From NCBI GenBank assembly GCA_018266775.1, contig JAFDZS010000001.1:248001-312000 (forward strand): a DNA stretch of 64,000 nt. Direction: 5' to 3'. Positions 1 through 64,000 of the stretch are shown here, piece after piece. The notes under the pieces are model-generated. The model did not search any database. It had not been told where the DNA came from and saw nothing but the letters and a program-made list of their open reading frames with translations. This DNA is from Bacteroidota bacterium. GTDB lineage: Bacteria; Bacteroidota; Bacteroidia; Chitinophagales; Chitinophagaceae. Within the stretch, counting starts at the first letter, position 1. Each line of letters opens with the position of its first letter. The position numbers were made by a program, and so were the translations under genes.

Positions 1-192
1 TATAAAACCAAAGCGATGGAAGATGCAGACTTTGCTGTACAAAAGCCCAGCTTCAGGCAATTGTATGATGTAACCGTTACGCCAACTATTTTCCTGCTCG
101 ATAAAGACAAAAAGATCATCGCTAAAAAGCTTACCCTTTTCCAAATGAACGACCTGCTTGAGGTTGACTGGAAAAACAAACACAAAAACTAA
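1..192 (+). CDS. C-terminal end of a thioredoxin-fold protein (5' cut off)
   Basis: Reading frame 1 is open from the first base to a TAA at 190-192, giving 63 residues of a protein whose start lies outside the window. The segment TVTPTIFLLDKDKKIIAKKL has the form of the second half of a thioredoxin/TlpA fold: the Thr-Pro is the cis-proline position, followed by the two last beta strands. The CxxC would lie upstream and is not visible, so redox activity cannot be judged. The stop is only 6 bases before the start of the SurA-like gene, so the two are probably co-transcribed, which would suit a periplasmic folding or redox role (inference). Confidence 0.6.
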   Translation, partial: YKTKAMEDADFAVQKPSFRQLYDVTVTPTIFLLDKDKKIIAKKLTLFQMNDLLEVDWKNKHKN

Positions 193-198
193 CCGCTG

Positions 199-2136
199 AT
201 GAAAAAAATTGTATTCTCCACTTTACTTTCCTGCAGTATTTCATTTTCGTTTGCACAAACTTTATTTACCTATGGCAATAAAGCTGTGGATAAGGAAGAA
301 TTCCTTAGGGCATATAACAAAAATAAAAACCCTAACGAGGATAAGGAGAAAGCCCTGAAAGAATATCTTGAACTGTACACCCGTTTTAAATTGAAAGTAC
401 GTGCAGCAATGGATATGAAACTGGATACGTTGCCGCAACTGGTTAGTGACCTGCAAAACTTTCGCAGCCAGGTAGACGAAACGTACATGAATAACGATGA
501 TGCACTGAATGTTTTGATTGATGAAGCTTTTGAACATTCCCTAAAAGACCTTCATGTCATTCACTTTTTTACCCCGGTAAACAGCAACACCAGCGCCGCA
601 GATTCTGCCAAAGCAGTTAAAGCCATGCAGGAAGTATCGAGCAGCCTGCAATCGGGCAACAACGATTATAATAAAATTGCAGCTGATGCCACAGCTAAAT
701 TCACTACCGTTAAAGCCAGTGATATTGGCTACATTACTGCTTTTACTGTTCCCTACGATTATGAAAAAATTATTTACGGTTTAAAGAACGGGGAAGCCTG
801 CAAACCTTATACTGCCAAAAACGGAATCCATATTTTTAAGGTGGTAGGCGAAAGAAATGCGATGGGCAAATGGCGCATTGCACAAATACTTATTGCCATA
901 CCGCCCGGTGGAGAAGAAAATGTAAAACAAAGTGCCCACAAAGCAGATTCCGTTTATGCACTTTTAAAAGCCGGTGCTGATTTTGGAGAAATGGCCAAAG
1001 AGTTCAGCGATGACAAACTTACTTATATGTCTGCCGGACAAATGCCTGAATTTACAACAGGCAAATTTGACCAGGCTTTTGAAGAACAGGTTTTCAAGCT
1101 TACCAAAGATGAGGAGATATCAAAACCATTTCAAACACCTTATGGTTTTCATATTGTAAAAAGAATTGCGGTGATACCGGTTGTTACCAATAAAAACGAT
1201 GCCACCAACCGTTACGAGATCAAACAAAAAATTATGCAGGACAGCAGGGTGAATGCTGCCAAAGAAAGCTTTACCGCAGCTGTTGTAAAACAAATTGGTT
1301 ATAAAAGAACACCACAGGTTAAAGACGCAGAATTATTCCGTTATGCAGACAGTGTTGCTGCCAACCCTGCCATCAATGGCAATAAAGAATATCCCATCAG
1401 CAATAAGATCATCTTTACCGGCAACAAGAGCAATGTAAAGGGTAAAGACTGGTTAAACTTTATTAAAGAATATAAATCCAACCCGGAGATTTATAAAGGA
1501 GAAAGTAACAGGGCACTGCTGGATAAATTTGTTACAGTTCAGTCACTGGCGTATTACAAAAACAATCTTGACGAATATAATCCTGAGTTTAAACACCAGA
1601 TGGAGGAATTCAGGGAAGGCAACCTGTTGTTTGAAGTAATGGAAAGAAAAGTATGGAGCAGTGCATCCAGCGATACTGTAGGTTTATTAAAATACTATAA
1701 CGAGCATAAAGGCAAATACCTGTGGAATGCCAGCGGCGATGTAATTATTTTCAGCTGCACCAATAAAAAAGCAGCGGAAGCCGCAGTAGCCGCACTGAAC
1801 AATGGTAAGCCCTGGAAAAAAATTGCTGAAGAAAGCAACATGACGATACAGGCAGATTCTGGCCGTTATGAAATAGCACAGATGGGGTTAGCCGAAGGCG
1901 TAAAAGCAACAGCTGGTTTAATTACACCGGTAATGGTAAATCCTTCAGATGGATCTGCTGGTTTTATTAAAATAGTAAAGCTGCACCCTGCTAATGAGCA
2001 ACGTACTTTTGAAGAAGCCCGCGGCCTGGTGATCAACGACTATCAAACCGTGCTGGAAGAAAAATGGGTGGAAGAGTTAAAAAAGAAATACCCGGTTAAA
2101 GTTGATGAAGCTGTATTTCAATCGTTGTTAAAATAA
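199..2136 (+). CDS. SurA/PpiC-like periplasmic peptidyl-prolyl isomerase
   Basis: A 645-residue exported protein. Residues 1-20 are a signal peptide ending in SFSFAQ. Two parvulin-type rotamase domains are visible, roughly 115-216 (ending NGIHIFKVV) and 226-322 (starting WRIAQILIAIP and ending YGFHIVKR), the usual PpiC/SurA signatures. The remaining C-terminal half is helical and probably chaperone-like. Known relatives assist folding of outer-membrane proteins in the periplasm. The ATG lies 6 bases after the preceding thioredoxin-fold gene, suggesting an operon, and a strong terminator follows. Whether both rotamase domains are active cannot be told from sequence; SurA often has one inactive domain. 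Confidence 0.85.
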   Translation: MKKIVFSTLLSCSISFSFAQTLFTYGNKAVDKEEFLRAYNKNKNPNEDKEKALKEYLELYTRFKLKVRAAMDMKLDTLPQLVSDLQNFRSQVDETYMNNDDALNVLIDEAFEHSLKDLHVIHFFTPVNSNTSAADSAKAVKAMQEVSSSLQSGNNDYNKIAADATAKFTTVKASDIGYITAFTVPYDYEKIIYGLKNGEACKPYTAKNGIHIFKVVGERNAMGKWRIAQILIAIPPGGEENVKQSAHKADSVYALLKAGADFGEMAKEFSDDKLTYMSAGQMPEFTTGKFDQAFEEQVFKLTKDEEISKPFQTPYGFHIVKRIAVIPVVTNKNDATNRYEIKQKIMQDSRVNAAKESFTAAVVKQIGYKRTPQVKDAELFRYADSVAANPAINGNKEYPISNKIIFTGNKSNVKGKDWLNFIKEYKSNPEIYKGESNRALLDKFVTVQSLAYYKNNLDEYNPEFKHQMEEFREGNLLFEVMERKVWSSASSDTVGLLKYYNEHKGKYLWNASGDVIIFSCTNKKAAEAAVAALNNGKPWKKIAEESNMTIQADSGRYEIAQMGLAEGVKATAGLITPVMVNPSDGSAGFIKIVKLHPANEQRTFEEARGLVINDYQTVLEEKWVEELKKKYPVKVDEAVFQSLLK

Positions 2137-2157
2137 TCGATTCTTTCAACAATCATA

Positions 2158-2194
2158 TTAATGCCGCATGCGTAACATGCGGCATTAATTTTTT
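2158..2194 (+). terminator. Rho-independent terminator of the SurA-like gene
   Basis: Perfect 13-bp arms (TTAATGCCGCATG at 2158-2170, complement at 2176-2188) around a 5-base loop, followed by six T. It sits 21 bases after the stop. Confidence 0.85.
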
Positions 2195-2327
2195 AATGTA
2201 AAAGTAAAAATTTTACAACAGCAGCGGCTACAGGTCTTATTAAAAACCTATTATTATAAATCCCAATGGCAAGCTTTTTGCGTACTTGGGTTAAACAACG
2301 TTATTCATTAATCTAAAACTTAAGAAA

Positions 2328-3017
2328 ATGAAAAAAATACTCTCTGCAATAGCAGTGCTGCTGGTATGCGCTAATGCCAAAGCACAGTTATTTTACGCAC
2401 AGGGTGGCCTGAACCTTGCAAACATTACCACCACTAATGATGGCCACACCGAAAAAAATAATATGCTTACAACTTTTAATGCCGGTTTCATGGGCCGCTT
2501 TGGCCTTTCTAAAGAAGTGGATCTGGAAAGTGGTTTGTTACTCACCGGCCATGGTTCCAAAGCGGAAACCTATTTTAACGGTGGTGCAGATTATGTAAAA
2601 TCAACTTTTAATCCATTGTATGTTGAAGTTCCGTTGAATGTTATAGTAAACGTTCCGCTGGATAAAACATCCGGAATATTTTTTAATGCTGGGCCATACA
2701 TTGCCATTGGTGTTGGTGGTAAATCTAAAACCAATTCTAAAATTGGACCAATTACTTCTTCATCCAGCAGTTCCATACAATTCAGTAACGACAATCCTTT
2801 CACATCGCAACAGGATGATGCCGCATACGACAAGTTAAAACGTTTTGATTTTGGTTTGAATCTCGGTGGTGGGTTTCAACTGGAGCATATAATATTAAAA
2901 GTGAATTATGGTTTTGGCCTGGCCAAGATCAATTCTACCGAAAGCAACAATACTGCAAACGATAAAAATAAATACCGCACATTGAGTTTTTCTGTTGGTA
3001 TCCCACTCGGAAAGTAA
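2328..3017 (+). CDS. PorT-like outer-membrane beta-barrel protein
   Basis: A 229-residue protein with a signal peptide (MKKILSAIAVLLVCANAKAQ). The rest alternates polar and apolar residues with aromatic girdles and ends in a barrel-closing strand (YRTLSFSVGIPLGK). Glycine-rich strand pairs such as DFGLNLGGGFQL and LKVNYGFGLAKI are typical of the outer-membrane beta-barrel (OMP_b-brl_2/PorT-like) family of Bacteroidota. Length matches 8-10-stranded barrels. Substrate and role are unknown. It stands alone between two terminators, so it is probably transcribed by itself. I see no exact TAnnTTTG box immediately upstream. Confidence 0.75.
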   Translation: MKKILSAIAVLLVCANAKAQLFYAQGGLNLANITTTNDGHTEKNNMLTTFNAGFMGRFGLSKEVDLESGLLLTGHGSKAETYFNGGADYVKSTFNPLYVEVPLNVIVNVPLDKTSGIFFNAGPYIAIGVGGKSKTNSKIGPITSSSSSSIQFSNDNPFTSQQDDAAYDKLKRFDFGLNLGGGFQLEHIILKVNYGFGLAKINSTESNNTANDKNKYRTLSFSVGIPLGK

Positions 3018-3027
3018 AGTTTGATAG

Positions 3028-3064
3028 AAAAAGAAAAGGAGCTTTCAGGCTCCTTTTCTTTTTT
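3028..3064. terminator. Bidirectional terminator between the barrel gene and metF
   Basis: Arms AAAAGGAGC and GCTCCTTTT, extended by A-rich and T-rich flanks, enclose the loop TTTCAG. Poly-T follows on both strands, so it can end both convergent genes. Confidence 0.85.
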
Positions 3065-3072
3065 ATTGAAGT

Positions 3073-4026
3073 TTATACCAGTTCTTTTACCACATCGGCA
3101 ATGATATTGGGGCGGCCCAGCGTATAATAATGCAATACGGGCACACCGGACTTTTTCAATGCTTTAGATTGCTGCAGCAACCATTGCGTGCCTACTATTT
3201 CCACTTCTTCATCACTTTTGCATTTACTTACTTCATTGCTTAATTCCGCAGGTAAATCAATATGAAATACTTTCGGCAACATGGTCAGTTGCTTTTTGGA
3301 ATAAATGGGTTTTAAACCCGGAATAATAGGTACTGTTATACCCATATTCCTGCAGGCTTTTACAAAAGCATGATATTTTTCGTTATCAAAAAACATTTGT
3401 GTTACAATATAGTCAGCTCCCATGTCCACTTTCTTTTTCAGGTAATCCAGGTCGCTTTCCATATTCGGCGCTTCAAAATGCTTTTCAGGGTAGCCGGCAA
3501 CGCCAATACAAAACTTAGTGTTGCTGCTGTTTTTCAGGTCTTCTTCCAGGTAAACACCATTGTTAAGATTTACCACCTGCTGCAATAATTCGCTGGCATA
3601 TTTATGGCCGCCTTCTTCCGGTTCAAAGGCAGATTCATTTTTTGCCGCATCGCCCCGCAGCACCAGCACATTATCAATGCCCAGGTAATGCAGGTTAATC
3701 AATGCGTCTTCAGTTTCATTGATATTAAAACCGCCACAAATGAGGTGGGGCACCGTATCCACACTGTATTTATTCATGATAGCCGCACAAATACTTTCTG
3801 TGCCGGGGCGTTTACGCACCACTACTTTTTGAAATGAACCATTGGCGGCTTTCTTAAACACGTGCTCACTGCGGTGATAGGTAACATTGATAAATGATGG
3901 CTTGAATTCCATCAGGGGATCCAGGTGTTTATATAAAGACTGAATGCCTTTTCCTTTTAATGGCGGAAGAATTTCAAACGAGATCAGCGTATCTTTTGCC
4001 TCATTGATATGATCAATAACTTTCAT
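3073..4026 (-). CDS. metF: Methylenetetrahydrofolate reductase
   Basis: A 317-residue TIM-barrel flavoprotein that reduces 5,10-methylene-THF to 5-methyl-THF for methionine synthesis. SFEILPP at 16-22 contains the conserved glutamate (E18, equivalent to E28 of the E. coli enzyme), and VLVLRGDAA carries the LRGD flavin/folate motif. FCIGVAGYPEKH and VTQMFFDNEKY are further family signatures. Length is typical of Bacteroidota MetF. It has its own -7 box at 4044-4051 and ends at a shared terminator. I looked for a SAM riboswitch in the 77-base leader region and saw none. Confidence 0.93.
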   Translation of the reverse strand: MKVIDHINEAKDTLISFEILPPLKGKGIQSLYKHLDPLMEFKPSFINVTYHRSEHVFKKAANGSFQKVVVRKRPGTESICAAIMNKYSVDTVPHLICGGFNINETEDALINLHYLGIDNVLVLRGDAAKNESAFEPEEGGHKYASELLQQVVNLNNGVYLEEDLKNSSNTKFCIGVAGYPEKHFEAPNMESDLDYLKKKVDMGADYIVTQMFFDNEKYHAFVKACRNMGITVPIIPGLKPIYSKKQLTMLPKVFHIDLPAELSNEVSKCKSDEEVEIVGTQWLLQQSKALKKSGVPVLHYYTLGRPNIIADVVKELV

Positions 4027-4043
4027 CTTTTACTTTTAATGTG

Positions 4044-4051
4044 CAAAAGTA
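4044..4051 (-). promoter_or_regulatory. metF promoter, -7 box
   Basis: On the minus strand the octamer is TACTTTTG, an exact match to the Bacteroidota -7 consensus TAnnTTTG. A TTTTTG lies 18 bases upstream as a possible -33 element. The box begins about 18 bases before the metF ATG. Confidence 0.6.
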
Positions 4052-4103
4052 CATAAGCAATGGCATTATCAAAAACCTTCTTACAGAATGGCGGAAAGAA
4101 AGA

Positions 4104-4724
4104 TTAATAGTCGATCTTTTTAAGATAAAGGGTGCTGTATTTATTATAGCTGATGGATTGGGGAAATATTTTACGGTTTACCTGCTTCCAAACAATCCAG
4201 GCATTGGTGTTAAACCAAATCTGGTCTATCAGATGGCCGTTATAATGTGTTTCATAATAGTTCATGGGTATATCGCCAATATCTGTAGCTATGGTGTCTT
4301 TTACACCTTTTACAATAAAGTCTTCAATTTCTCCACTGTAAAAAGATGAGTAGGTGTCATTTACTGCTGCAGGGTTTTTGCAAATAAGGTTTGGGGCATT
4401 GTTAACGTACTGATACAAACCATCTGTGCGTTCTTTTAAATAATACACCAGTGTATCGGCGTCAATATCTTTTATCGTAAGCCATGTTTCACCGCCCAGA
4501 GTTTCCTCTGCAGTTGCTTTGTAAATAAGCGTATCTGAAGTGGCCAGTCCGCCGTTAAAAGTGTTATACGTATAATAGCGGTAGGTCCACACGGTGCCCA
4601 GTTTGGGTTTCTGGCCAGATGTTGTTCCCGATCCGGAGCCAGCGCCATCAGATGAGCCGTTCACTTCTTTTTGGCAGGAATATAAAGAGAGTAAAACCAG
4701 CAGGGTGATGATAAGACGATTCAA
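4104..4724 (-). CDS. Lipoprotein of unknown function
   Basis: A 206-residue protein I do not recognise. The N-terminus is a lipoprotein signal (MNRLIITLLVLLSLYSCQKE) with the lipidated cysteine at 17, followed by a Ser/Gly-rich linker (22-37) and a beta-rich domain. No catalytic motif is evident. The first codon is TTG; the hydrophobic signal starts right at it and no in-frame ATG fits, so TTG is accepted. It lies upstream of metF on the same strand, but metF has its own promoter. It is probably an envelope protein (inference from the lipobox only). Confidence 0.65.
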   Translation of the reverse strand: MNRLIITLLVLLSLYSCQKEVNGSSDGAGSGSGTTSGQKPKLGTVWTYRYYTYNTFNGGLATSDTLIYKATAEETLGGETWLTIKDIDADTLVYYLKERTDGLYQYVNNAPNLICKNPAAVNDTYSSFYSGEIEDFIVKGVKDTIATDIGDIPMNYYETHYNGHLIDQIWFNTNAWIVWKQVNRKIFPQSISYNKYSTLYLKKIDY

Positions 4725-4896
4725 GATTGCGGTATTTGGTGATTGGTTGTTGTCTGCAATACATTATGGATTGAATGTATCACTATAAATTTACAGCATA
4801 TCTGCCGTAACACAAAGTTGTGCTTATTAAAATGTAATTATAATTCAACAATCTGTTAAGAAAACTGCGTGAGCAACCGCAATGCCTGTAATCACT

Positions 4897-4904
4897 TATT
4901 TTTG
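4897..4904 (+). promoter_or_regulatory. lptB promoter, -7 box
   Basis: TATTTTTG is an exact TAnnTTTG match. It lies downstream of the GTG at 4869 and 15 bases before the TTG at 4920, so transcripts from it exclude the GTG and favour the TTG as start. Confidence 0.55.
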
Positions 4905-4919
4905 CACAAATCAATTATT

Positions 4920-6119
4920 TTGAACCTCACCATTTACACCAAAAACCTGGTTAAGATTTATGGCAGCCGCACAGTGGTAAACAACGTTTCGTTTAATGTA
5001 AAACAGGGCGAAATTGTGGGTTTACTGGGCCCTAACGGCGCCGGTAAAACCACATCGTTTTACCAGGTGGTGGGGCTGGTGAAGCCAGACCAGGGCGAGG
5101 TTTTCCTGAACGACATCAACATTACCAAACTGCCCATGTATAAACGGGCGCAGATGGGTATTGGCTATTTGCCACAGGAAGCCAGCGTATTTCGTAAACT
5201 GAGTGTGGAAGATAATATCAGCGCAGTACTGGAAATGACCACACTGAGCAAGGCAGAACAAAAAGATAAACTGGAAAGCCTGCTCGATGAATTCCGTTTA
5301 CAAAAAGTACGCAGGAATAATGGTGATACTTTAAGTGGTGGTGAAAGAAGAAGAACAGAAATTGCCCGTGCCCTTGCGGTTGACCCCAAATTTATTTTAC
5401 TGGATGAACCTTTCGCCGGTGTTGACCCGATTGCGGTGGAAGATATTCAGGCCATTGTTGCCAAACTCAAGTATAAAAACATTGGTATACTCATTACCGA
5501 TCATAATGTAAACGAAACACTCTCCATTTGCGACAGGGCGTATTTATTGATCGATGGTAAAATTTTTGAACACGGTACGGCTGAAGAACTGGCCGGCAAT
5601 GAACAGGTGCGCCGTTTGTACCTGGGAAGAAATTTTGAATTGAGAAGAAAGGATTACTTGCATGATGAAGTGAAACAGGAACGGACAGCCGAAGATATTG
5701 AACCCGATAAACTGGCCTACAGTATTGAGAGTGCTTTGCAAATGATAGATAATATTTTAAAAGCACCGGTAACACCAATTGTTGTAAAAGCTATTGGCAC
5801 TGGTGACGATACATTTAATATTAAAGACCTTTTTCAATTTATTGTTGAGCTCAAAAAATCAATTATACGGTACAATAAAACCGCAAGCCTGCCTAAAGTA
5901 AACGATTTATGTAATCGTATACCTGCATTACTCGTTACTAATTATCGCCCAGGTGGTGTGATGAGTTTGGCGCGAATGTTAGGAAACGTTGGTTCCACAC
6001 TTGCATACACCCGGGCAGCTAATCAACTGCAGGATGATCTGCAGATTACAAAATCTCATCTTGCCAATATCAAACTCATTATTAATAATCCCGCATTTGC
6101 AGAAGTTATTACCGCATGA
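4920..6119 (+). CDS. lptB: LPS-export ABC transporter ATPase LptB with C-terminal extension
   Basis: ATPase of the Lpt machine that moves lipopolysaccharide from the inner to the outer membrane. From the TTG start the protein has 399 residues: Walker [10 protein letters not shown] near 37-45, Q-loop YLPQEAS, signature LSGGERRR, Walker [14 protein letters not shown] and the switch histidine in [10 protein letters not shown]. These are characteristic of LptB. The ATPase ends near residue 240. About 155 further residues, beginning around [14 protein letters not shown], are mostly helical and absent from E. coli LptB (241 residues). A GTG at 4869 would add 17 residues, but the -7 box at 4897-4904 lies between the two, so I prefer the TTG. 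Confidence 0.85.
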
Positions 6120-6220
6120 TGTTACATTATTGTTTACCGTAATCAATCTTAACTGCTGAAAACCTACAAAATGGCAGCACAATTTTTGGCGTATCATATC
6201 ATTTTGTATTTTGCCGGTGA

Positions 6221-7735
6221 ATGAAATTGCTTTCCCCCATAATTTCAAAGCTTGCCCGCAACCGTTTCTGGCGTATTCAGAACTGGAGCAACCACCCGGT
6301 AGCCGCACAACGGCAGGTATTGCAGGATTTGGTTACCGCAGGGCAATACACCGAAATTGGCCGCAAATATCACTTCGCCAAATTGTTTACCCTTAAAGAA
6401 TTTAAAAAGAATGTACCCATTCATGAGTACAACGATCTGAAACCATACATACAACGCATGATGGATGGCGAAGACAACATCTTATGGAATACCCCGGTGA
6501 AATGGTTTGCCAAATCATCCGGCACCACAAGCGACAAAAGTAAATTCATTCCCATCAGCGAAGAAAGTTTAACCGATAATCACTTTAAAGCCAGCAAAGA
6601 TGTACTTACCAACTATTACAATAATTTTCCCGGTAGCGAGTTGCTTACCGGTAAAAGTTTGGTGGTGGGTGGTTCACACCAGGTAAGTAAGATTAATGAA
6701 GAAATCCAGTTTGGCGATTTAAGTGCAGTACTCATGCAAAATTCACCCTTCTGGGGTCAATGGCTGCGTACACCGGAGTTGAGTGTTGCGCTTTTAGATG
6801 AATGGGAAAATAAAATTGAACAACTGGCACAAAGTACGGCTGATGAAAATGTTACCTCGCTGGCAGGCGTGCCCACCTGGACCTTAATATTACTGAAACG
6901 CATACTCGATATAAAAGAAAAAAAAACAATCAGCGAAGTTTGGCCCAACCTTGAACTGTACATTAATGGCGGTGTTTCCTTTGTTCCTTACAAAGACCAG
7001 TTTGATAAAATCATCGGCAAGAAAATCAACTATCTTGAAATTTACAATGCCAGTGAAGGTTTTATTGCGGGCCAGGTAAAACCTGACGATGATGGATTGT
7101 TGCTGTTTACCGAGCACGGTATTTTTTATGAGTTTATGCCGGTGGAAGAATATGGAAAAGAAAAACCCAAAACCATCGGCCTGCAGCATGTGGAGCTGAA
7201 TAAAAATTATGCACTCGTTATTTCCACCACCGGCGGGTTATGGAGGTATTTAATTGGCGATACGGTTATTTTTACTTCCATCAATCCTTATAAAATAAAA
7301 GTAAGCGGCCGCCTTAAACATTATATTAATGCTTTTGGCGAAGAAGTGATTGTTGACAATACTGATAAAGCCATCAGCATTGCCTGCGAAAAAACCAATG
7401 CCATGGTGAGCGATTATACTGCCGCACCAGTTTACTTCAGCGCCAATAACAATGGCGCTCATGAGTGGCTGATAGAGTTTGAAAAAGAACCGGATAACAT
7501 TACCGCATTTACCTACGAACTGGATAATGCATTAAAAGATATCAACAGCGACTACGAAGCCAAACGCCATAAAGATATTGCCCTGCGTTTACCTGTTATT
7601 CATGTTTTATCAAAAGGTACTTTTAACCGCTGGTTGAAAAGTAAAGGCAAACTGGGCGGGCAACATAAAGTGCCGAGGTTGAGTAATGAGCGAATAATTG
7701 TGGAGGAGGTAAAAACCCTGATTGGAAGGATGTAA
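6221..7735 (+). CDS. GH3-family acyl-adenylating protein
   Basis: A 504-residue member of the GH3 (auxin-responsive promoter) family of the ANL adenylating superfamily. The P-loop KSSGTTSDKSKFIP (about residues 103-116) and YNASEGF match the ATP/AMP-binding motifs. Plant members join amino acids to plant hormones. Bacterial members are common in Bacteroidota and their substrates are mostly unknown, so a carboxylic acid plus amine ligase activity is only an expectation. The ATG at 6221 gives a normal-length N-terminus (MKLLSPIISKLARNRFWRI). The gene follows lptB by about 100 bases with no terminator between, so read-through is possible. Confidence 0.8.
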   Translation: MKLLSPIISKLARNRFWRIQNWSNHPVAAQRQVLQDLVTAGQYTEIGRKYHFAKLFTLKEFKKNVPIHEYNDLKPYIQRMMDGEDNILWNTPVKWFAKSSGTTSDKSKFIPISEESLTDNHFKASKDVLTNYYNNFPGSELLTGKSLVVGGSHQVSKINEEIQFGDLSAVLMQNSPFWGQWLRTPELSVALLDEWENKIEQLAQSTADENVTSLAGVPTWTLILLKRILDIKEKKTISEVWPNLELYINGGVSFVPYKDQFDKIIGKKINYLEIYNASEGFIAGQVKPDDDGLLLFTEHGIFYEFMPVEEYGKEKPKTIGLQHVELNKNYALVISTTGGLWRYLIGDTVIFTSINPYKIKVSGRLKHYINAFGEEVIVDNTDKAISIACEKTNAMVSDYTAAPVYFSANNNGAHEWLIEFEKEPDNITAFTYELDNALKDINSDYEAKRHKDIALRLPVIHVLSKGTFNRWLKSKGKLGGQHKVPRLSNERIIVEEVKTLIGRM

Positions 7736-7798
7736 GGATTGGCTTGATTAGCATAACGATAAACAGGATCAATTAATGATTTAAAAGAAAGGAGTACT

Positions 7799-8212
7799 AT
7801 GCTTTATGAAAATTTAACCAAGCAGGTGATTGGTTGCTCGATGAGGGTGCATTCAGAGTTAAAATCGGGTTTCCAGGAAAAAATATACCAAACTGCTTTA
7901 GAAATAGAACTACGATTGAATAATATTCTATTTATTTCCGAAAGAGAAATGGATATTTTTTATCGCGGTATAAAAATTGGAAAACGCAGAGTTGATTTCT
8001 TGATTGATAATAAAATTATTCTCGAAATAAAGGCTGTTTCAAAACTGGAAGATACTCATTTAGCACAGGCATTAAATTATTTGGAATGTATGAATTTACC
8101 TGTAGGGTTACTTATTAATTTTGGTGCCAAAAGTCTCGAATTTAAAAGATTGTACAACAATAAATTTCTTGAAGGGCAGGTAAAAAATAATATTCAACAA
8201 GCATCAGGATAA
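7799..8212 (+). CDS. GxxExxY protein (PDDEXK_3 family)
   Basis: A 137-residue protein with the family's namesake motif at G24-F-Q-E27-K-I-Y30. A PD-(D/E)xK-like core follows: D66 in RVDFLID, and E76 and K78 in ILEIKA. The fold resembles nucleases, but the biochemical role of GxxExxY proteins is not established to my knowledge. The ATG is preceded by GGAG at 7791-7794. Base composition is visibly more A+T-rich than fabG or the GH3 gene, which suggests transfer. The last 46 codons are repeated, diverged, immediately downstream. Confidence 0.8.
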   Translation: MLYENLTKQVIGCSMRVHSELKSGFQEKIYQTALEIELRLNNILFISEREMDIFYRGIKIGKRRVDFLIDNKIILEIKAVSKLEDTHLAQALNYLECMNLPVGLLINFGAKSLEFKRLYNNKFLEGQVKNNIQQASG

Positions 8213-8398
8213 TCTTTAAACCCAACAATCATGGTTAAATTATTTGGAGGAAATGAATTTACCTGAAATTTTATTAATTATTTTTGGAATTCTAATTCCC
8301 GAATTTAAAAGATTGCGCAACAAAAAATATTTAGTTGGTCGGGTTAAAAATAAAATACAATTTAATCGAGGATAATCTCTAAATCCCAACAATCATGA
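8072..8398 (+). repeat. Diverged 163/164-bp tandem duplication
   Basis: Two units, 8072-8234 and 8235-8398. Each starts with TTAAATTATTTGGA, runs through the last 46 codons of a GxxExxY gene, then a TAATCT(T/C)TAAA-type spacer and CAATCATG. The first unit ends with a decoy fabG start (ATG at 8231) and the second with the real one (8395). The duplication joint falls in the shared word between the GxxExxY codons and the first fabG codons, pointing to microhomology. Confidence 0.8.
8235..8375 (+). pseudogene. Duplicated 3' fragment of the GxxExxY gene
   Basis: The second repeat unit still reads as 46 open codons in the GxxExxY frame without any insertion, deletion or stop, ending at TAA 8373-8375. 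By hand alignment 29 of 46 residues match the intact copy (for example LNYLE, EFKRL, VKN). The conserved glycine region (VGLLINFG) has changed to EILLIIFG. An ATG at 8253 could start a 40-residue peptide, but nothing shows it is translated. Most likely this is a decaying duplicate. Confidence 0.55.
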
Positions 8399-9153
8399 TC
8401 AAATTATTAGAAGGAAAAACAGCCATTGTAACCGGCGCAGCACGTGGTATTGGCGAAGCGGTTGCTGTAAAGTTTGCAGAACATGGTGCCAATGTTGCAT
8501 TCACTTACGTAAGCAACAGCAGTGCGGCTAAAGCACAGGCATTGGAAGAAAAGTTGAAAGCAATGGGTGTGAAAGTCAAAGCTTATCAAAGCAATGCGGC
8601 CGATTTTGCTGCCTGCGAAACTTTGGTAAATGATGTGCTGAAGGAGTTTGGCGCGGTGGATATTTGTGTAAACAATGCCGGCATCAGCAAAGATAATTTA
8701 TTGCTGCGCATGAGCCCTGAACAATGGGATGAAGTGATCAACGTAAACCTGAAGAGTGTGTTCAACATGACCAAGCAGGTAATTCGCCCGATGATGAAAG
8801 CCAAAAGTGGCAGCATCATCAACATGAGCAGCATTATTGGCGAAATGGGTAATGCTGGCCAAAGCAGTTATGCGGCCAGTAAAGCCGGTGTGATTGGTTT
8901 TACTAAAAGTGTGGCGAAAGAATTGGGCAGCCGAAACATCCGCTGCAATGCCATTGCACCAGGTTTTGTAGAAACCGATATGACCAGCTATTTAAAAGAA
9001 GGCGAGGCTGCAGAAAAATATAAAGCAGGCATACCCTTGGGGCGTTTTGCCAGCGGGGAAGATATTGCCAATGTTACTTTATTCCTGGCCAGCAATTTAA
9101 GCAGTTATGTCACTGGCCAAACCATTAGTGCCTGCGGTGGTTTGAACATCTGA
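8395..9153 (+). CDS. fabG: 3-oxoacyl-[ACP] reductase (SDR family)
   Basis: A 252-residue short-chain dehydrogenase that reduces 3-ketoacyl-ACP with NADPH in fatty-acid elongation. TGAARGIG (13-20) binds the cofactor, NNAG is at 93-96, N118 is in VINVNLKSV, and the catalytic Ser146-Tyr159-Lys163 fit S...YAASK. SDR members are easily misassigned, but the length and APGFVETDMT segment are those of FabG. The ATG at 8395 is the genuine start; a duplicated decoy start lies 164 bases upstream. No Shine-Dalgarno is evident, as is common in this phylum. Confidence 0.88.
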   Translation: MIKLLEGKTAIVTGAARGIGEAVAVKFAEHGANVAFTYVSNSSAAKAQALEEKLKAMGVKVKAYQSNAADFAACETLVNDVLKEFGAVDICVNNAGISKDNLLLRMSPEQWDEVINVNLKSVFNMTKQVIRPMMKAKSGSIINMSSIIGEMGNAGQSSYAASKAGVIGFTKSVAKELGSRNIRCNAIAPGFVETDMTSYLKEGEAAEKYKAGIPLGRFASGEDIANVTLFLASNLSSYVTGQTISACGGLNI

Positions 9154-9211
9154 CTATTATCATCCGATTGTCATAAAACGGATATATCGTTTTCTTAACG
9201 CCTCAAATAAA

Positions 9212-9236
9212 ACGGGTGCAATATATTTGCACCCGT
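9212..9236 (+). promoter_or_regulatory. Perfect 25-bp palindrome over a -7 box and a start codon
   Basis: Arms ACGGGTGCAA (9212-9221) and TTGCACCCGT (9227-9236) are perfectly complementary around TATAT. The exact -7 box TATATTTG occupies 9222-9229 and the GTG start begins at 9235, inside the right arm. This could be an operator for a dimeric regulator or an RNA hairpin. A terminator for fabG is unlikely because no T-run follows. Confidence 0.6.
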
Positions 9237-9537
9237 GAAAGGCAAAAAAATCAAAAGCATTTTTTTAATATTGGTGCTGGCCATACAGATGTTACCTGTA
9301 CGGCAGGTGATCCGGTATTTTTTTATAGATAATCCGCTTACTGAAGAATTGGCGCATGATGCCAAGGGCGCCACTAAAAATTTCAGGGTGCTGGATGAAG
9401 ATAAAGTACTGCATCATTACGATGTGGCTGTAACACAGCACATCATCCTGCATAAAGAATCTTTTTTTCATTTTTCAGAAACGCTGCCTTCTCTGTACAG
9501 CGTGGAAGTTCCCACACCGCCTCCCAATGCTGCATGA
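9235..9537 (+). CDS. Small membrane-anchored protein of unknown function
   Basis: A 100-residue protein I do not recognise. Lys-rich residues 2-6 are followed by a hydrophobic helix (about 7-20, SIFLILVLAIQMLP), then a soluble part with several histidines (HHYD, HIILH, FFHF) and a Pro-rich end. The GTG start at 9235 lies 5 bases after the -7 box, so the mRNA would be leaderless or nearly so; the next in-frame Met would cut the helix. It precedes the SulP/carbonic anhydrase genes on the same strand, so a link to anion or bicarbonate handling is possible, but this is context only. Confidence 0.55.
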   Translation: MKGKKIKSIFLILVLAIQMLPVRQVIRYFFIDNPLTEELAHDAKGATKNFRVLDEDKVLHHYDVAVTQHIILHKESFFHFSETLPSLYSVEVPTPPPNAA

Positions 9538-9629
9538 TTAATGATTTGCCTGCCACTGCAGCAAATCGCATTGCATCATATTTGTAATTCTTAAACATTA
9601 TACGCTGCTGTTGTTTACAGCTTTCATTG

Positions 9630-9641
9630 GTATGGCCATAC
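9630..9641 (+). promoter_or_regulatory. 12-bp perfect palindrome upstream of the SulP gene
   Basis: GTATGGCCATAC is self-complementary and lies 52 bases before the preferred SulP ATG. It is a candidate operator; short palindromes also occur by chance. Confidence 0.25.
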
Positions 9642-9693
9642 TGGTGAAAACAACTGTATGCAACAGAAGCGTATTGTAAAACATTCCATTAAA

Positions 9694-11262
9694 ATGAAAA
9701 AAGGTTTTCAAAATATTACTGCCGATTTTTCGGCATCCATTGTGGTATTGCTGGTGGCCGTTCCATTATGCCTTGGCATTGCGCTGGGTTCCGGTGCACC
9801 ATTATTTTCGGGTATCATTGCCGGTATTGTGGGTGGCATTGTAGTGGGTTTGGTAAGCGGATCGCATTTAAGTGTAAGCGGCCCCGCCGCAGGGTTAACC
9901 ACTATTGTTGCTGCAGCTATTTTAAAACTGCAGGTGTTTGAAGCATTCCTGTTAGCTGTGGTAATTGCAGGCGTTTTCCAGCTTATTCTTGGCTTTATTA
10001 AAGCCGGTGTTATTGGCGATTATATTCCCAATTCAGTAATCAAGGGTATGCTGGCCGCTATCGGTTTAATACTCATCTTAAAACAGTTTCCGCACTTAGT
10101 GGGTTACGACGCCAACTTTGATGGTGATGAAAGTTTTCAGCAGCCCGATCATGAAAATACGTTCTCTGGTATTTTCAGTGCATTTAATTATATCACACCA
10201 GCCGCTTTGATCATTGGCGCTGTTGCGCTGGGCGTATTAATGTTATGGGAACAAAAATTCATTAAATCTAAACAATGGTTATCATTCATTCCCGGTCCGC
10301 TGGTGGCTGTTTTAGCAGGCACGGGTATTAACCAGTTGTTCAACATCTACCAACCCGCCTATGCGCTGGAAGTAAAACACCTGGTGGCATTACCTGTTGC
10401 AGGTTCTGTAAATGAATTTGTTCATTTCTTTACACTGCCCAACATTGAATATTTGAAAAATGCCGATGTCTGGATCACCGCCATTACATTAGCAGTGGTG
10501 GCCAGCCTGGAAACATTGCTGGGCATTGAAGCCGTGGATAAATTAGATCCGCTGAAAAGAGTATCGCCACCCAACAGGGAGTTAAAAGCGCAGGGCATTG
10601 GCAACATAGTGTCCGGTTTATTGGGAGGCTTGCCGCTTACTTCTGTTGTGGTAAGAAGTTCAGCCAATGTAAATGCGGGCGCCAAATCAAAATTATCTAC
10701 GATACTGCATGGTTCATTCATGCTGTTGTGTGTGTTATTCATCCCGTTTATTTTAAATAAAATTCCGTTGGCAGCATTGGCCGCGATACTTATTTTTACA
10801 GGGTATAAACTGGCAAAAGTTTCTTTATTTAAGAGTTTTTATCAAAAGGGCTGGGATCAGTTTATTCCATTTGTGATTACCATTGCGGCCATATTAATGA
10901 CAGACCTGTTGAAAGGTATCATCGTGGGTATTGCGGTGGGATTATTTTATATGATCCGCAGTAATTTCAGGTCGTCTGTATTTGTGGTACACGATGAAAA
11001 CAAATACCTGTTCCGCTTACGTAAGGATGTATCTTTTTTAAACAAACCCATTATCAAACAGAAACTGGAAAAAGTTCCCTCCAATGCGTATGTTTTGGTA
11101 GATGCTTCCCGTGCAGATTTTATCGATAAAGACGTGATTGAAGAAATCAACAACTTTATGAAACATGCGCATTTAAAAAACATTCGGGTGGAAATAAAAG
11201 CCAGTCCATTTAAACCATTACATACATTATTCAATCAACCATTAACACTAAAAGCAGTTTAA
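9694..11262 (+). CDS. SulP-family anion (probably bicarbonate) transporter
   Basis: An inner-membrane SLC26/SulP carrier of 522 residues from the ATG at 9694. The N-terminus (MKKGFQNITADFSASIVV) and PLCLGIALGSGAPLFSG match the family's first helices, and about a dozen hydrophobic segments follow. The last ~100 residues form a STAS domain (VPSNAYVLVDASRADFID). An ATG at 9658 would add 12 residues without family support. The carbonic anhydrase gene follows after 2 bases. SulP-anhydrase pairs are generally read as bicarbonate uptake systems, which is why I favour bicarbonate over sulfate (inference). Confidence 0.85.
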   Translation: MKKGFQNITADFSASIVVLLVAVPLCLGIALGSGAPLFSGIIAGIVGGIVVGLVSGSHLSVSGPAAGLTTIVAAAILKLQVFEAFLLAVVIAGVFQLILGFIKAGVIGDYIPNSVIKGMLAAIGLILILKQFPHLVGYDANFDGDESFQQPDHENTFSGIFSAFNYITPAALIIGAVALGVLMLWEQKFIKSKQWLSFIPGPLVAVLAGTGINQLFNIYQPAYALEVKHLVALPVAGSVNEFVHFFTLPNIEYLKNADVWITAITLAVVASLETLLGIEAVDKLDPLKRVSPPNRELKAQGIGNIVSGLLGGLPLTSVVVRSSANVNAGAKSKLSTILHGSFMLLCVLFIPFILNKIPLAALAAILIFTGYKLAKVSLFKSFYQKGWDQFIPFVITIAAILMTDLLKGIIVGIAVGLFYMIRSNFRSSVFVVHDENKYLFRLRKDVSFLNKPIIKQKLEKVPSNAYVLVDASRADFIDKDVIEEINNFMKHAHLKNIRVEIKASPFKPLHTLFNQPLTLKAV

Positions 11263-11264
11263 CT

Positions 11265-11900
11265 ATGAACGCATACGAAAAATTATTACTCGAAAACAAA
11301 GCCTGGTCTGAAGAAATGCACCAGGAAGACCCGGAATTTTTTAAGCGGTTATCCGCATTACAAACACCGGAGTTTTTATGGATCGGCTGCAGCGACAGCC
11401 GCGTGCCTGCCGATAAAATTACCGGCACACAACCCGGTGAAATTTTTGTACACCGTAACATCGCCAATATGGTGGTGCATACCGATGTGAATTTATTAAG
11501 TGTACTCGATTATGCAGTGAACTACCTGAAAGTAAAACATGTAATTGTTTGCGGGCATTATGGTTGTGGCGGTGTAAAAGCGGCCATGAGCAACCAGGAT
11601 TTTAAACCGGTGCTGAACATGTGGCTGCGCAATATAAAAGATGTGTACCACATTTATAAAGAAGAACTGAATGGCATTAAAGATGATGAACACCGTACCG
11701 ACAGGCTGGTGGAACTTAATGTAAAAGAACAGGTGTATCACCTGGCACAAACATCCATTATACAAAGGGCATGGAAAAATGATAACAGCCCGCACTTGCA
11801 CGGTTGGGTATATGGTTTGAAGGATGGTCTCATTAAGCCGGTAATGGAAATGACACCCAATTCTCCCATCGATCCTTTGTATCATTACGAAGACCTGTAG
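11265..11900 (+). CDS. can: Beta-class carbonic anhydrase
   Basis: A 211-residue zinc enzyme interconverting CO2 and bicarbonate. Zinc ligands C42, H98 and C101 are in GCSDSRVP and CGHYGCGG, and the D44-R46 dyad is present. All are spaced as in Can/CynT proteins. The start is 2 bases after the SulP stop, so the pair is almost certainly one transcript, probably delivering and equilibrating bicarbonate for carboxylation reactions. A strong terminator follows after about 80 bases. Confidence 0.93.
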   Translation: MNAYEKLLLENKAWSEEMHQEDPEFFKRLSALQTPEFLWIGCSDSRVPADKITGTQPGEIFVHRNIANMVVHTDVNLLSVLDYAVNYLKVKHVIVCGHYGCGGVKAAMSNQDFKPVLNMWLRNIKDVYHIYKEELNGIKDDEHRTDRLVELNVKEQVYHLAQTSIIQRAWKNDNSPHLHGWVYGLKDGLIKPVMEMTPNSPIDPLYHYEDL

Positions 11901-12037
11901 GAACACGCCGCAGGCGTATTCAATTAAATGTAACAAACCACAGGTTTTGTTCCATTTAATTTTCCTGATTTTTAAAAAAAATAAAAGGGCGCCGCTTGCG
12001 GCGCCCTTTTATTTGGAACACGCCACAAGCGTGTTTC
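11901..12037. repeat. Two copies of a short palindromic repeat flanking a terminator
   Basis: GAACACGCCGCAGGCGTATTC at 11901-11921 (21 bases) and the closely similar GAACACGCCACAAGCGTGTT at 12016-12035 each fold on themselves. They flank the terminator at 11980-12013. They resemble REP-type dispersed palindromes; a partial relative (CGCAAGCGTGTT) occurs near 17625. Confidence 0.45.
11980..12013. terminator. Bidirectional terminator between can and the enoyl-CoA hydratase gene
   Basis: A very stable stem with arms AATAAAAGGGCGCCG and CGGCGCCCTTTTATT closes on a tiny CTTG loop. A-rich and T-rich flanks suit termination in both directions between the convergent genes. Confidence 0.85.
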
Positions 12038-12795
12038 TACACTTTTGCTTTAAATTTTTCGATGGCGTGTTTAGTGTAATCACTCAACACTAAACGGCCG
12101 CTGATGGCGGCACGTTCTTTCAGCAGTGCATCCCAATGTTCCGTGCCCTTCCACATGATCTTTTTCATTTCTGCCATAGCATCGGGCGAAGAATGTGATA
12201 GTGTATTGGATAATCTTTCGATTGATTCATCCATATTCTCTGCGCTTTCGTGCACTTCGGCAAACATGCCTTTACGTTTCGCCCAGTCCGCATTACGCCA
12301 CATGGTGGCATCAATAGCCAGTGCAGAAAAGGCTGCGGTACCAATTTTTCTTTCTACTGCCGGGCCTACAACAAATGGGCCGATACCAATGGCCAGTTCG
12401 CTCAGTTTTAATTCAGCTTTGTCTGTTGCAATGGCATAATCCACCGCAGCTGCAAGGCCAACGCCACCGCCAACGCATTTGCCCTGTATGCGCCCGATGA
12501 TAAATTTGGGGCACTTACGGATGGCATTAATCACCTCAGCAAAGCCGCTGAAAAATTTTAAACCTTCCGCTTCTGTTTGTATTGCTGCCAGCTCATCAAA
12601 ACTGGCGCCGCTGCAAAATGTTCTTTCGCCTGCGCTGCGCAGAATGATTACTTTGGTTTCATCGTGGGTACCTGCAAAATGAATTTCCTTGGCCAGGGCT
12701 TCGAGTATTTTGCCCGGTAATGAATTGCTTTGCGGATAAAAAAATTCTATCGTATTGATGCCATGTTCAATATGGCTTTTTACATAACCTTCCAT
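12037..12795 (-). CDS. Enoyl-CoA hydratase/isomerase family protein
   Basis: A 252-residue crotonase-fold enzyme. The oxyanion-hole segments are visible: TFCSGASFDEL (about 59-69) and IQGKCVGGGVGLAAAVDYAIA (about 103-123). A candidate acidic residue is in KLSELAIGIGP. The substrate cannot be fixed from sequence; hydration or isomerisation of an enoyl-CoA is expected. It lies downstream of a fructosamine-kinase gene and, further up, of a PaaZ-like gene on the same strand, so a role in degradation of CoA-activated acids is plausible. The start MEGYVKSHIEHGINTIEF is normal for the family. Confidence 0.8.
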   Translation of the reverse strand: MEGYVKSHIEHGINTIEFFYPQSNSLPGKILEALAKEIHFAGTHDETKVIILRSAGERTFCSGASFDELAAIQTEAEGLKFFSGFAEVINAIRKCPKFIIGRIQGKCVGGGVGLAAAVDYAIATDKAELKLSELAIGIGPFVVGPAVERKIGTAAFSALAIDATMWRNADWAKRKGMFAEVHESAENMDESIERLSNTLSHSSPDAMAEMKKIMWKGTEHWDALLKERAAISGRLVLSDYTKHAIEKFKAKV

Positions 12796-12873
12796 AAAGT
12801 GTATTTAAGTGCTAAAACTATAAAACTCCTTTCATCTATTGTAATGCCAGGGCAATAAAAATGTTTAAAAAGT

Positions 12874-13737
12874 TTAGTTAACAAATGTAGCTGCAATGTT
12901 TCTGCATTGCTGAACATAGTGGCCACCAAATAAAATGGCGTGTACCAGCAGCGGATACCATTGTGTAACCGGCAAACGGCTTTGCCAGCCTTTTTGCAAA
13001 GGATGGTGCTCATTGTAAGACTGTATCACCGCTGCAGGAAAACCATCAAACAAATGCATCATACCAATATCCATTTCACGATGGCCGCAATACACCGCAG
13101 GGTCTATCAGTACCGGACTTCCGTTTTGGTGTATCATATAATTGCCGCTCCACAAATCGCCGTGCAATAATGATGGTGTTTCTGCCGGAAAAATTTCTTT
13201 TAGTTTATTACATAATTGTTCGGCATACAAAACATCCGTTGCGTCGAATATGGCTGCGTCAAATAACCGTTGCACTAATGGCAGTATTCTTTGTTGTGCA
13301 TAAAATTCATGCCATGTATTACAGGTATTATTTTGTTGTGGCAAAGAACCTATGTAGTTGTGTTGATGCCATCCAAAAAATTCTTGCGGTTGCTGGTGCA
13401 TTGTTGCCAGCATGCTTCCGAATACTTCATATGTTTTGGTTGATGGCGTTCCGCTGCTGATCCATTCGAGTATTAAATATTGTTGTCCTTCCCATTCGCC
13501 TGTTGCAATTACTTCCGGAATATAAAAAGTGCTGTGTTGCTTTAATGCCCGCAGGCCGTCTGCTTCTCCTGAAAACATATTGGGAAATTGCTGTGCATCA
13601 TTCAGCTTAACAAACCAGGTATGGTGCTGACTTTGTAAACACCAGGCTTCGTTAATATCTCCACCGCTAACGGAATGTATTTTTAAAACAGGTTCTTTTA
13701 AAATAGTATTGATATGATGTTGCAGGCCGGGATACAT
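12874..13737 (-). CDS. Fructosamine kinase family protein
   Basis: A 287-residue kinase-like fold enzyme expected to phosphorylate ketoamines (Amadori products) on protein or free amino acids, beginning deglycation. The ATP-binding lysine is in WFVKLN (K44). The catalytic loop is HGDLWSGN (192-199, with D194 and N199), and the metal-binding aspartate D212 is in LIDPAVYCGHREMD, a clear fructosamine-kinase signature. Length is typical. It lies between the broken kinase-like gene and the hydratase gene, all on the minus strand with short gaps. Confidence 0.87.
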   Translation of the reverse strand: MYPGLQHHINTILKEPVLKIHSVSGGDINEAWCLQSQHHTWFVKLNDAQQFPNMFSGEADGLRALKQHSTFYIPEVIATGEWEGQQYLILEWISSGTPSTKTYEVFGSMLATMHQQPQEFFGWHQHNYIGSLPQQNNTCNTWHEFYAQQRILPLVQRLFDAAIFDATDVLYAEQLCNKLKEIFPAETPSLLHGDLWSGNYMIHQNGSPVLIDPAVYCGHREMDIGMMHLFDGFPAAVIQSYNEHHPLQKGWQSRLPVTQWYPLLVHAILFGGHYVQQCRNIAATFVN

Positions 13738-13749
13738 TTTTACTTTAAG

Positions 13750-14400
13750 CTATTCTTCTTTGTAAAATTCATTAGTTATATAGAATACCGTATCTACAAA
13801 AAACAGTAAACCTTCGTTGGTAATTACATTCTCATCATGTAAGTCCTCCAGTATTATGCCCAGGTAAGGGTGGAAGTAGTCGTTATTCTTTTTGTGAAGA
13901 AACCCCTTAGATAAAAGAAATTTTTTTATTTCGGTTAATGACGTGATCTGTGTGGAATTAACATAAGGCTGCTCAACAATTACATACAATTTATCTTACT
14001 GCAAACTAAATCCAAGCAGTGTGTAAGTGGTATCTGGAAAAAAATAATTGTGCAGTAAAAGATTATTTAAATAGTCCAACCATGAAGCATAAAATATGGC
14101 GTCTGCTTTTTTAAATATATGATCATATCCTTCCTTAAAGTACACTTTTTGCTCAGCTCCCTCGGTTATATATGTGCCAATATTATCGCCTTTAATCAGG
14201 ATATTGTTTTGCGAAGCAAATTCAATTAATGCCCTTTCTTCTTTTGCCCGGTCATACTTTTCTCCTTCAATTTGGCTACTTGTTTCACCACTGATTCTAA
14301 GGTAGGTTTGGGCTGTTTTGATAATATTGCTTTTGCCTTGTTTGCTCTTTCCTGAAATGAGATGCCGGAGTTCATTTTTGATCAGTTTTAATTCATTCAC
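13750..14400 (-). pseudogene. Polyvalent-type protein kinase gene interrupted by one in-frame stop
   Basis: Two open segments, 13996-14400 (134 residues, GTG start) and 13750-13989, lie in the same frame and are separated only by TAA at 13996-13998. Read through, the product is about 215 residues. It has GAEQKVYFKEGYDHIFKKAD, then ASWLDYLNNLLLHNYFFPDT, TYTLLGF, the interrupted KLYVIVEQPYV, and HPYLGIILEDLHDENV with FVDTVFY. That order matches the putative polyvalent protein kinase domain, whose HDEN and D of FVDTVFY are catalytic-loop and metal residues. The stop falls exactly where the family reads smoothly, so a CAA or GAA to TAA change is likely. A second start (TTG 13989) for a separate protein is less likely. 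Confidence 0.72.
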
Positions 14401-14417
14401 TTTATAAAGTTAAACAA

Positions 14418-16490
14418 TTATTTTTTGCAGGCCACCATCGTCAAAATCGTAGCCACACCGGTCAATTCATCTTTCTCATCAAAAAATTCCACCATCCATT
14501 TTACGATACCTTTATCGATATCATCACCCCGTTTAAAGTCTTCAGGTTTTTCCACCACCCGTTTATCGTTCGGTAATTTTTCTTTACAGGTGAAACGGAT
14601 GTATACTTCAGATCCCGGATATACCGGCTTGGTAAAGCGCAATTCATCAATACCATAATTTAATAGCACCGGATTTTTTTCATAACTGTCTACAAACAAC
14701 CCTGCGGCAATACTCATGATGAGGTAACCGTGTGCCACCTGCCGTTCAAACATGGTTCCGGTAAAATCTGTAGTGGCAATATGTGCATAAAAGTGGTCGC
14801 CGCTGAGGTCGGCAAAGCGGTCAATATCTTCGCTGGTGATGGTTCTTTTTGCAGTAATGATCTGATCGCCGATCTGCAACTCTTCAAAATATTTTTTGAA
14901 TGGATGTTTACCGGGATCCTTTCCTTCAGCATTGGGTTGATAGACCTGTGTTATTGCAGTGATGGTAGTGGGCGAGCCCTGCAATGCCGTACGCTGCAGG
15001 TAATGTTTAACCCCGCGGATGCCCCCCATTTCCTCACCACCACCGGCACGCCCCGGACCGCCATGTACTAATAACGGTAACGGTGAGCCGTGGCCAGTAC
15101 TTTCTTTTGCACATTCGTTGTTTAATACCAGTATTCTTCCATGATGCGATGCCGCACCCACCACATATTGTTGTGCAATGGAATAATCAGCCGTAACAAT
15201 CGTGCTCACCAAACTGCCTTTACCCAATTTGCTTAATGCAATGGCATCATCCATATTTTTATACGGCATGATGGTGCTTACCGGGCCGAATGCTTCTATG
15301 TTATGCGGCTCACCTGATGTGTGTGGTTTATCATTCATTAATAAAACCGGCGACATAAATGCACCTTTTTGTGCATCGGCATCTATCACTTCCACACTAT
15401 CCAAACTTCCGTATACCATTTGTGAGGATGCCAGTAATTTTTGTACCTGTTGCTTTACTTCGTTGCGCTGTGTTTCACCCGCAAGGCTGCCCATGCGTAC
15501 TTTTTCATTTAGCGGATTGCCGATAGTGGTTTGTGACAAAGCAGATGCTATCGCCTTCCACATATCTTCCATTTTATTTTCCGGCACAAATATGCGCCTG
15601 ATGCCGGTACAGCGTTGACCGGCTTTTAACGTCATTTCCCTTCTCACTTCTTTTACAAAAATATCCCATTCGGCTGAGCCGGGATGAGCATCGTCGCCCA
15701 ATACAATACAATTCAAACTGTCTGCCTCCATCGTAAAGGGTGTATTCTCTCTTAATATATTGGGGTTGGATTTTAATAACAATCCTGTAGATGCACTTCC
15801 TGTAAAGGTCACCACATCCTGCGCTGTTACATGATCCAGCAAATCTCCGGCGCTGCCGCAAATCAGTTGCAAACTGCCTTCCGGTAAAATTTTTGAAGCA
15901 ATGATTTCTTTCACCACCGCTTCTGTTAAATAACTGGTAACTGTTGCTGGTTTTACAATACAGGGCATGCCTGCCAGTAAGTTCACTGCAATTTTTTCCA
16001 GCATGCCCCAAACGGGAAAATTAAAGGCATTGATGTGTATGGCCACACCTTCTTTGGGTGTAAGAATATGCGTGCCCATAAACGTATTGTTCTTGCTGAG
16101 GTTGTGGCTTTCACCGTCAATACAAAATGTGGTATCAGGAAATTTTCTGCGCAGCGATGCATTGGCAAATAAATTACCAATGCCGCCTTCAATATCCACC
16201 CAGCTATCTGCTCTGGTGGCGCCGGTTTTATAACTGATGGCATAAAAAGCATCCAGGTGTTTTCTTAAATGCAATGCCAATGCCTTCAGCATATTGCCCC
16301 GTGCATGAAATGTCATTTTACGCAAAGCAGGGTTACCCACTGTTCTTGCATAATTGGTAATACTTTTAAAGTCTAACCCTTTGGTGCTGGCGGCTCCAAT
16401 AGTTTCAGCAGTAACGGCATTGTACAGCAGTTGTCCATCGCCGTCGCCGGTGATCCATTTACCGGTAATATAGTTTTCAATTTTGTTCAT
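14418..16490 (-). CDS. paaZ: PaaZ-like bifunctional aldehyde dehydrogenase/MaoC hydratase
   Basis: A 690-residue fusion. Residues ~1-520 are an aldehyde dehydrogenase with the catalytic cysteine in KAGQRCTGIRR and the glutamate region TMEADSLN. Residues ~540-690 are a MaoC-type hotdog hydratase (LQIGDQIITAKRTITSEDID, FADLSGDHFYAH). In PaaZ these two parts hydrolyse the oxepin-CoA ring and oxidise the resulting aldehyde during phenylacetate degradation. No paaABCDE genes are in the window, so the true substrate here is open. ATG at 16490 is chosen because the TTG 24 bases upstream falls inside the -7 box at 16512-16519. Confidence 0.85.
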   Translation of the reverse strand: MNKIENYITGKWITGDGDGQLLYNAVTAETIGAASTKGLDFKSITNYARTVGNPALRKMTFHARGNMLKALALHLRKHLDAFYAISYKTGATRADSWVDIEGGIGNLFANASLRRKFPDTTFCIDGESHNLSKNNTFMGTHILTPKEGVAIHINAFNFPVWGMLEKIAVNLLAGMPCIVKPATVTSYLTEAVVKEIIASKILPEGSLQLICGSAGDLLDHVTAQDVVTFTGSASTGLLLKSNPNILRENTPFTMEADSLNCIVLGDDAHPGSAEWDIFVKEVRREMTLKAGQRCTGIRRIFVPENKMEDMWKAIASALSQTTIGNPLNEKVRMGSLAGETQRNEVKQQVQKLLASSQMVYGSLDSVEVIDADAQKGAFMSPVLLMNDKPHTSGEPHNIEAFGPVSTIMPYKNMDDAIALSKLGKGSLVSTIVTADYSIAQQYVVGAASHHGRILVLNNECAKESTGHGSPLPLLVHGGPGRAGGGEEMGGIRGVKHYLQRTALQGSPTTITAITQVYQPNAEGKDPGKHPFKKYFEELQIGDQIITAKRTITSEDIDRFADLSGDHFYAHIATTDFTGTMFERQVAHGYLIMSIAAGLFVDSYEKNPVLLNYGIDELRFTKPVYPGSEVYIRFTCKEKLPNDKRVVEKPEDFKRGDDIDKGIVKWMVEFFDEKDELTGVATILTMVACKK

Positions 16491-16511
16491 GGTGGCACAA
16501 TCGTTTGGTGG

Positions 16512-16519
16512 CAAATCTA
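16512..16519 (-). promoter_or_regulatory. paaZ promoter, -7 box
   Basis: TAGATTTG on the minus strand, an exact TAnnTTTG match, about 21 bases before the paaZ ATG. It excludes the upstream TTG as a start. Confidence 0.55.
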
Positions 16520-16531
16520 CATATCATATGT
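16519..16531. promoter_or_regulatory. 13-bp palindrome between divergent promoters
   Basis: ACATAT-C-ATATGT lies between the paaZ -7 box (touching it) and the toxin-antitoxin promoter. It is a plausible operator for autoregulation by the antitoxin complex (inference). Confidence 0.4.
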
Positions 16532-16544
16532 GGTTTAGATTTAG

Positions 16545-16552
16545 TAAATTTG
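16545..16552 (+). promoter_or_regulatory. Toxin-antitoxin promoter, -7 box
   Basis: TAAATTTG is an exact TAnnTTTG match, 21 bases before the antitoxin ATG. Confidence 0.55.
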
Positions 16553-16573
16553 GAATTGTAAACATTTAATATC

Positions 16574-16765
16574 ATGAGTGTTGCAGAAATGAAATTAGCG
16601 GCAATAAATGAAATCAGCAAACTTGAGAATGAGGCTGAAATAAAAGAAATTTTGGATCATTTGGCTAAGTTGTCGAAAGAATCTCATACAAAGTTTGACA
16701 CTAGCGGCTTTTTTGAAATGGCATCCAAAAAATATGATGACATATTGCAAAAATTAGCGCAATAA
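16574..16765 (+). CDS. Putative antitoxin of the Doc/Fic pair
   Basis: A 63-residue, mainly helical, acidic protein (AAINEISKLENEAEIKEILD; FEMASKKYDDILQKLAQ). I do not recognise a named family. Its identity rests on position: its TAA overlaps the ATG of the Doc-like toxin gene by one base (TAATG), the classic antitoxin-first arrangement. The C-terminal helix could be the part that blocks the toxin's active site. It probably represses its own promoter with the toxin through the palindrome at 16519-16531 (inference). Confidence 0.65.
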   Translation: MSVAEMKLAAINEISKLENEAEIKEILDHLAKLSKESHTKFDTSGFFEMASKKYDDILQKLAQ

Positions 16766-17145
16766 TGATTACACTAGAGGTGATTTTAGAGTTGCATGAT
16801 CTATCTATTAGCAAATATGGTGGATTAGAAGGAATCAGAGACTCTGGACTATTGGAAAGTGCTATTATGAGACCCTACCAAACCTTTGCTAACGAAGATT
16901 TATATCCAACTGCTATCGAAAAAGCTGCCGCTATTGCCGAAAGTATAATTATTAATCATCCATTTATTGATGGAAATAAACGTACTGGCTTTTTGGCTAT
17001 GTTTGCGATATTAAATGAATCCAAACTAAATTTTAAAGCTGCTAATGAGGATATCTATTTATTGATACTCCGGATATCTACCGGTGAAATAAAATTTGAA
17101 GTTATTGTTAAGTGGCTTATTGAAAACACTATTTCGTCTTCATAG
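16765..17145 (+). CDS. Doc-type (Fic-fold) toxin
   Basis: A 126-residue death-on-curing family protein. The motif H65-PFIDGNKR is the Doc/Fic active-site loop, with catalytic H65, and N71/K72 for nucleotide binding. ISKYGGLEGIRDSGLLESAI (about 15-34) is the typical N-terminus of Doc toxins. P1 Doc phosphorylates EF-Tu to stop translation; canonical Fic proteins AMP-ylate targets. The HPF...GNKR form is between the two, so the exact reaction is uncertain. It overlaps its antitoxin gene. Codons are more A+T-rich than neighbouring housekeeping genes, suggesting recent acquisition. Confidence 0.85.
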   Translation: MITLEVILELHDLSISKYGGLEGIRDSGLLESAIMRPYQTFANEDLYPTAIEKAAAIAESIIINHPFIDGNKRTGFLAMFAILNESKLNFKAANEDIYLLILRISTGEIKFEVIVKWLIENTISSS

Positions 17146-17152
17146 TAACATC

Positions 17153-17620
17153 TCACACCAACCCAAACTGTTTTCCATGATGCTGCAAATGTTTATAATG
17201 CAGCAGCACCCATTCTTCAAAATTCAAATGAGCAAATACAGGGTGGGTCGTGGTTTTAAGCGGGTCATCTTTAAAATACAGTATAAAATCATCAATACTT
17301 TTTTGCAACGCCGCTATTGCGGTTTCCATATTAGCGGTACGCACCATTAATGGTTCTTCCGGTACAATTTCAAGCGGTGCTTTGGTATTCTCCCTGAATT
17401 CTTTCTCGCTGTATAAAAAGGCCCTTAACTTAGGCCAGTGTTCTTCCGGCGATACGATATCAAAATGTATTTTACCTGCCGATACTTTAAAAAATCCGGT
17501 CACATGCTCCACCATTTGCTGTGCATTCATCTTACCCCATTTTCCTTTACTTTCTGCAGGTAATGCAGCAGCCAGCGGAACAAATTGCTGTTGTATAAAA
17601 TTCAGTTTGTTGATATCCAT
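17153..17620 (-). CDS. DUF1569/DinB-like protein
   Basis: A 155-residue four-helix protein of the DinB/DUF1569 type. Family-like features are MNAQQMVEHVTGFFK with a histidine near 39, and the C-terminal HPVFAHLNFEEWVLLHYKH followed by LQHHGKQFGLV. Histidines at these three places are the metal-binding set of DinB-like folds. Enzymatic function is unknown; some relatives are thiol-dependent transferases. It ends convergently with the toxin gene, 7 bases apart, and starts just after the adk terminator, so it probably has its own promoter. Confidence 0.7.
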   Translation of the reverse strand: MDINKLNFIQQQFVPLAAALPAESKGKWGKMNAQQMVEHVTGFFKVSAGKIHFDIVSPEEHWPKLRAFLYSEKEFRENTKAPLEIVPEEPLMVRTANMETAIAALQKSIDDFILYFKDDPLKTTTHPVFAHLNFEEWVLLHYKHLQHHGKQFGLV

Positions 17621-17647
17621 ATCGCAAGCGTGTTACCACAATATAAC

Positions 17648-17678
17648 AAAAAAGCACCCTTCGCAGGATGCTTTTTTT
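17648..17678 (-). terminator. Terminator of adk
   Basis: The minus strand reads AAAAAAGCATCC-TGCG-AAGGGTGCTTTTTT with one mismatch in the stem and a long T-run. It starts 21 bases after the adk stop. Confidence 0.75.
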
Positions 17679-17698
17679 AGCAGTTGGTTTGTGTAACC

Positions 17699-18274
17699 TT
17701 ATATGCGTTGATCAATTTCAGCACTCAACGCTTTAAATATATCATCAATCGATCCTTCACCCTTTACCATCACCACTTTATCAAAATTGCGGTAGTAATC
17801 GGCCACCATTTCAGTTTTGTTACGGTATTCAGTAATCCTTGCCCTGATCACTGTTTCGTTGGTGTCATCGCTGCGGCCGCTGGTTTCACCACGTTTCATC
17901 AGTCGTTTTACCAGTTCTTCTTCACTCACATTCAGTGCCAGCATGGCTGCGATAGATGTTTTCTTTAACTCCAGCAGCTTATCCAATGCTTCTGCCTGTG
18001 CAGAAGTGCGGGGAAAACCATCAAACAAAAAACCTTTGGCATTGGGGTTGGCATCCAGTGCAGAGCTGATCATGCCAATCACCACTTCATCCGGCACCAG
18101 CTGGCCCTTGTCCATTATCTTTTTAGCCTCCAGACCCAATGGTGTTTGGGCGGCTATTTCGCTGCGCAATAAATCTCCGGTGCTTAAGTGCTTCAGCCCG
18201 TATTTAGCAATCAGTTTTTCGCTTTGTGTTCCCTTTCCACTGCCGGGCGGGCCAAATAGTATTAAATTAAACAT
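17699..18274 (-). CDS. adk: Adenylate kinase
   Basis: A 191-residue enzyme converting ATP and AMP to two ADP. The P-loop is GPPGSGKGT (8-16), the AMP-binding segment is STGDLLRSEIA, GFPRT lies in FLFDGFPRTSAQ, and RGETSGRSDDTNE marks the short LID. This is the short-LID form without a zinc finger, common in Bacteroidota. An exact -7 box at 18301-18308 gives a leader of about 20 bases, and a terminator follows. Confidence 0.94.
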   Translation of the reverse strand: MFNLILFGPPGSGKGTQSEKLIAKYGLKHLSTGDLLRSEIAAQTPLGLEAKKIMDKGQLVPDEVVIGMISSALDANPNAKGFLFDGFPRTSAQAEALDKLLELKKTSIAAMLALNVSEEELVKRLMKRGETSGRSDDTNETVIRARITEYRNKTEMVADYYRNFDKVVMVKGEGSIDDIFKALSAEIDQRI

Positions 18275-18300
18275 ATATGCTTGCTAACCTTATTGATAAA

Positions 18301-18308
18301 CAAATATA
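18301..18308 (-). promoter_or_regulatory. adk promoter, -7 box
   Basis: TATATTTG on the minus strand, exact TAnnTTTG, 27 bases before the adk ATG. Confidence 0.6.
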
Positions 18309-18412
18309 ATTCACCAGCTTTAAATATCCTTTAACAATTGCAAGAAACTGTTGAAAAACCTAAATGATACCTGTTTTGTATATTAATTACCAGTTATAAT
18401 GATACAATTGCG

Positions 18413-18952
18413 ATGAAGTTTTTAATTTACATACCTGTTATGATGGCCTGCATTTTTACGGCCTGCAACAACAATACGACAACAAAAAATAAGGAGACGA
18501 ATATGGACAGCAGTCAAAAACACAACCCGGTTTTTTCCACTACAGATACCACTAAAGTAAATCTTACTGACGCAGAATGGAAAAAAATATTGCCTGAAGA
18601 AGTGTATGAAATTGCCCGTGAAAAAGGGACAGAAAGGGCTTTTACCGGTAAGTATTATGAACATAAAGACACCGGTACGTATCATTGCGCCGTTTGCGGC
18701 AACCCTTTATTCCGCAGCAATGGTAAATTTGAAAGTACCTGCGGATGGCCCAGTTTTTTTGAACCCATCAGCAAAGGCAGTATCATTTATGCGCCGGATA
18801 ACAGCTATGGCATGAGGCGTACGGAAGTAATGTGTGGCCGCTGCAAAAGCCACCTGGGCCATGTATTTGAAGATGGCCCGCCACCTACAGGTTTACGTTA
18901 CTGCATTAACTCTGTAGTGCTGGATTTTGAAAAATCGCAGGAGAAGAAATAA
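18413..18952 (+). CDS. msrB: Peptide-methionine (R)-S-oxide reductase, lipoprotein form
   Basis: A 179-residue enzyme that reduces methionine-R-sulfoxide in proteins. A lipoprotein signal (MKFLIYIPVMMACIFTAC) puts it on the periplasmic side of a membrane, with C18 lipidated. The MsrB domain spans ~48-172. Zinc cysteines are C92/C95 (HCAVCG) and C141/C144 (CGRC), the catalytic cysteine is C164 in LRYCIN, and C110 (STCGWPSF) is a candidate resolving cysteine. The domain is complete. It is monocistronic with a terminator behind it, and probably repairs oxidised envelope proteins. Confidence 0.92.
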   Translation: MKFLIYIPVMMACIFTACNNNTTTKNKETNMDSSQKHNPVFSTTDTTKVNLTDAEWKKILPEEVYEIAREKGTERAFTGKYYEHKDTGTYHCAVCGNPLFRSNGKFESTCGWPSFFEPISKGSIIYAPDNSYGMRRTEVMCGRCKSHLGHVFEDGPPPTGLRYCINSVVLDFEKSQEKK

Positions 18953-18976
18953 CCGTTTATTGCTTTTATGAAAACG

Positions 18977-19005
18977 GGCCGGAATGCTTCCGGCCAGTTT
19001 TATTT
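18977..19005. terminator. Terminator between msrB and the DUF3857 operon
   Basis: GGCCGGAA and TTCCGGCC arms around TGC, with AAAAC before and AGTTTTATTT after. It lies between two convergent genes and may serve both. Confidence 0.8.
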
Positions 19006-19019
19006 ATACCAGGACGGTA

Positions 19020-21224
19020 TTAATTTTTCTTGAGTAATATTTTTTTCTGGCTGAAGTTATAGGCTGCATCAATAAACTCCAGCATCTTTCCAAAATCTTC
19101 TTTCTTAATTTTGGTTTGCTTGTACACTTTTTTAATGTTCAGCTTTAGTACGTTGCCTTCAATAGTGGCCTTGGTAATAAAGGCACCAGTTTCGTTTTCC
19201 ACACTCTGGTTTAAACCGGCAAGCCCTTTCACTGTATAGCCGGCCGGTATGGTAAAGTTAATGTCCCAGCTTAGGGTATGCGGATAACGCACATCAACAT
19301 CATATTTTCTTTCCCTGTCTTCTGGTTTTACCTGGTATTGCCCACCCATCAGCAGCGGCACATTCACCAGTACATTTTTTCCGGCCCTGCGGGTTAAATC
19401 TCCCAGCACAAATTTTTCTGTGTATTTTAATTCCTGTTTATTGAAGGTGCGCCCATCGGTAACCAGCGTAAAATTATCATAACTCACCACATTGCTGTAT
19501 TGGCTTTGCAGTTGTTCTTTCATATAAACTGGTTTGCGTTTTTTAAACTCTTCTTTCTTTGCCATGATGAGGCGGTCTATCTCTTCCCGTTTTTTGTCAG
19601 ACAGTGCATCCAGTTCATTATCGCCATAATAAGATAGGTAATCTACATCATACACGTTGGTGTATATCAGTGCGGAGCCTTCGTTATCGTGTTTGGATAT
19701 GCCCTTATAAGATGAAGTGGAAGCAATGATGGTTTTTTCCAGCGCTTCATCCATAGTAGCATCAATTGTGGTGTTGTCATAATTCTCTTCGGGTGTAGTT
19801 ATGGGTAATGTAGTGGCAGCAGCGGTTGGGTTTTTGCCCAGGGTAATGGTGTAAGCCTGGTTACCGAGGTATTCATCTTTTAAATCAAATGGATTGGAGT
19901 TGGCAGAAAAATCAAACACGTATTTATTTTTTGCTTTCACCAGCCAGTTCAGTTCTGTACCAAAAATTACATTGTCCATATCGGTAACACTGTTATCGGT
20001 GGTTACAATCAGCTCTGCAGGAATATTTTTTCTTTTCAGTTTTTCCATCATCACATAAGCAAAAAACTGGCTGCCCAGTCTTCGGCCATATAAACCGTTG
20101 GTGTGGCGCAATACATAATACACTCTTTTAATAAAGTCTTCATCGCCGGCATCGTAAGCTTCATATTTACGCAGGTAACCTTCTGTTTGGGCCAGCAGGC
20201 TGGTGGTATAGGCCGCCAGTAAATTATCCTGGTTCAGTTTTCTGCCGGCATTGGCATCCATTTTTTCATAAATGCCGTTTACTTTTTGCGCCAACTCTTC
20301 GGGTGTAATGGAATGTTTCAGTTCCCCGCGGTCGCTGATGAATAAATCGCTGGCATCATTATTTTTGGAGTAGATGATCTGGAATTTCATCATCGGCAAT
20401 ACCAGGTATTCGTTTACCCAGCGGGTATCTTTCAGTTTTTCCCTGTCATTATCTTCCCAGGTAAATACTTTATAGCCTCCATTGTTGCTTTCTTTAAATT
20501 CCGGTGCGCCGTTAATTGACTTACTGTTCACATAACTTTTTTCATCGGTATCAATTTCAAATTTCTGGCTTACTACGGGGTAACCCCTGTGGCAGAGATA
20601 ATACACCGGGTCAAACTCCAGCGAATTCATTTTGGCCACATCATTATCATTAAACACGGTGCTTACATAATCAATAATGTCGCCGGGTTCTAAATTAGAC
20701 ACCGCCAGTTTGAAATAAATATTTTCACTTTTGGATTTATTCTTGATCGTGCTTTGTTTATCGAAATACGGCGTAAATGCAGAAGGTACATTGTCATTAT
20801 CTTCCACCAGTACAGCAGTTAACAGAGATACCGTATCCACTGAACCATCAGGTTTAATAATGTGTAATGCAAAGCCATCGTTATCGTGGCCACGCCTGAA
20901 ATAAAATTCAGAAAAGCTGTTTACACCATCTTTATCCAGCAGTTTAATTTTCCGGTGCGTGGTTTCGTATACATTCAGTTTATCGGTGCCTGAATTTTTA
21001 TCGAATACAAATTTTGTTTTTTGTGCCAGTATAACACCGGAAAAGCCCTTCCATTTTTCCGGCACCTGGTTGTTGCTGAAACTGGGGTCAGCTTCTTTCC
21101 AAACTGCATCTACATTCGACTGCAGTTTGTTTGCCATTTCTTCTTTAATGGTTTGTGCATTGACTGTACTGCATATTGCAATGCTTAAAAAAAGTATTGT
21201 GGTATAAATGATGCGTGGTTTCAT
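19020..21224 (-). CDS. DUF3857 protein with degenerate transglutaminase-like domain
   Basis: A 734-residue exported protein (signal MKPRIIYTTILFLSIAICSTVNAQ). It has an N-terminal DUF3857 beta-sandwich (~60-260) and a middle region that aligns by eye with the transglutaminase domain of its upstream neighbour. Where the neighbour has YGDCKGMANLL, this protein has YGRRLGSQFFAY with no cysteine, and the histidine position reads TELNWLV; the aspartate strand (KYVFDFSAN) remains. It is therefore probably not catalytic. Its ATG overlaps the neighbour's TAA (TAATG), so the two are translated together and may form a pair. Confidence 0.8.
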   Translation of the reverse strand: MKPRIIYTTILFLSIAICSTVNAQTIKEEMANKLQSNVDAVWKEADPSFSNNQVPEKWKGFSGVILAQKTKFVFDKNSGTDKLNVYETTHRKIKLLDKDGVNSFSEFYFRRGHDNDGFALHIIKPDGSVDTVSLLTAVLVEDNDNVPSAFTPYFDKQSTIKNKSKSENIYFKLAVSNLEPGDIIDYVSTVFNDNDVAKMNSLEFDPVYYLCHRGYPVVSQKFEIDTDEKSYVNSKSINGAPEFKESNNGGYKVFTWEDNDREKLKDTRWVNEYLVLPMMKFQIIYSKNNDASDLFISDRGELKHSITPEELAQKVNGIYEKMDANAGRKLNQDNLLAAYTTSLLAQTEGYLRKYEAYDAGDEDFIKRVYYVLRHTNGLYGRRLGSQFFAYVMMEKLKRKNIPAELIVTTDNSVTDMDNVIFGTELNWLVKAKNKYVFDFSANSNPFDLKDEYLGNQAYTITLGKNPTAAATTLPITTPEENYDNTTIDATMDEALEKTIIASTSSYKGISKHDNEGSALIYTNVYDVDYLSYYGDNELDALSDKKREEIDRLIMAKKEEFKKRKPVYMKEQLQSQYSNVVSYDNFTLVTDGRTFNKQELKYTEKFVLGDLTRRAGKNVLVNVPLLMGGQYQVKPEDRERKYDVDVRYPHTLSWDINFTIPAGYTVKGLAGLNQSVENETGAFITKATIEGNVLKLNIKKVYKQTKIKKEDFGKMLEFIDAAYNFSQKKILLKKN

Positions 21225-23296
21225 TATTGTTTTTTTACAGGGTTAGTTTTTACTGGTGTTTTTACCGGCGTTTTTGCAGGTGTGGCAGGTTTAGCACCTG
21301 GTTTCACCGGTGTTTTTGCGGGAACAACTGCTGGTGTTTCTTTGGGTGCAACGTAATTCGGGTCTTTCTCTACCAGTACAATATTGTTATTGAAATCTTT
21401 TAGCTTTTTTAGAAAGTCTTTCCAGTTGGTAAATTCTTCCTTAGGTATGGTTCCCGTTTTAATAGCCAACGATTTCTTTAAAATGATCTTGCTGCCTTCT
21501 TGTGTGTAGCTGCCGGAAAAACCATAATCATTAGCCTGCTGATTAAATGCTTCTGGTAAATCTTTTATTTTATAGCCGGGTACATTCAGTACAATTTCAT
21601 CTTCTGCGGTGTAAATACGGTTGAATTCATAAGGGTTCACCCGCTTATCATCAGGCATAAAACCACTGAGTTTACGGGGAAAGAAATCTATCCCTGCGTA
21701 TACTTCTTTGTCATCACGGATGATGTTATTGCTGAGGTCAATATCACCTTCAATTACCACAGGTATTTCCCTGTTGGCAAGGTCAGATGTTTTGATATTG
21801 GTGGCGTTCAGGTTGGCATTACCAAATTCGAGTACCCGTTGCAGTACTTCTTTCTTTCTGTCTGTTGGCAAATCCTGGAAGAATTGGTGAAAATTGGTTC
21901 TTTCCTCACCGGTAAACGTTACTTTAAGGTGCCCCTTTAAAATATCATCATTCAGTGAAAAAGAAGCCTGGGTGATGATTTTATTCTGGTTAATATCTGC
22001 CACCGGCACTTTGATCACTTCATGGTCATCACCTTTACCCACAAGCGCTTCTTTACCCTGTATCCGGTAAGCGTATTCACCCATCGGCACGTAGCTTTCT
22101 GTAGCATCAAGAAAATAAGGTTTACCGCCAATATACAAAGTAGAGATACAGTGGTTATCCACGCAAAGCGATGGTATCGCATACGTGTAAGGCAAATGTT
22201 TGGTGCCAATCCAGGTCATGTGTGCATCCAGCCCGGCCTGTTTCAGCATTTCTGTAAGCAGGTTGGCCATACCTTTACAATCGCCGTATTTATTTTTATA
22301 TACCTCCTGTACGGTTTGTGGCACAAAGCCTGCATAACCGTCTTCAAAAGCAATGTAACGGATGTTATCCTGCACCCAGTAAAAAATGGCTTTAGCTTTA
22401 TCCATTTCTGTTGTTTTACCTTTTACCAGTTCATCCACTTTTGCTTTTACTACACCGGGTTGATTATCGGCTTTGGAGTACAGGTAGCGGTACCATTTGT
22501 ACAGGTCGCCGGAGTTCTCAAACCCTTTTTGCTGTACACCGTCTGCAGTAAATGATTTTACCAGCACCACAATATGCGGATACGTATAACCCGCCGGCAG
22601 CGCATTATCTTCATTAGCCATTGGTGGCAGGTCTTTCATTTTAAAAGTATATACCGTTTTCCTGCCTTCTGTTTCAGTAGATTTGGTTATCGTGTATCCC
22701 TTAAAGTTAATTTCACGAAAATCTAATTGTACTTCTGCCGGCACAATAAAACGGATGGTTTTTTCCTGCGTGGCATAAGGGCTGTGAAACATCACACGGG
22801 TAAGATAGCGGGCATCTTTATAAAACTTTTCCAGCTCCACCATGGCGCCCATGCCCATTTTTGGAATGATGATGTTAAAATATTTTACGCGGCTGTCGTC
22901 GTAAAAAATATCTCCCGATGTGGCGGATTGGTCTATCGGCCTGTTCCTTGAGGTATAATTTACAAACGAATTGTTCGATTTATAATATTGTTTGATCTTG
23001 GTGATCGTGGAGAATTTATTATAGAATTCGCCGTACTGCACCATGCAGGCTTCACGCAGTGAAATAAACTGCACCTGCTGCCGCATTACAGCGGTAACTA
23101 CAGGGCCGTTTCCATCACCTTTGCCTGCACCAAATTCATATTCTTCAACATCACTGATCACGGCAGAGCGTTCATCAGGGTATTTTCTTTTAAGCCGGTA
23201 TGCATTGGCTTCGTCATCATCATTAACCACCTGGGCAGGGATGGTATTGGATAACAGTAAAAATGTGGTGAGCAATAAGAGGGAGATTTTTCGCAT
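21224..23296 (-). CDS. DUF3857 and transglutaminase-domain protein, catalytically complete
   Basis: A 690-residue exported protein starting at the ATG at 23296 (signal MRKISLLLLTTFLLLSNTIPAQ); longer upstream frames lack coding character. DUF3857 is followed by a transglutaminase-like domain with the full triad: Cys in YGDCKGMANLL, His in VDNHCISTLY and Asp in YFLDATESY. The last ~45 residues are low-complexity Pro/Thr/Lys repeats (TPVKTPVKTNPVKK). Such pairs are widespread in Bacteroidota, and the substrate is unknown; cysteine-protease or cross-linking activity is possible. It is the first gene of a two-gene operon. Confidence 0.83.
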   Translation of the reverse strand: MRKISLLLLTTFLLLSNTIPAQVVNDDDEANAYRLKRKYPDERSAVISDVEEYEFGAGKGDGNGPVVTAVMRQQVQFISLREACMVQYGEFYNKFSTITKIKQYYKSNNSFVNYTSRNRPIDQSATSGDIFYDDSRVKYFNIIIPKMGMGAMVELEKFYKDARYLTRVMFHSPYATQEKTIRFIVPAEVQLDFREINFKGYTITKSTETEGRKTVYTFKMKDLPPMANEDNALPAGYTYPHIVVLVKSFTADGVQQKGFENSGDLYKWYRYLYSKADNQPGVVKAKVDELVKGKTTEMDKAKAIFYWVQDNIRYIAFEDGYAGFVPQTVQEVYKNKYGDCKGMANLLTEMLKQAGLDAHMTWIGTKHLPYTYAIPSLCVDNHCISTLYIGGKPYFLDATESYVPMGEYAYRIQGKEALVGKGDDHEVIKVPVADINQNKIITQASFSLNDDILKGHLKVTFTGEERTNFHQFFQDLPTDRKKEVLQRVLEFGNANLNATNIKTSDLANREIPVVIEGDIDLSNNIIRDDKEVYAGIDFFPRKLSGFMPDDKRVNPYEFNRIYTAEDEIVLNVPGYKIKDLPEAFNQQANDYGFSGSYTQEGSKIILKKSLAIKTGTIPKEEFTNWKDFLKKLKDFNNNIVLVEKDPNYVAPKETPAVVPAKTPVKPGAKPATPAKTPVKTPVKTNPVKKQ

Positions 23297-23372
23297 CAGC
23301 GTGTTTTTAGGGTTTTCTATAGTATGAAAATTAGTTAATAATGCTGATGCCGTAAAAAAAACTTTCATAATC

Positions 23373-23388
23373 TTTCCATTTATGGAAA
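23373..23388. promoter_or_regulatory. 16-bp inverted repeat in a divergent promoter region
   Basis: TTTCCAT-TT-ATGGAAA lies between the divergent starts at 23296 and 23444. It is a candidate operator; no family is assigned. Confidence 0.3.
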
Positions 23389-23443
23389 ACTGTTTGCAAT
23401 GGCCATATTTTTTTTGCATCTTCATTAAACGAAACAAACGCAT

Positions 23444-26400
23444 ATGATGAAATCTATTCCACTGGCGGGCATACTGCTCCTCACTGCCGGTATTCCGGTG
23501 GCCGCTCAAAAAATTACAACCGATCAATTTAAGAATCTTAAGGTACGCAGTATTGGCCCTGCGGGTATGAGTGGCCGTATTACTGCTATTGATGCATTGT
23601 ACACCAATCCAAACATTGTGTATTTAGGCACAGCAAGCGGAGGTGTGTGGAAAACAGAAAATGGCGGTGCCAAATGGGTACCCATTTTTGATGAACAGCC
23701 GTTGTTAAACATTGGTTCTGTAGCCATACAGCAAAGCAACCCTTCCGTATTATGGGTGGGTACCGGTGAAGGTAACCCACGCAATTCTGTAAGCCTCGGT
23801 GGTGGAATTTACAAAAGCCTGGATGGCGGTAAAAACTGGAAACTGATGGGCCTTGAAAAAACAAAAAATATTCACCGCATCATTATTGACCCCACCGAAC
23901 CCAATACCGTATATGTTGCTGCAATTGGAAATCCGTATGCTGAACACCCGGAACGGGGCGTATATAAAACCACCGATGGCGGCAATACCTGGAATTTAAT
24001 TTTGCATACCAACGATACCACGGGTTGCGCCGACCTGGTGATGGATCCTTCTAACCCCAATAAATTATTAGCTGCCATGTGGCAGCACCGCCGCACACCT
24101 TATAGTTTTACCAGCGGCGGGCCCGGCAGCGGACTATACATTACGTACGATGGAGGCAAAAACTGGAAAAAACTGGGTAAAGCAGAAGGCTTGCCCGATG
24201 GTAATTATGGCCGTATTGGCTTAACTATTTGTAACAGCGAACCACGAAGAATATATGCCTTGGTGGAAGCCGGCAAAAATGGCCTATACAAATCTGACGA
24301 TGGCGGTTTTACCTGGGAGCTGGTCAACAGCAACAGCAATGATGTGACCAACCGGGCCTTTTATTTCCAGGACATCAGGGTAGACCCCAAAAACGAAAAT
24401 CGTTTATACAACATTAACCAAACCATCAGCATGAGTGAAGATGGTGGTAAAAGTTTTAAAACCGTCATTCCTTATGGCGGTATCCATCCGGATCATCATG
24501 CCTTTTGGATCAACCCCAACGACCCCAACTATATTATTGATGGTAATGACGGCGGCATGGGCATGAGCCGCGACAGGGGAAGAAACTGGACCTTCAGCGA
24601 ATTAATTCCTGTTGGGCAGTTTTATCACATCAATACAGATAATCGTTTACCCTATAACGTAATGGGCGGCATGCAGGATAATGGCAGCTGGCGTGGCCCG
24701 GCTTATACCTGGATCAATGGGCCAATCAGGAATTATCAATGGACAAATATTGGCGGTGGCGATGGTTTTGATGCCGCTGCCGACCCTGATAATAACGATT
24801 GGGTATATGCCATGAGCCAGGAAGGCGAACTGCATAAAGTAAATGTGGCAACAGGCGAAGACATGGGTATTAAACCTCCGGCGCCGGATGTAAATACTTA
24901 CCTGCGCTTTAACTGGAATGCCGCCTTTGCACAAGACCCTTTCGATGCTAAGACCATTTATTTCGGCAGTCAGTTTGTACACAAAAGCAACGACAGGGGT
25001 TTATCCTGGGAGATCATTTCTCCCGACCTCAGCACCAACAACAAGCAACAGCAAAACCAGGAAAACAATGGCGGGCTTTCTGTTGACATTACCGGCGCAG
25101 AAAATTACAACACCATTTTATGCATCGAACCTTCTGCAAAAGACCGCAATGTAATTTGGGCGGGTACCGATGATGGCAACGTACAGCTTACCAAAGATGG
25201 TGGTAAAACCTGGACGAACTTCAGGGGCAAAATACCGGGAATGCCCGTTGGTGCATGGATACCACAGATCAGGGCCAGCCGTTACAACACCGGGGAGGCA
25301 TTTGTAGTATGTAACGATTACCGCCGTGGAGATTTTAAACCTTACATCTTCCGCACCAAAAATTTTGGCCTTACCTGGGAAAGAATGCTGGATGAAAACA
25401 AAGTGAAAGGCTATGCATTATGCATGATACAGGACCCCGTGGAACCTAATCTCATCTTTGCCGGAACAGAAAGTGGTTTATGGATCAGCTTTGATAATGG
25501 TACCAGTTTTCAGCAATGGAAAAACGGGTACCCTTCCGTATCTACTTACGATATGGCCATACAGGAACGGGAAGCCGATTTATGCATTGCCACATTTGGC
25601 CGTGCAATATATATCTTAGATGATATCAGGCCGCTGCGTAAAGCTGCCGCGAATAACGGAAAGTTATTCAGTAAGCCATTAACTGTTTTTGAAACACCCG
25701 CTGCATATCAACCCAATTATAAATCAGTATCCGGTTACGAATGGAGCACATGGGGTTTGTATGAAGGACAAAACAGGAACCGCGGTGCCGTTATTTCATA
25801 CTTTGCCAAAATGCCGAACGCAACAGATTCTTTAAAGAAAAATAAGATTGATTCTGTTACCATAAAAATTTACAGTGAAACCGGCGAACTGGTGAGAACA
25901 ATGAAACAAAAGGCAGACACCAACTTCAACCGTATTTACTGGGGTTTTGAAACAAAAGGTATCCGCCAGCCCGGTTCAACCAAACCCAAAACAGATTTGC
26001 CCGAACCCGTGAATTTTGGACTGGAAGCTTACCCCGGTATGTATAAAATTGTGCTCAGTTCCGGTGCCAATGCAGATTCAACGATGCTGGAAGTGAAAGC
26101 AGATCCCAATGTACCTAACGATAAACAGGTATACGATGCAAAAAAAGAATTGCTGCAGCGGTTAGATAAAAGTGTTGCCCGCTTAACACAGGTTACCGAC
26201 AGGCTTACCGATGCTGAAGAAGCCCTGAATAAAATGGATGCACAACTGAAAAATGTTGAAGGAAAAAACAGTGATACACTATCCAAAGCCGGTAAAATTA
26301 TGGCAGACTCCATTAAAAGCATCCGCAATTTTATTTTTGGCAAAAAGCAGGAGAAGCAAGGTTATGGCTCGCCTTATCAATTAACCGTTAACAGCAAATT

Positions 26401-26602
26401 GTTTGGCGCCCGCAACGAGATTTTAAGCAAAAACAAAATTCCCGGTGCGCAGGAAATGAACCAGGTGCAGATTGCAGAAAAACTGGTGCAACAGGTAGTG
26501 GAAAAAACCAACAGTTTTTTCAATAACCAATGGGCCGCTTATGAAAAGTTGGCAACCGGTAATCCTGTACCATTATTTAAACCCTATCAGATTATCGAAT
26601 AA
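23444..26602 (+). CDS. Secreted BNR/sortilin-type beta-propeller protein
   Basis: A 1052-residue exported protein (signal about 1-21, ending PVAAQ; ATGs at 23444 and 23447 are equivalent). The first ~750 residues hold many Asp-box/BNR repeats of the form S-x-D-x-G-x-x-W, for example SLDGGKNWK, TDGGNTWN, SDDGGFTWE, TKDGGKTWTNF, as in VPS10/xyloglucanase-like propellers. The remainder has a beta domain and a helical stretch (~870-950). Related proteins are often annotated glycosyl hydrolase, but no catalytic acid can be assigned here, so a binding or scaffolding role is equally possible. It stands alone and ends at a clear terminator. Confidence 0.8.
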   Translation: MMKSIPLAGILLLTAGIPVAAQKITTDQFKNLKVRSIGPAGMSGRITAIDALYTNPNIVYLGTASGGVWKTENGGAKWVPIFDEQPLLNIGSVAIQQSNPSVLWVGTGEGNPRNSVSLGGGIYKSLDGGKNWKLMGLEKTKNIHRIIIDPTEPNTVYVAAIGNPYAEHPERGVYKTTDGGNTWNLILHTNDTTGCADLVMDPSNPNKLLAAMWQHRRTPYSFTSGGPGSGLYITYDGGKNWKKLGKAEGLPDGNYGRIGLTICNSEPRRIYALVEAGKNGLYKSDDGGFTWELVNSNSNDVTNRAFYFQDIRVDPKNENRLYNINQTISMSEDGGKSFKTVIPYGGIHPDHHAFWINPNDPNYIIDGNDGGMGMSRDRGRNWTFSELIPVGQFYHINTDNRLPYNVMGGMQDNGSWRGPAYTWINGPIRNYQWTNIGGGDGFDAAADPDNNDWVYAMSQEGELHKVNVATGEDMGIKPPAPDVNTYLRFNWNAAFAQDPFDAKTIYFGSQFVHKSNDRGLSWEIISPDLSTNNKQQQNQENNGGLSVDITGAENYNTILCIEPSAKDRNVIWAGTDDGNVQLTKDGGKTWTNFRGKIPGMPVGAWIPQIRASRYNTGEAFVVCNDYRRGDFKPYIFRTKNFGLTWERMLDENKVKGYALCMIQDPVEPNLIFAGTESGLWISFDNGTSFQQWKNGYPSVSTYDMAIQEREADLCIATFGRAIYILDDIRPLRKAAANNGKLFSKPLTVFETPAAYQPNYKSVSGYEWSTWGLYEGQNRNRGAVISYFAKMPNATDSLKKNKIDSVTIKIYSETGELVRTMKQKADTNFNRIYWGFETKGIRQPGSTKPKTDLPEPVNFGLEAYPGMYKIVLSSGANADSTMLEVKADPNVPNDKQVYDAKKELLQRLDKSVARLTQVTDRLTDAEEALNKMDAQLKNVEGKNSDTLSKAGKIMADSIKSIRNFIFGKKQEKQGYGSPYQLTVNSKLFGARNEILSKNKIPGAQEMNQVQIAEKLVQQVVEKTNSFFNNQWAAYEKLATGNPVPLFKPYQIIE

Positions 26603-26621
26603 AATATGTGGTAATCATACA

Positions 26622-26656
26622 AAACCTGCCGGAACTGAGTTTCAGCAGGTTTTTTG
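26622..26656 (+). terminator. Terminator of the BNR-repeat gene
   Basis: AAACCTGC and GCAGGTTT arms with an inner AAC-TGA-GTT stem, followed by TTTTTTG. Confidence 0.8.
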
Positions 26657-26684
26657 TTTTAGCCATCATTAAAATCTAATTTTG
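26654..26684 (+). promoter_or_regulatory. Promoter of the aminotransferase gene
   Basis: TTG at 26654-26656 as -33 element, 20-base spacer, then TAATTTTG (26677-26684), an exact -7 match. This is the most complete promoter in the window. The leader is about 14 bases, to ATG 26705. Confidence 0.6.
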
Positions 26685-26704
26685 CGGTCTATTAAAGTAC
26701 AAAC

Positions 26705-27973
26705 ATGGGTTCTATTAAACTTAGCCGGCTTGCTGAAGCATTGATAGGTTCAGAAATCGTTAGTCTTGGCGCTGAAATCAAAGAAAAAATCAAACAGGGA
26801 AACAAGATCTACAATTATACCATCGGGGATTTTGATGCAGCAGTATTTCCCATACCGCAGCAACTGGAAGAGGAGATCATACGGGCATATAAAAATCATA
26901 ATACCACATACCCGCCTGCAGATGGTATACTTGAGTTAAGGCAGGCCGTTGCACAGTTCATTCAGCAAAGGGAAGGGTTAACATACCAAACCAACGAGAT
27001 ATTGATTGCCGCCGGTGGCCGCCCGTTAATTTATGCCGCTTACCGTGCCATTGTGGATAAAGGCGATAAAGTCATTTATCCTGTACCCAGCTGGAATAAC
27101 AACCATTATGTACATTTTAACGAAGGGGAGCATGTACTCATCAAAAGCAGCATCGAAAATCATTTTTTGCCAACCGCAGCACAAATTGCACCACACATTA
27201 AGGGAGCAACATTGCTGGCACTGTGTTCTCCATTAAACCCAACCGGAACAACTTTTACTAAAGAAGAACTGCAAAATATCTGCGACCTGGTTATTGCAGA
27301 AAATAAGCAAAGAAAAGAAGGGGAGAAAAAATTATACCTGCTGTACGACCAGATTTACTGGACACTTACTTACGGCGACACTATTCACTATAACCCGGTT
27401 TCATTAAACCCTGAAATGCGTGCGTATACCATTTTTATTGATGGCATCAGTAAGGCCTTTGCCGCAACCGGTGTAAGGGTGGGCTGGAGTATGGGACCGG
27501 CCGAAGTAATGAATAAGATGAAAGCCATCAACAGCCATGTTGGTGCGTGGGCGCCAATGGCCGAACAAAAGGCTGTTGCTAATTATTTATTGCATACACA
27601 ACAGATAGACCGTTATTTTACCGTATTTAAAGCTGCTGTGGAAGAACGCTTATACCGCATTTATGAAGGCTTTATTGGTTTGAAAAACGCTGGTTTTACC
27701 ATTGATGCAGTAGCACCGCAGGCCGCCATTTATTTAACTGTACAAATCAACCTGGTGGGCAAACGCACAGCAGAAGGGAAAGTTTTAGAAAACCAGGGTG
27801 CAGTAACGGCTTATATTTTAAATGAAGCTAAAATTGCCATTGTTCCGTTTTATGCATTTGGTGCAGACAGAAACAGCAACTGGTACCGCCTGAGTGTGGG
27901 TACCTGCAAAACAGAAGAAATTGATGAAATGCTGGAAAATTTAAAAAATGCGCTGGTTAAATTGAAAGACTGA
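26705..27973 (+). CDS. Class I/II pyridoxal-phosphate aminotransferase
   Basis: A 422-residue fold-type I aminotransferase. The PLP lysine is in DGISKAFAATGVRVGW, and the substrate/PLP motifs SPLNPTGTTF and LLYDQIYW are present. NYTIGDFDAAVFPIP at the N-terminus resembles aspartate aminotransferase-like proteins of Bacteroidota. The amino-acid substrate is not determinable; aspartate or an aromatic or branched donor is possible. It has its own promoter and no obvious operon partner; the next two small genes face it convergently with 1 base between stops. Confidence 0.83.
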   Translation: MGSIKLSRLAEALIGSEIVSLGAEIKEKIKQGNKIYNYTIGDFDAAVFPIPQQLEEEIIRAYKNHNTTYPPADGILELRQAVAQFIQQREGLTYQTNEILIAAGGRPLIYAAYRAIVDKGDKVIYPVPSWNNNHYVHFNEGEHVLIKSSIENHFLPTAAQIAPHIKGATLLALCSPLNPTGTTFTKEELQNICDLVIAENKQRKEGEKKLYLLYDQIYWTLTYGDTIHYNPVSLNPEMRAYTIFIDGISKAFAATGVRVGWSMGPAEVMNKMKAINSHVGAWAPMAEQKAVANYLLHTQQIDRYFTVFKAAVEERLYRIYEGFIGLKNAGFTIDAVAPQAAIYLTVQINLVGKRTAEGKVLENQGAVTAYILNEAKIAIVPFYAFGADRNSNWYRLSVGTCKTEEIDEMLENLKNALVKLKD

Positions 27974-27974
27974 T

Positions 27975-28223
27975 TTAGTTTCTGCAATTTAAAAATACAA
28001 AAGGCTTCAGCTCTCTCTGGCGGAGAAGATCACGCAACGGCATTTGTTCATACAAAATCTTGTGCTTGTTCAGGTCAATAGCTTCATGTGCTGTTGCAAC
28101 ATTACTGAGGTTTTCAACCGTGTACAGTAAACCGTGAAGTTGTTCTACTTCATGTTCTATTGCCTGGGGAGTCATTAACTCCTGGTTGAACAATACAAGT
28201 AAGTCCCTGTTCGAGTTGTTCAT
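27975..28223 (-). CDS. Small conserved-looking protein of unknown function
   Basis: An 82-residue soluble protein I cannot place. It is leucine- and glutamate-rich and probably all helical (TPQAIEHEVEQLHGLLYTV, RDLLRQRELKPFVFL). The ATG at 28223 lies 50 bases after the stop of the small lipoprotein gene on the same strand, so the two may share a transcript. The overlapping 76-codon frame at 28150-28380 has no protein-like character and is rejected. That this one is real is supported only by its clean start and helical pattern. Confidence 0.5.
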   Translation of the reverse strand: MNNSNRDLLVLFNQELMTPQAIEHEVEQLHGLLYTVENLSNVATAHEAIDLNKHKILYEQMPLRDLLRQRELKPFVFLNCRN

Positions 28224-28273
28224 AAGTTAATTGGTGGGGGTTGGGATTTACAATAACTATCGTCGTTGGCCTG

Positions 28274-28420
28274 TTAATATCCGATAAATCCTGATTTACT
28301 CGGACAACCGCATTGCTTTTTTCCCGGAGATCCATAACCACTCCTTGAAGAAGAACATCCTGCAGTAAAAAGACCAACAAGCAACGTCAATAGAATTGTG
28401 ATTTTAAATAGTTTTTTCAT
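28274..28420 (-). CDS. Very small lipoprotein with CGCP motif
   Basis: A 48-codon gene found by reading the minus strand. The product begins MKKLFKITILLTLLVGLFTAGC, a lipoprotein signal with C22 as the lipidated residue. The mature part is only 27 residues: Ser/Gly-rich, ending KKQCGCPSKSGFIGY. Lys-rich n-region, hydrophobic core and lipobox make chance unlikely. The Cys-Gly-Cys-Pro tail suggests metal or thiol chemistry, but no function is known to me. It is followed by the 82-residue helical gene. Confidence 0.6.
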   Translation of the reverse strand: MKKLFKITILLTLLVGLFTAGCSSSRSGYGSPGKKQCGCPSKSGFIGY

Positions 28421-28475
28421 CAGCTTAGATTACTAAAGTTAAACTATTTTCACAATAATTTATTGTTTTCTTAAA

Positions 28476-29615
28476 GTGCCTCACCAAAAAATTAACATAT
28501 ATCAAAGATCCACAAGGGTGTTAGTGGCACCGTTAGACTGGGGCCTTGGCCATGCCACCCGTTGTATTCCAATAATTTATGGGCTTATTGCTGCCGGTTT
28601 TGAGGTTATTATTGCTGCAGATGGAGCCACAAAAATTTTACTGAAATCTGAGTTTTCTCATGTGGATTTTACGGTCGTTAAAGGCTATGAAATGCAGTAC
28701 AGTCGCCATGTTTGGGGCTTCAAACTGTCTCTTTTAGCGCAAATGCCAAAAGTATGGCGCCGCATCCGGATGGAACAGCGCTGGCTCGGAAAAATAATTA
28801 CAGAAAAAAAAATTGACCTTGTCATCAGCGATAACCGTTTGGGGTTGTATCATCCATCGGTTCCCTGTATTTACATTACCCATCAATTACACATAGAAAC
28901 GGGCAACCGTTTTACTGCATGGCTGGCCCAAAAAATGCATTACCACTTTATCAACCGGTTTACGCAATGCTGGGTGCCGGATGTGCAGCAGACGCCTTTT
29001 CTTGCCGGTATATTATCACATCCTCACCGTTTACCCCGTACGCCTGTACGTTATATAGGGCCCATATCAAGATTTGAGCCTTTACAAACTTCCACACAGC
29101 ATAACCTGCTTGTCTTACTTTCGGGCCCGGAACCACAACGCAGCATTTTTGAACAAATAATATTGCAGCAACTTATTGAATACAGCGGCACCGTTTTATT
29201 GGTAAGGGGTTTACCGGGCAATACAGAACAGTTGCGGGCAGGCAGTAATGTTACTATAAAAGCACATCTGGATGCAAAGGCCTTGAGCCAAGCTGTTCAG
29301 CAATCGGCAATGGTGGTTTGCCGTAGCGGTTACACCACTATTATGGACCTGGTGAAACTAAAGCAAAAGGCCATACTTGTTCCTACACCAGGGCAAACCG
29401 AACAGGAATACCTTGCAGATTATTTACAGCAGCAGGGAATATTTTACAGCACTGCGCAAAAAAATTTTTCTTTACAAAAAGCATTAAGGGAAGCAGAAGG
29501 ATTTCAGTATAAAACTATTTCCGTTCAGGAATCATTGCCAGAAACCATCGCGTCTCTCCATACTTTATTGCTCGGACAGGAAGTTAATACCCCAGGTAGC
29601 GGTACCCGCGGATGA
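28476..29615 (+). CDS. MurG-like glycosyltransferase (GT-B fold)
   Basis: A 379-residue protein. VLVAPLDWGLGHATRCIPII near the N-terminus is the glycine-rich acceptor loop of GT28/MurG-like enzymes, and the C-terminal half holds VCRSGYTTIMDLVKLKQKAI and VPTPGQTEQEYLADYLQQQG, the nucleotide-sugar binding region. Known relatives transfer hexose or GlcNAc to lipid carriers or diacylglycerol; the donor and acceptor here are unknown. The start is GTG 28476; no in-frame ATG precedes the conserved region. Its 3' end overlaps the convergent GT2 gene by 32 bases. Confidence 0.8.
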   Translation: MPHQKINIYQRSTRVLVAPLDWGLGHATRCIPIIYGLIAAGFEVIIAADGATKILLKSEFSHVDFTVVKGYEMQYSRHVWGFKLSLLAQMPKVWRRIRMEQRWLGKIITEKKIDLVISDNRLGLYHPSVPCIYITHQLHIETGNRFTAWLAQKMHYHFINRFTQCWVPDVQQTPFLAGILSHPHRLPRTPVRYIGPISRFEPLQTSTQHNLLVLLSGPEPQRSIFEQIILQQLIEYSGTVLLVRGLPGNTEQLRAGSNVTIKAHLDAKALSQAVQQSAMVVCRSGYTTIMDLVKLKQKAILVPTPGQTEQEYLADYLQQQGIFYSTAQKNFSLQKALREAEGFQYKTISVQESLPETIASLHTLLLGQEVNTPGSGTRG

Positions 29616-31527
29616 TCTTTTTAAAATCGGTGGTGGCAGAATAATACGTAGCATACCATTCGTCTGACAGTTGCAGGCTTTCTTGGGGCAGATCATTAAT
29701 GGCAGCCGGTAAAGTGGTGGAAGTTAATATCCCCTTCCTGATGCGGGGAAGCCCGGTTGATGCGGGTGCATACCCCACCCATGACCTTTGCAGGAACAGC
29801 ACCTTAAAAATATTCTGAACAAACCCAAAAGGCTTACGCTGCAGCACAATGTGCACCGGCAATGTAACCAGGAAGAGCAGGGCCAGGCTAACATCCAGCA
29901 GGTTTTTGTTACGGCGGTTTACAGGTTTGGCAATAGTGTATTTGCTGGTACCGGCAAGGTATTCACCGCTTAAATCTTTACTGTCACTCCCCACAATACT
30001 GCTGGTGCCCGATGCATGAAATTTATTTTTTACGTTTACACGTACCTGTTGAATGGCTGCAATGATCTCTTTAAAACTTAACAGGTCTTCACAATAAATA
30101 ATTTCTTTTACCGGGTACATGGTTACCAGGTGCTGCAACTGGTGAATGCTACCCAGGGCTTTACTGCTGCTGGTGAGGCTGTTATTAACACGGCCCAGCA
30201 CTTTTTCCGGCATACCTGCTTTCTCCAGTAATGCTGTAACTGCTGTAAAATCTTTTTCACCCGCAACAACAATCGTTTCGCGGTAACCGTCTTCATTTTC
30301 TGTTCTGGATAATATTCCCATGCGCATCAGCAGCCTGCGCAGAATCGTCATCAGCACAAACGCCATTACAATACCAAACACCAGTATCCCTCTCGAAAAA
30401 CGGATGGATTCCGGCAGCAGCGCATAACCGCTCAGCAATACCAATGCAGCACTGAAAGTGGAGCGGTTGAGTTGCGACTGGCGGTAACCTTTGTCATATA
30501 AGCCCGAATAATACGATGCTATCAAAAAAATAACAGTAAATACAGGAAAGGCAATACTGAGCATATTGGGTGAATAATTCACTTCTTTCCTGATGTAAGT
30601 GCTCCACAAAAATTTAATGCACCAGAAGCTGGTGAAAATGATTGCCGCATCTATCAGTGCAAGGCCTATTTTTTGAATAAACTTGCCTATAACGGCAACG
30701 ATAGCACGTAAAAAAATGCCTGTTTGTATAAGAAAGATGAAAAGCCCGGCTTTTCCGCCACTGTAATGCTTCTTTACAAAAGTATTCATGGCTTTGTAAA
30801 ACAGGCGCACATAATTCAGCGTGCCTTTTTTAGTGCTTTCTCCTTTAAAATGAATGATGGTGCTGCCGGCAAAATACCAGTTGGTATAACCGGCTTTTTG
30901 AATGCGGTAACTCAGGTCCACATCTTCACCATACATAAAAAAAGTTTCGTCAAAACCACCGGTTTGATCCAGGATGGTTTTGGGTATCATCATAAATGCA
31001 CCGGCCAGCACATCCACTTCATGATTTTCTGCATCGCTTAAATGGCCCAGGTGGTAACGGGCAAAAATTTTGGATTGTGGAAATAACCGGGCAAGCCCGG
31101 TAAGTTTAAACAATGAGGTAAACGGAGAAGGAAAGGCCCTCTTGCTTTCTTTTAAAAATTTTCCTGAACCATCAATCATTCGTATGCCCAGCGCCGCTTT
31201 ATTGTTTTGCTGTTGCAGAAATGACAGGCAACTTTCAAATGCATCTTCCGGTATAATGGTATCGGGGTTAAGAAATAAAATATATTCACCGGAGGCTTTA
31301 GCCAGTGCCTGGTTATTGGCTTTGGCAAAACCGGCATTACAGTCGTTCCATATAAACTGTACCGATGGAAACCTGCAGGAAAGAAAAGCTTTACTGTCAT
31401 CAGTGGAATTATTGTCCACCACCCATATTTCCGATTGCAGGTTTTTACACGCCTTCATTACTGAACACAGGCATTGTTCCAGGAAATATTTTACGTTGTA
31501 GTTTACTATGATGATGGACAGTTGCAA
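29584..31527 (-). CDS. GT2 glycosyltransferase fused to a degenerate WcaJ-like membrane module
   Basis: A 647-residue protein. Residues 1-~240 are a family 2 glycosyltransferase: SIIIVNYNVKYFLEQCL at the start, WVVDNNSTDDS, the DxD-like LFLNPDT, and FDETFFMYGEDVDLSYR. These resemble rhamnosyl- and other O-antigen transferases. Then come ~5 membrane helices (about 250-390), a Rossmann-like domain (RETIVVAGEKDF), and a remnant of a polyprenyl-phosphate sugar transferase (NKNLLDVSLALLFLVTLPV ... RSWVGYAP). That remnant lacks the central catalytic Lys/Asp/Glu segment, so it is probably inactive. It likely works in envelope polysaccharide assembly. Confidence 0.8.
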   Translation of the reverse strand: MQLSIIIVNYNVKYFLEQCLCSVMKACKNLQSEIWVVDNNSTDDSKAFLSCRFPSVQFIWNDCNAGFAKANNQALAKASGEYILFLNPDTIIPEDAFESCLSFLQQQNNKAALGIRMIDGSGKFLKESKRAFPSPFTSLFKLTGLARLFPQSKIFARYHLGHLSDAENHEVDVLAGAFMMIPKTILDQTGGFDETFFMYGEDVDLSYRIQKAGYTNWYFAGSTIIHFKGESTKKGTLNYVRLFYKAMNTFVKKHYSGGKAGLFIFLIQTGIFLRAIVAVIGKFIQKIGLALIDAAIIFTSFWCIKFLWSTYIRKEVNYSPNMLSIAFPVFTVIFLIASYYSGLYDKGYRQSQLNRSTFSAALVLLSGYALLPESIRFSRGILVFGIVMAFVLMTILRRLLMRMGILSRTENEDGYRETIVVAGEKDFTAVTALLEKAGMPEKVLGRVNNSLTSSSKALGSIHQLQHLVTMYPVKEIIYCEDLLSFKEIIAAIQQVRVNVKNKFHASGTSSIVGSDSKDLSGEYLAGTSKYTIAKPVNRRNKNLLDVSLALLFLVTLPVHIVLQRKPFGFVQNIFKVLFLQRSWVGYAPASTGLPRIRKGILTSTTLPAAINDLPQESLQLSDEWYATYYSATTDFKKIIRGYRYLGY

Positions 31528-31667
31528 AAGTTGTTTTAGTAATATGCAGGCTGCGAAATACGATTTTTTATTTCATTCTTCCAAAATACCAATATAAATA
31601 CAGGAAGATACAGTTTCACTCCCCGTTTTAGCAGCAAATCTAAAATCATAAATCCGAAATCGAACTT

Positions 31668-31675
31668 TATCTTTG
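31668..31675 (+). promoter_or_regulatory. suhB promoter, -7 box
   Basis: TATCTTTG is an exact TAnnTTTG match. The ATG begins 5 bases after it (TTTGCACCATG), so the mRNA should be leaderless or nearly so. Confidence 0.6.
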
Positions 31676-31679
31676 CACC

Positions 31680-32459
31680 ATGATAAAAACTATTTTACTG
31701 GATGCTGTAGCGGCAGGTGGAAAAGAGTTGCAGCGGTTTTTTAACGGCCAGTTCAAGATTACCAACAAAGAAGGCATCAATAATCCTGTTACCGAAGCGG
31801 ATCACGCCTCTGAAAAAGCGATCATCGATATTATTCAATCTCATTTCCCTGATCATTTTATTTTAAGCGAAGAAACCGGTGAGATTGTTACCAACAGCGA
31901 GTATAAATGGATCATTGACCCCATCGATGGTACCATCAACTTTGCCAACGGCATACCCATTTGCTGTGTAAGTATTGGCGTGGAAAAGAATGGGCAAATG
32001 ATTTTGGGTGCTGTATACAACCCTAACCTGAATGAATTATTTGTGGCAGAAAAAGGAAAAGGCGCCACACTCAATGATAAACCCATTCATGTAGGCAATA
32101 AAACCAAAGTGATTGAAAGCTGCCTGGTTACCGGTTTTCCCTATACTTATCTTGATGAACCAAACGGGCCATTGCAGGTATTTGAAAAATTGATCCGTAA
32201 AGGTGTGCCCGTACGCCGTCTCGGCAGTGCCGCTATTGATTTGTGCTGGGTGGCCGCCGGCCGCTTTGATGGTTTTTACGAACATAAACTGGCGGCGTGG
32301 GACAGTGCTGCTGGTTTTTTAATGGTGCAGGAAGCAGGTGGCCGCGTTACTGATTTTAAGGGCAATCCTTATTCTCCTTACCAACCACATTTGTTAGCAA
32401 CGAATGGTTTAATCCATGATGAACTGCTGGATATCATCAGCAACGGAAAATCTTTATAA
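31680..32459 (+). CDS. suhB: Inositol monophosphatase family protein
   Basis: A 259-residue Mg-dependent phosphatase. Metal-binding motifs are all present: SEETG (63-67), DPIDGTINF (80-88) and LAAWDSAAGFLMVQEAGG near the C-terminus. Such proteins dephosphorylate myo-inositol-1-phosphate; relatives act on PAP or fructose-1,6-bisphosphate, and the sequence alone does not settle which. It shares direction with thiL, but a terminator-like hairpin separates them. Confidence 0.88.
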   Translation: MIKTILLDAVAAGGKELQRFFNGQFKITNKEGINNPVTEADHASEKAIIDIIQSHFPDHFILSEETGEIVTNSEYKWIIDPIDGTINFANGIPICCVSIGVEKNGQMILGAVYNPNLNELFVAEKGKGATLNDKPIHVGNKTKVIESCLVTGFPYTYLDEPNGPLQVFEKLIRKGVPVRRLGSAAIDLCWVAAGRFDGFYEHKLAAWDSAAGFLMVQEAGGRVTDFKGNPYSPYQPHLLATNGLIHDELLDIISNGKSL

Positions 32460-32468
32460 TTGTCATTG

Positions 32469-32497
32469 CTGCTTCTGCGAAGCAGAAAATTTTTTTT
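32469..32497 (+). terminator. Hairpin with T-run abutting the thiL start
   Basis: CTGCTTC-TGC-GAAGCAG, AAAA, then eight T ending directly at the thiL ATG (32498). It has the form of a rho-independent terminator for suhB and may limit thiL to read-through or its own promoter. Confidence 0.6.
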
Positions 32498-33526
32498 ATG
32501 GAAGAAAGAACAGAGATCGCATCACTGGGCGAATTTGGGCTTATTGATCATCTTACCCGGAATAATGAAACCAAAAATGCTTCCACCATTTTAAGTGTGG
32601 GAGATGATGGTGCTGTTATTGATCACTTTGGCAGGCAAACGGTTGTAAGCACCGACCTGTTACTGGAAGGTATACACTTCGATTTAAGTTACACTCCATT
32701 AAAACATTTGGGTTATAAAAGTGTGGTGGTAAACCTGAGTGATATTTATGCCATGAATGCAGTGCCCACACAAATCCTGTTAAGTATCGGCATCAGCAAT
32801 AAATTCAGCGTGGAAGCGCTGGATGAATTTTATGAAGGCGTTTATACCGCATGTAAACAATATGATGTGGACCTGGTAGGTGGCGATACCACAACCAGCC
32901 AGCGTGGTTTCATTATCAGCGTTACCGCAATTGGTGAAGTGGCTCCGGATAAATATGTTACCCGCAGTGGTGCTAAAGAAAATGATTTGATTTGCGTGAG
33001 CGGCGATTTAGGTGCAGCATTTTTGGGTTTGACATTACTGGAAAGGGAAAAGATGATTTTTGAAAGCACCGGTGCACAGCCCGACCTGGAGAACCAGGCA
33101 TATATTGTGGGCCGCTTATTAAAACCTGAAGCAAGAAAAGATGTGGTGGAATATTTTGCTGCCCAAAATGTGTTGCCCACCAGCATGATGGACATCAGCG
33201 ATGGACTCAGCAGCGAGCTGCTGCACATTTGCAAACAAAGTAATGTGGGTTGTGTACTATATGAAGATAAAATTCCGTTTAGTGAGGATATGAAAGAGTT
33301 TGCCTACAAACTGGAATTGGATCCCACGGCCTGTGCCCTCAGCGGTGGTGAAGATTATGAGTTGTTGTTTACCGTCAGCCAGGCAGATTATGAAAAGATC
33401 AACCAGAACAACGGGTTCAGCATTATTGGCTATATTACAGCACCATCTGAAGGACAACATATCATTACCCGTGGCGGCAGCAGGCACCAACTGGTGGCAC
33501 AGGGGTGGAACCATTTGAAAAAATGA
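32498..33526 (+). CDS. thiL: Thiamine-monophosphate kinase
   Basis: A 342-residue enzyme phosphorylating thiamine monophosphate to the active diphosphate. Signatures are GDDGAV (35-40), STDLLLEGIHF (51-61), NLSDIYAMNA (79-88), VGGDTT (~127-132) and DISDGLSSELLHI, all typical of the PurM/ThiL fold. No TPP riboswitch is visible upstream. The last codons overlap the next gene as ATGA (33523-33526), so thiL and the S41 peptidase are translationally coupled, with no obvious functional link. Confidence 0.92.
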   Translation: MEERTEIASLGEFGLIDHLTRNNETKNASTILSVGDDGAVIDHFGRQTVVSTDLLLEGIHFDLSYTPLKHLGYKSVVVNLSDIYAMNAVPTQILLSIGISNKFSVEALDEFYEGVYTACKQYDVDLVGGDTTTSQRGFIISVTAIGEVAPDKYVTRSGAKENDLICVSGDLGAAFLGLTLLEREKMIFESTGAQPDLENQAYIVGRLLKPEARKDVVEYFAAQNVLPTSMMDISDGLSSELLHICKQSNVGCVLYEDKIPFSEDMKEFAYKLELDPTACALSGGEDYELLFTVSQADYEKINQNNGFSIIGYITAPSEGQHIITRGGSRHQLVAQGWNHLKK

Positions 33527-35037
33527 GGCATTGTTTCTCCATTATATTTTGTTTAATGATCCTGGCACTGGGCAGTTGTTCGGTTAGCCGGAATAGTTAT
33601 TCCCCCACTAAAAAATACCCCAAACAACAATTACAGCAGGATTTTACCCTGCTCAGGAATATCCTGGAAAAAAAACATCCATCTCTTTACTGGTACACCA
33701 GCAAAGACAGTATGGATATGTACTTTGACCGGTATTACAATGCTATACAGGACAGTATGACCGAACAGCAATTTGGCTGGAAGATCATTGCACCGCTTAC
33801 CGATAAAATTCATTGCGGCCACACCAGCTTTGGAATGAGCAAGGCGTACAATAAATGGGTAGACAATAAAATCATTCCTTCCTTCCCGTTGTTTTTGAAG
33901 GTATGGAATGATACGATGGCTGTAACAGCTAACCTTAACCGAAAAGATTCTGTGCTGAAACGCGGTACTTTAATTACCGGCATCAACGGCTTAAGCAATA
34001 CCCGCCTTATTGATACCATGTTTACGTACATGACAGAAGACGGACAGGCCAACAACGTAAACTACCTGAGGCTGAGCAACAATTTTCCTTACTACCACCG
34101 TAATATTTTTGGTTTAAGCAGAAAGTATACAGTGCATTACCTGGATTCCAGCAACATTGAACGAAGTGTTCAGGTTCCGTTATTCGATCCGCCAAGAGAC
34201 AGTACCGGCCACAGGCCAAGAACCAACCCGCCGCCACCACCATTAACGCGGCATGAAAGAAAGCAAAGGCAGTTGCAAAACATCCGGTCACTCGCTATAG
34301 ATACAACAAACAATACGGCCATCATTACCTTAAACACTTTTGCTACGGGCAAACTGAGAACTTTCTTCAGGCAAACATTCAGGTATATTAAAAGAACAGG
34401 CATCAGTAATGTGGTGCTGGACATACGCAGTAATGGTGGCGGCAAGATCAATCTTTCCACACTGTTAACGAAGTATGTAACACGCCGGCCTTTTAAAGTG
34501 GCCGATTCTTCCTATGCCGTTGCTAAAAGCCTGGCGCCGTATTCGCGGTACATCAAGGGAAGGTTCCTGAATAATCTCGGCCTGTTCTTTCTAACCAAAA
34601 AAAGAAAAGACGGGTTGTACCATTTTGGGATGTGGGAACGTAAAACTTATGAAGCAAAAAGGCATAATCATTTTAACGGCGATTTGTATGTGCTCATCAA
34701 TGGGCAAACTTTTTCAGCGTCTGCATTATTTTGTAATGCCGTGAAAGGGCAGCAGGGTATTACCATTATTGGTGAAGAAGCGGGCGGTGGTTGGTACGGC
34801 AACAGCGGCATTATGATACCCGATATTACTTTGCCCAACACGCACGTACGGGTACGCCTGCCTTTATTCAGGCTGGTGCAATACCATCATGTGCCCAAAG
34901 ACGGGCATGGTGTGATGCCCGATATTTACATTGGCACCAGTTATGAAGCTTTATTAAAAGGGTATGATAAAAAAATGCAGGTGGTGATGGATATGATACA
35001 CGAAAGAAATGAAGCGCAATACCGGTATAAAAGATAA
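33523..35037 (+). CDS. S41-family peptidase, lipoprotein
   Basis: A 504-residue C-terminal-processing-type protease homologue. The start is ATG 33523, overlapping the thiL stop. It gives a lipoprotein signal (MRHCFSIIFCLMILALGSC) with C19 lipidated; the GTG 18 bases earlier would spoil it. The core has VVLDIRSNGGGKINL, the nucleophile region LINGQTFSASALF and TIIGEEAGGGWYGN, with the serine in FSASA as likely nucleophile. The N-terminal ~200 residues are a Tsp-like helical/PDZ region. It is probably anchored in the envelope and cleaves C-termini of misfolded or precursor proteins; the substrate is unknown. Confidence 0.85.
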   Translation: MRHCFSIIFCLMILALGSCSVSRNSYSPTKKYPKQQLQQDFTLLRNILEKKHPSLYWYTSKDSMDMYFDRYYNAIQDSMTEQQFGWKIIAPLTDKIHCGHTSFGMSKAYNKWVDNKIIPSFPLFLKVWNDTMAVTANLNRKDSVLKRGTLITGINGLSNTRLIDTMFTYMTEDGQANNVNYLRLSNNFPYYHRNIFGLSRKYTVHYLDSSNIERSVQVPLFDPPRDSTGHRPRTNPPPPPLTRHERKQRQLQNIRSLAIDTTNNTAIITLNTFATGKLRTFFRQTFRYIKRTGISNVVLDIRSNGGGKINLSTLLTKYVTRRPFKVADSSYAVAKSLAPYSRYIKGRFLNNLGLFFLTKKRKDGLYHFGMWERKTYEAKRHNHFNGDLYVLINGQTFSASALFCNAVKGQQGITIIGEEAGGGWYGNSGIMIPDITLPNTHVRVRLPLFRLVQYHHVPKDGHGVMPDIYIGTSYEALLKGYDKKMQVVMDMIHERNEAQYRYKR

Positions 35038-35040
35038 ATT

Positions 35041-35829
35041 TTACTGGATCATAAAATCATCTGCATCCCGCAGAAAAGGAAACTTCATTCTTACTTCATT
35101 TAATTTATCTTTCGAAAGGGTTATCGTGTTGATGTCTTCTTCTTCTGCCATGTGATACAATACCTGGCCCATCGGATCAATAACCAATGTATTGCCGCTG
35201 TAATGAATATTCTTATCATCATCACCCACGCGGTTTACCCCAACAACATAACATTGGTTTTCGATAGCCCTGGCACACAACAATGTTTTCCAGGCATGGC
35301 TGCGGCGTTCGGGCCAGTTGGCCACATAAATCAGCACATCATATTCCGGTTCTCCCTCTTCCGATTTTTGACGGCTCCACACAGGAAACCGCAGGTCGTA
35401 ACATACCAGCAGGTTTATTTTCCATCCTTTTACTGATGCAATAAGCCGCTTGTTGCCTGCACTGTAATGCTGGTCTTCTTCTGCATAAGCAAATAAATGG
35501 CGTTTGTTATAATAACCATACTGGCCGTTGGGTAACATCCAGATGAGCCGGTTGTAATACTTCCCTTCATCTTCTATAATAGCGCTGCCGGTGAGGATAA
35601 TATTGTAACGGTTACTTACCATTTTCATCCACTCCACCGTTTCTCCTTCCATGGTTTCAGCAAGTGCATCGGCACGCATGCTGAAGCCGGTGGTGAACAT
35701 TTCAGGCAATATTACAATTTCTGTTTTGCTGCTGAGGCTGTTGATTTTTTCCTGCAGCATAGAGAGGTTTGCTGCTTTATCTTCCCAATATAAGTTGGTT
35801 TGAATGGTTGTTATAGTAAGTGTAGACAT
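35041..35829 (-). CDS. Nitrilase-family omega-amidase
   Basis: A 262-residue carbon-nitrogen hydrolase. The Glu-Lys-Cys triad appears as E in VILPEMFTTGF, K in YYNKRHLF and C in LLVCYDLRFP. The TGFSM and YDLRFPVWSR segments match YafV-type omega-amidases, which hydrolyse alpha-ketoglutaramate and related amides. The next gene upstream on the same strand is a methionine/glutamine-type aminotransferase, the classical partner producing that substrate. ATG 35829 is chosen because the TTG at 35853 overlaps the -7 box. Stops of this gene and the S41 gene are 3 bases apart, convergent. Confidence 0.87.
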   Translation of the reverse strand: MSTLTITTIQTNLYWEDKAANLSMLQEKINSLSSKTEIVILPEMFTTGFSMRADALAETMEGETVEWMKMVSNRYNIILTGSAIIEDEGKYYNRLIWMLPNGQYGYYNKRHLFAYAEEDQHYSAGNKRLIASVKGWKINLLVCYDLRFPVWSRQKSEEGEPEYDVLIYVANWPERRSHAWKTLLCARAIENQCYVVGVNRVGDDDKNIHYSGNTLVIDPMGQVLYHMAEEEDINTITLSKDKLNEVRMKFPFLRDADDFMIQ

Positions 35830-35850
35830 TTTTGTTTGATCAATGGATTT

Positions 35851-35858
35851 CAAAAATA
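35851..35858 (-). promoter_or_regulatory. Omega-amidase promoter, -7 box
   Basis: TATTTTTG on the minus strand, exact TAnnTTTG, about 21 bases before the ATG at 35829. Confidence 0.55.
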
Positions 35859-36056
35859 ATCATAAATATAGAACACCCCACAACTGCACCATTGCACAGC
35901 ACTCCTTTATTTTACTTTATATATTTATTTACTTTTTACGGACCACACAGGATCATAGGGAACATAGAATGCTGCGCATTGGGTTTTGCTTACAGAAGCA
36001 CAAAGGCACAGTGAATACTCTTCGCTACTTTATATACCTATATACTTTATTTACTT

Positions 36057-37205
36057 TTACACCTTCATCAACCTCCCCACAGCTTCCTCCAGTGTACTTT
36101 CCTTCTTGGCAAAACAAAAGCGCAGTACTTTGTTTTCAGTGCCGTCTTTATAAAAAACAGATACGGGTATAGATGCTACTCCATATTCTTTGGTTAAACG
36201 TATGGCCAGTTCCTTCTCGGTTTCATCAGAAATATTTTCATAACTGTATAACTGAAAATAACTGCCGTAAGAGGGTAAGGCTTTGAATTTGGTTTGCTGC
36301 ATCAGGCCTGCAAAATAATCTCTCTTTTTTTGCATAACGGCGCCCAGCTGCAAATACTTTTCTCTATGATGTAAATATTCCGCCACCGCAAATTGTGCCG
36401 GGCTGTTGCAGCTGAAACAGTTAAACTGGTGAATTTTTCTGAACTCCTGCATCAATGCCGTTGGCGCCACACAATAGCCGAGCTTCCAGCCGGTGCAGTG
36501 GTAGGTTTTTCCGAAGGAAAAGCATACAAAGCTGCGCTGTAGTAAATCCGGGTAGCGCAGCATACTCTGGTGCTGCAATCCATCAAAGATGAGGTGTTCA
36601 TACACTTCATCACATAAAATAAAAATATTGGTGTTGTGTACTATGCTGCGGAGCTGTTCAATATCATGCGCACTTAATACACTGCCTGTAGGATTATGCG
36701 GTGTGTTCAGCATGATCATTTTTGTTTGGGCAGAAATTTTTTGTTTTACTAATTCCCAGTCAATACTGTAATGGGGAAATTGTAATGGAATGCGTACCGG
36801 TATGGCGCCGTTGATTTCTATAGTGGGGATATAACTGTCATAAGCCGGTTCAAAAACAATCACTTCATCGCCGGGGTGCAATACAGTGGTAAGTGCTGTA
36901 AATATTGCATAGGTGCCACCGGGAGTAATGGTGATTTCTGTTTCAGGATTAATGGTGGCGTTGTACAGGTAATGCATTTTTTCCGACAGGGTTTCCCGCA
37001 ATGCCATCAGCCCGTTCATGTGTAGATACTGGTTGTGGCCTTTTTGCATGGCATTGTTCACCAGTGCAATCAAATCCCCGTCCATTGTAAAATCTGGAAA
37101 ACCCTGGCCCAGGTTAATGGCATTATGCTCTGCTGCTAAAACGCTCATCACCGTAAAGATCGTTGTGGTGCTGTGCGGTTGTTTGCTGTATATTAACGGT
37201 TGCAA
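36057..37205 (-). CDS. Methionine aminotransferase (YbdL-like)
   Basis: A 382-residue class I aminotransferase. INLGQGFPDF (30-39) and the PLP lysine in CFSFGKTYHCTGWKLGY are signatures of the YbdL/kynurenine-aminotransferase group, which prefers methionine or glutamine. With the neighbouring omega-amidase it would return 2-keto-4-methylthiobutyrate to methionine while removing ketoglutaramate (family knowledge plus context). The start appears to be TTG at 37205: the first Met (residue 20) lies inside the conserved SKQPHSTTTIFTVM region. The N-terminus overlaps the upstream gene's end by 83 bases. Confidence 0.85.
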   Translation of the reverse strand: MQPLIYSKQPHSTTTIFTVMSVLAAEHNAINLGQGFPDFTMDGDLIALVNNAMQKGHNQYLHMNGLMALRETLSEKMHYLYNATINPETEITITPGGTYAIFTALTTVLHPGDEVIVFEPAYDSYIPTIEINGAIPVRIPLQFPHYSIDWELVKQKISAQTKMIMLNTPHNPTGSVLSAHDIEQLRSIVHNTNIFILCDEVYEHLIFDGLQHQSMLRYPDLLQRSFVCFSFGKTYHCTGWKLGYCVAPTALMQEFRKIHQFNCFSCNSPAQFAVAEYLHHREKYLQLGAVMQKKRDYFAGLMQQTKFKALPSYGSYFQLYSYENISDETEKELAIRLTKEYGVASIPVSVFYKDGTENKVLRFCFAKKESTLEEAVGRLMKV

Positions 37206-37983
37206 GCTGCTTTTTTCTTTTTCTGCCCAAATATACAGCCCAAAGTATTGGTAACAGAAATACTGTTTTGGAAAGAATGTTGGTTACTGATTGAAACAGT
37301 TTTGCATTTGGGGCAATAGGAGCATTTAAACTGCTTAAACTATATTTCACCGGAGAGCCAAATCTGCCAGCCAGTTCCACCGGGTCTTTTTTATAAGATT
37401 TATTTATTGAATCAATACTTTGTATCCACAACGGGTTACTCCTGTTTTTCGCTGTAATTTCTGGTTCCTGGTCCGGATCAAAAAAATACCAGTTATCGTT
37501 TATTTTAGACATCACGGCAAAGTGATGGGGAAAGGCAACAATTTTATAATCATAATGTTTCAATTTCAACAGTTCAATTAAAACCGTATTTACCTGTACA
37601 CAATAACCATAAGGCTTTTTCAGAATATCATCTGCAGTAAATGAAGTGGAAAGACACAGACCGGTTAGTTTTTCCGAAACAGCAGCAATCCAGTTACTGC
37701 TTAAATCTTTTGTTGCATACCGATGGTAAAATCTTTGAGCCACCACCTCCTTGGCAAGTATTGCATAATCAAGTGTTCCGGGAATAATTTTTTTCAGCAA
37801 TGCTAAACTGTCTGTATATGTTTCCAGGGATCTTAAAGATTGTAACCGTCCTAACGAAGGGTCATACTTTTCATGTATAACTGCAGGAGGTGGCGCTTCA
37901 GTAATGTTACGGTGTATAAAATTGGGAATCAGCAGCAGCAGGGATACCGCTGTGCAGTACAGATAGTTTCGAGTATTAGTCAT
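37123..37983 (-). CDS. Transglutaminase-like membrane protein of unknown function
   Basis: A 286-residue protein I cannot name. Residues 8-22 are a signal or anchor helix and 238-253 a second hydrophobic helix followed by RKRKK, so most of the protein lies outside the cytoplasm. A Cys-His-Asp set fits a transglutaminase/cysteine-peptidase fold: C128 in YGYCVQVNTVLIELL, H153/H154 in AFPHHFAVM and D169 in WYFFDPDQEP. This is my inference from spacing and context. The 3' end overlaps the aminotransferase start by 83 bases in another frame, so the two are linked on one transcript. Confidence 0.6.
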   Translation of the reverse strand: MTNTRNYLYCTAVSLLLLIPNFIHRNITEAPPPAVIHEKYDPSLGRLQSLRSLETYTDSLALLKKIIPGTLDYAILAKEVVAQRFYHRYATKDLSSNWIAAVSEKLTGLCLSTSFTADDILKKPYGYCVQVNTVLIELLKLKHYDYKIVAFPHHFAVMSKINDNWYFFDPDQEPEITAKNRSNPLWIQSIDSINKSYKKDPVELAGRFGSPVKYSLSSLNAPIAPNAKLFQSVTNILSKTVFLLPILWAVYLGRKRKKQLATVNIQQTTAQHHNDLYGDERFSSRA

Positions 37984-38194
37984 AAGTACAGGTTGTGCTT
38001 GTCAGTTGAGATGTGCTATATACTATTATCTTAACTGTAAGCGGATTTATTACATGGATCAGGTATGCTTTTAGCTCTTGAAAACTAATAGACTTCAAGT
38101 TTAATGCAAACGTTTACTAAGGGGCATTAAAAAGACATTAATTTTTTTGAGAAGACATCGATTGAGCTATTTTTCTACAAAGCATTGGTGCAAT
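37984..38194. other. Intergenic region upstream of the transglutaminase-like gene
   Basis: About 210 bases between that gene's start and the manC terminator. I see no open frame of interest and no exact -7 match; the promoter of the transglutaminase-like gene should lie here. Confidence 0.4.
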
Positions 38195-38226
38195 AAAAAA
38201 GCACGATGTCATATCGTGCTTTTTTT
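38195..38226 (-). terminator. Terminator of manC
   Basis: Arms AAAAAAGCACGAT and ATCGTGCTTTTTT are perfectly complementary around GTCAT, 19 bases after the manC stop. Confidence 0.88.
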
Positions 38227-38244
38227 TGCCAGGATTAAAAATGC

Positions 38245-39327
38245 CTATAAAAACTTATCGCCTTTACTCCGTTTAATCTCTGCCACATATTCTTTTATTT
38301 CCTGCTCTTTATTTTTTTTGCATATCATCAGTACATCTTCCGTATCAACCACAATAAAATCATCCAGCCCCTGCAGCAGTACTAATTTTTTATTATCTGC
38401 ATGAACCATGTTTTTAGTAGCATCTATCACCACTACATTGTCACCCGCCACAGCATTTTCCAGGTAATCCTTAGCAAGGTTATCATAAGCGCTGCCCCAG
38501 GTACCCAAATCGCTCCAGCCAAAAGAGGATGGGATGATGTACACATTATCCGCTTTCTCCATAATACCATAGTCAATAGAAATATTCACGCATTGCGGGT
38601 AAATTCTGTCAATAGCTTCTTTCTCCCCATCTGTATTGAAATGATTCTTCTCTGTGTCAAATAATTCATTCAGCTCCGGCAATAATTTTTCAAACGCAGC
38701 AACAATATTTTTTACCTGCCAAACAAAAATACCGGCGTTCCATAAAAAGTCGCCACTGGCAATAAAGGTTTTCGCCAATGCCAGGTCGGGCTTTTCGGTA
38801 AAGGTTTTTACTTTATATACATTATCACTAACGGCGTGGGGCTCGTACTGGATATATCCGTAACCGGTGTTGGGGTGTGTGGGTTTAATGCCCAGTGTTA
38901 CCAATGCTTTAATGTGTGCAGTAAATTGTAATGCATCTAAGCAAATAGATTTAAAACGCTCCGGCTCCAGGATGATATGGTCAGCCGGCGCACAAATCAG
39001 GTTGGCGTTGGGGTTTAAGTGCAGCAGTTTATGTGAGATATAAGCCACACACGGCGCCGTATTTTTTCGTGAAGGTTCGCAAAGAATATTAGCCACCGGT
39101 ATTTCAGGCAACTGTGCTGCAACAATATCCTTATACTGTTCAGAAGTCACTACATAAATATTTTCTGCAGGAATAAAAGCGGCAAAACGGTCAAACGTAC
39201 CCTGTATCAATGTGCGCCCCATATTCAGTATGTCCAGGAACTGTTTGGGAAAGTCGGTACGGCTCATGGGCCAGAACCTGCTGCCGATGCCGCCGGCCAT
39301 TATTGCTACGTAATTATTTTTATCCAT
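38245..39327 (-). CDS. manC: Mannose-1-phosphate guanylyltransferase
   Basis: A 360-residue nucleotidyltransferase making GDP-mannose for polysaccharide and O-antigen synthesis. IMAGGIGSRFWPMSR (9-23) with FPKQFLD is the signature of the ManC/GMP family, and CEPSRKNTAPCV and FTEKPD confirm it. The isomerase half found in bifunctional ManC proteins is absent, which is normal for Bacteroidota. kdsD lies just upstream on the same strand with a 56-base gap that contains a 7-bp inverted repeat, and both serve envelope glycan precursors. Confidence 0.92.
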   Translation of the reverse strand: MDKNNYVAIMAGGIGSRFWPMSRTDFPKQFLDILNMGRTLIQGTFDRFAAFIPAENIYVVTSEQYKDIVAAQLPEIPVANILCEPSRKNTAPCVAYISHKLLHLNPNANLICAPADHIILEPERFKSICLDALQFTAHIKALVTLGIKPTHPNTGYGYIQYEPHAVSDNVYKVKTFTEKPDLALAKTFIASGDFLWNAGIFVWQVKNIVAAFEKLLPELNELFDTEKNHFNTDGEKEAIDRIYPQCVNISIDYGIMEKADNVYIIPSSFGWSDLGTWGSAYDNLAKDYLENAVAGDNVVVIDATKNMVHADNKKLVLLQGLDDFIVVDTEDVLMICKKNKEQEIKEYVAEIKRSKGDKFL

Positions 39328-39342
39328 GTGTGGTTAATTTAG

Positions 39343-39365
39343 CAGGTACAGTAACGCAGTACCTG
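39343..39365 (-). promoter_or_regulatory. Inverted repeat between kdsD and manC
   Basis: CAGGTAC and GTACCTG arms separated by 9 bases in the 56-base gap. No T-run follows; it may be an operator, an RNA-processing hairpin or chance. Confidence 0.3.
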
Positions 39366-39383
39366 TTGGGATGTTGTGTGTTT

Positions 39384-40352
39384 TTATATGATTCCTTCTC
39401 GGATCAGGTCGTGAATATGAATGATACCGCCATAAATTCCGTTATTTTCCATTACCACCAGCTGGCTGATGTCGTTGCTGCGCAAAATATCCAGTGCTTC
39501 TGTTGCCAGCGCATCTGCATGCACTGTTTTAGGGTTTTTACTCATAATGGAGGCAGCCGTTAAGTTACTGAGGTCGCTGGTTTTTTCCAGCATGCGCCTC
39601 AGGTCGCCATCGGTAATGATACCCAAAACTTTGTTGTTGTCATCCACCACCACAGCCGTGCCCAAACGTTTTTTGGTCATTTCAACAATTACTTCTTTTA
39701 GTGTGGCAACAGGTAATACCTGCGGTTTTTCATTTTGTGCAGAAAGATCGGCCACCCGCAAATACAATCTTTTGCCCAGTATACCACCGGGGTGAAAGCG
39801 GGCAAAATCTGCACTGTTGAACCCTTTCAGTTCCATCAAACAAACAGCCAGTGCATCGCCCATTACCATTTGTGTGGTGGTGCTGGTGGTGGGCGCCAGG
39901 TTATTGGGGCAGGCTTCAATTTCAACTGTTGTATTCAGTACAATATCGCTTTGCTGCGCCAGGCTGGATTGGGTATTGCCCACCATACCGATCAGCAAAT
40001 TGCCAAAACTTTTTACTAACGAGGCTAGTACTTTAATCTCCGGGCTGTCGCCGCTTTTGCTGATGATCATTACTGTATCCTGCTGCTGAATCATGCCCAG
40101 GTCGCCGTGAATGGCATCTGCAGCATGCATAAATAATGCGGGTGTGCCGGTACTGTTGAGTGTAGCTACAATTTTTTGAGCCACAATGGCGCTTTTGCCC
40201 ACACCGCTGATGACCAGCCTGCCGCCAGACTGTGCAATGGCCTGCACCGCTTCAACAAAGTCGGTATTAATGTATGCGGCCAGCCCGCTTACGGATTGTG
40301 CTTCCAACTCAATCGTTTTGAGCGCAGAAGATATAATGGGGGATGTGCTCAT
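39384..40352 (-). CDS. kdsD: D-arabinose-5-phosphate isomerase (KpsF/GutQ family)
   Basis: A 322-residue enzyme converting ribulose-5-P to arabinose-5-P, the first step to KDO of lipopolysaccharide. A SIS domain (~30-170, GRLVISGVGKSAIVAQKIVA and ISKSGDSPE) is followed by two CBS domains (~200-320). HGDLGMI and FHPGG are diagnostic. The ATG at 40352 is preferred: it follows the -7 box at 40362-40369, while the TTG at 40397 lies upstream of it. Confidence 0.92.
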   Translation of the reverse strand: MSTSPIISSALKTIELEAQSVSGLAAYINTDFVEAVQAIAQSGGRLVISGVGKSAIVAQKIVATLNSTGTPALFMHAADAIHGDLGMIQQQDTVMIISKSGDSPEIKVLASLVKSFGNLLIGMVGNTQSSLAQQSDIVLNTTVEIEACPNNLAPTTSTTTQMVMGDALAVCLMELKGFNSADFARFHPGGILGKRLYLRVADLSAQNEKPQVLPVATLKEVIVEMTKKRLGTAVVVDDNNKVLGIITDGDLRRMLEKTSDLSNLTAASIMSKNPKTVHADALATEALDILRSNDISQLVVMENNGIYGGIIHIHDLIREGII

Positions 40353-40361
40353 TTTGTGCCG

Positions 40362-40369
40362 CAAACCTA
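40362..40369 (-). promoter_or_regulatory. kdsD promoter, -7 box
   Basis: TAGGTTTG on the minus strand, exact TAnnTTTG, 9 bases before the ATG, implying a very short leader. Confidence 0.55.
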
Positions 40370-40674
40370 CTTTAATTCGGGCATAATGCAAAGGCAATGC
40401 TTTTCTTATTTACCAGTGGATTTTCTCTATCTGTTTAAATCAAAATACAATACACAGAGACCGCCTGCCTGCGGTGATTTTATAGCCTGTTTGATATTAT
40501 TTGCTTGCTTTTTGTTAATTTTTGAGTATCTTAAATGATTATAACCGTTTCGGCGGTGCAGCAGGCTTCAAACCCTTGCTTTTACAGCGCAGGAGCGTTA
40601 CCTTCGCTGCCCGTTTTAAACGCTTTGTTTACAATAAAAACGACACCAAGATACCGTGTGAAGGAAAATTTGAT
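40370..40674. other. Intergenic region between kdsD and recQ
   Basis: About 305 bases with the kdsD promoter at its left edge. No gene or repeat is apparent. An in-frame extension of recQ runs back to 40522, but it reads like non-coding sequence. Confidence 0.4.
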
Positions 40675-42966
40675 ATGGCTACAACTAAATCATCTGCGGC
40701 TAAACCTAAAACCACTACTAAAAAAGCAACCCAATCCACAACGGATAAAAAAGCAGCTGCAATAACATTTCCCGACCTCAACGCCGACTTACAAAAGCAT
40801 TTCGGGCTTGAACAATTTCGTGGCCCGCAGGAAGCCATCATCAAAAACCTGCTTTCAGGCAGCGATACATTTGTGATCATGCCCACCGGGGGCGGCAAAA
40901 GTTTGTGTTACCAGCTGCCCGCCATCATCAGCGATGGAGTGGCTATTGTAGTTTCGCCGCTTATAGCTTTAATGAAAAACCAGGTTGACCTGGTAAGAAG
41001 TTACAGCAGTAAAGATGATGTGGCGCATTTTTTAAACAGCACCCTCAACAAAGGGCAGCAGAAAATTGTTAAGGACGACCTCACTTCCGGCAAAACCAAA
41101 ATGCTGTATGTGGCGCCGGAAACCATGACCAAGGAAGAAAATGTTTCTTTCTTTAAAGACCTGAAGATTTCTTTTTTTGCGGTGGATGAAGCGCATTGTA
41201 TTTCTGAATGGGGCCACGATTTCAGGCCGGAATACCGCCGCCTGCGGGAGATCATGGATATGATTGATGAAAAAATTCCTGTGATTGCCCTCACCGCCAC
41301 CGCCACACCCAAAGTACAGAGTGATATTGTAAAAAACCTGGGATTGCGCAGTCCCAATATCTTTATTTCATCGTTCAACCGGGGCAATTTGTATTACGAA
41401 ATTCAGCCCAAGATCAATAAAGATCAAACCAATAAAAGCATTGTACGTTTTATTCAGCAGCATAAAAATAAAAGCGGTATCATTTATACCCTCAACCGCA
41501 AAACAACGGAAGAATTAGCCGATATGCTGATGGCCAATGGTATCAAAGCCGTGGCCTATCATGCCGGGTTAGACGCTAAGCTGCGTGCCGACCGGCAGGA
41601 CCAGTTTTTGAATGAAGATGTGGATGTGATTGTGGCTACTATTGCTTTTGGTATGGGTATTGATAAACCCGATGTACGATTTGTAATTCATTATAACATT
41701 CCCAAATCCATCGAAAATTATTACCAGGAAACCGGCCGTGCCGGCCGCGATGGTATGGAAGGCAAATGCATTCTCTACTATTCGCATAAAGATGTGGCCA
41801 AGCTGGAACATTTTATGCGGGATAAACCACTTAGCGAACGCGAAGTGGGCGCCCAGCTGATTAACGAAACAGTGAGCTATGCCGAAAGCAGTGTATGCCG
41901 CCGCAAAACCCTGCTGCATTATTTTGGTGAAGAGTACGACGACAGCAAAAGCTGCGGCAACTGCGACAACTGCCTGAACCCGAAAGAACGCATTGAAGCA
42001 AAAGCTGAAACGGTTACTGTACTCAAAACCATCAAGGCGCTGGAAGAACGTTTTCCTATTGATTATGTACAACTGATACTAACCGGTAAAGCCACACCCG
42101 CCGTTAAAATGTACCGCCACGATGAGCTGGATGTTTTTGCCAGCGGCAACGATAAGGAACCGCATTTCTGGAACAGCCTCATCCGCCAGATGCTCCTCGC
42201 CGGTATCATTGCAAAAGACATTGTGGAATATGGTTTACTGAAGCTGACAAAGAAGGGCGAAGCCTTCTTAAAAAAACCCACCTCTTTCAAAATTGCATTG
42301 AATAATTTATTTGAAGATGCCAATGCCGACGATGAAGAAGGCGATAACGGCGCAGGTAATGCTCCCGGTGCGGCTGATGAAAAGTTGGTGGAAATGCTGA
42401 AAGATGTGCGTAAGCGGGTGGCCCGTGAAAAAAACCTGCCGCCTTTTGTAATCTTTTTAGAAAGCAGCCTGGAAGATATGGCCATCATGTATCCTACCAC
42501 TATGGCTGAACTGGAAAAGATCAGTGGCGTAAGCAAGGGCAAGGCTTTACGTTATGGCAAACCGTTTTTAGATGTGATTGTACGGTATGTAGAAGAAAAT
42601 GATATCACCCGGCCCGATGATTTTGTGATGAAGAGTGTAGCCAATAAAAACAACAACAAAATATTCATCATCCAGAATATTGATAAAAAAATACCGCTGG
42701 AAACCGTGGCCAAAAACCGCGGCCTGCGTATTGATGAACTGCTGGAAGAAATGGAAACCATTGTAGCCAGCGGCACCAAACTGAATTTAGATTATGCCAT
42801 TGATGAAATGGTGGACGAATATGAGCAGGACGAAATCATCGACTACTTTAAAGGCTGCGAAACCTCCTCTTTACAGGTAGCCCAGGAAGAACTGGCCGAC
42901 AGTAATTTTAACTGGGAGCAGCTCAAGCTCATGCGCATTAAGTTTTTATGCGAATACGGCAATTGA
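40675..42966 (+). CDS. recQ: ATP-dependent DNA helicase RecQ
   Basis: A 763-residue 3'-5' helicase. After a Lys/Thr-rich N-terminal tail (about 1-30), the motifs are FRGPQEAII, MPTGGGKSLCYQLP (Walker A), DEAHC (Walker B), TATATP, QETGRAGRDG, and the zinc-binding CRRK...CGNCDNC. RQC and HRDC domains follow (LPPFVIFLESSLEDMA), plus a C-terminal helical extension. The ATG 40675 start (MATTKSSAAKPK) is chosen over the frame upstream to 40522. It probably functions in recombination and fork repair. Confidence 0.93.
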   Translation: MATTKSSAAKPKTTTKKATQSTTDKKAAAITFPDLNADLQKHFGLEQFRGPQEAIIKNLLSGSDTFVIMPTGGGKSLCYQLPAIISDGVAIVVSPLIALMKNQVDLVRSYSSKDDVAHFLNSTLNKGQQKIVKDDLTSGKTKMLYVAPETMTKEENVSFFKDLKISFFAVDEAHCISEWGHDFRPEYRRLREIMDMIDEKIPVIALTATATPKVQSDIVKNLGLRSPNIFISSFNRGNLYYEIQPKINKDQTNKSIVRFIQQHKNKSGIIYTLNRKTTEELADMLMANGIKAVAYHAGLDAKLRADRQDQFLNEDVDVIVATIAFGMGIDKPDVRFVIHYNIPKSIENYYQETGRAGRDGMEGKCILYYSHKDVAKLEHFMRDKPLSEREVGAQLINETVSYAESSVCRRKTLLHYFGEEYDDSKSCGNCDNCLNPKERIEAKAETVTVLKTIKALEERFPIDYVQLILTGKATPAVKMYRHDELDVFASGNDKEPHFWNSLIRQMLLAGIIAKDIVEYGLLKLTKKGEAFLKKPTSFKIALNNLFEDANADDEEGDNGAGNAPGAADEKLVEMLKDVRKRVAREKNLPPFVIFLESSLEDMAIMYPTTMAELEKISGVSKGKALRYGKPFLDVIVRYVEENDITRPDDFVMKSVANKNNNKIFIIQNIDKKIPLETVAKNRGLRIDELLEEMETIVASGTKLNLDYAIDEMVDEYEQDEIIDYFKGCETSSLQVAQEELADSNFNWEQLKLMRIKFLCEYGN

Positions 42967-43060
42967 TTACAGATTTTTGATTCAATATTGCTGATTTTTG
43001 AGCGAATACCCTTATTTTTGCAGCCCAATTAATAATTATTAATCAATAATTATTAAACAT

Positions 43061-43133
43061 GGTGCGGTAGCTCAGTCGGTAGAGCAAAGGACTGAAAATC
43101 CTTGTGTCGGCGGTTCGATCCCGCCCCACACCA
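43061..43133 (+). tRNA. tRNA-Phe (GAA)
   Basis: A 73-base cloverleaf: acceptor GGTGCGG, D arm GCTCAGTCGGTAGAGC, anticodon arm AAGGA-CTGAAAA-TCCTT with anticodon GAA at 43094-43096, variable GTGTC, T arm GGCGG-TTCGATC-CCGCC, acceptor CCACACC and discriminator A. The CCA end is not encoded. One acceptor pair (C5 with A68) is a mismatch, which is unusual but leaves the other six pairs. A terminator follows at once. Confidence 0.93.
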
Positions 43134-43139
43134 CTTAAA

Positions 43140-43165
43140 CCTCAGCAGCAATGCTGGGGTTTTTT
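43140..43165 (+). terminator. Terminator of tRNA-Phe
   Basis: CCTCAGCA-GCAA-TGCTGGGG (one G-T pair, GCAA tetraloop) followed by six T. Confidence 0.8.
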
Positions 43166-43584
43166 GTTTATTGAAAACCAGTTTGTGGGCTATGTGAAGA
43201 GGTTTAGATTGATGAATATTTCTGTTAGTGAATCCTTGAGACAGTAAAATGATGGAAGTGGCATACACCTATATTGGCCACATAAGTATATAGGGTACAT
43301 AGGTAAATACACGAAGGCAGGAGGAAGATTGATGTATAATTTATGTTGCTCACAGCGTCGCAGAGGCACGGATTGGGGCTTTTAGGTTTGCAGAGGACTT
43401 TGTTTGTGCGAATAACTCGGTATGTAGTGACCCGTGGGTAACAATGGTTTACCTTATTCATTTAATTGTTGCATTCGTGAGACACGAACGCAAGCGGAGA
43501 ATTTTAATTAGATATGAATGTCTGTTCATTAAGCATGGAACCGGGACTCGAAATAAAATTATCCAATAAGCAACTTATTCTAAG
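43166..43584. other. Gene-free left border of the accessory cassette
   Basis: About 420 bases with no credible gene. It contains the left copy of the inverted repeat (43472-43497) and otherwise unremarkable sequence. It separates tRNA-Phe from the FRG-TPR gene. Confidence 0.5.
43472..43497 (+). repeat. Left copy of the cassette-flanking inverted repeat
   Basis: Its reverse complement matches 49531-49556 at 23 of 26 bases. Inside it TTCGTG-AGA-CACGAA is a small palindrome, so it may be a REP-like element. Confidence 0.5.
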
Positions 43585-45450
43585 TTATTCAATTTCTTTT
43601 TTTAGTTTTTTAAAGTCTGATTCGGAAATTTTATAATTTTTATAAAGGTTTAAATCTGCATAATCATTATAAAACTCTTTCCAAAATTCCTGAATGCTGT
43701 CAAATTCGTTTATAGATATCCGGTAATTTTCAATAGCCTTCAATTTGTCTCCTTTGCACAAATAGTAGTGCCCCATACTTTTATTACCAAAATCTTTGCA
43801 ACCTAATTCAATAGCTTTGGTTATGTTTTGTTCAGCATCATTCAGATTTTTTACACTTAAATAACAGAACCCAATATTGTTAAATGCTTGTGCATAATAT
43901 TCCTGATTTAATTGTATGCATTGAGACAAGTACTCCTGTGCTTTTCCGATTTTGCCTAACTTAAAAAATACCACTCCTAAAAAATTACAGCATTCATCGT
44001 TTTTACTATTAATTTCAAAGCCTTTGCTGAAACACTCTTCAGCCTGCTTAAGCTGTTTCAATTTTAAATAACAATGACCCATATGACAAACAGCACTATC
44101 ATCTTTCGGATTAATTTCAAAAGCTTTTGAGAATTTAGTCAGAGCAATTTTATAGTTTTTCAAGTTAAAATTTACTTCCCCCAAGCCAAACCATAGATCT
44201 GCGTCATTTTTATCTATGGTTTGCCCTAATTTAAAATACTTAAGAGCTAATTCAAACTTATCGGTTATATTATACAAATTAGCCAGATTATTAATAGGCT
44301 TTATATTTTTCTTATCCAATGTCATTGCTTTTTTATAATTAGCAATGGCCTGATTAAAGTCTGTCGTTCTGCCACCTTTAATAAATTTATCTTCGTATGC
44401 AATGCCCCTATTATACCATAAATCAGCATCTTTCGGTTTAAGTTTTATTGCTGAAGAAAAAGATATAATTGCGTCTTCATAATTTTTATAGATAGTAAGA
44501 TAAATGTACCCTCTTTCGAAAAAAGCTTCAGCGAGATTTTTATCCAATTCAATAGCTTTTGAATAATATTCGACTGCGTTTTTATAAAGGCCTAAATCAT
44601 CGTTTTGTAACTTGGCCTTTTGATGCGAAACTTTTCCCATCTGATAGTAATCAAAAGGGTTTTTCATTTTATAACTTCTTTTTGCATTGTTTGCCTGCAG
44701 ATAGCCAAGAAAATCAGGATAAATGGATTCCTCATGTATGCCAGCCACTATACCCAACTCAGACATAATATTTTCTTTTGCCATCTTATCAATAATAATC
44801 TCAAAATCTATCTGCTCATTTTCTATTATGCCTTTACTATTAAAAATGAATATACTTTCCTGCTTAATTATTCTTGAATTAGAGTGGTAAGGGCGGTAGG
44901 TTTGAATTTTGTCTTTTAACTGGTTTAATATATCACCAATTTTCTTTGTATTCTCTATATCACCCCATTCTTTAAAATCTACAATTTCATTGAAAATAGA
45001 TCGCTTGTTATAATTCATACAATACACTTTACCATCTTCACCATTAATTCCAGCATAATCAGAGGCTGCCATGTATAAAGCAACAAGTGAACTATAACTA
45101 AAATCAATTAATAGTGTTGATGCCCCAAAGTGTTGCATTTCTGCGAGCAAACGTAAATCGCTCATTCCTTTGATAACAGGATGCGTGTCTTCCCGCTTTC
45201 TCGCCTCTGAGATGCTATCCTCCAGGTAAAGAATAATTTCGTCTGAATTAATTGTAGCGTCTGGATATCCGCTGCTTTTTTTGGCATCACTTAATCTTCT
45301 AACTACTCCGGATGTTACGGGCCATTGCGCATTCGCTTGTCCTCTAAAAATATACTTACTCAGATTGTCGCCTTGTGAATTAATTGAGTTAATTGCGTCT
45401 ACATATTCATTTAGCGTTTTAATTGGCATTTTTAAATAGGCTTTGACCAT
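43585..45450 (-). CDS. FRG-domain protein with TPR repeats
   Basis: A 621-residue, probably cytoplasmic protein. The FRG domain is N-terminal: F35-R36-G37 in YIFRGQANAQWP, then LLAEMQHFGASTLLIDFS (101-118) with ALYMAA, and RIIKQESIFIF (193-203). From about 285 to 600 there are roughly nine tetratricopeptide repeats (for example AVEYYSKAIELDKNLAEAFF). FRG domains are frequent in phage-defence and toxin loci, but their biochemical activity is not established to my knowledge. TPRs usually bind partners or sense ligands. It lies 266 bases downstream of the STAND NTPase on the same strand, in the same A+T-rich island. Confidence 0.78.
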   Translation of the reverse strand: MVKAYLKMPIKTLNEYVDAINSINSQGDNLSKYIFRGQANAQWPVTSGVVRRLSDAKKSSGYPDATINSDEIILYLEDSISEARKREDTHPVIKGMSDLRLLAEMQHFGASTLLIDFSYSSLVALYMAASDYAGINGEDGKVYCMNYNKRSIFNEIVDFKEWGDIENTKKIGDILNQLKDKIQTYRPYHSNSRIIKQESIFIFNSKGIIENEQIDFEIIIDKMAKENIMSELGIVAGIHEESIYPDFLGYLQANNAKRSYKMKNPFDYYQMGKVSHQKAKLQNDDLGLYKNAVEYYSKAIELDKNLAEAFFERGYIYLTIYKNYEDAIISFSSAIKLKPKDADLWYNRGIAYEDKFIKGGRTTDFNQAIANYKKAMTLDKKNIKPINNLANLYNITDKFELALKYFKLGQTIDKNDADLWFGLGEVNFNLKNYKIALTKFSKAFEINPKDDSAVCHMGHCYLKLKQLKQAEECFSKGFEINSKNDECCNFLGVVFFKLGKIGKAQEYLSQCIQLNQEYYAQAFNNIGFCYLSVKNLNDAEQNITKAIELGCKDFGNKSMGHYYLCKGDKLKAIENYRISINEFDSIQEFWKEFYNDYADLNLYKNYKISESDFKKLKKEIE

Positions 45451-45716
45451 ATATTTAATAATTGGTAATGAGATTAGGGTGAATTGTTTATTATTATATA
45501 TAAGATATTCTAAATTATTTTATTTTTTTAATAAATATAAAGAGAAACAGGTGTTTATTAGTTGGAATGTGGGTTTTATCCGATGGTGGGGGTTGTGAAT
45601 ATAACAGATAGTATTTTGAGGAAAAATGATCAATGCTACCCAATTAATATGAAAGTAACACAGGGAATTATGTCCTAAGCAATTGGGTTTATGTCTGAAA
45701 ATGATCGTTTCTTGAA
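45451..45716. other. Spacer between the STAND NTPase and FRG-TPR genes
   Basis: 266 very A+T-rich bases; no exact -7 box and no terminator-like hairpin found by eye. Whether the FRG-TPR gene has its own promoter is therefore open. Confidence 0.35.
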
Positions 45717-47816
45717 TTATTGAATCTCTGTTGGTGGTTTTTTTATTGTAAACACTCCGTGTAGCAAATCCGTTGTTGCTCCAGTTTTTTTATCTACATA
45801 ATACACAAAATATCTAGGACTTGTATTGTTAAAAACATCTAATTTATCGTTCTTGATTGTAAATGTTTTAGTGATTCCCTGAAATTTTAATGATTGCAGT
45901 GAAACTTCATCCATCGGGTATTTACCATTATTAAAAAGAACTTTCACCCTTATCCAACCATCCTCTGAGTTTTGAATTGTTGGAATATCAAATGAGAATT
46001 TGTAGCCAGATTGTTTAATGTCTTTGGAACTAATTGATCCGTCCGGATTAGCCATATTTAAAATTTTAAAATTGGATATATCTATTTTGGGCAATGATTT
46101 TATTGCTGTATTGGCATTAAGTTTAGCTAATTCTGCATTAGCAGATGATAGATTTTTTTCCAATTCTTCATTCTGATCACTCAAATAATTGGTTTTATCA
46201 ATAAGAGCTTGCAAATCTTCACGTAATGTTAGACCCACCTGAAAAAATGAATCTAGTGATTTTTTTTGTCGCTTAATAGTAATGTTATAATCTTTAATGG
46301 CTTGTTCATTCATTGCGAGATTTTCAACTTTGACTGTTTCAGGGATTGGTTTATTATTTGTAATTAAATTATTCAATTGAGTAATTGAATCTTTAGCGAA
46401 CTGAATGGCTAATTTTGAAGCATTCAATTGCTTTTCTAACCCTTGCGCCGTTTTATCATTTACAAAATTTATATAAATCCTGAAAATAAAAATTGCTAAG
46501 GAAATTATTATCAAACTTGCGACTACTCCAATCGTTAAAGTTATTTTCTTTGCTTTAGTCGCCGATTTTTTCAAATCTATGGCCTGCTTTTCTATTTTGG
46601 ACGCCTCCTCATGTATTTCTCTTGCAATTCGTTCAGTTTTGCTTTCAAAAATTTGTTTTGCCAATCTATCATGCACTATCTCTATTTCACTGTCGGCTTC
46701 CTTGCCCACAACACGGATAATTCCAGTATTCTCTGAAATTTGATAAGCGAGTTTCCTAAGGTATTCATCATTACCCGCAAACTTATCTATTGTAATTGTT
46801 AATCGCTTTCCAGATTCGTTTAAAAGCTTATTTTCTATCAAATACCTTAACTCGGGATACTTCTCAATACTTTCTTCGTAATAATGCCTGATCAGTTGGG
46901 TGTCGTTATGTTCTTCAACAAACTCAGGAGTAACCTCACTAAGTTGTTTTTGATGACTTTTTTTAAAAAGCTGAAAACAATAAATGCTAAGCACAAATGG
47001 ATCTACTTCTTTATTAACTAAATCTTTATCAACATTTCCACTTACCACACCATCGTCTCTCCAGAGTGCAGGAGTGCCAATTGTTTTAATAATTAATTCT
47101 GCGGTTTTCCTTTTAATACTACTTTGTGAAGGACAAATTATAGCATCTAAGGCCTGTGAAGGAGAAAATCTTTTCAGTCTATAACGCACATCATTTATAG
47201 AAGGAATTAATAGAGTAAAATCATCGAGAAATCCAATCCAATCCTGACGTAAACTAAAAACTACTTTAAAACTTGAAATATTATTAATATAATCCACAGT
47301 TTTTAGAGCATCGGGAAGACGAAGTTCGATTAATTCTGAAAGCTGAAACATGAAACGATGCAACTTAAATGGATCACTTTTGTGCCCAAGTGTAAAAAGT
47401 TCTTCAAACTGATCAAAAAACAGGACAGGCTTTATAAGACCTTTAAAAATGACATTCTTTGCTGCATAATCAATTAGAGATTGACCATCGGTAAAGTCAG
47501 GAATACTTTGATCCCAAATCTTTAATTCTTCCACAATTCTCCTTTGTACCGAAACCAACGGATCTTCATCTTTATTAGCAAAATTAATTCGTATATATAT
47601 TGGATGAAAATATTCTCTTTTGAGCTGAGGTAGTAATTTGGCATGTATGAGAGAGGTTTTACCAGTGCCCGAGGCTCCATACAAAACAGTAAGCTGATGC
47701 TTTCTGATCAGGTTAACAAGTTCTTCGACTTCAAGTGTCCTGCCAAAAAATATATCCTCATCATCTTCTTTAAATGAAAAGGGACCCCGGAATGGATTTT
47801 CAAAAATGGGTGTCAT
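45717..47816 (-). CDS. STAND-type P-loop NTPase with one membrane helix
   Basis: A 699-residue protein. NPFRGPFSFKEDDEDIFFGR at 7-26 is the typical entry to novel-STAND NTPases, Walker A is GASGTGKTS (47-55), and Walker B is VLFFDQFEELF (131-141, D135). A winged-helix-like part ends at IEIVHDRLAKQIFESK (378-393). Then comes a coiled coil/linker, a single transmembrane helix (about 424-447), a second coiled coil (~455-560) and a beta-rich C-terminal domain (~575-699). Usual STAND sensor repeats (WD40, TPR) are missing; the outer coiled coil and beta domain may sense instead. Its ATG overlaps the upstream TGA (ATGA, 47813-47816), so it is coupled to the SIR2-TIR gene. Confidence 0.8.
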   Translation of the reverse strand: MTPIFENPFRGPFSFKEDDEDIFFGRTLEVEELVNLIRKHQLTVLYGASGTGKTSLIHAKLLPQLKREYFHPIYIRINFANKDEDPLVSVQRRIVEELKIWDQSIPDFTDGQSLIDYAAKNVIFKGLIKPVLFFDQFEELFTLGHKSDPFKLHRFMFQLSELIELRLPDALKTVDYINNISSFKVVFSLRQDWIGFLDDFTLLIPSINDVRYRLKRFSPSQALDAIICPSQSSIKRKTAELIIKTIGTPALWRDDGVVSGNVDKDLVNKEVDPFVLSIYCFQLFKKSHQKQLSEVTPEFVEEHNDTQLIRHYYEESIEKYPELRYLIENKLLNESGKRLTITIDKFAGNDEYLRKLAYQISENTGIIRVVGKEADSEIEIVHDRLAKQIFESKTERIAREIHEEASKIEKQAIDLKKSATKAKKITLTIGVVASLIIISLAIFIFRIYINFVNDKTAQGLEKQLNASKLAIQFAKDSITQLNNLITNNKPIPETVKVENLAMNEQAIKDYNITIKRQKKSLDSFFQVGLTLREDLQALIDKTNYLSDQNEELEKNLSSANAELAKLNANTAIKSLPKIDISNFKILNMANPDGSISSKDIKQSGYKFSFDIPTIQNSEDGWIRVKVLFNNGKYPMDEVSLQSLKFQGITKTFTIKNDKLDVFNNTSPRYFVYYVDKKTGATTDLLHGVFTIKKPPTEIQ

Positions 47817-49099
47817 GCTATTATGTTTTTCGTTTCACTAAATAGTCGATCAAATCCACCATGATTTTCTCCAAACCGGAATTCGCTTTTAATTAGTTCG
47901 GGTAATTTATCTATATAATTCCTTTCGTTATCAACAAAATATGGAACAATATTTATTTTTTTATGTATATTAGAATGCGCTGCTACATCATTCCTAGCTT
48001 TTGCAGAGTACCACTCAATATCCCTGATATAATTCAAGTCACTGCTCAATGTGTTAAAAAGCCCTTCTGATATTACACTTAAAAGCATTTTAGTTTTAGG
48101 ATTCATTATATAATCCTTGATCTCATTTTCATGGCTTCCAATAGTTTGAGTTTCCTCATCAAAATAAGTTACTACACCCTGTTCCCTAAACTTATGATAT
48201 AAACTCTTTGCAACAACTAAATCATGCGATTTACTATAACTAATAAATATCTGGCTGTTTTCATATTTGTTTTTAAATTCTTCTTTTTTAAGTGCCTTTT
48301 GATAAAATTTATCAACAAAATCATCAACAGGAGAAGTATGTATGAGTTTAATATTATGCTTTGCAAAAAAGAACTCCTGGTACTTTAATTTTGTCGGGTG
48401 ATCATTTACTATATATATTGGTCTTGATGAAAATGGGTTATTTGATAAAACACGTATACAGTACCTCATAAACAAATCCGGGAAATCACATCCAATAAAG
48501 AGGAGTGTTTTATTTTGTAAGTAAGACAAAAGGGAATTATCTGAACTATGCTTAGGTGAATTCGCTAATGAATACATTGATTCTAATAATTCTTCGTCAT
48601 TTATTGCACAAAGTGGGCTGTCAAGATTATCAAATAGATATATTATCTTTCGCAGACCATTATTAAAATTAATGCTTGGCAAGCCATGCATCGTTATTGT
48701 ATCGTTTTTATAGATTTCTACCTCTTCATTATTATTTTTTCTAAATTCTGTTTCAAATTCTTTAAAAACATTTGCTATCAGGAATATTTTAAAATATTTC
48801 AGATTTGCTAATTGAGTTAAGAATTTTAGTCTTTTCTTTTTTTCATTTAGTAACTTATAGCAACCTAGGAGGCTATTATAATCGAATTCAGGTATTGCTA
48901 AAGGGAGCTCACTCAACAAGGCAGGTGGTTCTGGCCATTCTTCTGATGGATAAAAAGATTCACGAATTATATATTCATGAATATTTATTGAATTCCCTTG
49001 TTCGGTAGGCACTTTAAATAATTCACAACCTATTATAGGAATTAGATTTCCTGAAGTATACTTATGGATCAAGTTATCAATAACAGAATCGATATTCAT
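47813..49099 (-). CDS. SIR2-like and TIR domain fusion protein
   Basis: A 428-residue protein. Residues ~10-265 look like a SIR2-type Rossmann domain: LIPIIGCELFKV (19-30) at the nucleotide loop, a His-Gly at 138-139 (ITMHGLP) in the position of the SIR2 catalytic histidine, and LLFIGCDFPDLFMRYCIRVL (199-218), typical of SIR2-like defence proteins. The usual GAGxS is altered to IIGCE. Residues ~281-405 are a TIR domain: SQIFISYSKSHD, TYFDEETQTIG and YIRDIEWYSAKA, with E362 as candidate NADase glutamate. NAD+ cleavage is the expected activity (family knowledge). It is the first gene of the cassette. Confidence 0.75.
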   Translation of the reverse strand: MNIDSVIDNLIHKYTSGNLIPIIGCELFKVPTEQGNSINIHEYIIRESFYPSEEWPEPPALLSELPLAIPEFDYNSLLGCYKLLNEKKKRLKFLTQLANLKYFKIFLIANVFKEFETEFRKNNNEEVEIYKNDTITMHGLPSINFNNGLRKIIYLFDNLDSPLCAINDEELLESMYSLANSPKHSSDNSLLSYLQNKTLLFIGCDFPDLFMRYCIRVLSNNPFSSRPIYIVNDHPTKLKYQEFFFAKHNIKLIHTSPVDDFVDKFYQKALKKEEFKNKYENSQIFISYSKSHDLVVAKSLYHKFREQGVVTYFDEETQTIGSHENEIKDYIMNPKTKMLLSVISEGLFNTLSSDLNYIRDIEWYSAKARNDVAAHSNIHKKINIVPYFVDNERNYIDKLPELIKSEFRFGENHGGFDRLFSETKNIIA

Positions 49100-49646
49100 A
49101 AAAGTGGAAAGGTTTAGAGTTGGGTAAATGTATATTGCAGTTATAGCTGCTTAAATTTAGTCAGTTATGATGGATACAGGTATACGTAGAAGCCGAAAAT
49201 TAAATTGCGGTTTTTACGTAAGAATTATTAGTAAAAGATTAATTAAGCAGAGTAAGGTTTGCAATTTTTATTGAACTAATTTTTTTTCTTTTTAAAGAAT
49301 ATGCATGGGAGTTTGTTTGGCTTTTGATAGGTGTAAAGTACTGCTGAAGATGATAGATAAAAAAACAGGTAATAATAAGGTTGCGGGGAGGTTTAGGGAT
49401 CGAAAGGGGTAATAATAGGGTTGCTCGATGAAAGGGAAGTATTTAAGCTGGGGTCTTCTGGATTAGTTGGTTTTGGGGTTGTGCAGACGCTAAGGAAAAT
49501 TAGCTTTCATTGACCACCCAAATATAGCTTCCGCCTGCGTTCGTCCCTCACGAATGTACATATATAACTCTTTATCTGTTCCGCTAACATTAAGTCATAT
49601 CACTCAAATTCAAACCTGTTTCCTGTATGAATAATGAGAAGTCAAT
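49100..49646. other. Gene-free right border of the accessory cassette
   Basis: 547 bases without a credible gene. Contents: a weak -7-like TACATTTA upstream of the SIR2-TIR gene, two 17-bp direct repeats of GGTAATAATAAGGTTGC (49368-49384 and, with one change, 49408-49424), and the right inverted repeat. No integrase, att-like duplicate of the tRNA end, or transposase was found. Confidence 0.5.
49531..49556 (+). repeat. Right copy of the cassette-flanking inverted repeat
   Basis: Starts CCGCCTGCGTTCGT and ends CTCACGAATG; matches the reverse complement of 43472-43497 at 23 of 26 bases. Confidence 0.5.
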
Positions 49647-50330
49647 TTATCTCTTCACCACATACCTTAACCACAAATAATCCCCATAAATCCTTTTTAC
49701 CGATTGCAGCGTAAAATGAGTAGCCATTCTTTTACTATAACCTTTTTCCACTTCAAAAACACTGAGTGCACCGCTGGTACCATCGGCAATAGGTGCCAGC
49801 ACCAGGCTCATTTCATCAATCAATCCCGCTTTAAGAAAGGAGCCGTTTACGTGGCCGCCGCCGTCTATTCGTATCCGTTTTATTCCAAATAAGCGGTTCA
49901 ATTTTTCCAGTATCAGTGATAAATCTATTGTTGTTTTACCTCCAAAAATGTACGATACATTTTTACTGCGTAAATGCTGCAAGTAAGCGCTGCTCACTTT
50001 TTCAGTAAGCACTTCAATCACGTGTTCGGTGGTAACCATATTAGTGTCCCAAAAGCATTTACCCGATGGGTCCATCACCACGCAGTATTTTTTGGCAGGT
50101 TGTTGGGCAACAAAATCTGCTTTGGCAATTGTGGTTTTGGGTGTGGTGAGTTTGTATTTCCTTTTACTGCAAAATTCCTGCATGGTGGTGCGGCCCACCA
50201 GCCAGGCATCTGCTTTTATTTTAGCGGCAGGCTCTTCAAAATATTTATGATGGTCTTTTAATCCCCAGATGGTTTGTTTGATCTTTCCATCAAGAGAAGA
50301 AAACATGTGACAAATAACGTAAGGTTTCAT
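49647..50330 (-). CDS. RibD C-terminal-domain (dihydrofolate-reductase-fold) reductase
   Basis: A 227-residue NADPH-dependent reductase of the RibD_C family. The N-terminus has MFSSLDGKI, and IDGGGHVNGSFLKAGLIDEMSLVLAP contains the conserved GGG...L.DE.....P pattern. The deaminase domain of RibD is absent, so it may act in riboflavin synthesis as a stand-alone reductase or on another pyrimidine or drug-like substrate. It lies downstream of the M13 peptidase gene with a terminator between, so it should be independently transcribed. Confidence 0.82.
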   Translation of the reverse strand: MKPYVICHMFSSLDGKIKQTIWGLKDHHKYFEEPAAKIKADAWLVGRTTMQEFCSKRKYKLTTPKTTIAKADFVAQQPAKKYCVVMDPSGKCFWDTNMVTTEHVIEVLTEKVSSAYLQHLRSKNVSYIFGGKTTIDLSLILEKLNRLFGIKRIRIDGGGHVNGSFLKAGLIDEMSLVLAPIADGTSGALSVFEVEKGYSKRMATHFTLQSVKRIYGDYLWLRYVVKR

Positions 50331-50404
50331 AAGCTGGTGTGTTTAATTGTTCTAACAATACTCTTTTTGTTTTGTTACTGAAAAATACCGAACCGTGTTC
50401 TAAT

Positions 50405-50436
50405 AAAGAAGCCAACTATTTAAAGTTGGCTTCTTT
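50405..50436 (-). terminator. Terminator of the M13 peptidase gene
   Basis: AAAGAAGCCAACT and AGTTGGCTTCTTT arms, perfectly complementary around six bases, 20 bases after the stop at 50457. Confidence 0.85.
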
Positions 50437-50456
50437 GTTGTATAAAAAATTTTTTC

Positions 50457-52466
50457 TTACCACACATGCACCCTTTTCTCCTCCGGCAAATACACTTTAT
50501 CACCCGGCTTAATGCCAAAGGCATCATAAAAGGCCTGCATTTGCTGTATGGGAATGAGCGCACGCCATTGTGCTGGTGAATGCGGATCGGTTAATATCAA
50601 ATTGGCTGCAGTTTCCGGCAGTGCAATACCACGCCATACCTGCGCCCAGCTTAAAAAGAAACGCTGGTCGGGGGTAAAGCCATCAATTAATTCATTGCTT
50701 TGTCCCTCTTTGGTTTTTTTAAAGGCTTCGTATGCCATTGATACACCACCAAAGTCGGCAAGATTTTCACCCAGCGTTAATCTGCCGTTTACGTGTAAGC
50801 TATCCAGTACTTTTGCCGCATCGTATTGTTTTACCACGGCATCGGCCAGTTGTTTAAATTTATCCGCATCATCTTTGGTCCACCAGTCACGCAGGCTGCC
50901 GTCCGCATCGCTTTGGCGGCCCTGGTCGTCAAAGCCATGCGTCATTTCATGGCCAATCACCGCCATAATACCACCATAGTTAACGGCATCATCTGCCCCA
51001 AAATCGAAGAAGGGAAACTGCAAAATGCCCGCAGGGAATGTAATGGTATTTTGTGTGGAGTTGTAAGAGGCGTTTACCGTTGGCGTGGTAAAGCCAAACT
51101 CAGTACGGTCGATAGGTTTGCCCAGTTTATTAATGTTGTAGTTGTATGACCAGCGGCTGGCGCTTCTAACATTTTCAAGCAATGTATTTTTGTTGATCAC
51201 CACGCCTTCATATTGCTTCCATTTATCAGGATAAGCAATTTTCTTAGTAAAGGCCATCAGCTTATTCAATGCTTTGGTTTTTGTTTCTTCGCTCATCCAC
51301 GTTAATTTTTTTATGCGGCCGGCAAATGTTTCCTGCAGGTTGTTCACCATTTCCAGCATACGTTGCTTGGCTTCGGGTTTAAAATAACGGTCTACATATA
51401 ATTTGCCCAGCATTTCGCCCAGGCTGCCATCTATCAGGCCCGACATGCGTTGCCATCTTGGAGTAATTTCTTTTTGCCCGCTGATGGTTTTCTGGTATTC
51501 AAAATTAGCCTGCACAAAATCGTTGCTCAGGTAAGGTGCTGCAGATTTCAACACTTCAAATTTGGCAATGGCTTTCCATGTATCTAATGGTACAGCAACC
51601 AGCAGGCTGTCTAATCCATTAAAGAAAGAAGGTGTGCTTACAAGAATATAATCCTGTTTGGGAATATCCAGTGCAGTAAATACAGCAGATACATTAAACA
51701 CTTTAAAACGTGAAGAAAACTCATCAGGCGTAAATTTATTGTACCGCTTTTGAGGGTCACGCAGTTCCACGCGGCTCCATTGCGCTTTGGCTAATGCAGT
51801 TTCTGTTTTAATGATATTGTCTGCATAAACAGCAGCATCAGCGGCAGGCGTTCCGGTTAAAGTAAACAGCTTAGTAATGTATGTTTTTAATGCATTTCGT
51901 ACAGCAACGCTGCGGCTGTCGTTCTTTAAATAATAATCCCTGTCGGGTAATGTGGTGCCGCCCTGGCTCATGGATACCCTGTAAGTATTAATATCCTTCT
52001 GATCTTGTGTAACAAAAGCGCCAAACAAACCGCCAGCAGCACCGGCTTTTCTCAGTTGTAATAAATGAACCAGCAGGTCTTGCGTATTGCTGATGGCGTC
52101 AATAGCTTTTAAATCTTTCTGAATGGGTTTGGCACCCAGTTTTTCCAGTTGCATACTGTCCATACCGCTCAGGAAAAAATCACCGCACATTTGTTCAGCG
52201 TGGGTGCGGGTCTTTTTAGTGGATACATCCTCTAATATAATTTTTAACCTTTGTGAGGTGTTTTCCCTCAACTCATCAAAACTGCCCCAGCGGGTTTTGG
52301 TAGCGGGCATTACGGTATGTTTCAACCAGCCGCCGTTGGCATATTCATAAAAATCATCGCCGGGTTTTACAGTAAGATCCATATTGGCTTTGTCAATATA
52401 TTTCATTTGGGCCTGTACAAAAAAAGCAGGCGCTGCACATAACAGCAGCAATAAACATTTTTTCAT
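50457..52466 (-). CDS. M13-family (neprilysin-like) zinc metallopeptidase
   Basis: A 669-residue exported endopeptidase (signal MKKCLLLLLCAAPAFFVQAQ). The zinc site is H506-E507-x-x-H510 in VIGHEMTHGFDDQGR, with E567 in ENLADFGG as third ligand. NASYNSTQNTI and the C-terminal VHVW are family hallmarks. Length is that of bacterial PepO-like enzymes. It probably degrades short peptides in the periplasm or outside the cell. It is followed by a terminator; its upstream neighbour is divergent. Confidence 0.92.
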   Translation of the reverse strand: MKKCLLLLLCAAPAFFVQAQMKYIDKANMDLTVKPGDDFYEYANGGWLKHTVMPATKTRWGSFDELRENTSQRLKIILEDVSTKKTRTHAEQMCGDFFLSGMDSMQLEKLGAKPIQKDLKAIDAISNTQDLLVHLLQLRKAGAAGGLFGAFVTQDQKDINTYRVSMSQGGTTLPDRDYYLKNDSRSVAVRNALKTYITKLFTLTGTPAADAAVYADNIIKTETALAKAQWSRVELRDPQKRYNKFTPDEFSSRFKVFNVSAVFTALDIPKQDYILVSTPSFFNGLDSLLVAVPLDTWKAIAKFEVLKSAAPYLSNDFVQANFEYQKTISGQKEITPRWQRMSGLIDGSLGEMLGKLYVDRYFKPEAKQRMLEMVNNLQETFAGRIKKLTWMSEETKTKALNKLMAFTKKIAYPDKWKQYEGVVINKNTLLENVRSASRWSYNYNINKLGKPIDRTEFGFTTPTVNASYNSTQNTITFPAGILQFPFFDFGADDAVNYGGIMAVIGHEMTHGFDDQGRQSDADGSLRDWWTKDDADKFKQLADAVVKQYDAAKVLDSLHVNGRLTLGENLADFGGVSMAYEAFKKTKEGQSNELIDGFTPDQRFFLSWAQVWRGIALPETAANLILTDPHSPAQWRALIPIQQMQAFYDAFGIKPGDKVYLPEEKRVHVW

Positions 52467-52657
52467 ATTCTTACATATTTGTTTAGGAGGTTTACAAGTT
52501 AGCAGTTTTTACGGCTTGTTGTATTAAAAATATACCAGCGCTATTATTGCTGGTTGTATGGTTAAACAAGTTGTTACCCGATTGTGGTAAAATTACCGGG
52601 GCAAATTTTTGTGCATCTGTTAATTGCACTTAATCTTGCAACCCATATTGTACAGGT

Positions 52658-53710
52658 ATGATATATTTTAATGAAGCCGCCATAAGGCAGATCAGTATTC
52701 ATAAAACCGGGAACCCCGTGCTGGATGAAGCGCTGTTACTCAGCAACCAGCCGCTTACCATTACTGATGATGTGCTGAAACAATTACTGCTGCAGTATTT
52801 TTTACAGCCTTTCGAAAAAGTGAATGAAGTATATCACCTGCACCATGCCGCAGGCAGTGTGGATATGAATGAAGTGTATCGTTTCACCACCCAGGTTTTT
52901 GATGATGAAAAAGATTTTCATAGCAGCAGTAAACAACTGGCACAGCAACTGTACAATGTAAGCAACCATCCTAATATTAAAGGCGGGGAATTATACGTGG
53001 TTCATTTTGACAAAGTACAAATTGAAGGGGAACTGCATGAAGCCGTGGGCCTGTTTAAATCAGAAAATAAAGAAGCGTATATAACCGTACAGCAGCAACC
53101 GGAAGGTTTTATGCTGCAGTATGAAGAGCAGGCCATCAACATCAAAAAGCTGGATAAGGGTTGTATCATTTTCAACACCAAAAAAGAAGAAGGGTATATG
53201 GTTGCGGTTATTGACCACACCAACCGCAGCGAGGCACAATACTGGATGGATGATTTTTTACAACTCAAAATCCGCAACAACAATTATAACCAAACCAATA
53301 CCGTATTAAGCCTGTATAAAACTTTTGTAACGGAAAAAATGGATGAAGTGTTTGGACTGGAGCGAACAGATAAGATTGACCTGCTCAACCGTTCCATCCA
53401 ATACTTTAAAAGCAACGATCACTTTAACCTGGATGATTTTGGCAACGAAGTAATTGGTAACGAACAGGGCATTGCCTTATTCAATGAATATAAAAAGCAG
53501 CAGGAAGTTTTATATGATACCCCTTTCCCTAACGAGTTTACCATACACGATATGGCCGTAAAAAAACAGGCCCGTGTGTTTAAAAGCGTTTTAAAGCTGG
53601 ATAAGAATTTTCATATTTACATTCATGGCAACCGCGAGCTGATTGAAAAGGGTTTTGATGAAGAAAGAAATATGAGTTATTATAAAGTGTATTTCAGGGA
53701 AGAGAAATAA
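52658..53710 (+). CDS. Nucleoid-associated protein (NdpA/YejK family)
   Basis: A 350-residue member of the 37-kDa nucleoid-associated family. The family pattern is recognisable in the N-terminal region with VYHLHHAAGSVDMNEVY, GGELYVVHFDKVQIEGE and the C-terminal HDMAVKKQARVFKSVLKLD. DNA association is known for E. coli YejK; the function in Bacteroidota is unclear. TAATCTTG at 52631-52638 is a near -7 match. It ends at an unusual hairpin with tandem repeats in its loop. Confidence 0.75.
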   Translation: MIYFNEAAIRQISIHKTGNPVLDEALLLSNQPLTITDDVLKQLLLQYFLQPFEKVNEVYHLHHAAGSVDMNEVYRFTTQVFDDEKDFHSSSKQLAQQLYNVSNHPNIKGGELYVVHFDKVQIEGELHEAVGLFKSENKEAYITVQQQPEGFMLQYEEQAINIKKLDKGCIIFNTKKEEGYMVAVIDHTNRSEAQYWMDDFLQLKIRNNNYNQTNTVLSLYKTFVTEKMDEVFGLERTDKIDLLNRSIQYFKSNDHFNLDDFGNEVIGNEQGIALFNEYKKQQEVLYDTPFPNEFTIHDMAVKKQARVFKSVLKLDKNFHIYIHGNRELIEKGFDEERNMSYYKVYFREEK

Positions 53711-53802
53711 AAAAGATGTTTACGTTGTCATATTGAGCGAAGTCGAAATAGAGCGAAGTCGAAATAGAGCGAAGTCGAAATAAGGCAACGTAAACATCTT
53801 TT
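53711..53802. terminator. Long hairpin (probable bidirectional terminator) with tandem repeats in its loop
   Basis: AAAAGATGTTTACGTTG (53711-53727) pairs perfectly with 53786-53802. The T-rich ends on both strands suit two convergent genes. The 58-base loop consists mainly of three copies of a 16-bp unit. Confidence 0.7.
53735..53782 (+). repeat. Three tandem copies of a 16-bp unit
   Basis: GAGCGAAGTCGAAATA occurs at 53735-53750, 53751-53766 and 53767-53782 without mismatch, inside the loop of the hairpin above. Confidence 0.9.
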
Positions 53803-53822
53803 CTTTTAATAAAGCAATATGT

Positions 53823-54335
53823 TTATACTAATAGCATAATCACCGTAAGAATAATACCCGCCAGGGTAAAATACAATCCTTTTTTAAAGATGCTGGTTTT
53901 AGGCATAAACATCCAGAAGGAAGAAAGTACAAAGAACAATAAGGCCACTGCAAAAAATACATTTAAAAAGAATAACGGTTCTTTAGTGCTGGCCTTGTGC
54001 AGGTGAGTAAGTTTATCAATAAAGGGCGGCAATGTGGTGATGGTATAATGTGCAGTACCGCTTACCGTATCATAATCGCCCTGCTTAAATGTTTTTACGC
54101 TGCCGCTGACAGAAAGAATTTTAAGGTCACGCATGCGTACGGCTTTACCAAGGTCATCATTGTTAAGGCCGGGTTTCAGTTGTTCGGTAACCAGTTTATC
54201 TCTTTTTAAAAAATGCGTATCGCGGAAAATAAGTACAAAACCGCTTAATGCATAAATGGCCATAATGCCTGCAAGAAAAAATCCTAAATACCGGTGGTAC
54301 ACCCGCATGGTGTTGTGTAAGGTTGCTTTGCTCAT
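53823..54335 (-). CDS. PepSY-associated membrane protein
   Basis: A 170-residue protein with three membrane helices. A first helix after RVYHRYLGFFLAGIMAIYAL is typical of PepSY_TM proteins, with H14 and Y15 near the membrane. A periplasmic domain (~50-105) follows, then two helices (LFFLNVFFAVALLFFVL and FTLAGIILTVIMLLV). Relatives act in iron or heme reduction or as small regulatory membrane proteins; the role here is unknown. ATG 54335 (MSKATLHNTMRVYHRY) is preferred over an upstream start 45 bases earlier. Confidence 0.68.
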   Translation of the reverse strand: MSKATLHNTMRVYHRYLGFFLAGIMAIYALSGFVLIFRDTHFLKRDKLVTEQLKPGLNNDDLGKAVRMRDLKILSVSGSVKTFKQGDYDTVSGTAHYTITTLPPFIDKLTHLHKASTKEPLFFLNVFFAVALLFFVLSSFWMFMPKTSIFKKGLYFTLAGIILTVIMLLV

Positions 54336-54523
54336 GTTGATTGCTGATTGTTTGCTGCAAAGAAAAGCATTGGCCTGCAATTAAAAATAATGGGCCGGAA
54401 AATAGTTTTCAAATTCAGGAAAAATTAACGCACTGGTAATGCAGTATCTTATTACAACAAAGAATTTTCCCTTATCATTCCTGCCTATATTCAATATCTT
54501 TAAGTTTCTAAACCAAAACAAAA

Positions 54524-55243
54524 GTGCACATCAAACTTCTTGCATTCAGCAGTTCACGGGTGGGCAATGGCGGTTATCTGGAAGCCGCAGCGCCAGTTAT
54601 TCATGAGTTTTTAGGAGATCAGCCTTTGCGTATCGCCTTTGTTCCTTTTGCATCGGCAGACGGTAATTATGAAGCGTATACCCAGATGGTGCGTACCGGC
54701 TTAAAAGAGCTGCCTTATCACATCAATACCGTGCAAAATGCAAACGATCATACTACCGTTTCCGGAGCGGATGTTATAGTTGTTGGCGGCGGCAATACAT
54801 TTAAACTGCTGCACGATTTATATGCCGGCAACCTGTTACAATTAATAAAAGAAAAAGTGCAGCAGGGTACACCTTATATTGGCTGGAGTGCAGGCAGTAA
54901 TATTACCGGTGCCACTATCTGCACCACTAACGATATGCCCATCATCAACCCCGGCAGTTTTGATGCATTACAGTTCTTACCATTCCAGATCAACCCGCAT
55001 TATTATAACCAGCCAGTAAGTGGTTTCAATGGCGAAACACGGGATCAGCGGCTGACAGAATTTTTAACACTCAACCCATCCAAAAAAATTGTTGGCCTGC
55101 CGGAGGGCACAGTCCTGCATTTCGACCAGGGAAAATTATCTTTATTCGGTAAAGCCAATGGTGTTTTATTTACCCGGCAAAATAATGAAGTGATCAAATC
55201 GGCCATTCATCATGGTGATGATATCAGTTATTTACTGCAATAA
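54524..55243 (+). CDS. pepE: Dipeptidase E (aspartyl dipeptidase, S51 family)
   Basis: A 239-residue serine peptidase that releases N-terminal aspartate from dipeptides. The nucleophile is S122 in IGWSAGSNI, and VVGGGNTFKLLHDL and MPIINPGSFDALQFLPFQ are PepE signatures. The start codon is GTG at 54524, directly before the first beta strand. Its TAA is immediately followed by the ATG of the next gene, so the two are co-transcribed, although no functional link is obvious. Confidence 0.88.
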   Translation: MHIKLLAFSSSRVGNGGYLEAAAPVIHEFLGDQPLRIAFVPFASADGNYEAYTQMVRTGLKELPYHINTVQNANDHTTVSGADVIVVGGGNTFKLLHDLYAGNLLQLIKEKVQQGTPYIGWSAGSNITGATICTTNDMPIINPGSFDALQFLPFQINPHYYNQPVSGFNGETRDQRLTEFLTLNPSKKIVGLPEGTVLHFDQGKLSLFGKANGVLFTRQNNEVIKSAIHHGDDISYLLQ

Positions 55244-56497
55244 ATGGAAACCGCACACGCAGATTATACCACTACTGTTTTAATTGCCGGCGCAGGGCCC
55301 GCAGGCGCCTCCACGGCCATCTTCCTGGCCAAAGAAAAAATAAGCCATATTATTATCGACAAAGCTTCTTTTCCGCGTGATAAAGTTTGCGGCGATGCCA
55401 TCAGTGGCAAATCGCTGGGTATGCTCCGGCGCATTACTGATGATTGGGAAGAAAAATTTGTACACAACCATAAAGGATCCGTAAGTAACGGCATCAGGTT
55501 TGTTGCCCCAAATGGCAAAAGCCTCGATGTTCCTTTTTCCAGCAAAGCGCAAAGCAATACAATCAACGGCTTTGTAAGCCGGCGTATGGAGTTCGACAAC
55601 AACCTGGTTAAACAGTTAGATACAGCATATACCACATTCCTTCCTCAAACATCGCTTGAAGCCATTACTGAAACACCCGAAGGCTTGCTGGTTACCGTTG
55701 TACAAAACGGCATCAGCAAAACTATTTTCACACAATTAATTGTTGGTGCCGAAGGGCGCAGCAGTATGGTGGCAAAAAAACTGGCCGGGCACAGTATGGA
55801 GCCGGCGCATTTCAGTGCAGGCATCAGGGCATATTATCAAAACGTAAAAGGCCTGCACACTGAAGGATTTATTGAGCTGCATTTTATAAAAGCCGTACAA
55901 CCGGGTTATGTATGGATATTTCCTTTACCCAACGGCGCCTGCAATGTGGGTGTGGGCATGCTCAGCAAAAGTATTGCGGCACGCAAAGCCAATTTAAGGC
56001 AGTTAATGCAGGATTGCATTAATACCCATCCGCAATTGAAAGAACGTTTTGCCGGTGCGGTGGCAGAGGGCCCGTTTGAAGGTTGGGGTTTACCGTTAGG
56101 TTCTAAAAAAAGAAAGTTGAGCGGTAATCGTTTTATTTTAACCGGTGATGCAGCATCGTTAATAGATCCCTTCACCGGTGAAGGTATTGGCAATGCCATG
56201 GTATCGGGCCTGGTGGCATCCCGTACTATTGCAAAAGCAGTTGCAGCCAATGAGTATTCAGCCGCATTGTTATCTGCTTATGATGCGGAGTTGTATAATA
56301 AACTGTGGGCAGAGTTAAAGCTGGGGCATTATTTGCAAACACTATCCAGCAAACCTGCTTTATTTAATTTTGTGGTAAGCAAGGCCTTAAAGAGTAAATC
56401 ACTCCGCGATACGTTAACGTGTATGTTCGAAAATGTAAACATCCGCAAGCAACTCACTAATCCTTTATTTTATTTGCGTATTCTTTTTAACCGGTAA
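55244..56497 (+). CDS. Geranylgeranyl-reductase-family FAD oxidoreductase
   Basis: A 417-residue flavoprotein. The dinucleotide fold is IAGAGPAGASTAIFLAKE (12-29), the second FAD motif is LTGDAASLIDPFTGEGIGNA, and PRDKVCGDAISG is the cysteine motif typical of the family. Archaeal and plastid members saturate isoprenoid chains; bacterial members include many with unknown substrates, and a quinone or lipid is possible. It starts right after the pepE stop. Confidence 0.85.
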   Translation: METAHADYTTTVLIAGAGPAGASTAIFLAKEKISHIIIDKASFPRDKVCGDAISGKSLGMLRRITDDWEEKFVHNHKGSVSNGIRFVAPNGKSLDVPFSSKAQSNTINGFVSRRMEFDNNLVKQLDTAYTTFLPQTSLEAITETPEGLLVTVVQNGISKTIFTQLIVGAEGRSSMVAKKLAGHSMEPAHFSAGIRAYYQNVKGLHTEGFIELHFIKAVQPGYVWIFPLPNGACNVGVGMLSKSIAARKANLRQLMQDCINTHPQLKERFAGAVAEGPFEGWGLPLGSKKRKLSGNRFILTGDAASLIDPFTGEGIGNAMVSGLVASRTIAKAVAANEYSAALLSAYDAELYNKLWAELKLGHYLQTLSSKPALFNFVVSKALKSKSLRDTLTCMFENVNIRKQLTNPLFYLRILFNR

Positions 56498-56620
56498 AAC
56501 AGTACAACACAAGTTTTGATACAGGCAACAAGGCCTGCATCAAATACCTGTATTGTTTGGTATTATGTAACGTGGGATGGTTTAATGTTCTGCAAATGAG
56601 AAACAAACGGAAACAAATCT

Positions 56621-56722
56621 CTATTTCATTTTATACAGTACAATAGCAAGGATGATCAAAAATGCAATAGAAAACAAAATGACCCTTACCGTGGGGAACT
56701 CGGGTTTCTTCAGCTCCTCCAT
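56621..56722 (-). CDS. 33-residue membrane miniprotein
   Basis: A short frame encoding a soluble N-terminus (MEELKKPEFPTVRV) and one membrane helix (ILFSIAFLIILAIVLYKMK). The composition is strongly protein-like, with a charged start, a single helix and a basic end. A longer in-frame extension to 56845 reads like non-coding sequence. Function is unknown; single-helix miniproteins often associate with larger membrane complexes. Confidence is limited by size. Confidence 0.4.
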   Translation of the reverse strand: MEELKKPEFPTVRVILFSIAFLIILAIVLYKMK

Positions 56723-57230
56723 AAATAAAAATGGTGTTTTAATGGTGAAAAAATTGGGTTTACGAAAAAGGTGTGTCCTTACACGTTTTAGCCGGTAGCG
56801 GGCATCTCGAAACGCCCTAGCACAACTAAAAGTAAAGGAACACACCTTTTCCAGGTGCGTTCTCTTTAACTTACCCTGTGCTAAATTTTCGAGATTTTGC
56901 TACTCAGAGTTCGTTATTGGGAACACCAATATTTTCTAATCGCGAAAATAGTATTTATTGTAGTCATAATTAATAATGCAAATCAAATTTTTGCCATCAG
57001 CAGGTATAAATACAGACAAGGAAGGTTATTTTAGTACACACACAACGGTGAGTTTTACACTATAGGTGTGTATAGCTGCGCATTAATATGGTACAGTTAT
57101 ACCAGCCCGGGGTTAGCCGGTTGTACTTTTTACCATATCTTAGCTGAAACAAACGGGATACAAAGATTGTAATTTTTTCTTACAGAAAAACAATTTTTGT
57201 ATAATTAATTATACACATTCTGTTAATAAA
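56723..57230. other. Gene-free region before the XRE regulator
   Basis: About 500 bases. It holds an imperfect inverted repeat (AAAAAGGTGTGTCC near 56764 and GGAACACACCTTTT near 56840) and, at the right end, the palindrome before the XRE gene. No gene was found. Confidence 0.4.
57200..57213. promoter_or_regulatory. 14-bp palindrome upstream of the XRE regulator
   Basis: TATAATTAATTATA is perfectly self-complementary and lies 18 bases before the regulator's start. It is a likely autoregulatory operator, though A+T-only palindromes arise easily. Confidence 0.4.
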
Positions 57231-57644
57231 TTGAACAAACTTTCTCATAATTTATTATTTCTCCGCAAAAACCGCGGGCTTTCGCAAGATGCTATGCCGC
57301 AACTGGTGGGCATCTCACGGGTTACCTGGTCTAATTGGGAAAATGGCCGTACTGAACCTGAAGTTGAAAAGTTATTGAACATTGCCGGGATTTTTAAAGT
57401 TTCCGTTGATGACCTTATCAAAACAGACCTTTCTCAAAACACACATTTAATTAAAGACGAAAAAGCACACCTGAACTGGAAGTCTGGCACTGTTTACGAA
57501 ACCAATGACAGCATCAGCGCCGTTAGTGAACCTGAACCAGATTATGGCAAACTAAAAAGCGAAGAAGTGAACTGGCTGATTTTAAAACAACTGAACTCCC
57601 TTGCCAACGATATTATCCTCATTAAGAAAAAACTGGGGTTATAA
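57231..57644 (+). CDS. XRE-family helix-turn-helix regulator
   Basis: A 137-residue DNA-binding protein. Residues 1-62 are a Cro/CI-type domain: NLLFLRKNRGLSQDAMPQLV, GISRVTWSNWENGRTEP (recognition helix) and KLLNIAGIFKVSVDDLIK. The C-terminal part ends in a helix (NWLILKQLNSLANDIILIKKKL), probably for dimerisation. The start appears to be TTG at 57231, as no ATG precedes the domain. No partner toxin or phage gene is adjacent. Confidence 0.8.
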   Translation: MNKLSHNLLFLRKNRGLSQDAMPQLVGISRVTWSNWENGRTEPEVEKLLNIAGIFKVSVDDLIKTDLSQNTHLIKDEKAHLNWKSGTVYETNDSISAVSEPEPDYGKLKSEEVNWLILKQLNSLANDIILIKKKLGL

Positions 57645-57804
57645 TTTGTTACGCTGTGCCTGCGCCGGTACATCTAATGGCAAATCTGAAACCGTTCATC
57701 TTTCTAATGAATTCAAGTTGATAGTTAAAAAGTGGTTTTATTTAATGTAAATGCTAAGATAAACATTACGGGTTTGAGCAGAAAACCTTTAAACAGCAAC
57801 TGTC

Positions 57805-58365
57805 TTATTTCAAATTCTTCCAGTTTTCACTATTTTTAATTCTGTAGATTGTCATTTGACTTACTTTATATTTTGTTGCAATCTTCTTTACTGTCAAATT
57901 ACTTTTTGAATTATCCAATAATTTTTTGATAGCTTTTACCTTTCTAACATCCAATTTGAGTCCTTTTCTTAATTCCGCTTGTCTTTTTTTGAAAGCTATT
58001 TTTTGAGGACTGAATTGCTGGTGGCTGCTTACTTTTTCCAATGTAGCCCATTCTAAATTATTGCATCTATTATCGATCTTTTTGTGATTGAGGTGTATAA
58101 CAAACTTATGTTTTGGAGAAGGTTTTTTACAAAATTCTTTTGCAACTTCCCGATGTATGTAAATGGTGTAATTACCTCCCTGAATATGGAGATTTAGAGA
58201 TCTGTAACCAGACGTAAGGGACCCTGTTAACAATTTTCTATCTTTGATATCTTTAGTGAAACTTGCCACCCTTCCAAGGGATGATACTGCATATTTTCGA
58301 TTTGTTAAAGTGCTACCTGGAAACTGGATAGGTTTCCAGACTTCGCCAATGACTTTTTTTACCAT
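57805..58365 (-). CDS. NUMOD4/HNH endonuclease (homing type)
   Basis: A 186-residue nuclease. The NUMOD4 motif is at the N-terminus (GEVWKPIQFPG ... YAVSSLGRVASF, about 7-36). The HNH core is VIHLNHKKIDNRCNNLEWAT (89-108), with H91, N93/H94 and N102/N103. A C-terminal helix-turn-helix (~155-183, TVKKIATKYKVSQMTIYRIK) would bind DNA. It resembles free-standing homing endonucleases of phage and Bacteroidota genomes. No intron or intein is visible around it. It is A+T-rich relative to the core genes. Confidence 0.82.
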   Translation of the reverse strand: MVKKVIGEVWKPIQFPGSTLTNRKYAVSSLGRVASFTKDIKDRKLLTGSLTSGYRSLNLHIQGGNYTIYIHREVAKEFCKKPSPKHKFVIHLNHKKIDNRCNNLEWATLEKVSSHQQFSPQKIAFKKRQAELRKGLKLDVRKVKAIKKLLDNSKSNLTVKKIATKYKVSQMTIYRIKNSENWKNLK

Positions 58366-58502
58366 ATTTATTAGTATTAAAAAATGAAGTTATTCTTGCA
58401 AATAAAGATAACGTTAAATATAATTGACTAAACTATTAGCAATAGACGAAAATATTATAAGCTTTATAAAATCGATTTTGTTCCAGTTCGCAAAACGCTT
58501 AC

Positions 58503-59498
58503 TTAATTTATCGGAACACCATAAATTTGGTCTTCTCCCCATTGTGTACTTCCAAAGTTTGTTACCGCGAAACCAGTTGGAGTGCCCGGCATACTTTCTC
58601 CCCAGGCATAATAATAATATCTTTTTGTTGTTGCCGATGTATTGTTGATAAACAATATCCCATTAACTAATCCATAGCGCATTGGATATGCCAGAGTGCC
58701 ACTCACCAGCCAGGAGCCAATTATATCGGGCGATACGGTGGTACCACCAGCTGTATTGGAGAGAGAACTTCTTAACCAGATACCCTGTCCAAACGGAACT
58801 TGGTTTCCTCCGTTTGATGCCAACATGACGATATTCACCAGCCATTTACCTGGAGCAAGATCTATGTAAGAACCCGTTGAAACAGGAACTGTGGTGCCAT
58901 TTAAAGACGCCCCTGAAGTATTTAATACTGCCTGTGCAGAAACTACTGTGCCTGCAGTGGCAACCCAATGTGCAAGGCCATTATTATCTGATACCAGTGT
59001 TTTATTTGCTCCCTGTGTACCATCCTTAATCATAAGGGTACCATCTACCTCCAATTTGGCAGCTGGGGCATTTGCTCCTGTATTAATCCCAACATTTCCC
59101 TTGTTAAAAACAATGTTGGTGCTGGTGCTGTCTGCAGCAGTTTGGGTTACTGCATTTCGCCACACTTCTTTAGGAGAGGTGTATCCTTCACTAATTAACC
59201 TGAGCCATTTAGTACCATCGCAATAGTACAGGCCCGGACTAACTATATTGGGGGATGTTCCGGCTGAAGCCGTATTGTATACCACCATGCCAGGAATAAA
59301 TGCGTTAAGGGGAGCATAACTATTTGTGGCTGTTAAAGCAAGCCGCGGTAATAAAATTCCTTTATTTGAAGACTCAATTTCGAGGGCGGCATTTGCGTTT
59401 ACTATGGAAGGGTTGTTTCCGATTTTTATTTGACACAAAACCTTTGTTATTACCAGGTTGCAGCTAATAAATAGTAATACAAGTCTGACTTTTTTCAT
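58503..59498 (-). CDS. Secreted protein with tail-fibre-like N-terminal region
   Basis: A 331-residue exported protein (signal about 1-23). NANAALEIESSNKGILLPRL followed by PGMVVYNTA is the recurring head region of Bacteroidota surface proteins related to phage-tail-fibre repeats. VGINTGANAPAAKLEVDGTL is a second such element. The C-terminal ~130 residues are a beta-rich domain (SYIDLAPGKWLVNIVML). No enzymatic motif and no T9SS sorting domain are visible. It shares strand with the large T9SS protein upstream, but a hairpin lies between. Confidence 0.68.
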   Translation of the reverse strand: MKKVRLVLLFISCNLVITKVLCQIKIGNNPSIVNANAALEIESSNKGILLPRLALTATNSYAPLNAFIPGMVVYNTASAGTSPNIVSPGLYYCDGTKWLRLISEGYTSPKEVWRNAVTQTAADSTSTNIVFNKGNVGINTGANAPAAKLEVDGTLMIKDGTQGANKTLVSDNNGLAHWVATAGTVVSAQAVLNTSGASLNGTTVPVSTGSYIDLAPGKWLVNIVMLASNGGNQVPFGQGIWLRSSLSNTAGGTTVSPDIIGSWLVSGTLAYPMRYGLVNGILFINNTSATTKRYYYYAWGESMPGTPTGFAVTNFGSTQWGEDQIYGVPIN

Positions 59499-59888
59499 AG
59501 CTTAGTTAGTTGAATCATTAAATAAGTAAAAATTTTGCAATAATAGATTTTCACAGAGGTATATTTACGCTGGCAAAAAATCGTCTATCAGTTAATGATG
59601 AAACTGAATATTTGTAATATGGAATGTAATGCGAATGTTCTGCCTGATGGTCTTTGCAGAGAGATGAGGTTTAAATACTATTGATAAAATTAGTGATTTA
59701 TTTTAAAAGTTTAATTTTTCAAGGGTCTGTTTCTAATTAAATTGTAAAATAGGGCAGCCCAAATAGTAATGATAACAACTAAGAATAGCCGCAATATTAC
59801 ATTTGAGCTGCCCGTTCCTGAAGTGTGCCTGGTATTTTAATTCATTTATTCCTTGTTTTAGTTCTGTTTCATCAAATACACTGATATT
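59499..59888. other. Intergenic region between two secreted-protein genes
   Basis: 390 A+T-rich bases containing the 59752-59813 hairpin. No gene seen. A near -7 match (TATTATTG, minus strand) lies in the part closest to the downstream gene. Confidence 0.4.
59752..59813 (-). terminator. Long-loop hairpin after the T9SS protein gene
   Basis: GGGCAGCCCAAAT (59752-59764) pairs with ATTTGAGCTGCCC (59801-59813) with one mismatch, across a 36-base loop. On the minus strand a T-rich stretch follows (TATTTTACAATTT), suiting termination of the large gene. Confidence 0.5.
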
Positions 59889-62800
59889 TTATTCTTTCAT
59901 GATTTTTTGTTCCATTTTTATGGCTCCGTCCGTAGTAATAAGTTCAACAAAGTAGTAGCCCTTCACTATGTTAGGCAATAATTTCCAGTCAAATTGATTA
60001 ATCCCTTTGGATAATGTTACAGTTTTCAGTTCAACTACCTGACCTGAAACGTTCAGCAATTTTAACTGTGCCTGTGTTGCTTGTTTACTGTTTACAGACA
60101 TATTGATTACGTCTTTAACAGGGTTTGGCCATAATCTGACACTGCCCTCAGCTGCACCCCGGTGAAGAGCAACCACATTAGAATAAGCTATTTTACCATT
60201 GATGTCTGTAATTCTAACCCGGTAATACAACACATCAACAGGGGTTAATGATCCAATATTATCCTGGGCGGAATAGTTATACGTTCCTGTTATATTACCG
60301 GCGGCGGCCAGATCTGTAACAGGAATAAACCTGTTGCCATCTGTACTGCGTTCCACATAACAACGGCTGGTGTTGATTTCGTTGAGGGTTTGCCATTTGA
60401 GTTCAACGCTGTTATAGCTGAGTGATGCGGTTAAACTGATATTCTGCACAGCAAGAAGGTAAGCCCAGGTGATGGAATATGTTGCTGATGTTGCTGCAGC
60501 TTTGCCAGCGGCATCTTTAACAGAATATTTGAAATTCAAAGAAGAAGTGCCCACACCCGAAAACTGAACTTTTAACAGCGCCGGATTATAATTATTAATT
60601 ACTGTGGGTGTATTAACCTGGACGTTATTATAAAACAATTTATTTCCGGCAAGGCCAGACACATCTGTTATAGTGAAATTTCCACCGGCAGCGATAGTGC
60701 CATCTTCGGCATCAGAACCTGCTAAGGGAGCAGGTGATGCAGACGTGCCATTGCCTGTTAAAAATAAAGTACCTCCATTACCCGGTTGTGATATTACATA
60801 GTTTTGTGCAGTAGCCACCGGCAACCTTTCTATTCCAAAATTCTGATTAGTGATACTAACGGCAGCCGTAGTAAGGATGATTTGACCGTCCGGAGTGTTA
60901 TCCGCACTACCTGCCTGGCCATTTTTATTTTCACCTGTATTTACCCAACCGGATGGAATTTGGGTAATTGGTTGATTATTGCCAACACTACCTGCGTTTT
61001 GAGATAGCTGCAGCACTAACCCTGTTGTACTTTGCGGAACATATTGCAAACTGTAAGTACCATTAGTTTGTACAGGTGCGGTTGCGATAATTTTTCCTGA
61101 AGCATCTACCAGGTTGATGGTGAGTACAGCACCCGTAACAACGCCAGCGCCAGTGTTGGTGCCATTAACCACTTGTTCGCTTCCGTTCTGTATCAAATTA
61201 CCGTCAGCATCATCCCAAACCAAACCGGTAAGCGTTATTGTCCTTAAAGGTATTGTTACACTTCCGGGAGATGCGGATGCTGCCCCGGCATTATCTACCG
61301 CAAAAAAGCTAATCACCACATCCACATTACCATCCACCGGATCGATACTGATATTTTGTGATGGGCCTGTACCATTGGTATAAGGTATGGTAATGCCCGA
61401 TGCTGGCCAACTGGTGCATGTGGTGCCGGGAGGGCAAACACCGCCATTGGTATAAGTTACGTTATTGATTGTAATACTGTTACAGTAAGTGGGGAAGGTG
61501 GTTATTCGTAAAGCCGTTACGGTGCCGCCATCAAAATCCTGTGTATTGGCAACTCCGGCAGTGCTGCTGTTTTGAAAGGCAGACGGTGGTATGGTAACAT
61601 TATTATAGCCACCTGGATTACCGATTGCGCTTTGAAGGTTAACTGCGCTTACAGGAGGACGTTGTATTCCAAAGTCAACATTAATATCATCTGCTGCACC
61701 AAAATTCACTAAATCGGCGGCATTAAATGTTCCTGTATTTACGTATCCCGTTGTATTGGTAATTAATGGACTGGTAGCCATCCAGCCAGAAGTAATTGAA
61801 GGAACCGGAGGCATACTGCCAACAACACCCGGGGTGGTGTTTATCAACATCTGCAGATTGGAAAAAGAGGGTGCGTTGGTGAAAGTATAAGTGCCGGTAG
61901 CAGAAACCGGAGCAGATCCGATTACCAAACCTGTAATGGGATCAACGAGGATAGCATACATTCCGGTTACATTAGCCCCTGTTTCTCCTGATGTAAAAAT
62001 ATTATTAAATGTATTGGCCGCACTGTTATTCACATCATTCCATAAAGTACCACTAACGGTACTACCAAATTTTAATGCGGTAGGGGCATCCTCTCCCGGA
62101 TCGTCAGCCTTTAAATTACCTGTACTGTTTACAACTGAAGGTCCATTATTACTGATATCCGTAATTGTGGAACCATCAAAACCAACTGCACTGGCGCTGG
62201 CTGAATTGGAATAAACTGTTGATGCAGTGTTAAGTCCACTCACGTCAAAACTTACACTGATTACCGCATAATTGGAACCCGGGGTAATGTTTCCTGTACC
62301 GCCATTAAGATTAGCGCCTTTATAAATGGCTCCATATAAGGTTTTTGTTCCATCCAGTAAATTGGTGTTGGAGCCACCATTAAACGATGGATTTAATACC
62401 AGGCCTGCAGGATTATTGACAAAGGCAACACTCATGTTGCTAAGGGTAAAACCTGAATAACTGTTTTGAAAATTATCAGACACCTGAACATTTTTTAAAA
62501 TTGATTGCCCCAGGTTTTCAACCCGGATCCTGTATGTTAAACGAAATTTATTGGGGTAGCCCATGAATTGTACAGTGTAGAGTTGATTAGCACATCCAAG
62601 AGAACTAAATACTTCAGTCAAATCGGCAAAATTAGCACTGGCTGGGGTTGCGAGGCAATTTACCCTGAAAGAGCCGGCAATTGCACCAGTAAGCGGCGAG
62701 GCGTTGTAACTGCCATCTGCCCCATCACTGGCTCGGGTGCTGATCAGCAGTAAATTACTGTTATCATAGTCCCATGAAATTCCATAGGTGCCTGGTCCCA

Positions 62801-63575
62801 CCCCGTAATTATAACCTACACCGGAAGGAAGAATGTTGCCCACTTCAACACAGGGAATAATACCGGTACCCGTAATTGAACTGTAATTGGGGATGGTTAT
62901 GAGTTTTTTGCCAATGGTCATATACATGGTATTATCTGGTGCCACTACAAGGTCTCCAAAACCTGCTGAACCCAATTGCGCAGCATAATATGGAGTGGTG
63001 GCGTTAGAGGAGGACCAATAATTGCCATCATTATAGGGCGCTGGCATGGTGGATGCATAAGCAGCGGGACATTGTATATTACCCAATACTGTAAGTGTAT
63101 TTGTGGCCGGATTGTAGCGGGTTAATTTTACCGTATTGATGTCAATACGTGGTGATGCAGAAACGGTAGTTACATTAGCCGTAATGGTTCCATAAACATT
63201 ACCATCCTGACCGACACCCATTCTGAAGTATTCACCTCCGCTAATGGTGGAAATATTTGAATTGACAGCAGTACTGCCCGTGTTATCAAAAACATTAAAC
63301 ACACTACTTCCCGCGGTGGTTCCTGGTTTTGAATAATACAATTTACCAGTAGTGGGATCGAATGCCGCACCATAAGGTAAATTATTGTTGCCCGAGGGAA
63401 TGCCGTTGGTGGTGGCGATTGTGGTGCCATAACAACCAGTAGTACCATTAAGTGTACAAATCTGGTTCAGGCTTCCGGAAGGGTTACCCGAAAGTATGTT
63501 AAAAGATTTCCATGCTTGTGCTGAAGCATTAAATAAAGTAAACGCATAAACGTAAACGAGTAAAAGCTTTTTCAT
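59889..63575 (-). CDS. Giant secreted surface protein with T9SS sorting domain
   Basis: A 1228-residue exported protein (signal ending NASAQ at 20). The N-terminal third (NLPYGAAFDPTTGKLYYS) is propeller-like, then come a DUF11-like adhesion domain (RIRVENLGQSILKNVQVSD) and two SdrD-B/prealbumin-like repeats (SGTLWNDVNNSA; GLVWDDADGNLIQNGSEQ). A cadherin-like stretch and a fibronectin-like domain follow. The last ~80 residues (VRLWPNPVKDVINM ... KGYYFVELITTDG) are a type A T9SS sorting domain, so it is exported by the Por system and fixed at the surface. It is probably an adhesin. Confidence 0.85.
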   Translation of the reverse strand: MKKLLLVYVYAFTLFNASAQAWKSFNILSGNPSGSLNQICTLNGTTGCYGTTIATTNGIPSGNNNLPYGAAFDPTTGKLYYSKPGTTAGSSVFNVFDNTGSTAVNSNISTISGGEYFRMGVGQDGNVYGTITANVTTVSASPRIDINTVKLTRYNPATNTLTVLGNIQCPAAYASTMPAPYNDGNYWSSSNATTPYYAAQLGSAGFGDLVVAPDNTMYMTIGKKLITIPNYSSITGTGIIPCVEVGNILPSGVGYNYGVGPGTYGISWDYDNSNLLLISTRASDGADGSYNASPLTGAIAGSFRVNCLATPASANFADLTEVFSSLGCANQLYTVQFMGYPNKFRLTYRIRVENLGQSILKNVQVSDNFQNSYSGFTLSNMSVAFVNNPAGLVLNPSFNGGSNTNLLDGTKTLYGAIYKGANLNGGTGNITPGSNYAVISVSFDVSGLNTASTVYSNSASASAVGFDGSTITDISNNGPSVVNSTGNLKADDPGEDAPTALKFGSTVSGTLWNDVNNSAANTFNNIFTSGETGANVTGMYAILVDPITGLVIGSAPVSATGTYTFTNAPSFSNLQMLINTTPGVVGSMPPVPSITSGWMATSPLITNTTGYVNTGTFNAADLVNFGAADDINVDFGIQRPPVSAVNLQSAIGNPGGYNNVTIPPSAFQNSSTAGVANTQDFDGGTVTALRITTFPTYCNSITINNVTYTNGGVCPPGTTCTSWPASGITIPYTNGTGPSQNISIDPVDGNVDVVISFFAVDNAGAASASPGSVTIPLRTITLTGLVWDDADGNLIQNGSEQVVNGTNTGAGVVTGAVLTINLVDASGKIIATAPVQTNGTYSLQYVPQSTTGLVLQLSQNAGSVGNNQPITQIPSGWVNTGENKNGQAGSADNTPDGQIILTTAAVSITNQNFGIERLPVATAQNYVISQPGNGGTLFLTGNGTSASPAPLAGSDAEDGTIAAGGNFTITDVSGLAGNKLFYNNVQVNTPTVINNYNPALLKVQFSGVGTSSLNFKYSVKDAAGKAAATSATYSITWAYLLAVQNISLTASLSYNSVELKWQTLNEINTSRCYVERSTDGNRFIPVTDLAAAGNITGTYNYSAQDNIGSLTPVDVLYYRVRITDINGKIAYSNVVALHRGAAEGSVRLWPNPVKDVINMSVNSKQATQAQLKLLNVSGQVVELKTVTLSKGINQFDWKLLPNIVKGYYFVELITTDGAIKMEQKIMKE

Positions 63576-63982
63576 TTCATTAAAGATTTTAAGTAGATAA
63601 ATTGTTAGGACATATTTAACCGTTATACCTAAGTTTTTATTGCGTATGCATTTTTACATTGTCTATACTGAGTACTTTATTTCGGAATTCACAAAACTTA
63701 GCTTAATTATTGGTTAGTTAATTTTTAGTATTCATTTATTAAACAAGAGTATTTATTAATGCCTGCCAGATTTAAAAAAAACATGAATGAAAAATCCCTT
63801 CGTATTTTTACGTTAGCGTTAAACCTTTTTGCAGAAAGCCAAATGCTGAAAAGCATCTATATTACCAGGTCTGAAAAAAACATATTTGCTCTCCTAAATA
63901 AACAGTATTCATTTTTAGAGAATAGGGCTGATTAAAAAAATAAACAATAAGATTTAAACCTACCCTCACCATAAAAGGACGT
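63576..63982. other. Gene-free region upstream of the giant surface protein
   Basis: About 400 A+T-rich bases. A 50-codon plus-strand frame (63783-63935) has no recognisable features and is not called. The promoter of the large minus-strand gene should be here, but I see no exact TAnnTTTG near its start. Confidence 0.4.
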
Positions 63983-64000
63983 ATGTTACAGGTAGTATTT
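63983..64000 (+). CDS. Possible 5' end of a gene running off the window
   Basis: ATG at 63983 preceded by AAAGGA at a good distance, followed by five open codons (LQVVF) to the window edge. The ribosome-binding site is the only support. Confidence 0.25.

What the first reader, a model, noticed from the sequence alone, without database searches (positions are those of the whole stretch)
43585..49099. Candidate new defence cassette: SIR2-TIR fusion, membrane STAND NTPase, FRG-TPR protein
Three minus-strand genes form an A+T-rich island right after tRNA-Phe. Seen: TIR motifs plus a SIR2-like region in one protein, a Walker A/B STAND NTPase overlapping it as ATGA, and an FRG-TPR protein 266 bases on. 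Known: SIR2 and TIR domains deplete NAD+ in Thoeris, Avs and related systems, and STAND NTPases act as sensors. Inference: the NTPase senses infection at the membrane and the SIR2-TIR protein executes. I do not recognise this exact three-part combination as a named system.
Basis: partly seen in the sequence, partly recalled or inferred. Interest (0 to 1): 0.8.

Follow-up and report, generated by a model that had tools for sequence, protein, structure and literature searches.

The report
Membrane immune receptor with TIR partner
Two bacterial genes found side by side in many phyla appear to make a membrane-anchored immune receptor and a partner that would destroy the cell's NAD+; the partner's other, sirtuin-like half looks enzymatically dead and so probably serves as the coupling piece.

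Summary
In detail: three minus-strand genes in a 32% G+C island behind tRNA-Phe. The first two are a real unit. The SIR2-TIR gene has an nSTAND1 gene directly downstream in 37 of 38 pattern-found loci and 5 of 5 order-level matches; the exception is a fragment. Divergence of the two proteins is correlated (r 0.95, 0 of 2000 permutations, n=29). The FRG-TPR gene is not part of the unit: no similar FRG ORF in 59 locus entries.

The TIR Glu is invariant (34 of 34; register checked against seven other TIRs), but the SIR2 catalytic His is absent in 34 of 34 members and 15 of 15 relatives. In those relatives the TIR slot holds a TIR-like domain or the adaptor EAD11. The SIR2-like domain is therefore probably a dead adaptor, and TIR the enzyme. 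The STAND protein usually has one predicted TM helix (29 of 33).

Best reading: a two-gene, membrane-anchored, NLR-like defence system with TIR output. No PADLOC v2 protein model describes the pair. Defence itself is inferred.

The parts
47813..49099 (-). SIR2-like/TIR protein (P0001, 428 aa), first gene of the pair
48275..49099 (-). SIR2-like domain, residues 1-275; the catalytic His position is Phe156
   Evidence: fold match to SPARSA and DSR2 SIR2; His column census, ThsA mapping
47816..48262 (-). TIR domain, residues 280-428; invariant D314, E362, W363
   Evidence: Pfam TIR_2, fold match to SPARTA TIR Z 16.3, column census
48014..48016 (-). codon of Glu362, candidate TIR catalytic glutamate
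   Evidence: 34 of 34 in A3; same column as the Glu of 7 of 7 other TIR domains
45717..47816 (-). nSTAND1 NTPase receptor (P0002, 699 aa), second gene, ATGA overlap with the first
47655..47678 (-). Walker A, residues 47-54 GASGTGKT
   Evidence: sequence; S49, G50, G52, K53 invariant in 33 sequences
47400..47423 (-). Walker B, residues 132-139 LFFDQFEE
   Evidence: sequence; D135-E139 invariant in 33 sequences
46482..46538 (-). predicted transmembrane helix, residues 427-445
   Evidence: mean hydropathy 2.81 over 19 residues
45717..46481 (-). C-terminal part: long helix/coiled coil, then a small beta region; candidate sensor beyond the membrane
   Evidence: model m1602d4fbe18a, low confidence here, mostly pLDDT under 50
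43585..45450 (-). FRG-TPR protein (P0003); neighbour in the island, not part of the conserved pair
   Evidence: Pfam FRG + TPR, PADLOC PDC-S15; no similar FRG ORF at the other loci
43472..43498 (+). 27-nt inverted repeat, left arm, bounds the island
49530..49556 (-). 27-nt inverted repeat, right arm, bounds the island
43061..43134 (+). tRNA-Phe(gaa); gene content beyond it varies in relatives

Best explanation
The first two genes are a two-protein, NLR-like immune module. P0002 is the receptor: a cytoplasmic nSTAND1 NTPase, one membrane helix, and a variable C-terminal part on the far side (here a coiled coil plus a small beta region; WD40 propellers in many relatives). P0001 is the output: a catalytically dead SIR2-like domain that couples to the receptor, followed by a TIR domain. 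On sensing infection or envelope damage the STAND ring assembles with ATP, gathers P0001 copies through the SIR2-like domain, and so brings TIR domains together to cleave NAD+ and stop or kill the cell before phage is released. Shown here: a conserved and co-diverging gene pair, tight spacing, intact NTPase motifs, invariant TIR Glu and Trp, loss of the SIR2 His in every member examined, a different C-terminal slot in relatives, a predicted TM helix. Inferred: physical contact, assembly, NADase activity, topology, trigger and anti-phage function. FRG-TPR is a separate island gene.
For: Pair: 37 of 38 pattern-found loci have nSTAND1 immediately downstream on the same strand; 5 of 5 order-level matches do. 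Spacing is -20 to +19 nt in 36 of 37, with a 4-nt overlap in 12 (the start nearest the stop was chosen). Distance matrices correlate at 0.953 (SIR2-like vs STAND) and 0.930 (TIR vs STAND), 0 of 2000 permutations as high, n=29. TIR: E362, W363, D314 in 34 of 34; E362 falls in the Glu column of 7 of 7 other TIR domains taken from the loci; fold Z 16.3 to SPARTA TIR. SIR2: profile alignment puts ThsA His152 (YKMHGD) opposite YNLfG; that column is never His in 34+15 sequences, and the Asn112 column is Asn in 4 of 34 and 6 of 15. Wider family: of 28 further nSTAND1 places read (of 35 listed), 25 have a SIR2-like gene beside them: 15 of 15 best and 10 of 13 lower ones. Among the first 15 the C-terminal slot is EAD11 in 7 and TIR_2-like in 7. 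Receptor: nSTAND1 in 33 of 33, WD40 in 15 of 33; core near Orc/Cdc6, NLRP3 and Apaf-1, Z 14.7-16.9; TM helix in the expected place in 29 of 33. Setting: low-G+C island at a tRNA site with variable content in relatives, defence-type genes in 3 of 8.
Against: No experiment. By the alignment P0001 itself is one of the four members that keep an Asn in the SIR2 Asn column. P0001 is divergent: an extra residue before E362 and Asp for the usual Gly157. HMMER's own alignment to solved TIRs places the family's Glu-Trp one step off (opposite the residue before their Trp); MAFFT with seven other TIRs gives the register used here. No relative was found in viral contigs, nor of P0001 in plasmids. A TM helix at this place is common among nSTAND1 proteins of the order (13 of 21), so it is not special to this pair. 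The C-terminal part of P0002 is modelled with low confidence, so neither a sensor fold nor its side of the membrane is shown. The scan pattern came from the SIR2-like motif of members already seen to be paired, so unpaired relatives without that motif could be missed. Three of 13 lower-ranked nSTAND1 loci have no SIR2-like gene in reach.
Confidence: 0.6

Rival explanations
1. Both halves of P0001 are NADases, so SIR2 and TIR act together.
For: The SIR2 fold is well supported; four of 34 members, P0001 among them, keep an Asn in the Asn column.
Against: The catalytic His column holds F, L, M or Y in 34 of 34 and F, L or T in 15 of 15 relatives; the second Gly of the GAG motif is missing in 33 of 34 and 12 of 15.
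Confidence: 0.06
2. The pair is an NLR-like signalling or self/non-self system that does not act mainly on phage, for example a sensor of envelope damage, rival bacteria or development.
For: Predicted membrane placement; in one relative (L041) the third gene of the row carries TssR domains, named after a type VI secretion component; no copies in viral contigs.
Against: TIR output, a low-G+C tRNA-site island, and defence-type genes at the same site in 3 of 8 relatives fit anti-phage use better.
Confidence: 0.2
3. All three genes are one cassette, with FRG-TPR as a second NAD+-linked output.
For: Same strand, same low G+C, inside the same inverted repeats; Frg is described as an ART-superfamily possible NADase (PMC9503650, passages); a TPR-like protein follows the STAND gene in several distant operons.
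Against: 266-nt gap; no similar FRG ORF in 59 locus entries (several are short, and four places are held more than once); FRG occurs once in this genome; in 297 other genomes P0003 has two matches, both over the TPR part only.
Confidence: 0.1
4. The TIR is a scaffold, not an enzyme, and the pair works by assembly alone.
For: In the relatives with a TIR-like slot the Glu column is not conserved, so TIR-like domains without it occur in this setting.
Against: In this subfamily D314, E362 and W363 are invariant in 34 of 34, although mean TIR identity among 29 of them is 32%.
Confidence: 0.1

Closest known systems
nSTAND1 conflict systems (Pfam PF20703; PMC8195603 and PMC10907252, passages read)
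   Same: Same NTPase family, variable C-terminal sensor, effector or adaptor in the protein or nearby; one passage lists TIR and SIR2 among effectors that replace EAD10.
   Different: The passages read (12 of 26 and 12 of 15 places) describe EAD adaptors, N-terminal TIR or peptidase fusions and DGR-diversified sensors; none describes a separate SIR2-like/TIR gene coupled to nSTAND1.
Avs5 / SIR2-STAND
   Same: SIR2 fold linked to a STAND NTPase; AVAST5 filament 9nc9 is at Z 16.1.
   Different: SIR2 and STAND in one protein (entry title and recall), no TIR; here two genes, TIR added, SIR2 His lost.
Thoeris (ThsA/ThsB)
   Same: SeThsA and ThsA are the best PDB sequence matches of the relatives' SIR2 region, and a TIR is present.
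   Different: TIR fused to the SIR2-like domain, no SLOG family detected, STAND receptor present, SIR2 residues lost.
SPARTA / SPARSA
   Same: Best structural matches of the TIR (Z 16.3) and SIR2 (Z 19.1) halves.
   Different: There the NADase goes with APAZ and a short Argonaute; here with a STAND NTPase.
TIR-type plant receptors and Apaf-1/NLRP3-type hubs
   Same: TIR fold near RUN1 (Z 15.2) and hub near NLRP3 and Apaf-1 (Z 15.1 and 14.7).
   Different: Output and hub are separate proteins here, and the hub is predicted to cross the membrane.

Membership tests
nSTAND1 NTPases (Pfam PF20703) | Profile match over the curated cut-off with Walker A/B | tested here: met
   99.5 bits vs 27.1; core motif residues invariant in 33 sequences
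SIR2 NADases (ThsA, DSR2 type) | Catalytic Asn and His | tested here: not met
   His 0 of 34 and 0 of 15; Asn 4 of 34 (P0001 included) and 6 of 15 (ThsA mapping)
SIR2 fold | Structural similarity over the domain | tested here: met
   SPARSA Z 19.1, 250 residues, 3.3 A; DSR2 Z 18.7, 238 residues, 4.4 A
TIR NADases | TIR fold with conserved catalytic Glu | tested here: met
   fold Z 16.3, 136 residues; E362 34 of 34, register
TIR NADases | NAD+ cleavage | not testable with these tools
   needs an enzyme assay
Thoeris | ThsA with SIR2 plus SLOG/STALD, and a separate ThsB TIR protein (definition recalled) | tested here: not met
   No SLOG family in Pfam for the 34 members; two PADLOC ThsA models reach E<=1e-3 in 7 (best 6e-6) and 1 of 34; TIR fused to SIR2
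Avs5 (SIR2-STAND) | SIR2 and STAND in one polypeptide | tested here: not met
   two ORFs in the 37 paired loci
SPARTA/SPARSA | APAZ domain and short Argonaute | tested here: inconclusive
   no such match for the three proteins; other neighbours were not scanned
Any PADLOC-DB v2 system | A protein model that describes either member of the pair over its length | tested here: not met
   P0001, P0002: only weak partial hits (SAVED_TIR, PDC-S66, Cas6). Relatives hit TIR-type models and the unnamed candidate PDC-S66 in 31 of 34 (best 3e-12; in P0001 52 residues only); STANDs hit HEAT-ARM_XIII in 9 of 33. PADLOC's system rules were not run.
FRG / PADLOC PDC-S15 | FRG domain over cut-off | tested here: met
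   P0003, 52.0 bits vs 25; PDC-S15 E 1e-28

The most novel reading that the evidence does not exclude
A bacterial transmembrane, split NLR: an nSTAND1 receptor that reads the far side of the inner membrane and drives TIR enzymes inside through a dedicated pseudo-sirtuin adaptor. The dead SIR2-like domain is the constant coupling piece of a plug-in family whose second slot holds a TIR, a TIR-like scaffold or the EAD11 adaptor.
Probability: 0.4. Interest if true: 0.78.

Novelty: new variant of a known kind. Interest (0 to 1): 0.62.

Why it matters
If right, a sirtuin fold has been kept, at about 32% mean identity (29 pairs) and in about eight phyla by record title (mostly MAGs), as a non-enzymatic adaptor. 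That would change how SIR2 hits in defence loci are read. It would also give a simple two-gene system in which membrane-side sensing by an NLR-type hub can be tested directly.

Tried and rejected
Three-gene system: rejected as above. tRNA-linked integration with a duplicated tRNA end: the last 10 bases of tRNA-Phe occur once in the window, so no att duplication was seen. Plasmid copies: none for P0001; the Aromatoleum member (L072) has one relative, on a 2.6-Mb Paraburkholderia caribensis record, also followed by nSTAND1. Phage copies: weak partial matches in four records of two Erwinia phages (E 5e-3); viral contigs: 12 pattern matches, none a relative.

A first TM comparison suggested that TM helices mark split systems; it used wrong offsets for N-terminally extended proteins. 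Corrected: 13 of 21 nSTAND1 places have one. In that set of 21 places (12 of 60 genomes, E<=1e-10), 4, own included, have a full SIR2-like gene upstream within the 1.5-kb flank, so SIR2-like/TIR is one of several partners; an upstream ORF looks CHAT-like at L133 and TIR-like at L120 (motifs read by eye and from memory). Other EAD11-bearing ORFs near the seven EAD11 relatives: none. Empty-site test: no clean empty site, see report. PDB sequence search with P0001 or P0002 alone gave nothing useful.

Literature: nSTAND1+TIR+SIR2 found one paper (passages of it read); SIR2-TIR+STAND none (32); broad terms (44) and five terms (45, six papers, of which I read passages of PMC9503650 only); nSTAND1+TIR two (48); SIR2/TIR phrases four (103; passages of one); six terms none (104). 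eLife 2020 PMC7159879 passages name neither SIR2 nor nSTAND. Nothing I saw describes the pair; papers seen only as listings may. J. Bacteriol. 2020 e00365-20, recalled as the likeliest place for an earlier mention, is not held.

Rows dropped before counts. A3 left out L066, L075, L077 (over-long ORFs), L085 (masked stretch), L088 (near copy of L084), L090 (split ORF), L094 (fragment); one search shows Glu-Trp in L066, L075, L077, L090 and L094, and Phe before the Gly in L066, L075, L077, L085 and L090. A4 (33 rows, L088 included) left out L059, L060, L063, L066, L073, L074, L075. One search used the 29 pairs present in both, L088 dropped. L060, L076 and L079 are the places of L002, L009 and L007 found again.
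Full report
Check of the observation. The stretch between two inverted repeats has 31.7% G+C against 43.6% and 40.5% in the flanks. Pfam gives nSTAND1 for P0002 and FRG plus TPRs for P0003 well over cut-off; for P0001, TIR_2 and SIR2_2 are both under cut-off. They become firm in the family: TIR_2 in 34 of 34 and SIR2_2 in 32 of 34 members at E<=0.01. An AlphaFold2 model of P0001 (mean pLDDT 79.7) matches the SIR2 domains of SPARSA (Z 19.1, 250 residues, 3.3 A) and DSR2 (Z 18.7, 238 residues, 4.4 A) and the TIR of SPARTA (Z 16.3, 136 residues). ThsA rows (Z 18.4 and less) run along the whole model at 11-13 A rmsd, so only part of each is a good fit. By Foldseek the five best chains are ThsA.

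The pair is real. In 396 genomes of the order, P0001 has five matches outside its own genome, in four genomes. The five best P0002 relatives outside the own genome are the genes beside them. A pattern scan of genome contigs with the alignment of these six gave 38 loci, in records titled Bacteroidota groups, Burkholderiales and other Pseudomonadota, Acidobacteria, Gemmatimonadetes, Myxococcales, Verrucomicrobiales, Nitrospirae and Aminicenantes, mostly MAGs. In 37 of 38 an nSTAND1 gene lies directly downstream on the same strand; the 38th (L094) is a 173-aa fragment with no STAND gene. Spacing is -20 to +19 nt in 36 of 37, the last being L085, which has a masked stretch; 12 overlap by 4 nt (the possible start nearest the stop was taken). 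Pairwise distances of the two proteins correlate at 0.95 over 29 pairs; shared ancestry of the hosts contributes, so this is support, not proof, of co-evolution.

The two halves of P0001 have different fates. In the TIR, D314, E362 and W363 are invariant in 34 of 34. E362 is the catalytic Glu if aligned with the usual WxxxE of TIRs (motif recalled). HMMER's alignments to solved TIRs place the pair differently, so I aligned the 34 members with seven other TIR domains from the loci: E362 falls in their Glu column in 7 of 7. In the SIR2-like half, a profile of relatives aligned to ThsA puts His152 opposite a hydrophobic residue and Asn112 in the T/N column (numbering counted from that alignment, the catalytic role recalled; the 8bto chain reads Ala at that Asn). 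The His column is F, L, M or Y in 34 of 34 and F, L or T in 15 of 15; the Asn is kept in 4 of 34, P0001 among them, and in 6 of 15. So the SIR2 domain is very probably not an NADase.

A wider family explains this. Of the 35 further nSTAND1 places, the next 15 by E-value were read wide: all have a SIR2-like gene upstream, 14 found by profile and L041 by reading the neighbour; at L044 other ORFs lie between and at L041 155 nt. Of 13 lower ones held as short loci, 10 have a SIR2-like gene beside them (at L030 downstream) and three do not. In the 15, the C-terminal slot is TIR_2-like in 7 and EAD11 in 7, and the Glu column is not conserved. The constant part beside nSTAND1 is the SIR2-like domain. 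I infer that it is the coupling module.

The receptor. P0002's model is confident for about residues 10-450 and poor beyond. The core matches Orc/Cdc6, archaeal ATPases, NLRP3 and Apaf-1 (Z 14.7-16.9). A hydrophobic helix follows the STAND arm in 29 of 33 relatives at the expected distance, and in 32 of 33 at any place past residue 380. In 21 nSTAND1 places of the order, 13 have it, so it belongs to the wider nSTAND1 family. C-terminal parts vary: WD40 in 15 of 33. If the helix spans the membrane once, these sensors face away from the cytoplasm; this is untested.

The third gene. No ORF similar to P0003 1-262 was found in 59 locus entries (phmmer, E<=10); some entries repeat a place and several are short, so absence is not complete. 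FRG occurs once in the genome. PMC9503650 (passages) calls Frg an ART-superfamily domain and possible NADase. P0003 is best seen as another candidate defence gene (PADLOC PDC-S15) in the same island.

The island. Of 11 relatives of the genus fetched beyond recQ, 8 reach tRNA-Phe, directly or after one or two genes. Up to five genes past the tRNA were compared: none resembles the window's genes, and only one small gene is shared, by L105 and L107. Three of the 8 carry defence-type genes there: a QatC-like protein (L103), a PLD-SNF2 helicase (L109) and a DpdF/UvrD-like helicase (L112) (7 proteins from 4 of these loci were scanned). A 27-nt inverted repeat bounds the window's island. The genome holds four copies at up to 3 mismatches; the other two form a second inverted pair 4.9 kb apart around an MmeI-type R-M gene, a membrane protein and an Mrr-type nuclease. 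A shorter pattern adds one weak single copy. The repeat is rare: 4 of 93 genus genomes and 3 of 394 family genomes have any, own included, against one match of the reversed control in each-genome counts of the 394. Copies in three relatives (G269, G397, G430) were not seen by eye to bound defence genes, and G430's two copies are in direct orientation; those of G710 were not read.

Judgement. The nSTAND1 family, TIR output, EAD adaptors and STAND-based bacterial immunity are known. New here, as far as the searches named above and PADLOC v2 show, is the two-gene SIR2-like/TIR plus nSTAND1 unit with a His-less SIR2 domain and an exchangeable output slot. The host is probably Ferruginibacter-like: a genome labelled same genus (G152) has the contig titled Ferruginibacter sp. 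(L076).

Noticed in passing
window 43472-43498(+) and 49530-49556(-); L113 (G000:C11:445000-460000) 4402-4428 and 9264-9290: A 27-nt hairpin-like repeat occurs four times in the genome at <=3 mismatches, as two inverted pairs; one bounds this island, the other an MmeI-type R-M gene, a membrane protein and an Mrr-type nuclease. In the window the only ORFs over 90 aa between the arms are the three genes.
   Followed up: partly
window 43061-43134; L102, L103, L105, L106, L107, L109, L111, L112: Genes past tRNA-Phe near recQ are almost all different in the eight relatives read; a QatC-like gene (L103), a PLD-SNF2 helicase (L109) and a DpdF/UvrD-like helicase (L112) suggest a defence hotspot of the genus.
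   Followed up: partly
L041 9607-12894; L048 4162-7989; also L046, L047, L050, L051, L054: In distant SIR2-like/nSTAND1 rows a third gene follows that looks exported (by eye); of two scanned, one has WD40 repeats (L048) and one TssR domains named after a type VI secretion component (L041).
   Followed up: partly
L058, L061, L062, L067, L078, L079: A patatin-like protein (GGGIRG motif, read by eye) lies within three genes of the pair in 6 of 28 loci, and the six are homologous to each other.
   Followed up: partly
L095 1201-3438 (G000:C20): The same genome has another SIR2_2 protein, with a P-loop region behind it by eye, whose His position reads Met.
   Followed up: no
L094 8127-8648; L090 1184-2807: A decayed and a split copy of the SIR2-TIR gene.
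   Followed up: no
L010 10675-11586: A 303-aa membrane-like protein 11 nt upstream of one pair, possibly a third component there.
   Followed up: no

What the first reader, a model, noticed from the sequence alone, without database searches (positions are those of the whole stretch)
47813..49099. SIR2-like and TIR domains in one polypeptide, with an altered SIR2 nucleotide loop
Both domains are usually found as alternative NADase effectors, so a fusion is notable. The SIR2-like half keeps a His-Gly (138-139), but its first loop reads IIGCELF where active enzymes have GAGxS. The TIR half keeps a candidate catalytic Glu362. Possibly the SIR2 half has become a nucleotide sensor for a TIR effector, or the reverse.
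Basis: partly seen in the sequence, partly recalled or inferred. Interest (0 to 1): 0.6.

Follow-up and report, generated by a model that had tools for sequence, protein, structure and literature searches.

The report
Dead sirtuin tethering a TIR effector
This bacterial gene fuses a sirtuin-like domain that has lost its catalytic residues to a TIR domain that keeps its active-site glutamate, and it travels as a two-gene unit with a predicted membrane-spanning switch ATPase, so it is probably a phage-defence module in which a dead enzyme was reused as the connector between sensor and killer.

Summary
The fusion is real. window:47813-49099 on the minus strand encodes a 428-aa SIR2-like–TIR protein whose stop overlaps by 4 bp the start of a STAND ATPase gene (nSTAND1 domain; 45717-47816, minus) with one predicted transmembrane helix. 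Searches found the same two-gene unit in Bacteroidota, Pseudomonadota, Gemmatimonadota and Aminicenantes, and SIR2-domain and ATPase distances track each other (Mantel r 0.89). The SIR2 half is degenerate in the whole family: GAGxS became G-P/x-[E/D], and the catalytic His site is never His or Asn (0/57 genes). Other SIR2_2 proteins of the same order mostly keep all motifs. Glu362 is invariant in the window's clade. The ATPase and the dead SIR2 are constant, but the C-terminal module varies: TIR, a TIR without Glu, or EAD11, a known effector-docking domain. Best reading: a membrane-anchored STAND defence module in which a pseudo-sirtuin couples the receptor to a TIR NADase. The recQ–tRNA-Phe site it occupies holds Qat, SoFic or restriction genes in sister genomes. 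NADase activity, coupling and defence are inferred. New variant of known SIR2/TIR/STAND defence.

The parts
47813..49099 (-). pseudo-SIR2-TIR gene, 428 aa (stop codon included)
   Evidence: ORF; Pfam; PDB profile; AlphaFold/Foldseek
48290..49099 (-). SIR2-like domain, residues about 1-270
49016..49036 (-). first nucleotide loop IIGCELF (residues 22-28) in place of GAGxS
48764..48778 (-). residues 108-112 I-A-N-V-F in place of T-T-N-x-D: Asn110 kept, Asp position is Phe112
48629..48634 (-). Phe156-Asp157 in place of the catalytic His-Gly
   Evidence: alignment to ThsA/KomC; counts
48683..48688 (-).
47816..48259 (-). TIR domain, residues about 281-428
48014..48016 (-). Glu362, invariant candidate TIR catalytic residue
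45717..47816 (-). nSTAND1 ATPase (699 aa), 4-bp ATGA overlap with the upstream stop codon
   Evidence: Pfam nSTAND1 E 4e-28; operon survey
46917..47801 (-). STAND NTPase core (residues 6-300; GASGTGKTS Walker A, VLFFDQFEE Walker B, invariant R190; H382-D383 follow in the winged-helix part)
46482..46538 (-). single predicted transmembrane helix (residues 427-445), Lys/Arg-rich on its N side
45747..46004 (-). C-terminal beta-rich region (residues 605-690), predicted outside the cytoplasm; model confidence there is low

Best explanation
A two-gene, membrane-anchored STAND immune module. Steps: (1) a STAND ATPase sits in the inner membrane with its ATPase in the cytoplasm and a variable C-terminal sensor (here coiled coil plus beta region; elsewhere WD40 or TPR) on the other side. 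(2) A trigger makes the ATPase bind ATP and oligomerise. (3) It engages the N-terminal SIR2-like domain of the partner protein, which is no longer an enzyme but a docking/oligomerisation adaptor kept from a former SIR2 effector. (4) The attached TIR domains are brought together and cleave NAD+ (Glu362), giving abortive infection. Shown here: the two-gene unit, its conservation and co-divergence, loss of SIR2 catalytic motifs, conservation of the TIR Glu in the window's clade, intact ATPase motifs, the predicted TM helix, swapping of the C-terminal module, and location at a defence hotspot. Inferred: oligomerisation, physical docking, NADase activity, periplasmic sensing, anti-phage outcome.
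For: Operon: 43 of 51 non-identical SIR2-like genes found independently of the ATPase have an nSTAND1 gene on the same strand within 120 bp downstream, many with 4-bp overlaps; L017 is a start-codon artefact (gap -286), two exceptions end at a contig end, the rest are L150, L151, L154, L173, L186. SIR2-domain and nSTAND1 distance matrices correlate at r 0.89, 0/2000 permutations, maximum 0.11. SIR2 catalytic death: His site F/L/Y/M in nearly all, never His or Asn (0/57); Asn of TTNxD kept in 11/57; GAG lost; profile alignment to ThsA/KomC. Control: non-module SIR2_2 proteins in the same order mostly keep GAGxS, TTNxD and HG, module members none. Module swapping: TIR with Glu (31), TIR-like without Glu (13), EAD11-type (12; Pfam hits up to E 9e-14) after the same pseudo-SIR2. 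One intact SIR2, without TIR, sits in the same position before an nSTAND1 gene (L091). TM helix after the ATPase in nearly all partners, Lys/Arg-rich on the N side; in EAD11-type loci a WD40 gene with signal-peptide-like start follows. Defence hotspot.
Against: No experiment on any member was found. The window's TIR is divergent (single-sequence Pfam score below cut-off) and only its Glu and a few fold residues were checked, so NADase activity could be weak or absent. Thirteen relatives lost the TIR Glu and 12 have EAD11-type tails instead, so the TIR enzyme is not essential to every version. Physical contact between the two proteins was not modelled (single-chain folding only). Membrane topology rests on hydropathy and charge counts. 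Window Asn110 is still Asn. Many loci come from MAG contigs and some are near-duplicates.
Confidence: 0.58

Rival explanations
1. The SIR2-like half is a ligand sensor: it binds NAD+, ADP-ribose or a cyclic-ADPR product and tunes the TIR domain.
For: The Rossmann-type SIR2 fold is retained, a Gly and the FIGxxF-D/N-W...R motif are strongly conserved, and the former third Gly of GAG is a conserved acid (E/D in 34 of 55), which could mark a repurposed pocket.
Against: The NAD-binding glycine loop is destroyed in all module members. The window itself departs even from the family (Phe112, Asp157). The domain persists when TIR is replaced by EAD11 or by a TIR without Glu, where tuning TIR would be pointless.
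Confidence: 0.17
2. The SIR2 half is still an NADase with unorthodox residues, as PaAvs5 works with Asn-Gly instead of His-Gly.
For: PaAvs5-1 is active with NG and needs N110 and D112 (PMC12931631). The window keeps Asn110.
Against: In PaAvs5, Ala or Gln at the His/Asn site abolishes protection; here the site is Phe/Leu/Tyr/Met, never His/Asn in 57 genes; Asp112 is Phe in the window and GAGxS is gone.
Confidence: 0.05
3. Both halves are scaffolds: the TIR acts by TIR-TIR assembly and the real effector is another protein.
For: Relatives with TIR lacking Glu and with EAD11, and genomes with 18-44 EAD11 matches, show that versions without a TIR enzyme exist.
Against: In the window's 22-row clade (support 100/99) the Glu is invariant despite about 25% identity. 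No other effector gene is conserved beside the window-type loci.
Confidence: 0.12
4. Not anti-phage: an envelope-stress, allorecognition or programmed-death switch using the same parts.
For: The sensor is predicted outside the cytoplasm; one Aminicenantes bin has several paralogues.
Against: Patchy distribution, AT-rich island (GC 0.32 against 0.41), and a recQ-tRNA-Phe hotspot holding Qat, SoFic or type I restriction genes in sister genomes.
Confidence: 0.15

Closest known systems
Thoeris (ThsA SIR2-SLOG + ThsB TIR)
   Same: Uses SIR2 and TIR domains; ThsA is the closest solved SIR2 relative.
   Different: There the SIR2 is the NADase and SLOG binds the messenger made by a separate TIR; here the SIR2 is degenerate and fused to TIR, with no SLOG found and a STAND ATPase as partner.
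Avs5 (SIR2-STAND, single protein)
   Same: SIR2-like domain coupled to a STAND ATPase; published NAD+ depletion as output (PMC12931631).
   Different: Avs5 needs an intact SIR2 site and is one polypeptide; here SIR2 is degenerate, the ATPase is a separate gene with a predicted TM helix, and TIR is the likely effector.
TIR-STAND (NLR-like) antiphage proteins, e.g. the P4-hotspot TIR-STAND-TPR protein (PMC9122126)
   Same: TIR effector, STAND switch, repeat sensor.
   Different: Effector and ATPase are on two proteins, bridged by a pseudo-SIR2; the ATPase is predicted to be membrane-anchored.
EAD / nSTAND1 conflict systems (PMC7159879, PMC8195603)
   Same: nSTAND1 ATPase, variable effectors, small adaptor domains (EADs); inactive enzymes as parts are a described theme, and SIR2 and TIR are listed as alternative effectors.
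   Different: A degenerate sirtuin as the constant partner of the ATPase, with TIR or EAD11 as its interchangeable tail, was not found described.
FAM118A/FAM118B
   Same: SIR2_2 proteins in which partnership and filament contacts govern NAD+ processing (PMC12700824).
   Different: Both FAM118 proteins need their Asn and His residues; not inactive.

Membership tests
SIR2_2 / sirtuin fold (structural membership) | SIR2-like Rossmann fold by profile and predicted structure | tested here: met
Active SIR2 NADase | GAGxS loop | tested here: not met
   IIGCELF in the window; lost across the family
Active SIR2 NADase | TTNxD with catalytic Asn and Asp | tested here: not met
   window I-A-N-V-F: Asn kept, Asp is Phe; Asn in only 11/57 of the family
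Active SIR2 NADase | His-Gly (or Asn-Gly) motif | tested here: not met
   Phe156-Asp157; 0/57 with His or Asn
TIR domain NADase | TIR fold by profile | tested here: met
TIR domain NADase | Catalytic Glu in the conserved helix | tested here: met
   Glu362 invariant in 19/19 of A2 and present in 31 of 44 TIR-like tails
TIR domain NADase | NAD+ cleavage | not testable with these tools
   needs an assay
Thoeris | ThsA with C-terminal SLOG, or TM-macro variant, plus separate ThsB TIR | tested here: not met
   No SLOG or macro hit; partner is nSTAND1
Avs5 | SIR2 and STAND ATPase in one polypeptide | tested here: not met
   separate genes
STAND ATPase system (nSTAND1) | nSTAND1 P-loop ATPase with Walker A/B and a C-terminal sensor | tested here: met
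EAD conflict system | EAD shared between ATPase protein and effector | tested here: not met
   no EAD hit in the window proteins; EAD11 only in sister variants
Any PADLOC-described system | hit to the system's own model over the whole protein | tested here: not met
   only partial TIR-region matches for the SIR2-TIR protein, and only a weak Cas6 match for the ATPase
Anti-phage defence | protection from phage | not testable with these tools
   location in a defence hotspot only

The most novel reading that the evidence does not exclude
A catalytically dead sirtuin has become a general adaptor domain of bacterial immunity: it docks on transmembrane STAND receptors that watch the cell envelope and carries exchangeable tails (TIR NADase, dead TIR, EAD11), playing the part that Death-fold adaptors play in animal immunity.
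Probability: 0.42. Interest if true: 0.75.

Novelty: new variant of a known kind. Interest (0 to 1): 0.58.

Why it matters
SIR2 and TIR are usually described as interchangeable NAD+-destroying effectors. Here an apparent former SIR2 effector seems to have been turned into the connector for a TIR effector, and the same dead domain carries other tails elsewhere. That would explain why some SIR2-like proteins in genomes lack catalytic residues, give a route by which immune modules swap effectors without rebuilding the receptor interface, and add a membrane-anchored receptor to a class mostly described as cytoplasmic. It also warns annotators not to call every SIR2_2 hit an NADase.

Tried and rejected
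Plasmid, phage and viral-contig searches with the window protein or its alignment: no relative; one divergent relative on a Paraburkholderia megaplasmid. Single-sequence PDB search gave only noise; profiles were needed. His138-Gly139 as catalytic motif: rejected by alignment to ThsA/KomC. 'SIR2 is dead because His is lost' alone was rejected as insufficient after reading that PaAvs5 uses Asn-Gly; Asn, Asp and the GAG loop were therefore scored too, and the His site checked for Asn. An apparent intact SIR2 plus TIR protein (L246) was a false TIR call. The ATPase's C-terminal region gave no confident fold (pLDDT under 50), so its ligand was not pursued. Promoter scan found no more sites than chance. 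The FRG-TPR gene next door was not seen beside the module in the homologous loci listed and was treated as separate.

Full report
OBSERVATION. The gene lies at 47813-49099 on the minus strand, 428 aa. Alone, the protein scores below Pfam's cut-offs for TIR_2 and SIR2_2 and finds nothing useful in the PDB. A relatives search found six places with diverged homologues in the same family; a genome-contig scan and a phylum search added others. All 19 aligned members (A2) match both TIR_2 and SIR2_2. A profile of the SIR2 part hits ThsA (7uxt E 2.4e-9; 6lhx; 8bto; 8wc0) and KomC (9v0g, 8zsf). The AlphaFold2 model (pLDDT 76.8) matches ThsA, DSR2 and KomC by Foldseek. The fusion is therefore real.

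THE SIR2 HALF IS DEGENERATE. In the profile alignment the Asn of ThsA's TTNYD falls on Thr/Ser in most members (Asn110 is kept in the window, but TT became I-A and the Asp became Phe112). The His of ThsA's HG falls on Phe/Leu/Tyr/Met (window Phe156-Asp157), and GAGxS became G-P/x-[E/D]-x. Over 57 module-type genes: G24 kept (55/55 with a letter), second position Pro in 35, third position Glu/Asp in 34, Asn in 11, His or Asn at the His site in 0. The benchmark matters: PaAvs5 is active with Asn-Gly, but loses protection with Ala or Gln at that site and with N110A or D112A (PMC12931631). The window fails at the loop, at the Asp and at the His/Asn site. As a control, other SIR2_2 proteins in the same order (L222-L230, L234, L236, L238, L240, L246, L250) mostly keep all three motifs, and the module members in the same sample keep none. 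Degeneration is a property of this module, not of SIR2_2 proteins in general.

THE TIR HALF. Glu362 is invariant in A2. Across 44 TIR-like tails, 31 keep it; 13, mostly from two other families of the order, have lost it together with the Asp of the second strand (L100 is ambiguous). The window sits in a well supported 22-row clade (100/99) in which every member keeps the Glu.

THE PARTNER. The stop codon of the fusion gene overlaps by 4 bp (ATGA) the start of a 699-aa nSTAND1 ATPase (Pfam E 4e-28; Walker A GASGTGKTS, Walker B VLFFDQFEE, invariant R190; Foldseek to ORC/STAND-type ATPases). Of 51 non-identical SIR2-like genes found without using the ATPase, 43 have such a gene on the same strand within 120 bp downstream. 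L017 is a start-codon artefact, L028 and L163 end at a contig end, and the remaining exceptions are L150, L151, L154, L173 and L186. Distances of the two proteins co-vary (Mantel r 0.89 over 51 pairs; 0.92 within the window's clade). Nearly every partner has one hydrophobic helix shortly after the ATPase with a Lys/Arg-rich N side, so the C-terminal part is predicted outside the cytoplasm. That part is WD40 (L010, L024, L179), TPR (L176, and from the sequence L023), or, in the window, a long helix and a low-confidence beta region. In several EAD11-type loci the ATPase is short and the next gene encodes a WD40 protein with a signal-peptide-like start, which fits extracytoplasmic sensing. This is inference from sequence.

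EXCHANGEABLE TAIL. Behind the same pseudo-SIR2 domain, 12 genes in sister families carry about 90 residues in place of TIR; for eight of them Pfam was run, and six pass the EAD11 cut-off, one is weak and one has no hit. Two TIR-tailed proteins (L092, L105) fall inside the EAD11 part of the SIR2 tree, so tails have probably been swapped more than once. One locus has an intact SIR2 without TIR in the same position before an nSTAND1 gene (L091: LFLGAGVNY, TTNYD, VHGD). The simplest history, which the unrooted tree does not prove, is SIR2-effector plus STAND first, then a second effector or docking domain, then decay of the SIR2 site.

SURROUNDINGS. The module and a FRG-TPR gene (PADLOC PDC-S15) lie between tRNA-Phe (43061-43134) and housekeeping genes, in DNA of GC 0.32 against 0.41 for the window. 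In same-genus genomes with the recQ-tRNA-Phe arrangement the place holds a QatC gene (L190), SoFic (L195), or SoFic with a type I restriction-type gene (L196). The site is a defence hotspot, which is the main argument for a defence role.

MECHANISM. The best reading is given in the explanation section. Shown: conservation, linkage, residue states, predicted fold, tail exchange, hotspot. Inferred: docking of the pseudo-SIR2 on the ATPase, ATP-driven assembly, NAD+ cleavage, sensing side, anti-phage outcome. The adaptor reading is preferred over the nucleotide-sensor reading because the domain is the constant partner of the ATPase and remains when the TIR enzyme is gone. No direct binding test of either was possible.

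NOVELTY. Text searches of 5.39 million open papers found no description of 'SIR2-TIR' and only two papers using nSTAND1, neither describing this pair in the passages read. A SIR2_2 tree in PMC12700824 labels some members as carrying TIR, and EAD/nSTAND1 systems list SIR2 and TIR as alternative effectors. Subscription papers and most preprints were not searched, so earlier description cannot be ruled out. A reversed TIR-SIR2 protein with both sites intact (L231) shows that the fusion itself is not unique. What appears new is the pseudo-SIR2 as constant partner of a membrane STAND ATPase with exchangeable tails: a new variant of a known kind.

Noticed in passing
window 43061-49640: recQ-tRNA-Phe is a defence hotspot in this genus: sister genomes carry QatC, SoFic or type I restriction-type genes at the same junction, and the window island is AT-rich (GC 0.32).
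   Followed up: partly
window 43585-45450 (-): FRG domain plus TPR protein (PADLOC candidate PDC-S15) downstream of the module on the same strand; probably a separate defence gene.
   Followed up: no
L150-L161: Pseudo-SIR2-TIR relatives in which the TIR-like domain has also lost its catalytic Glu and the conserved Asp: doubly dead fusion proteins still mostly next to a STAND ATPase.
   Followed up: partly
L162-L173, L093: Pseudo-SIR2 followed by an EAD11-type domain instead of TIR, next to nSTAND1; four such genomes carry 18-44 EAD11 matches each.
   Followed up: partly
L231:629-2041 (+): Reversed TIR-SIR2 fusion with both TIR Glu and SIR2 catalytic motifs intact, in the same order.
   Followed up: no
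L055 (G000:C20:17392-17829): Own genome also encodes a SIR2 plus P-loop protein with GAG and TTN intact but Met-Gly in place of His-Gly; possibly another non-canonical site like the Asn-Gly of PaAvs5.
   Followed up: no
L014, L174-L178 (G697, Aminicenantes): One genome bin carries at least six full-length or nearly full-length pseudo-SIR2-TIR paralogues, each beside its own nSTAND1 gene.
   Followed up: partly
L088, L089, L104: nSTAND1 genes preceded by genes with CHAT-like sequence features in Chitinophagaceae; not checked by profile.
   Followed up: no
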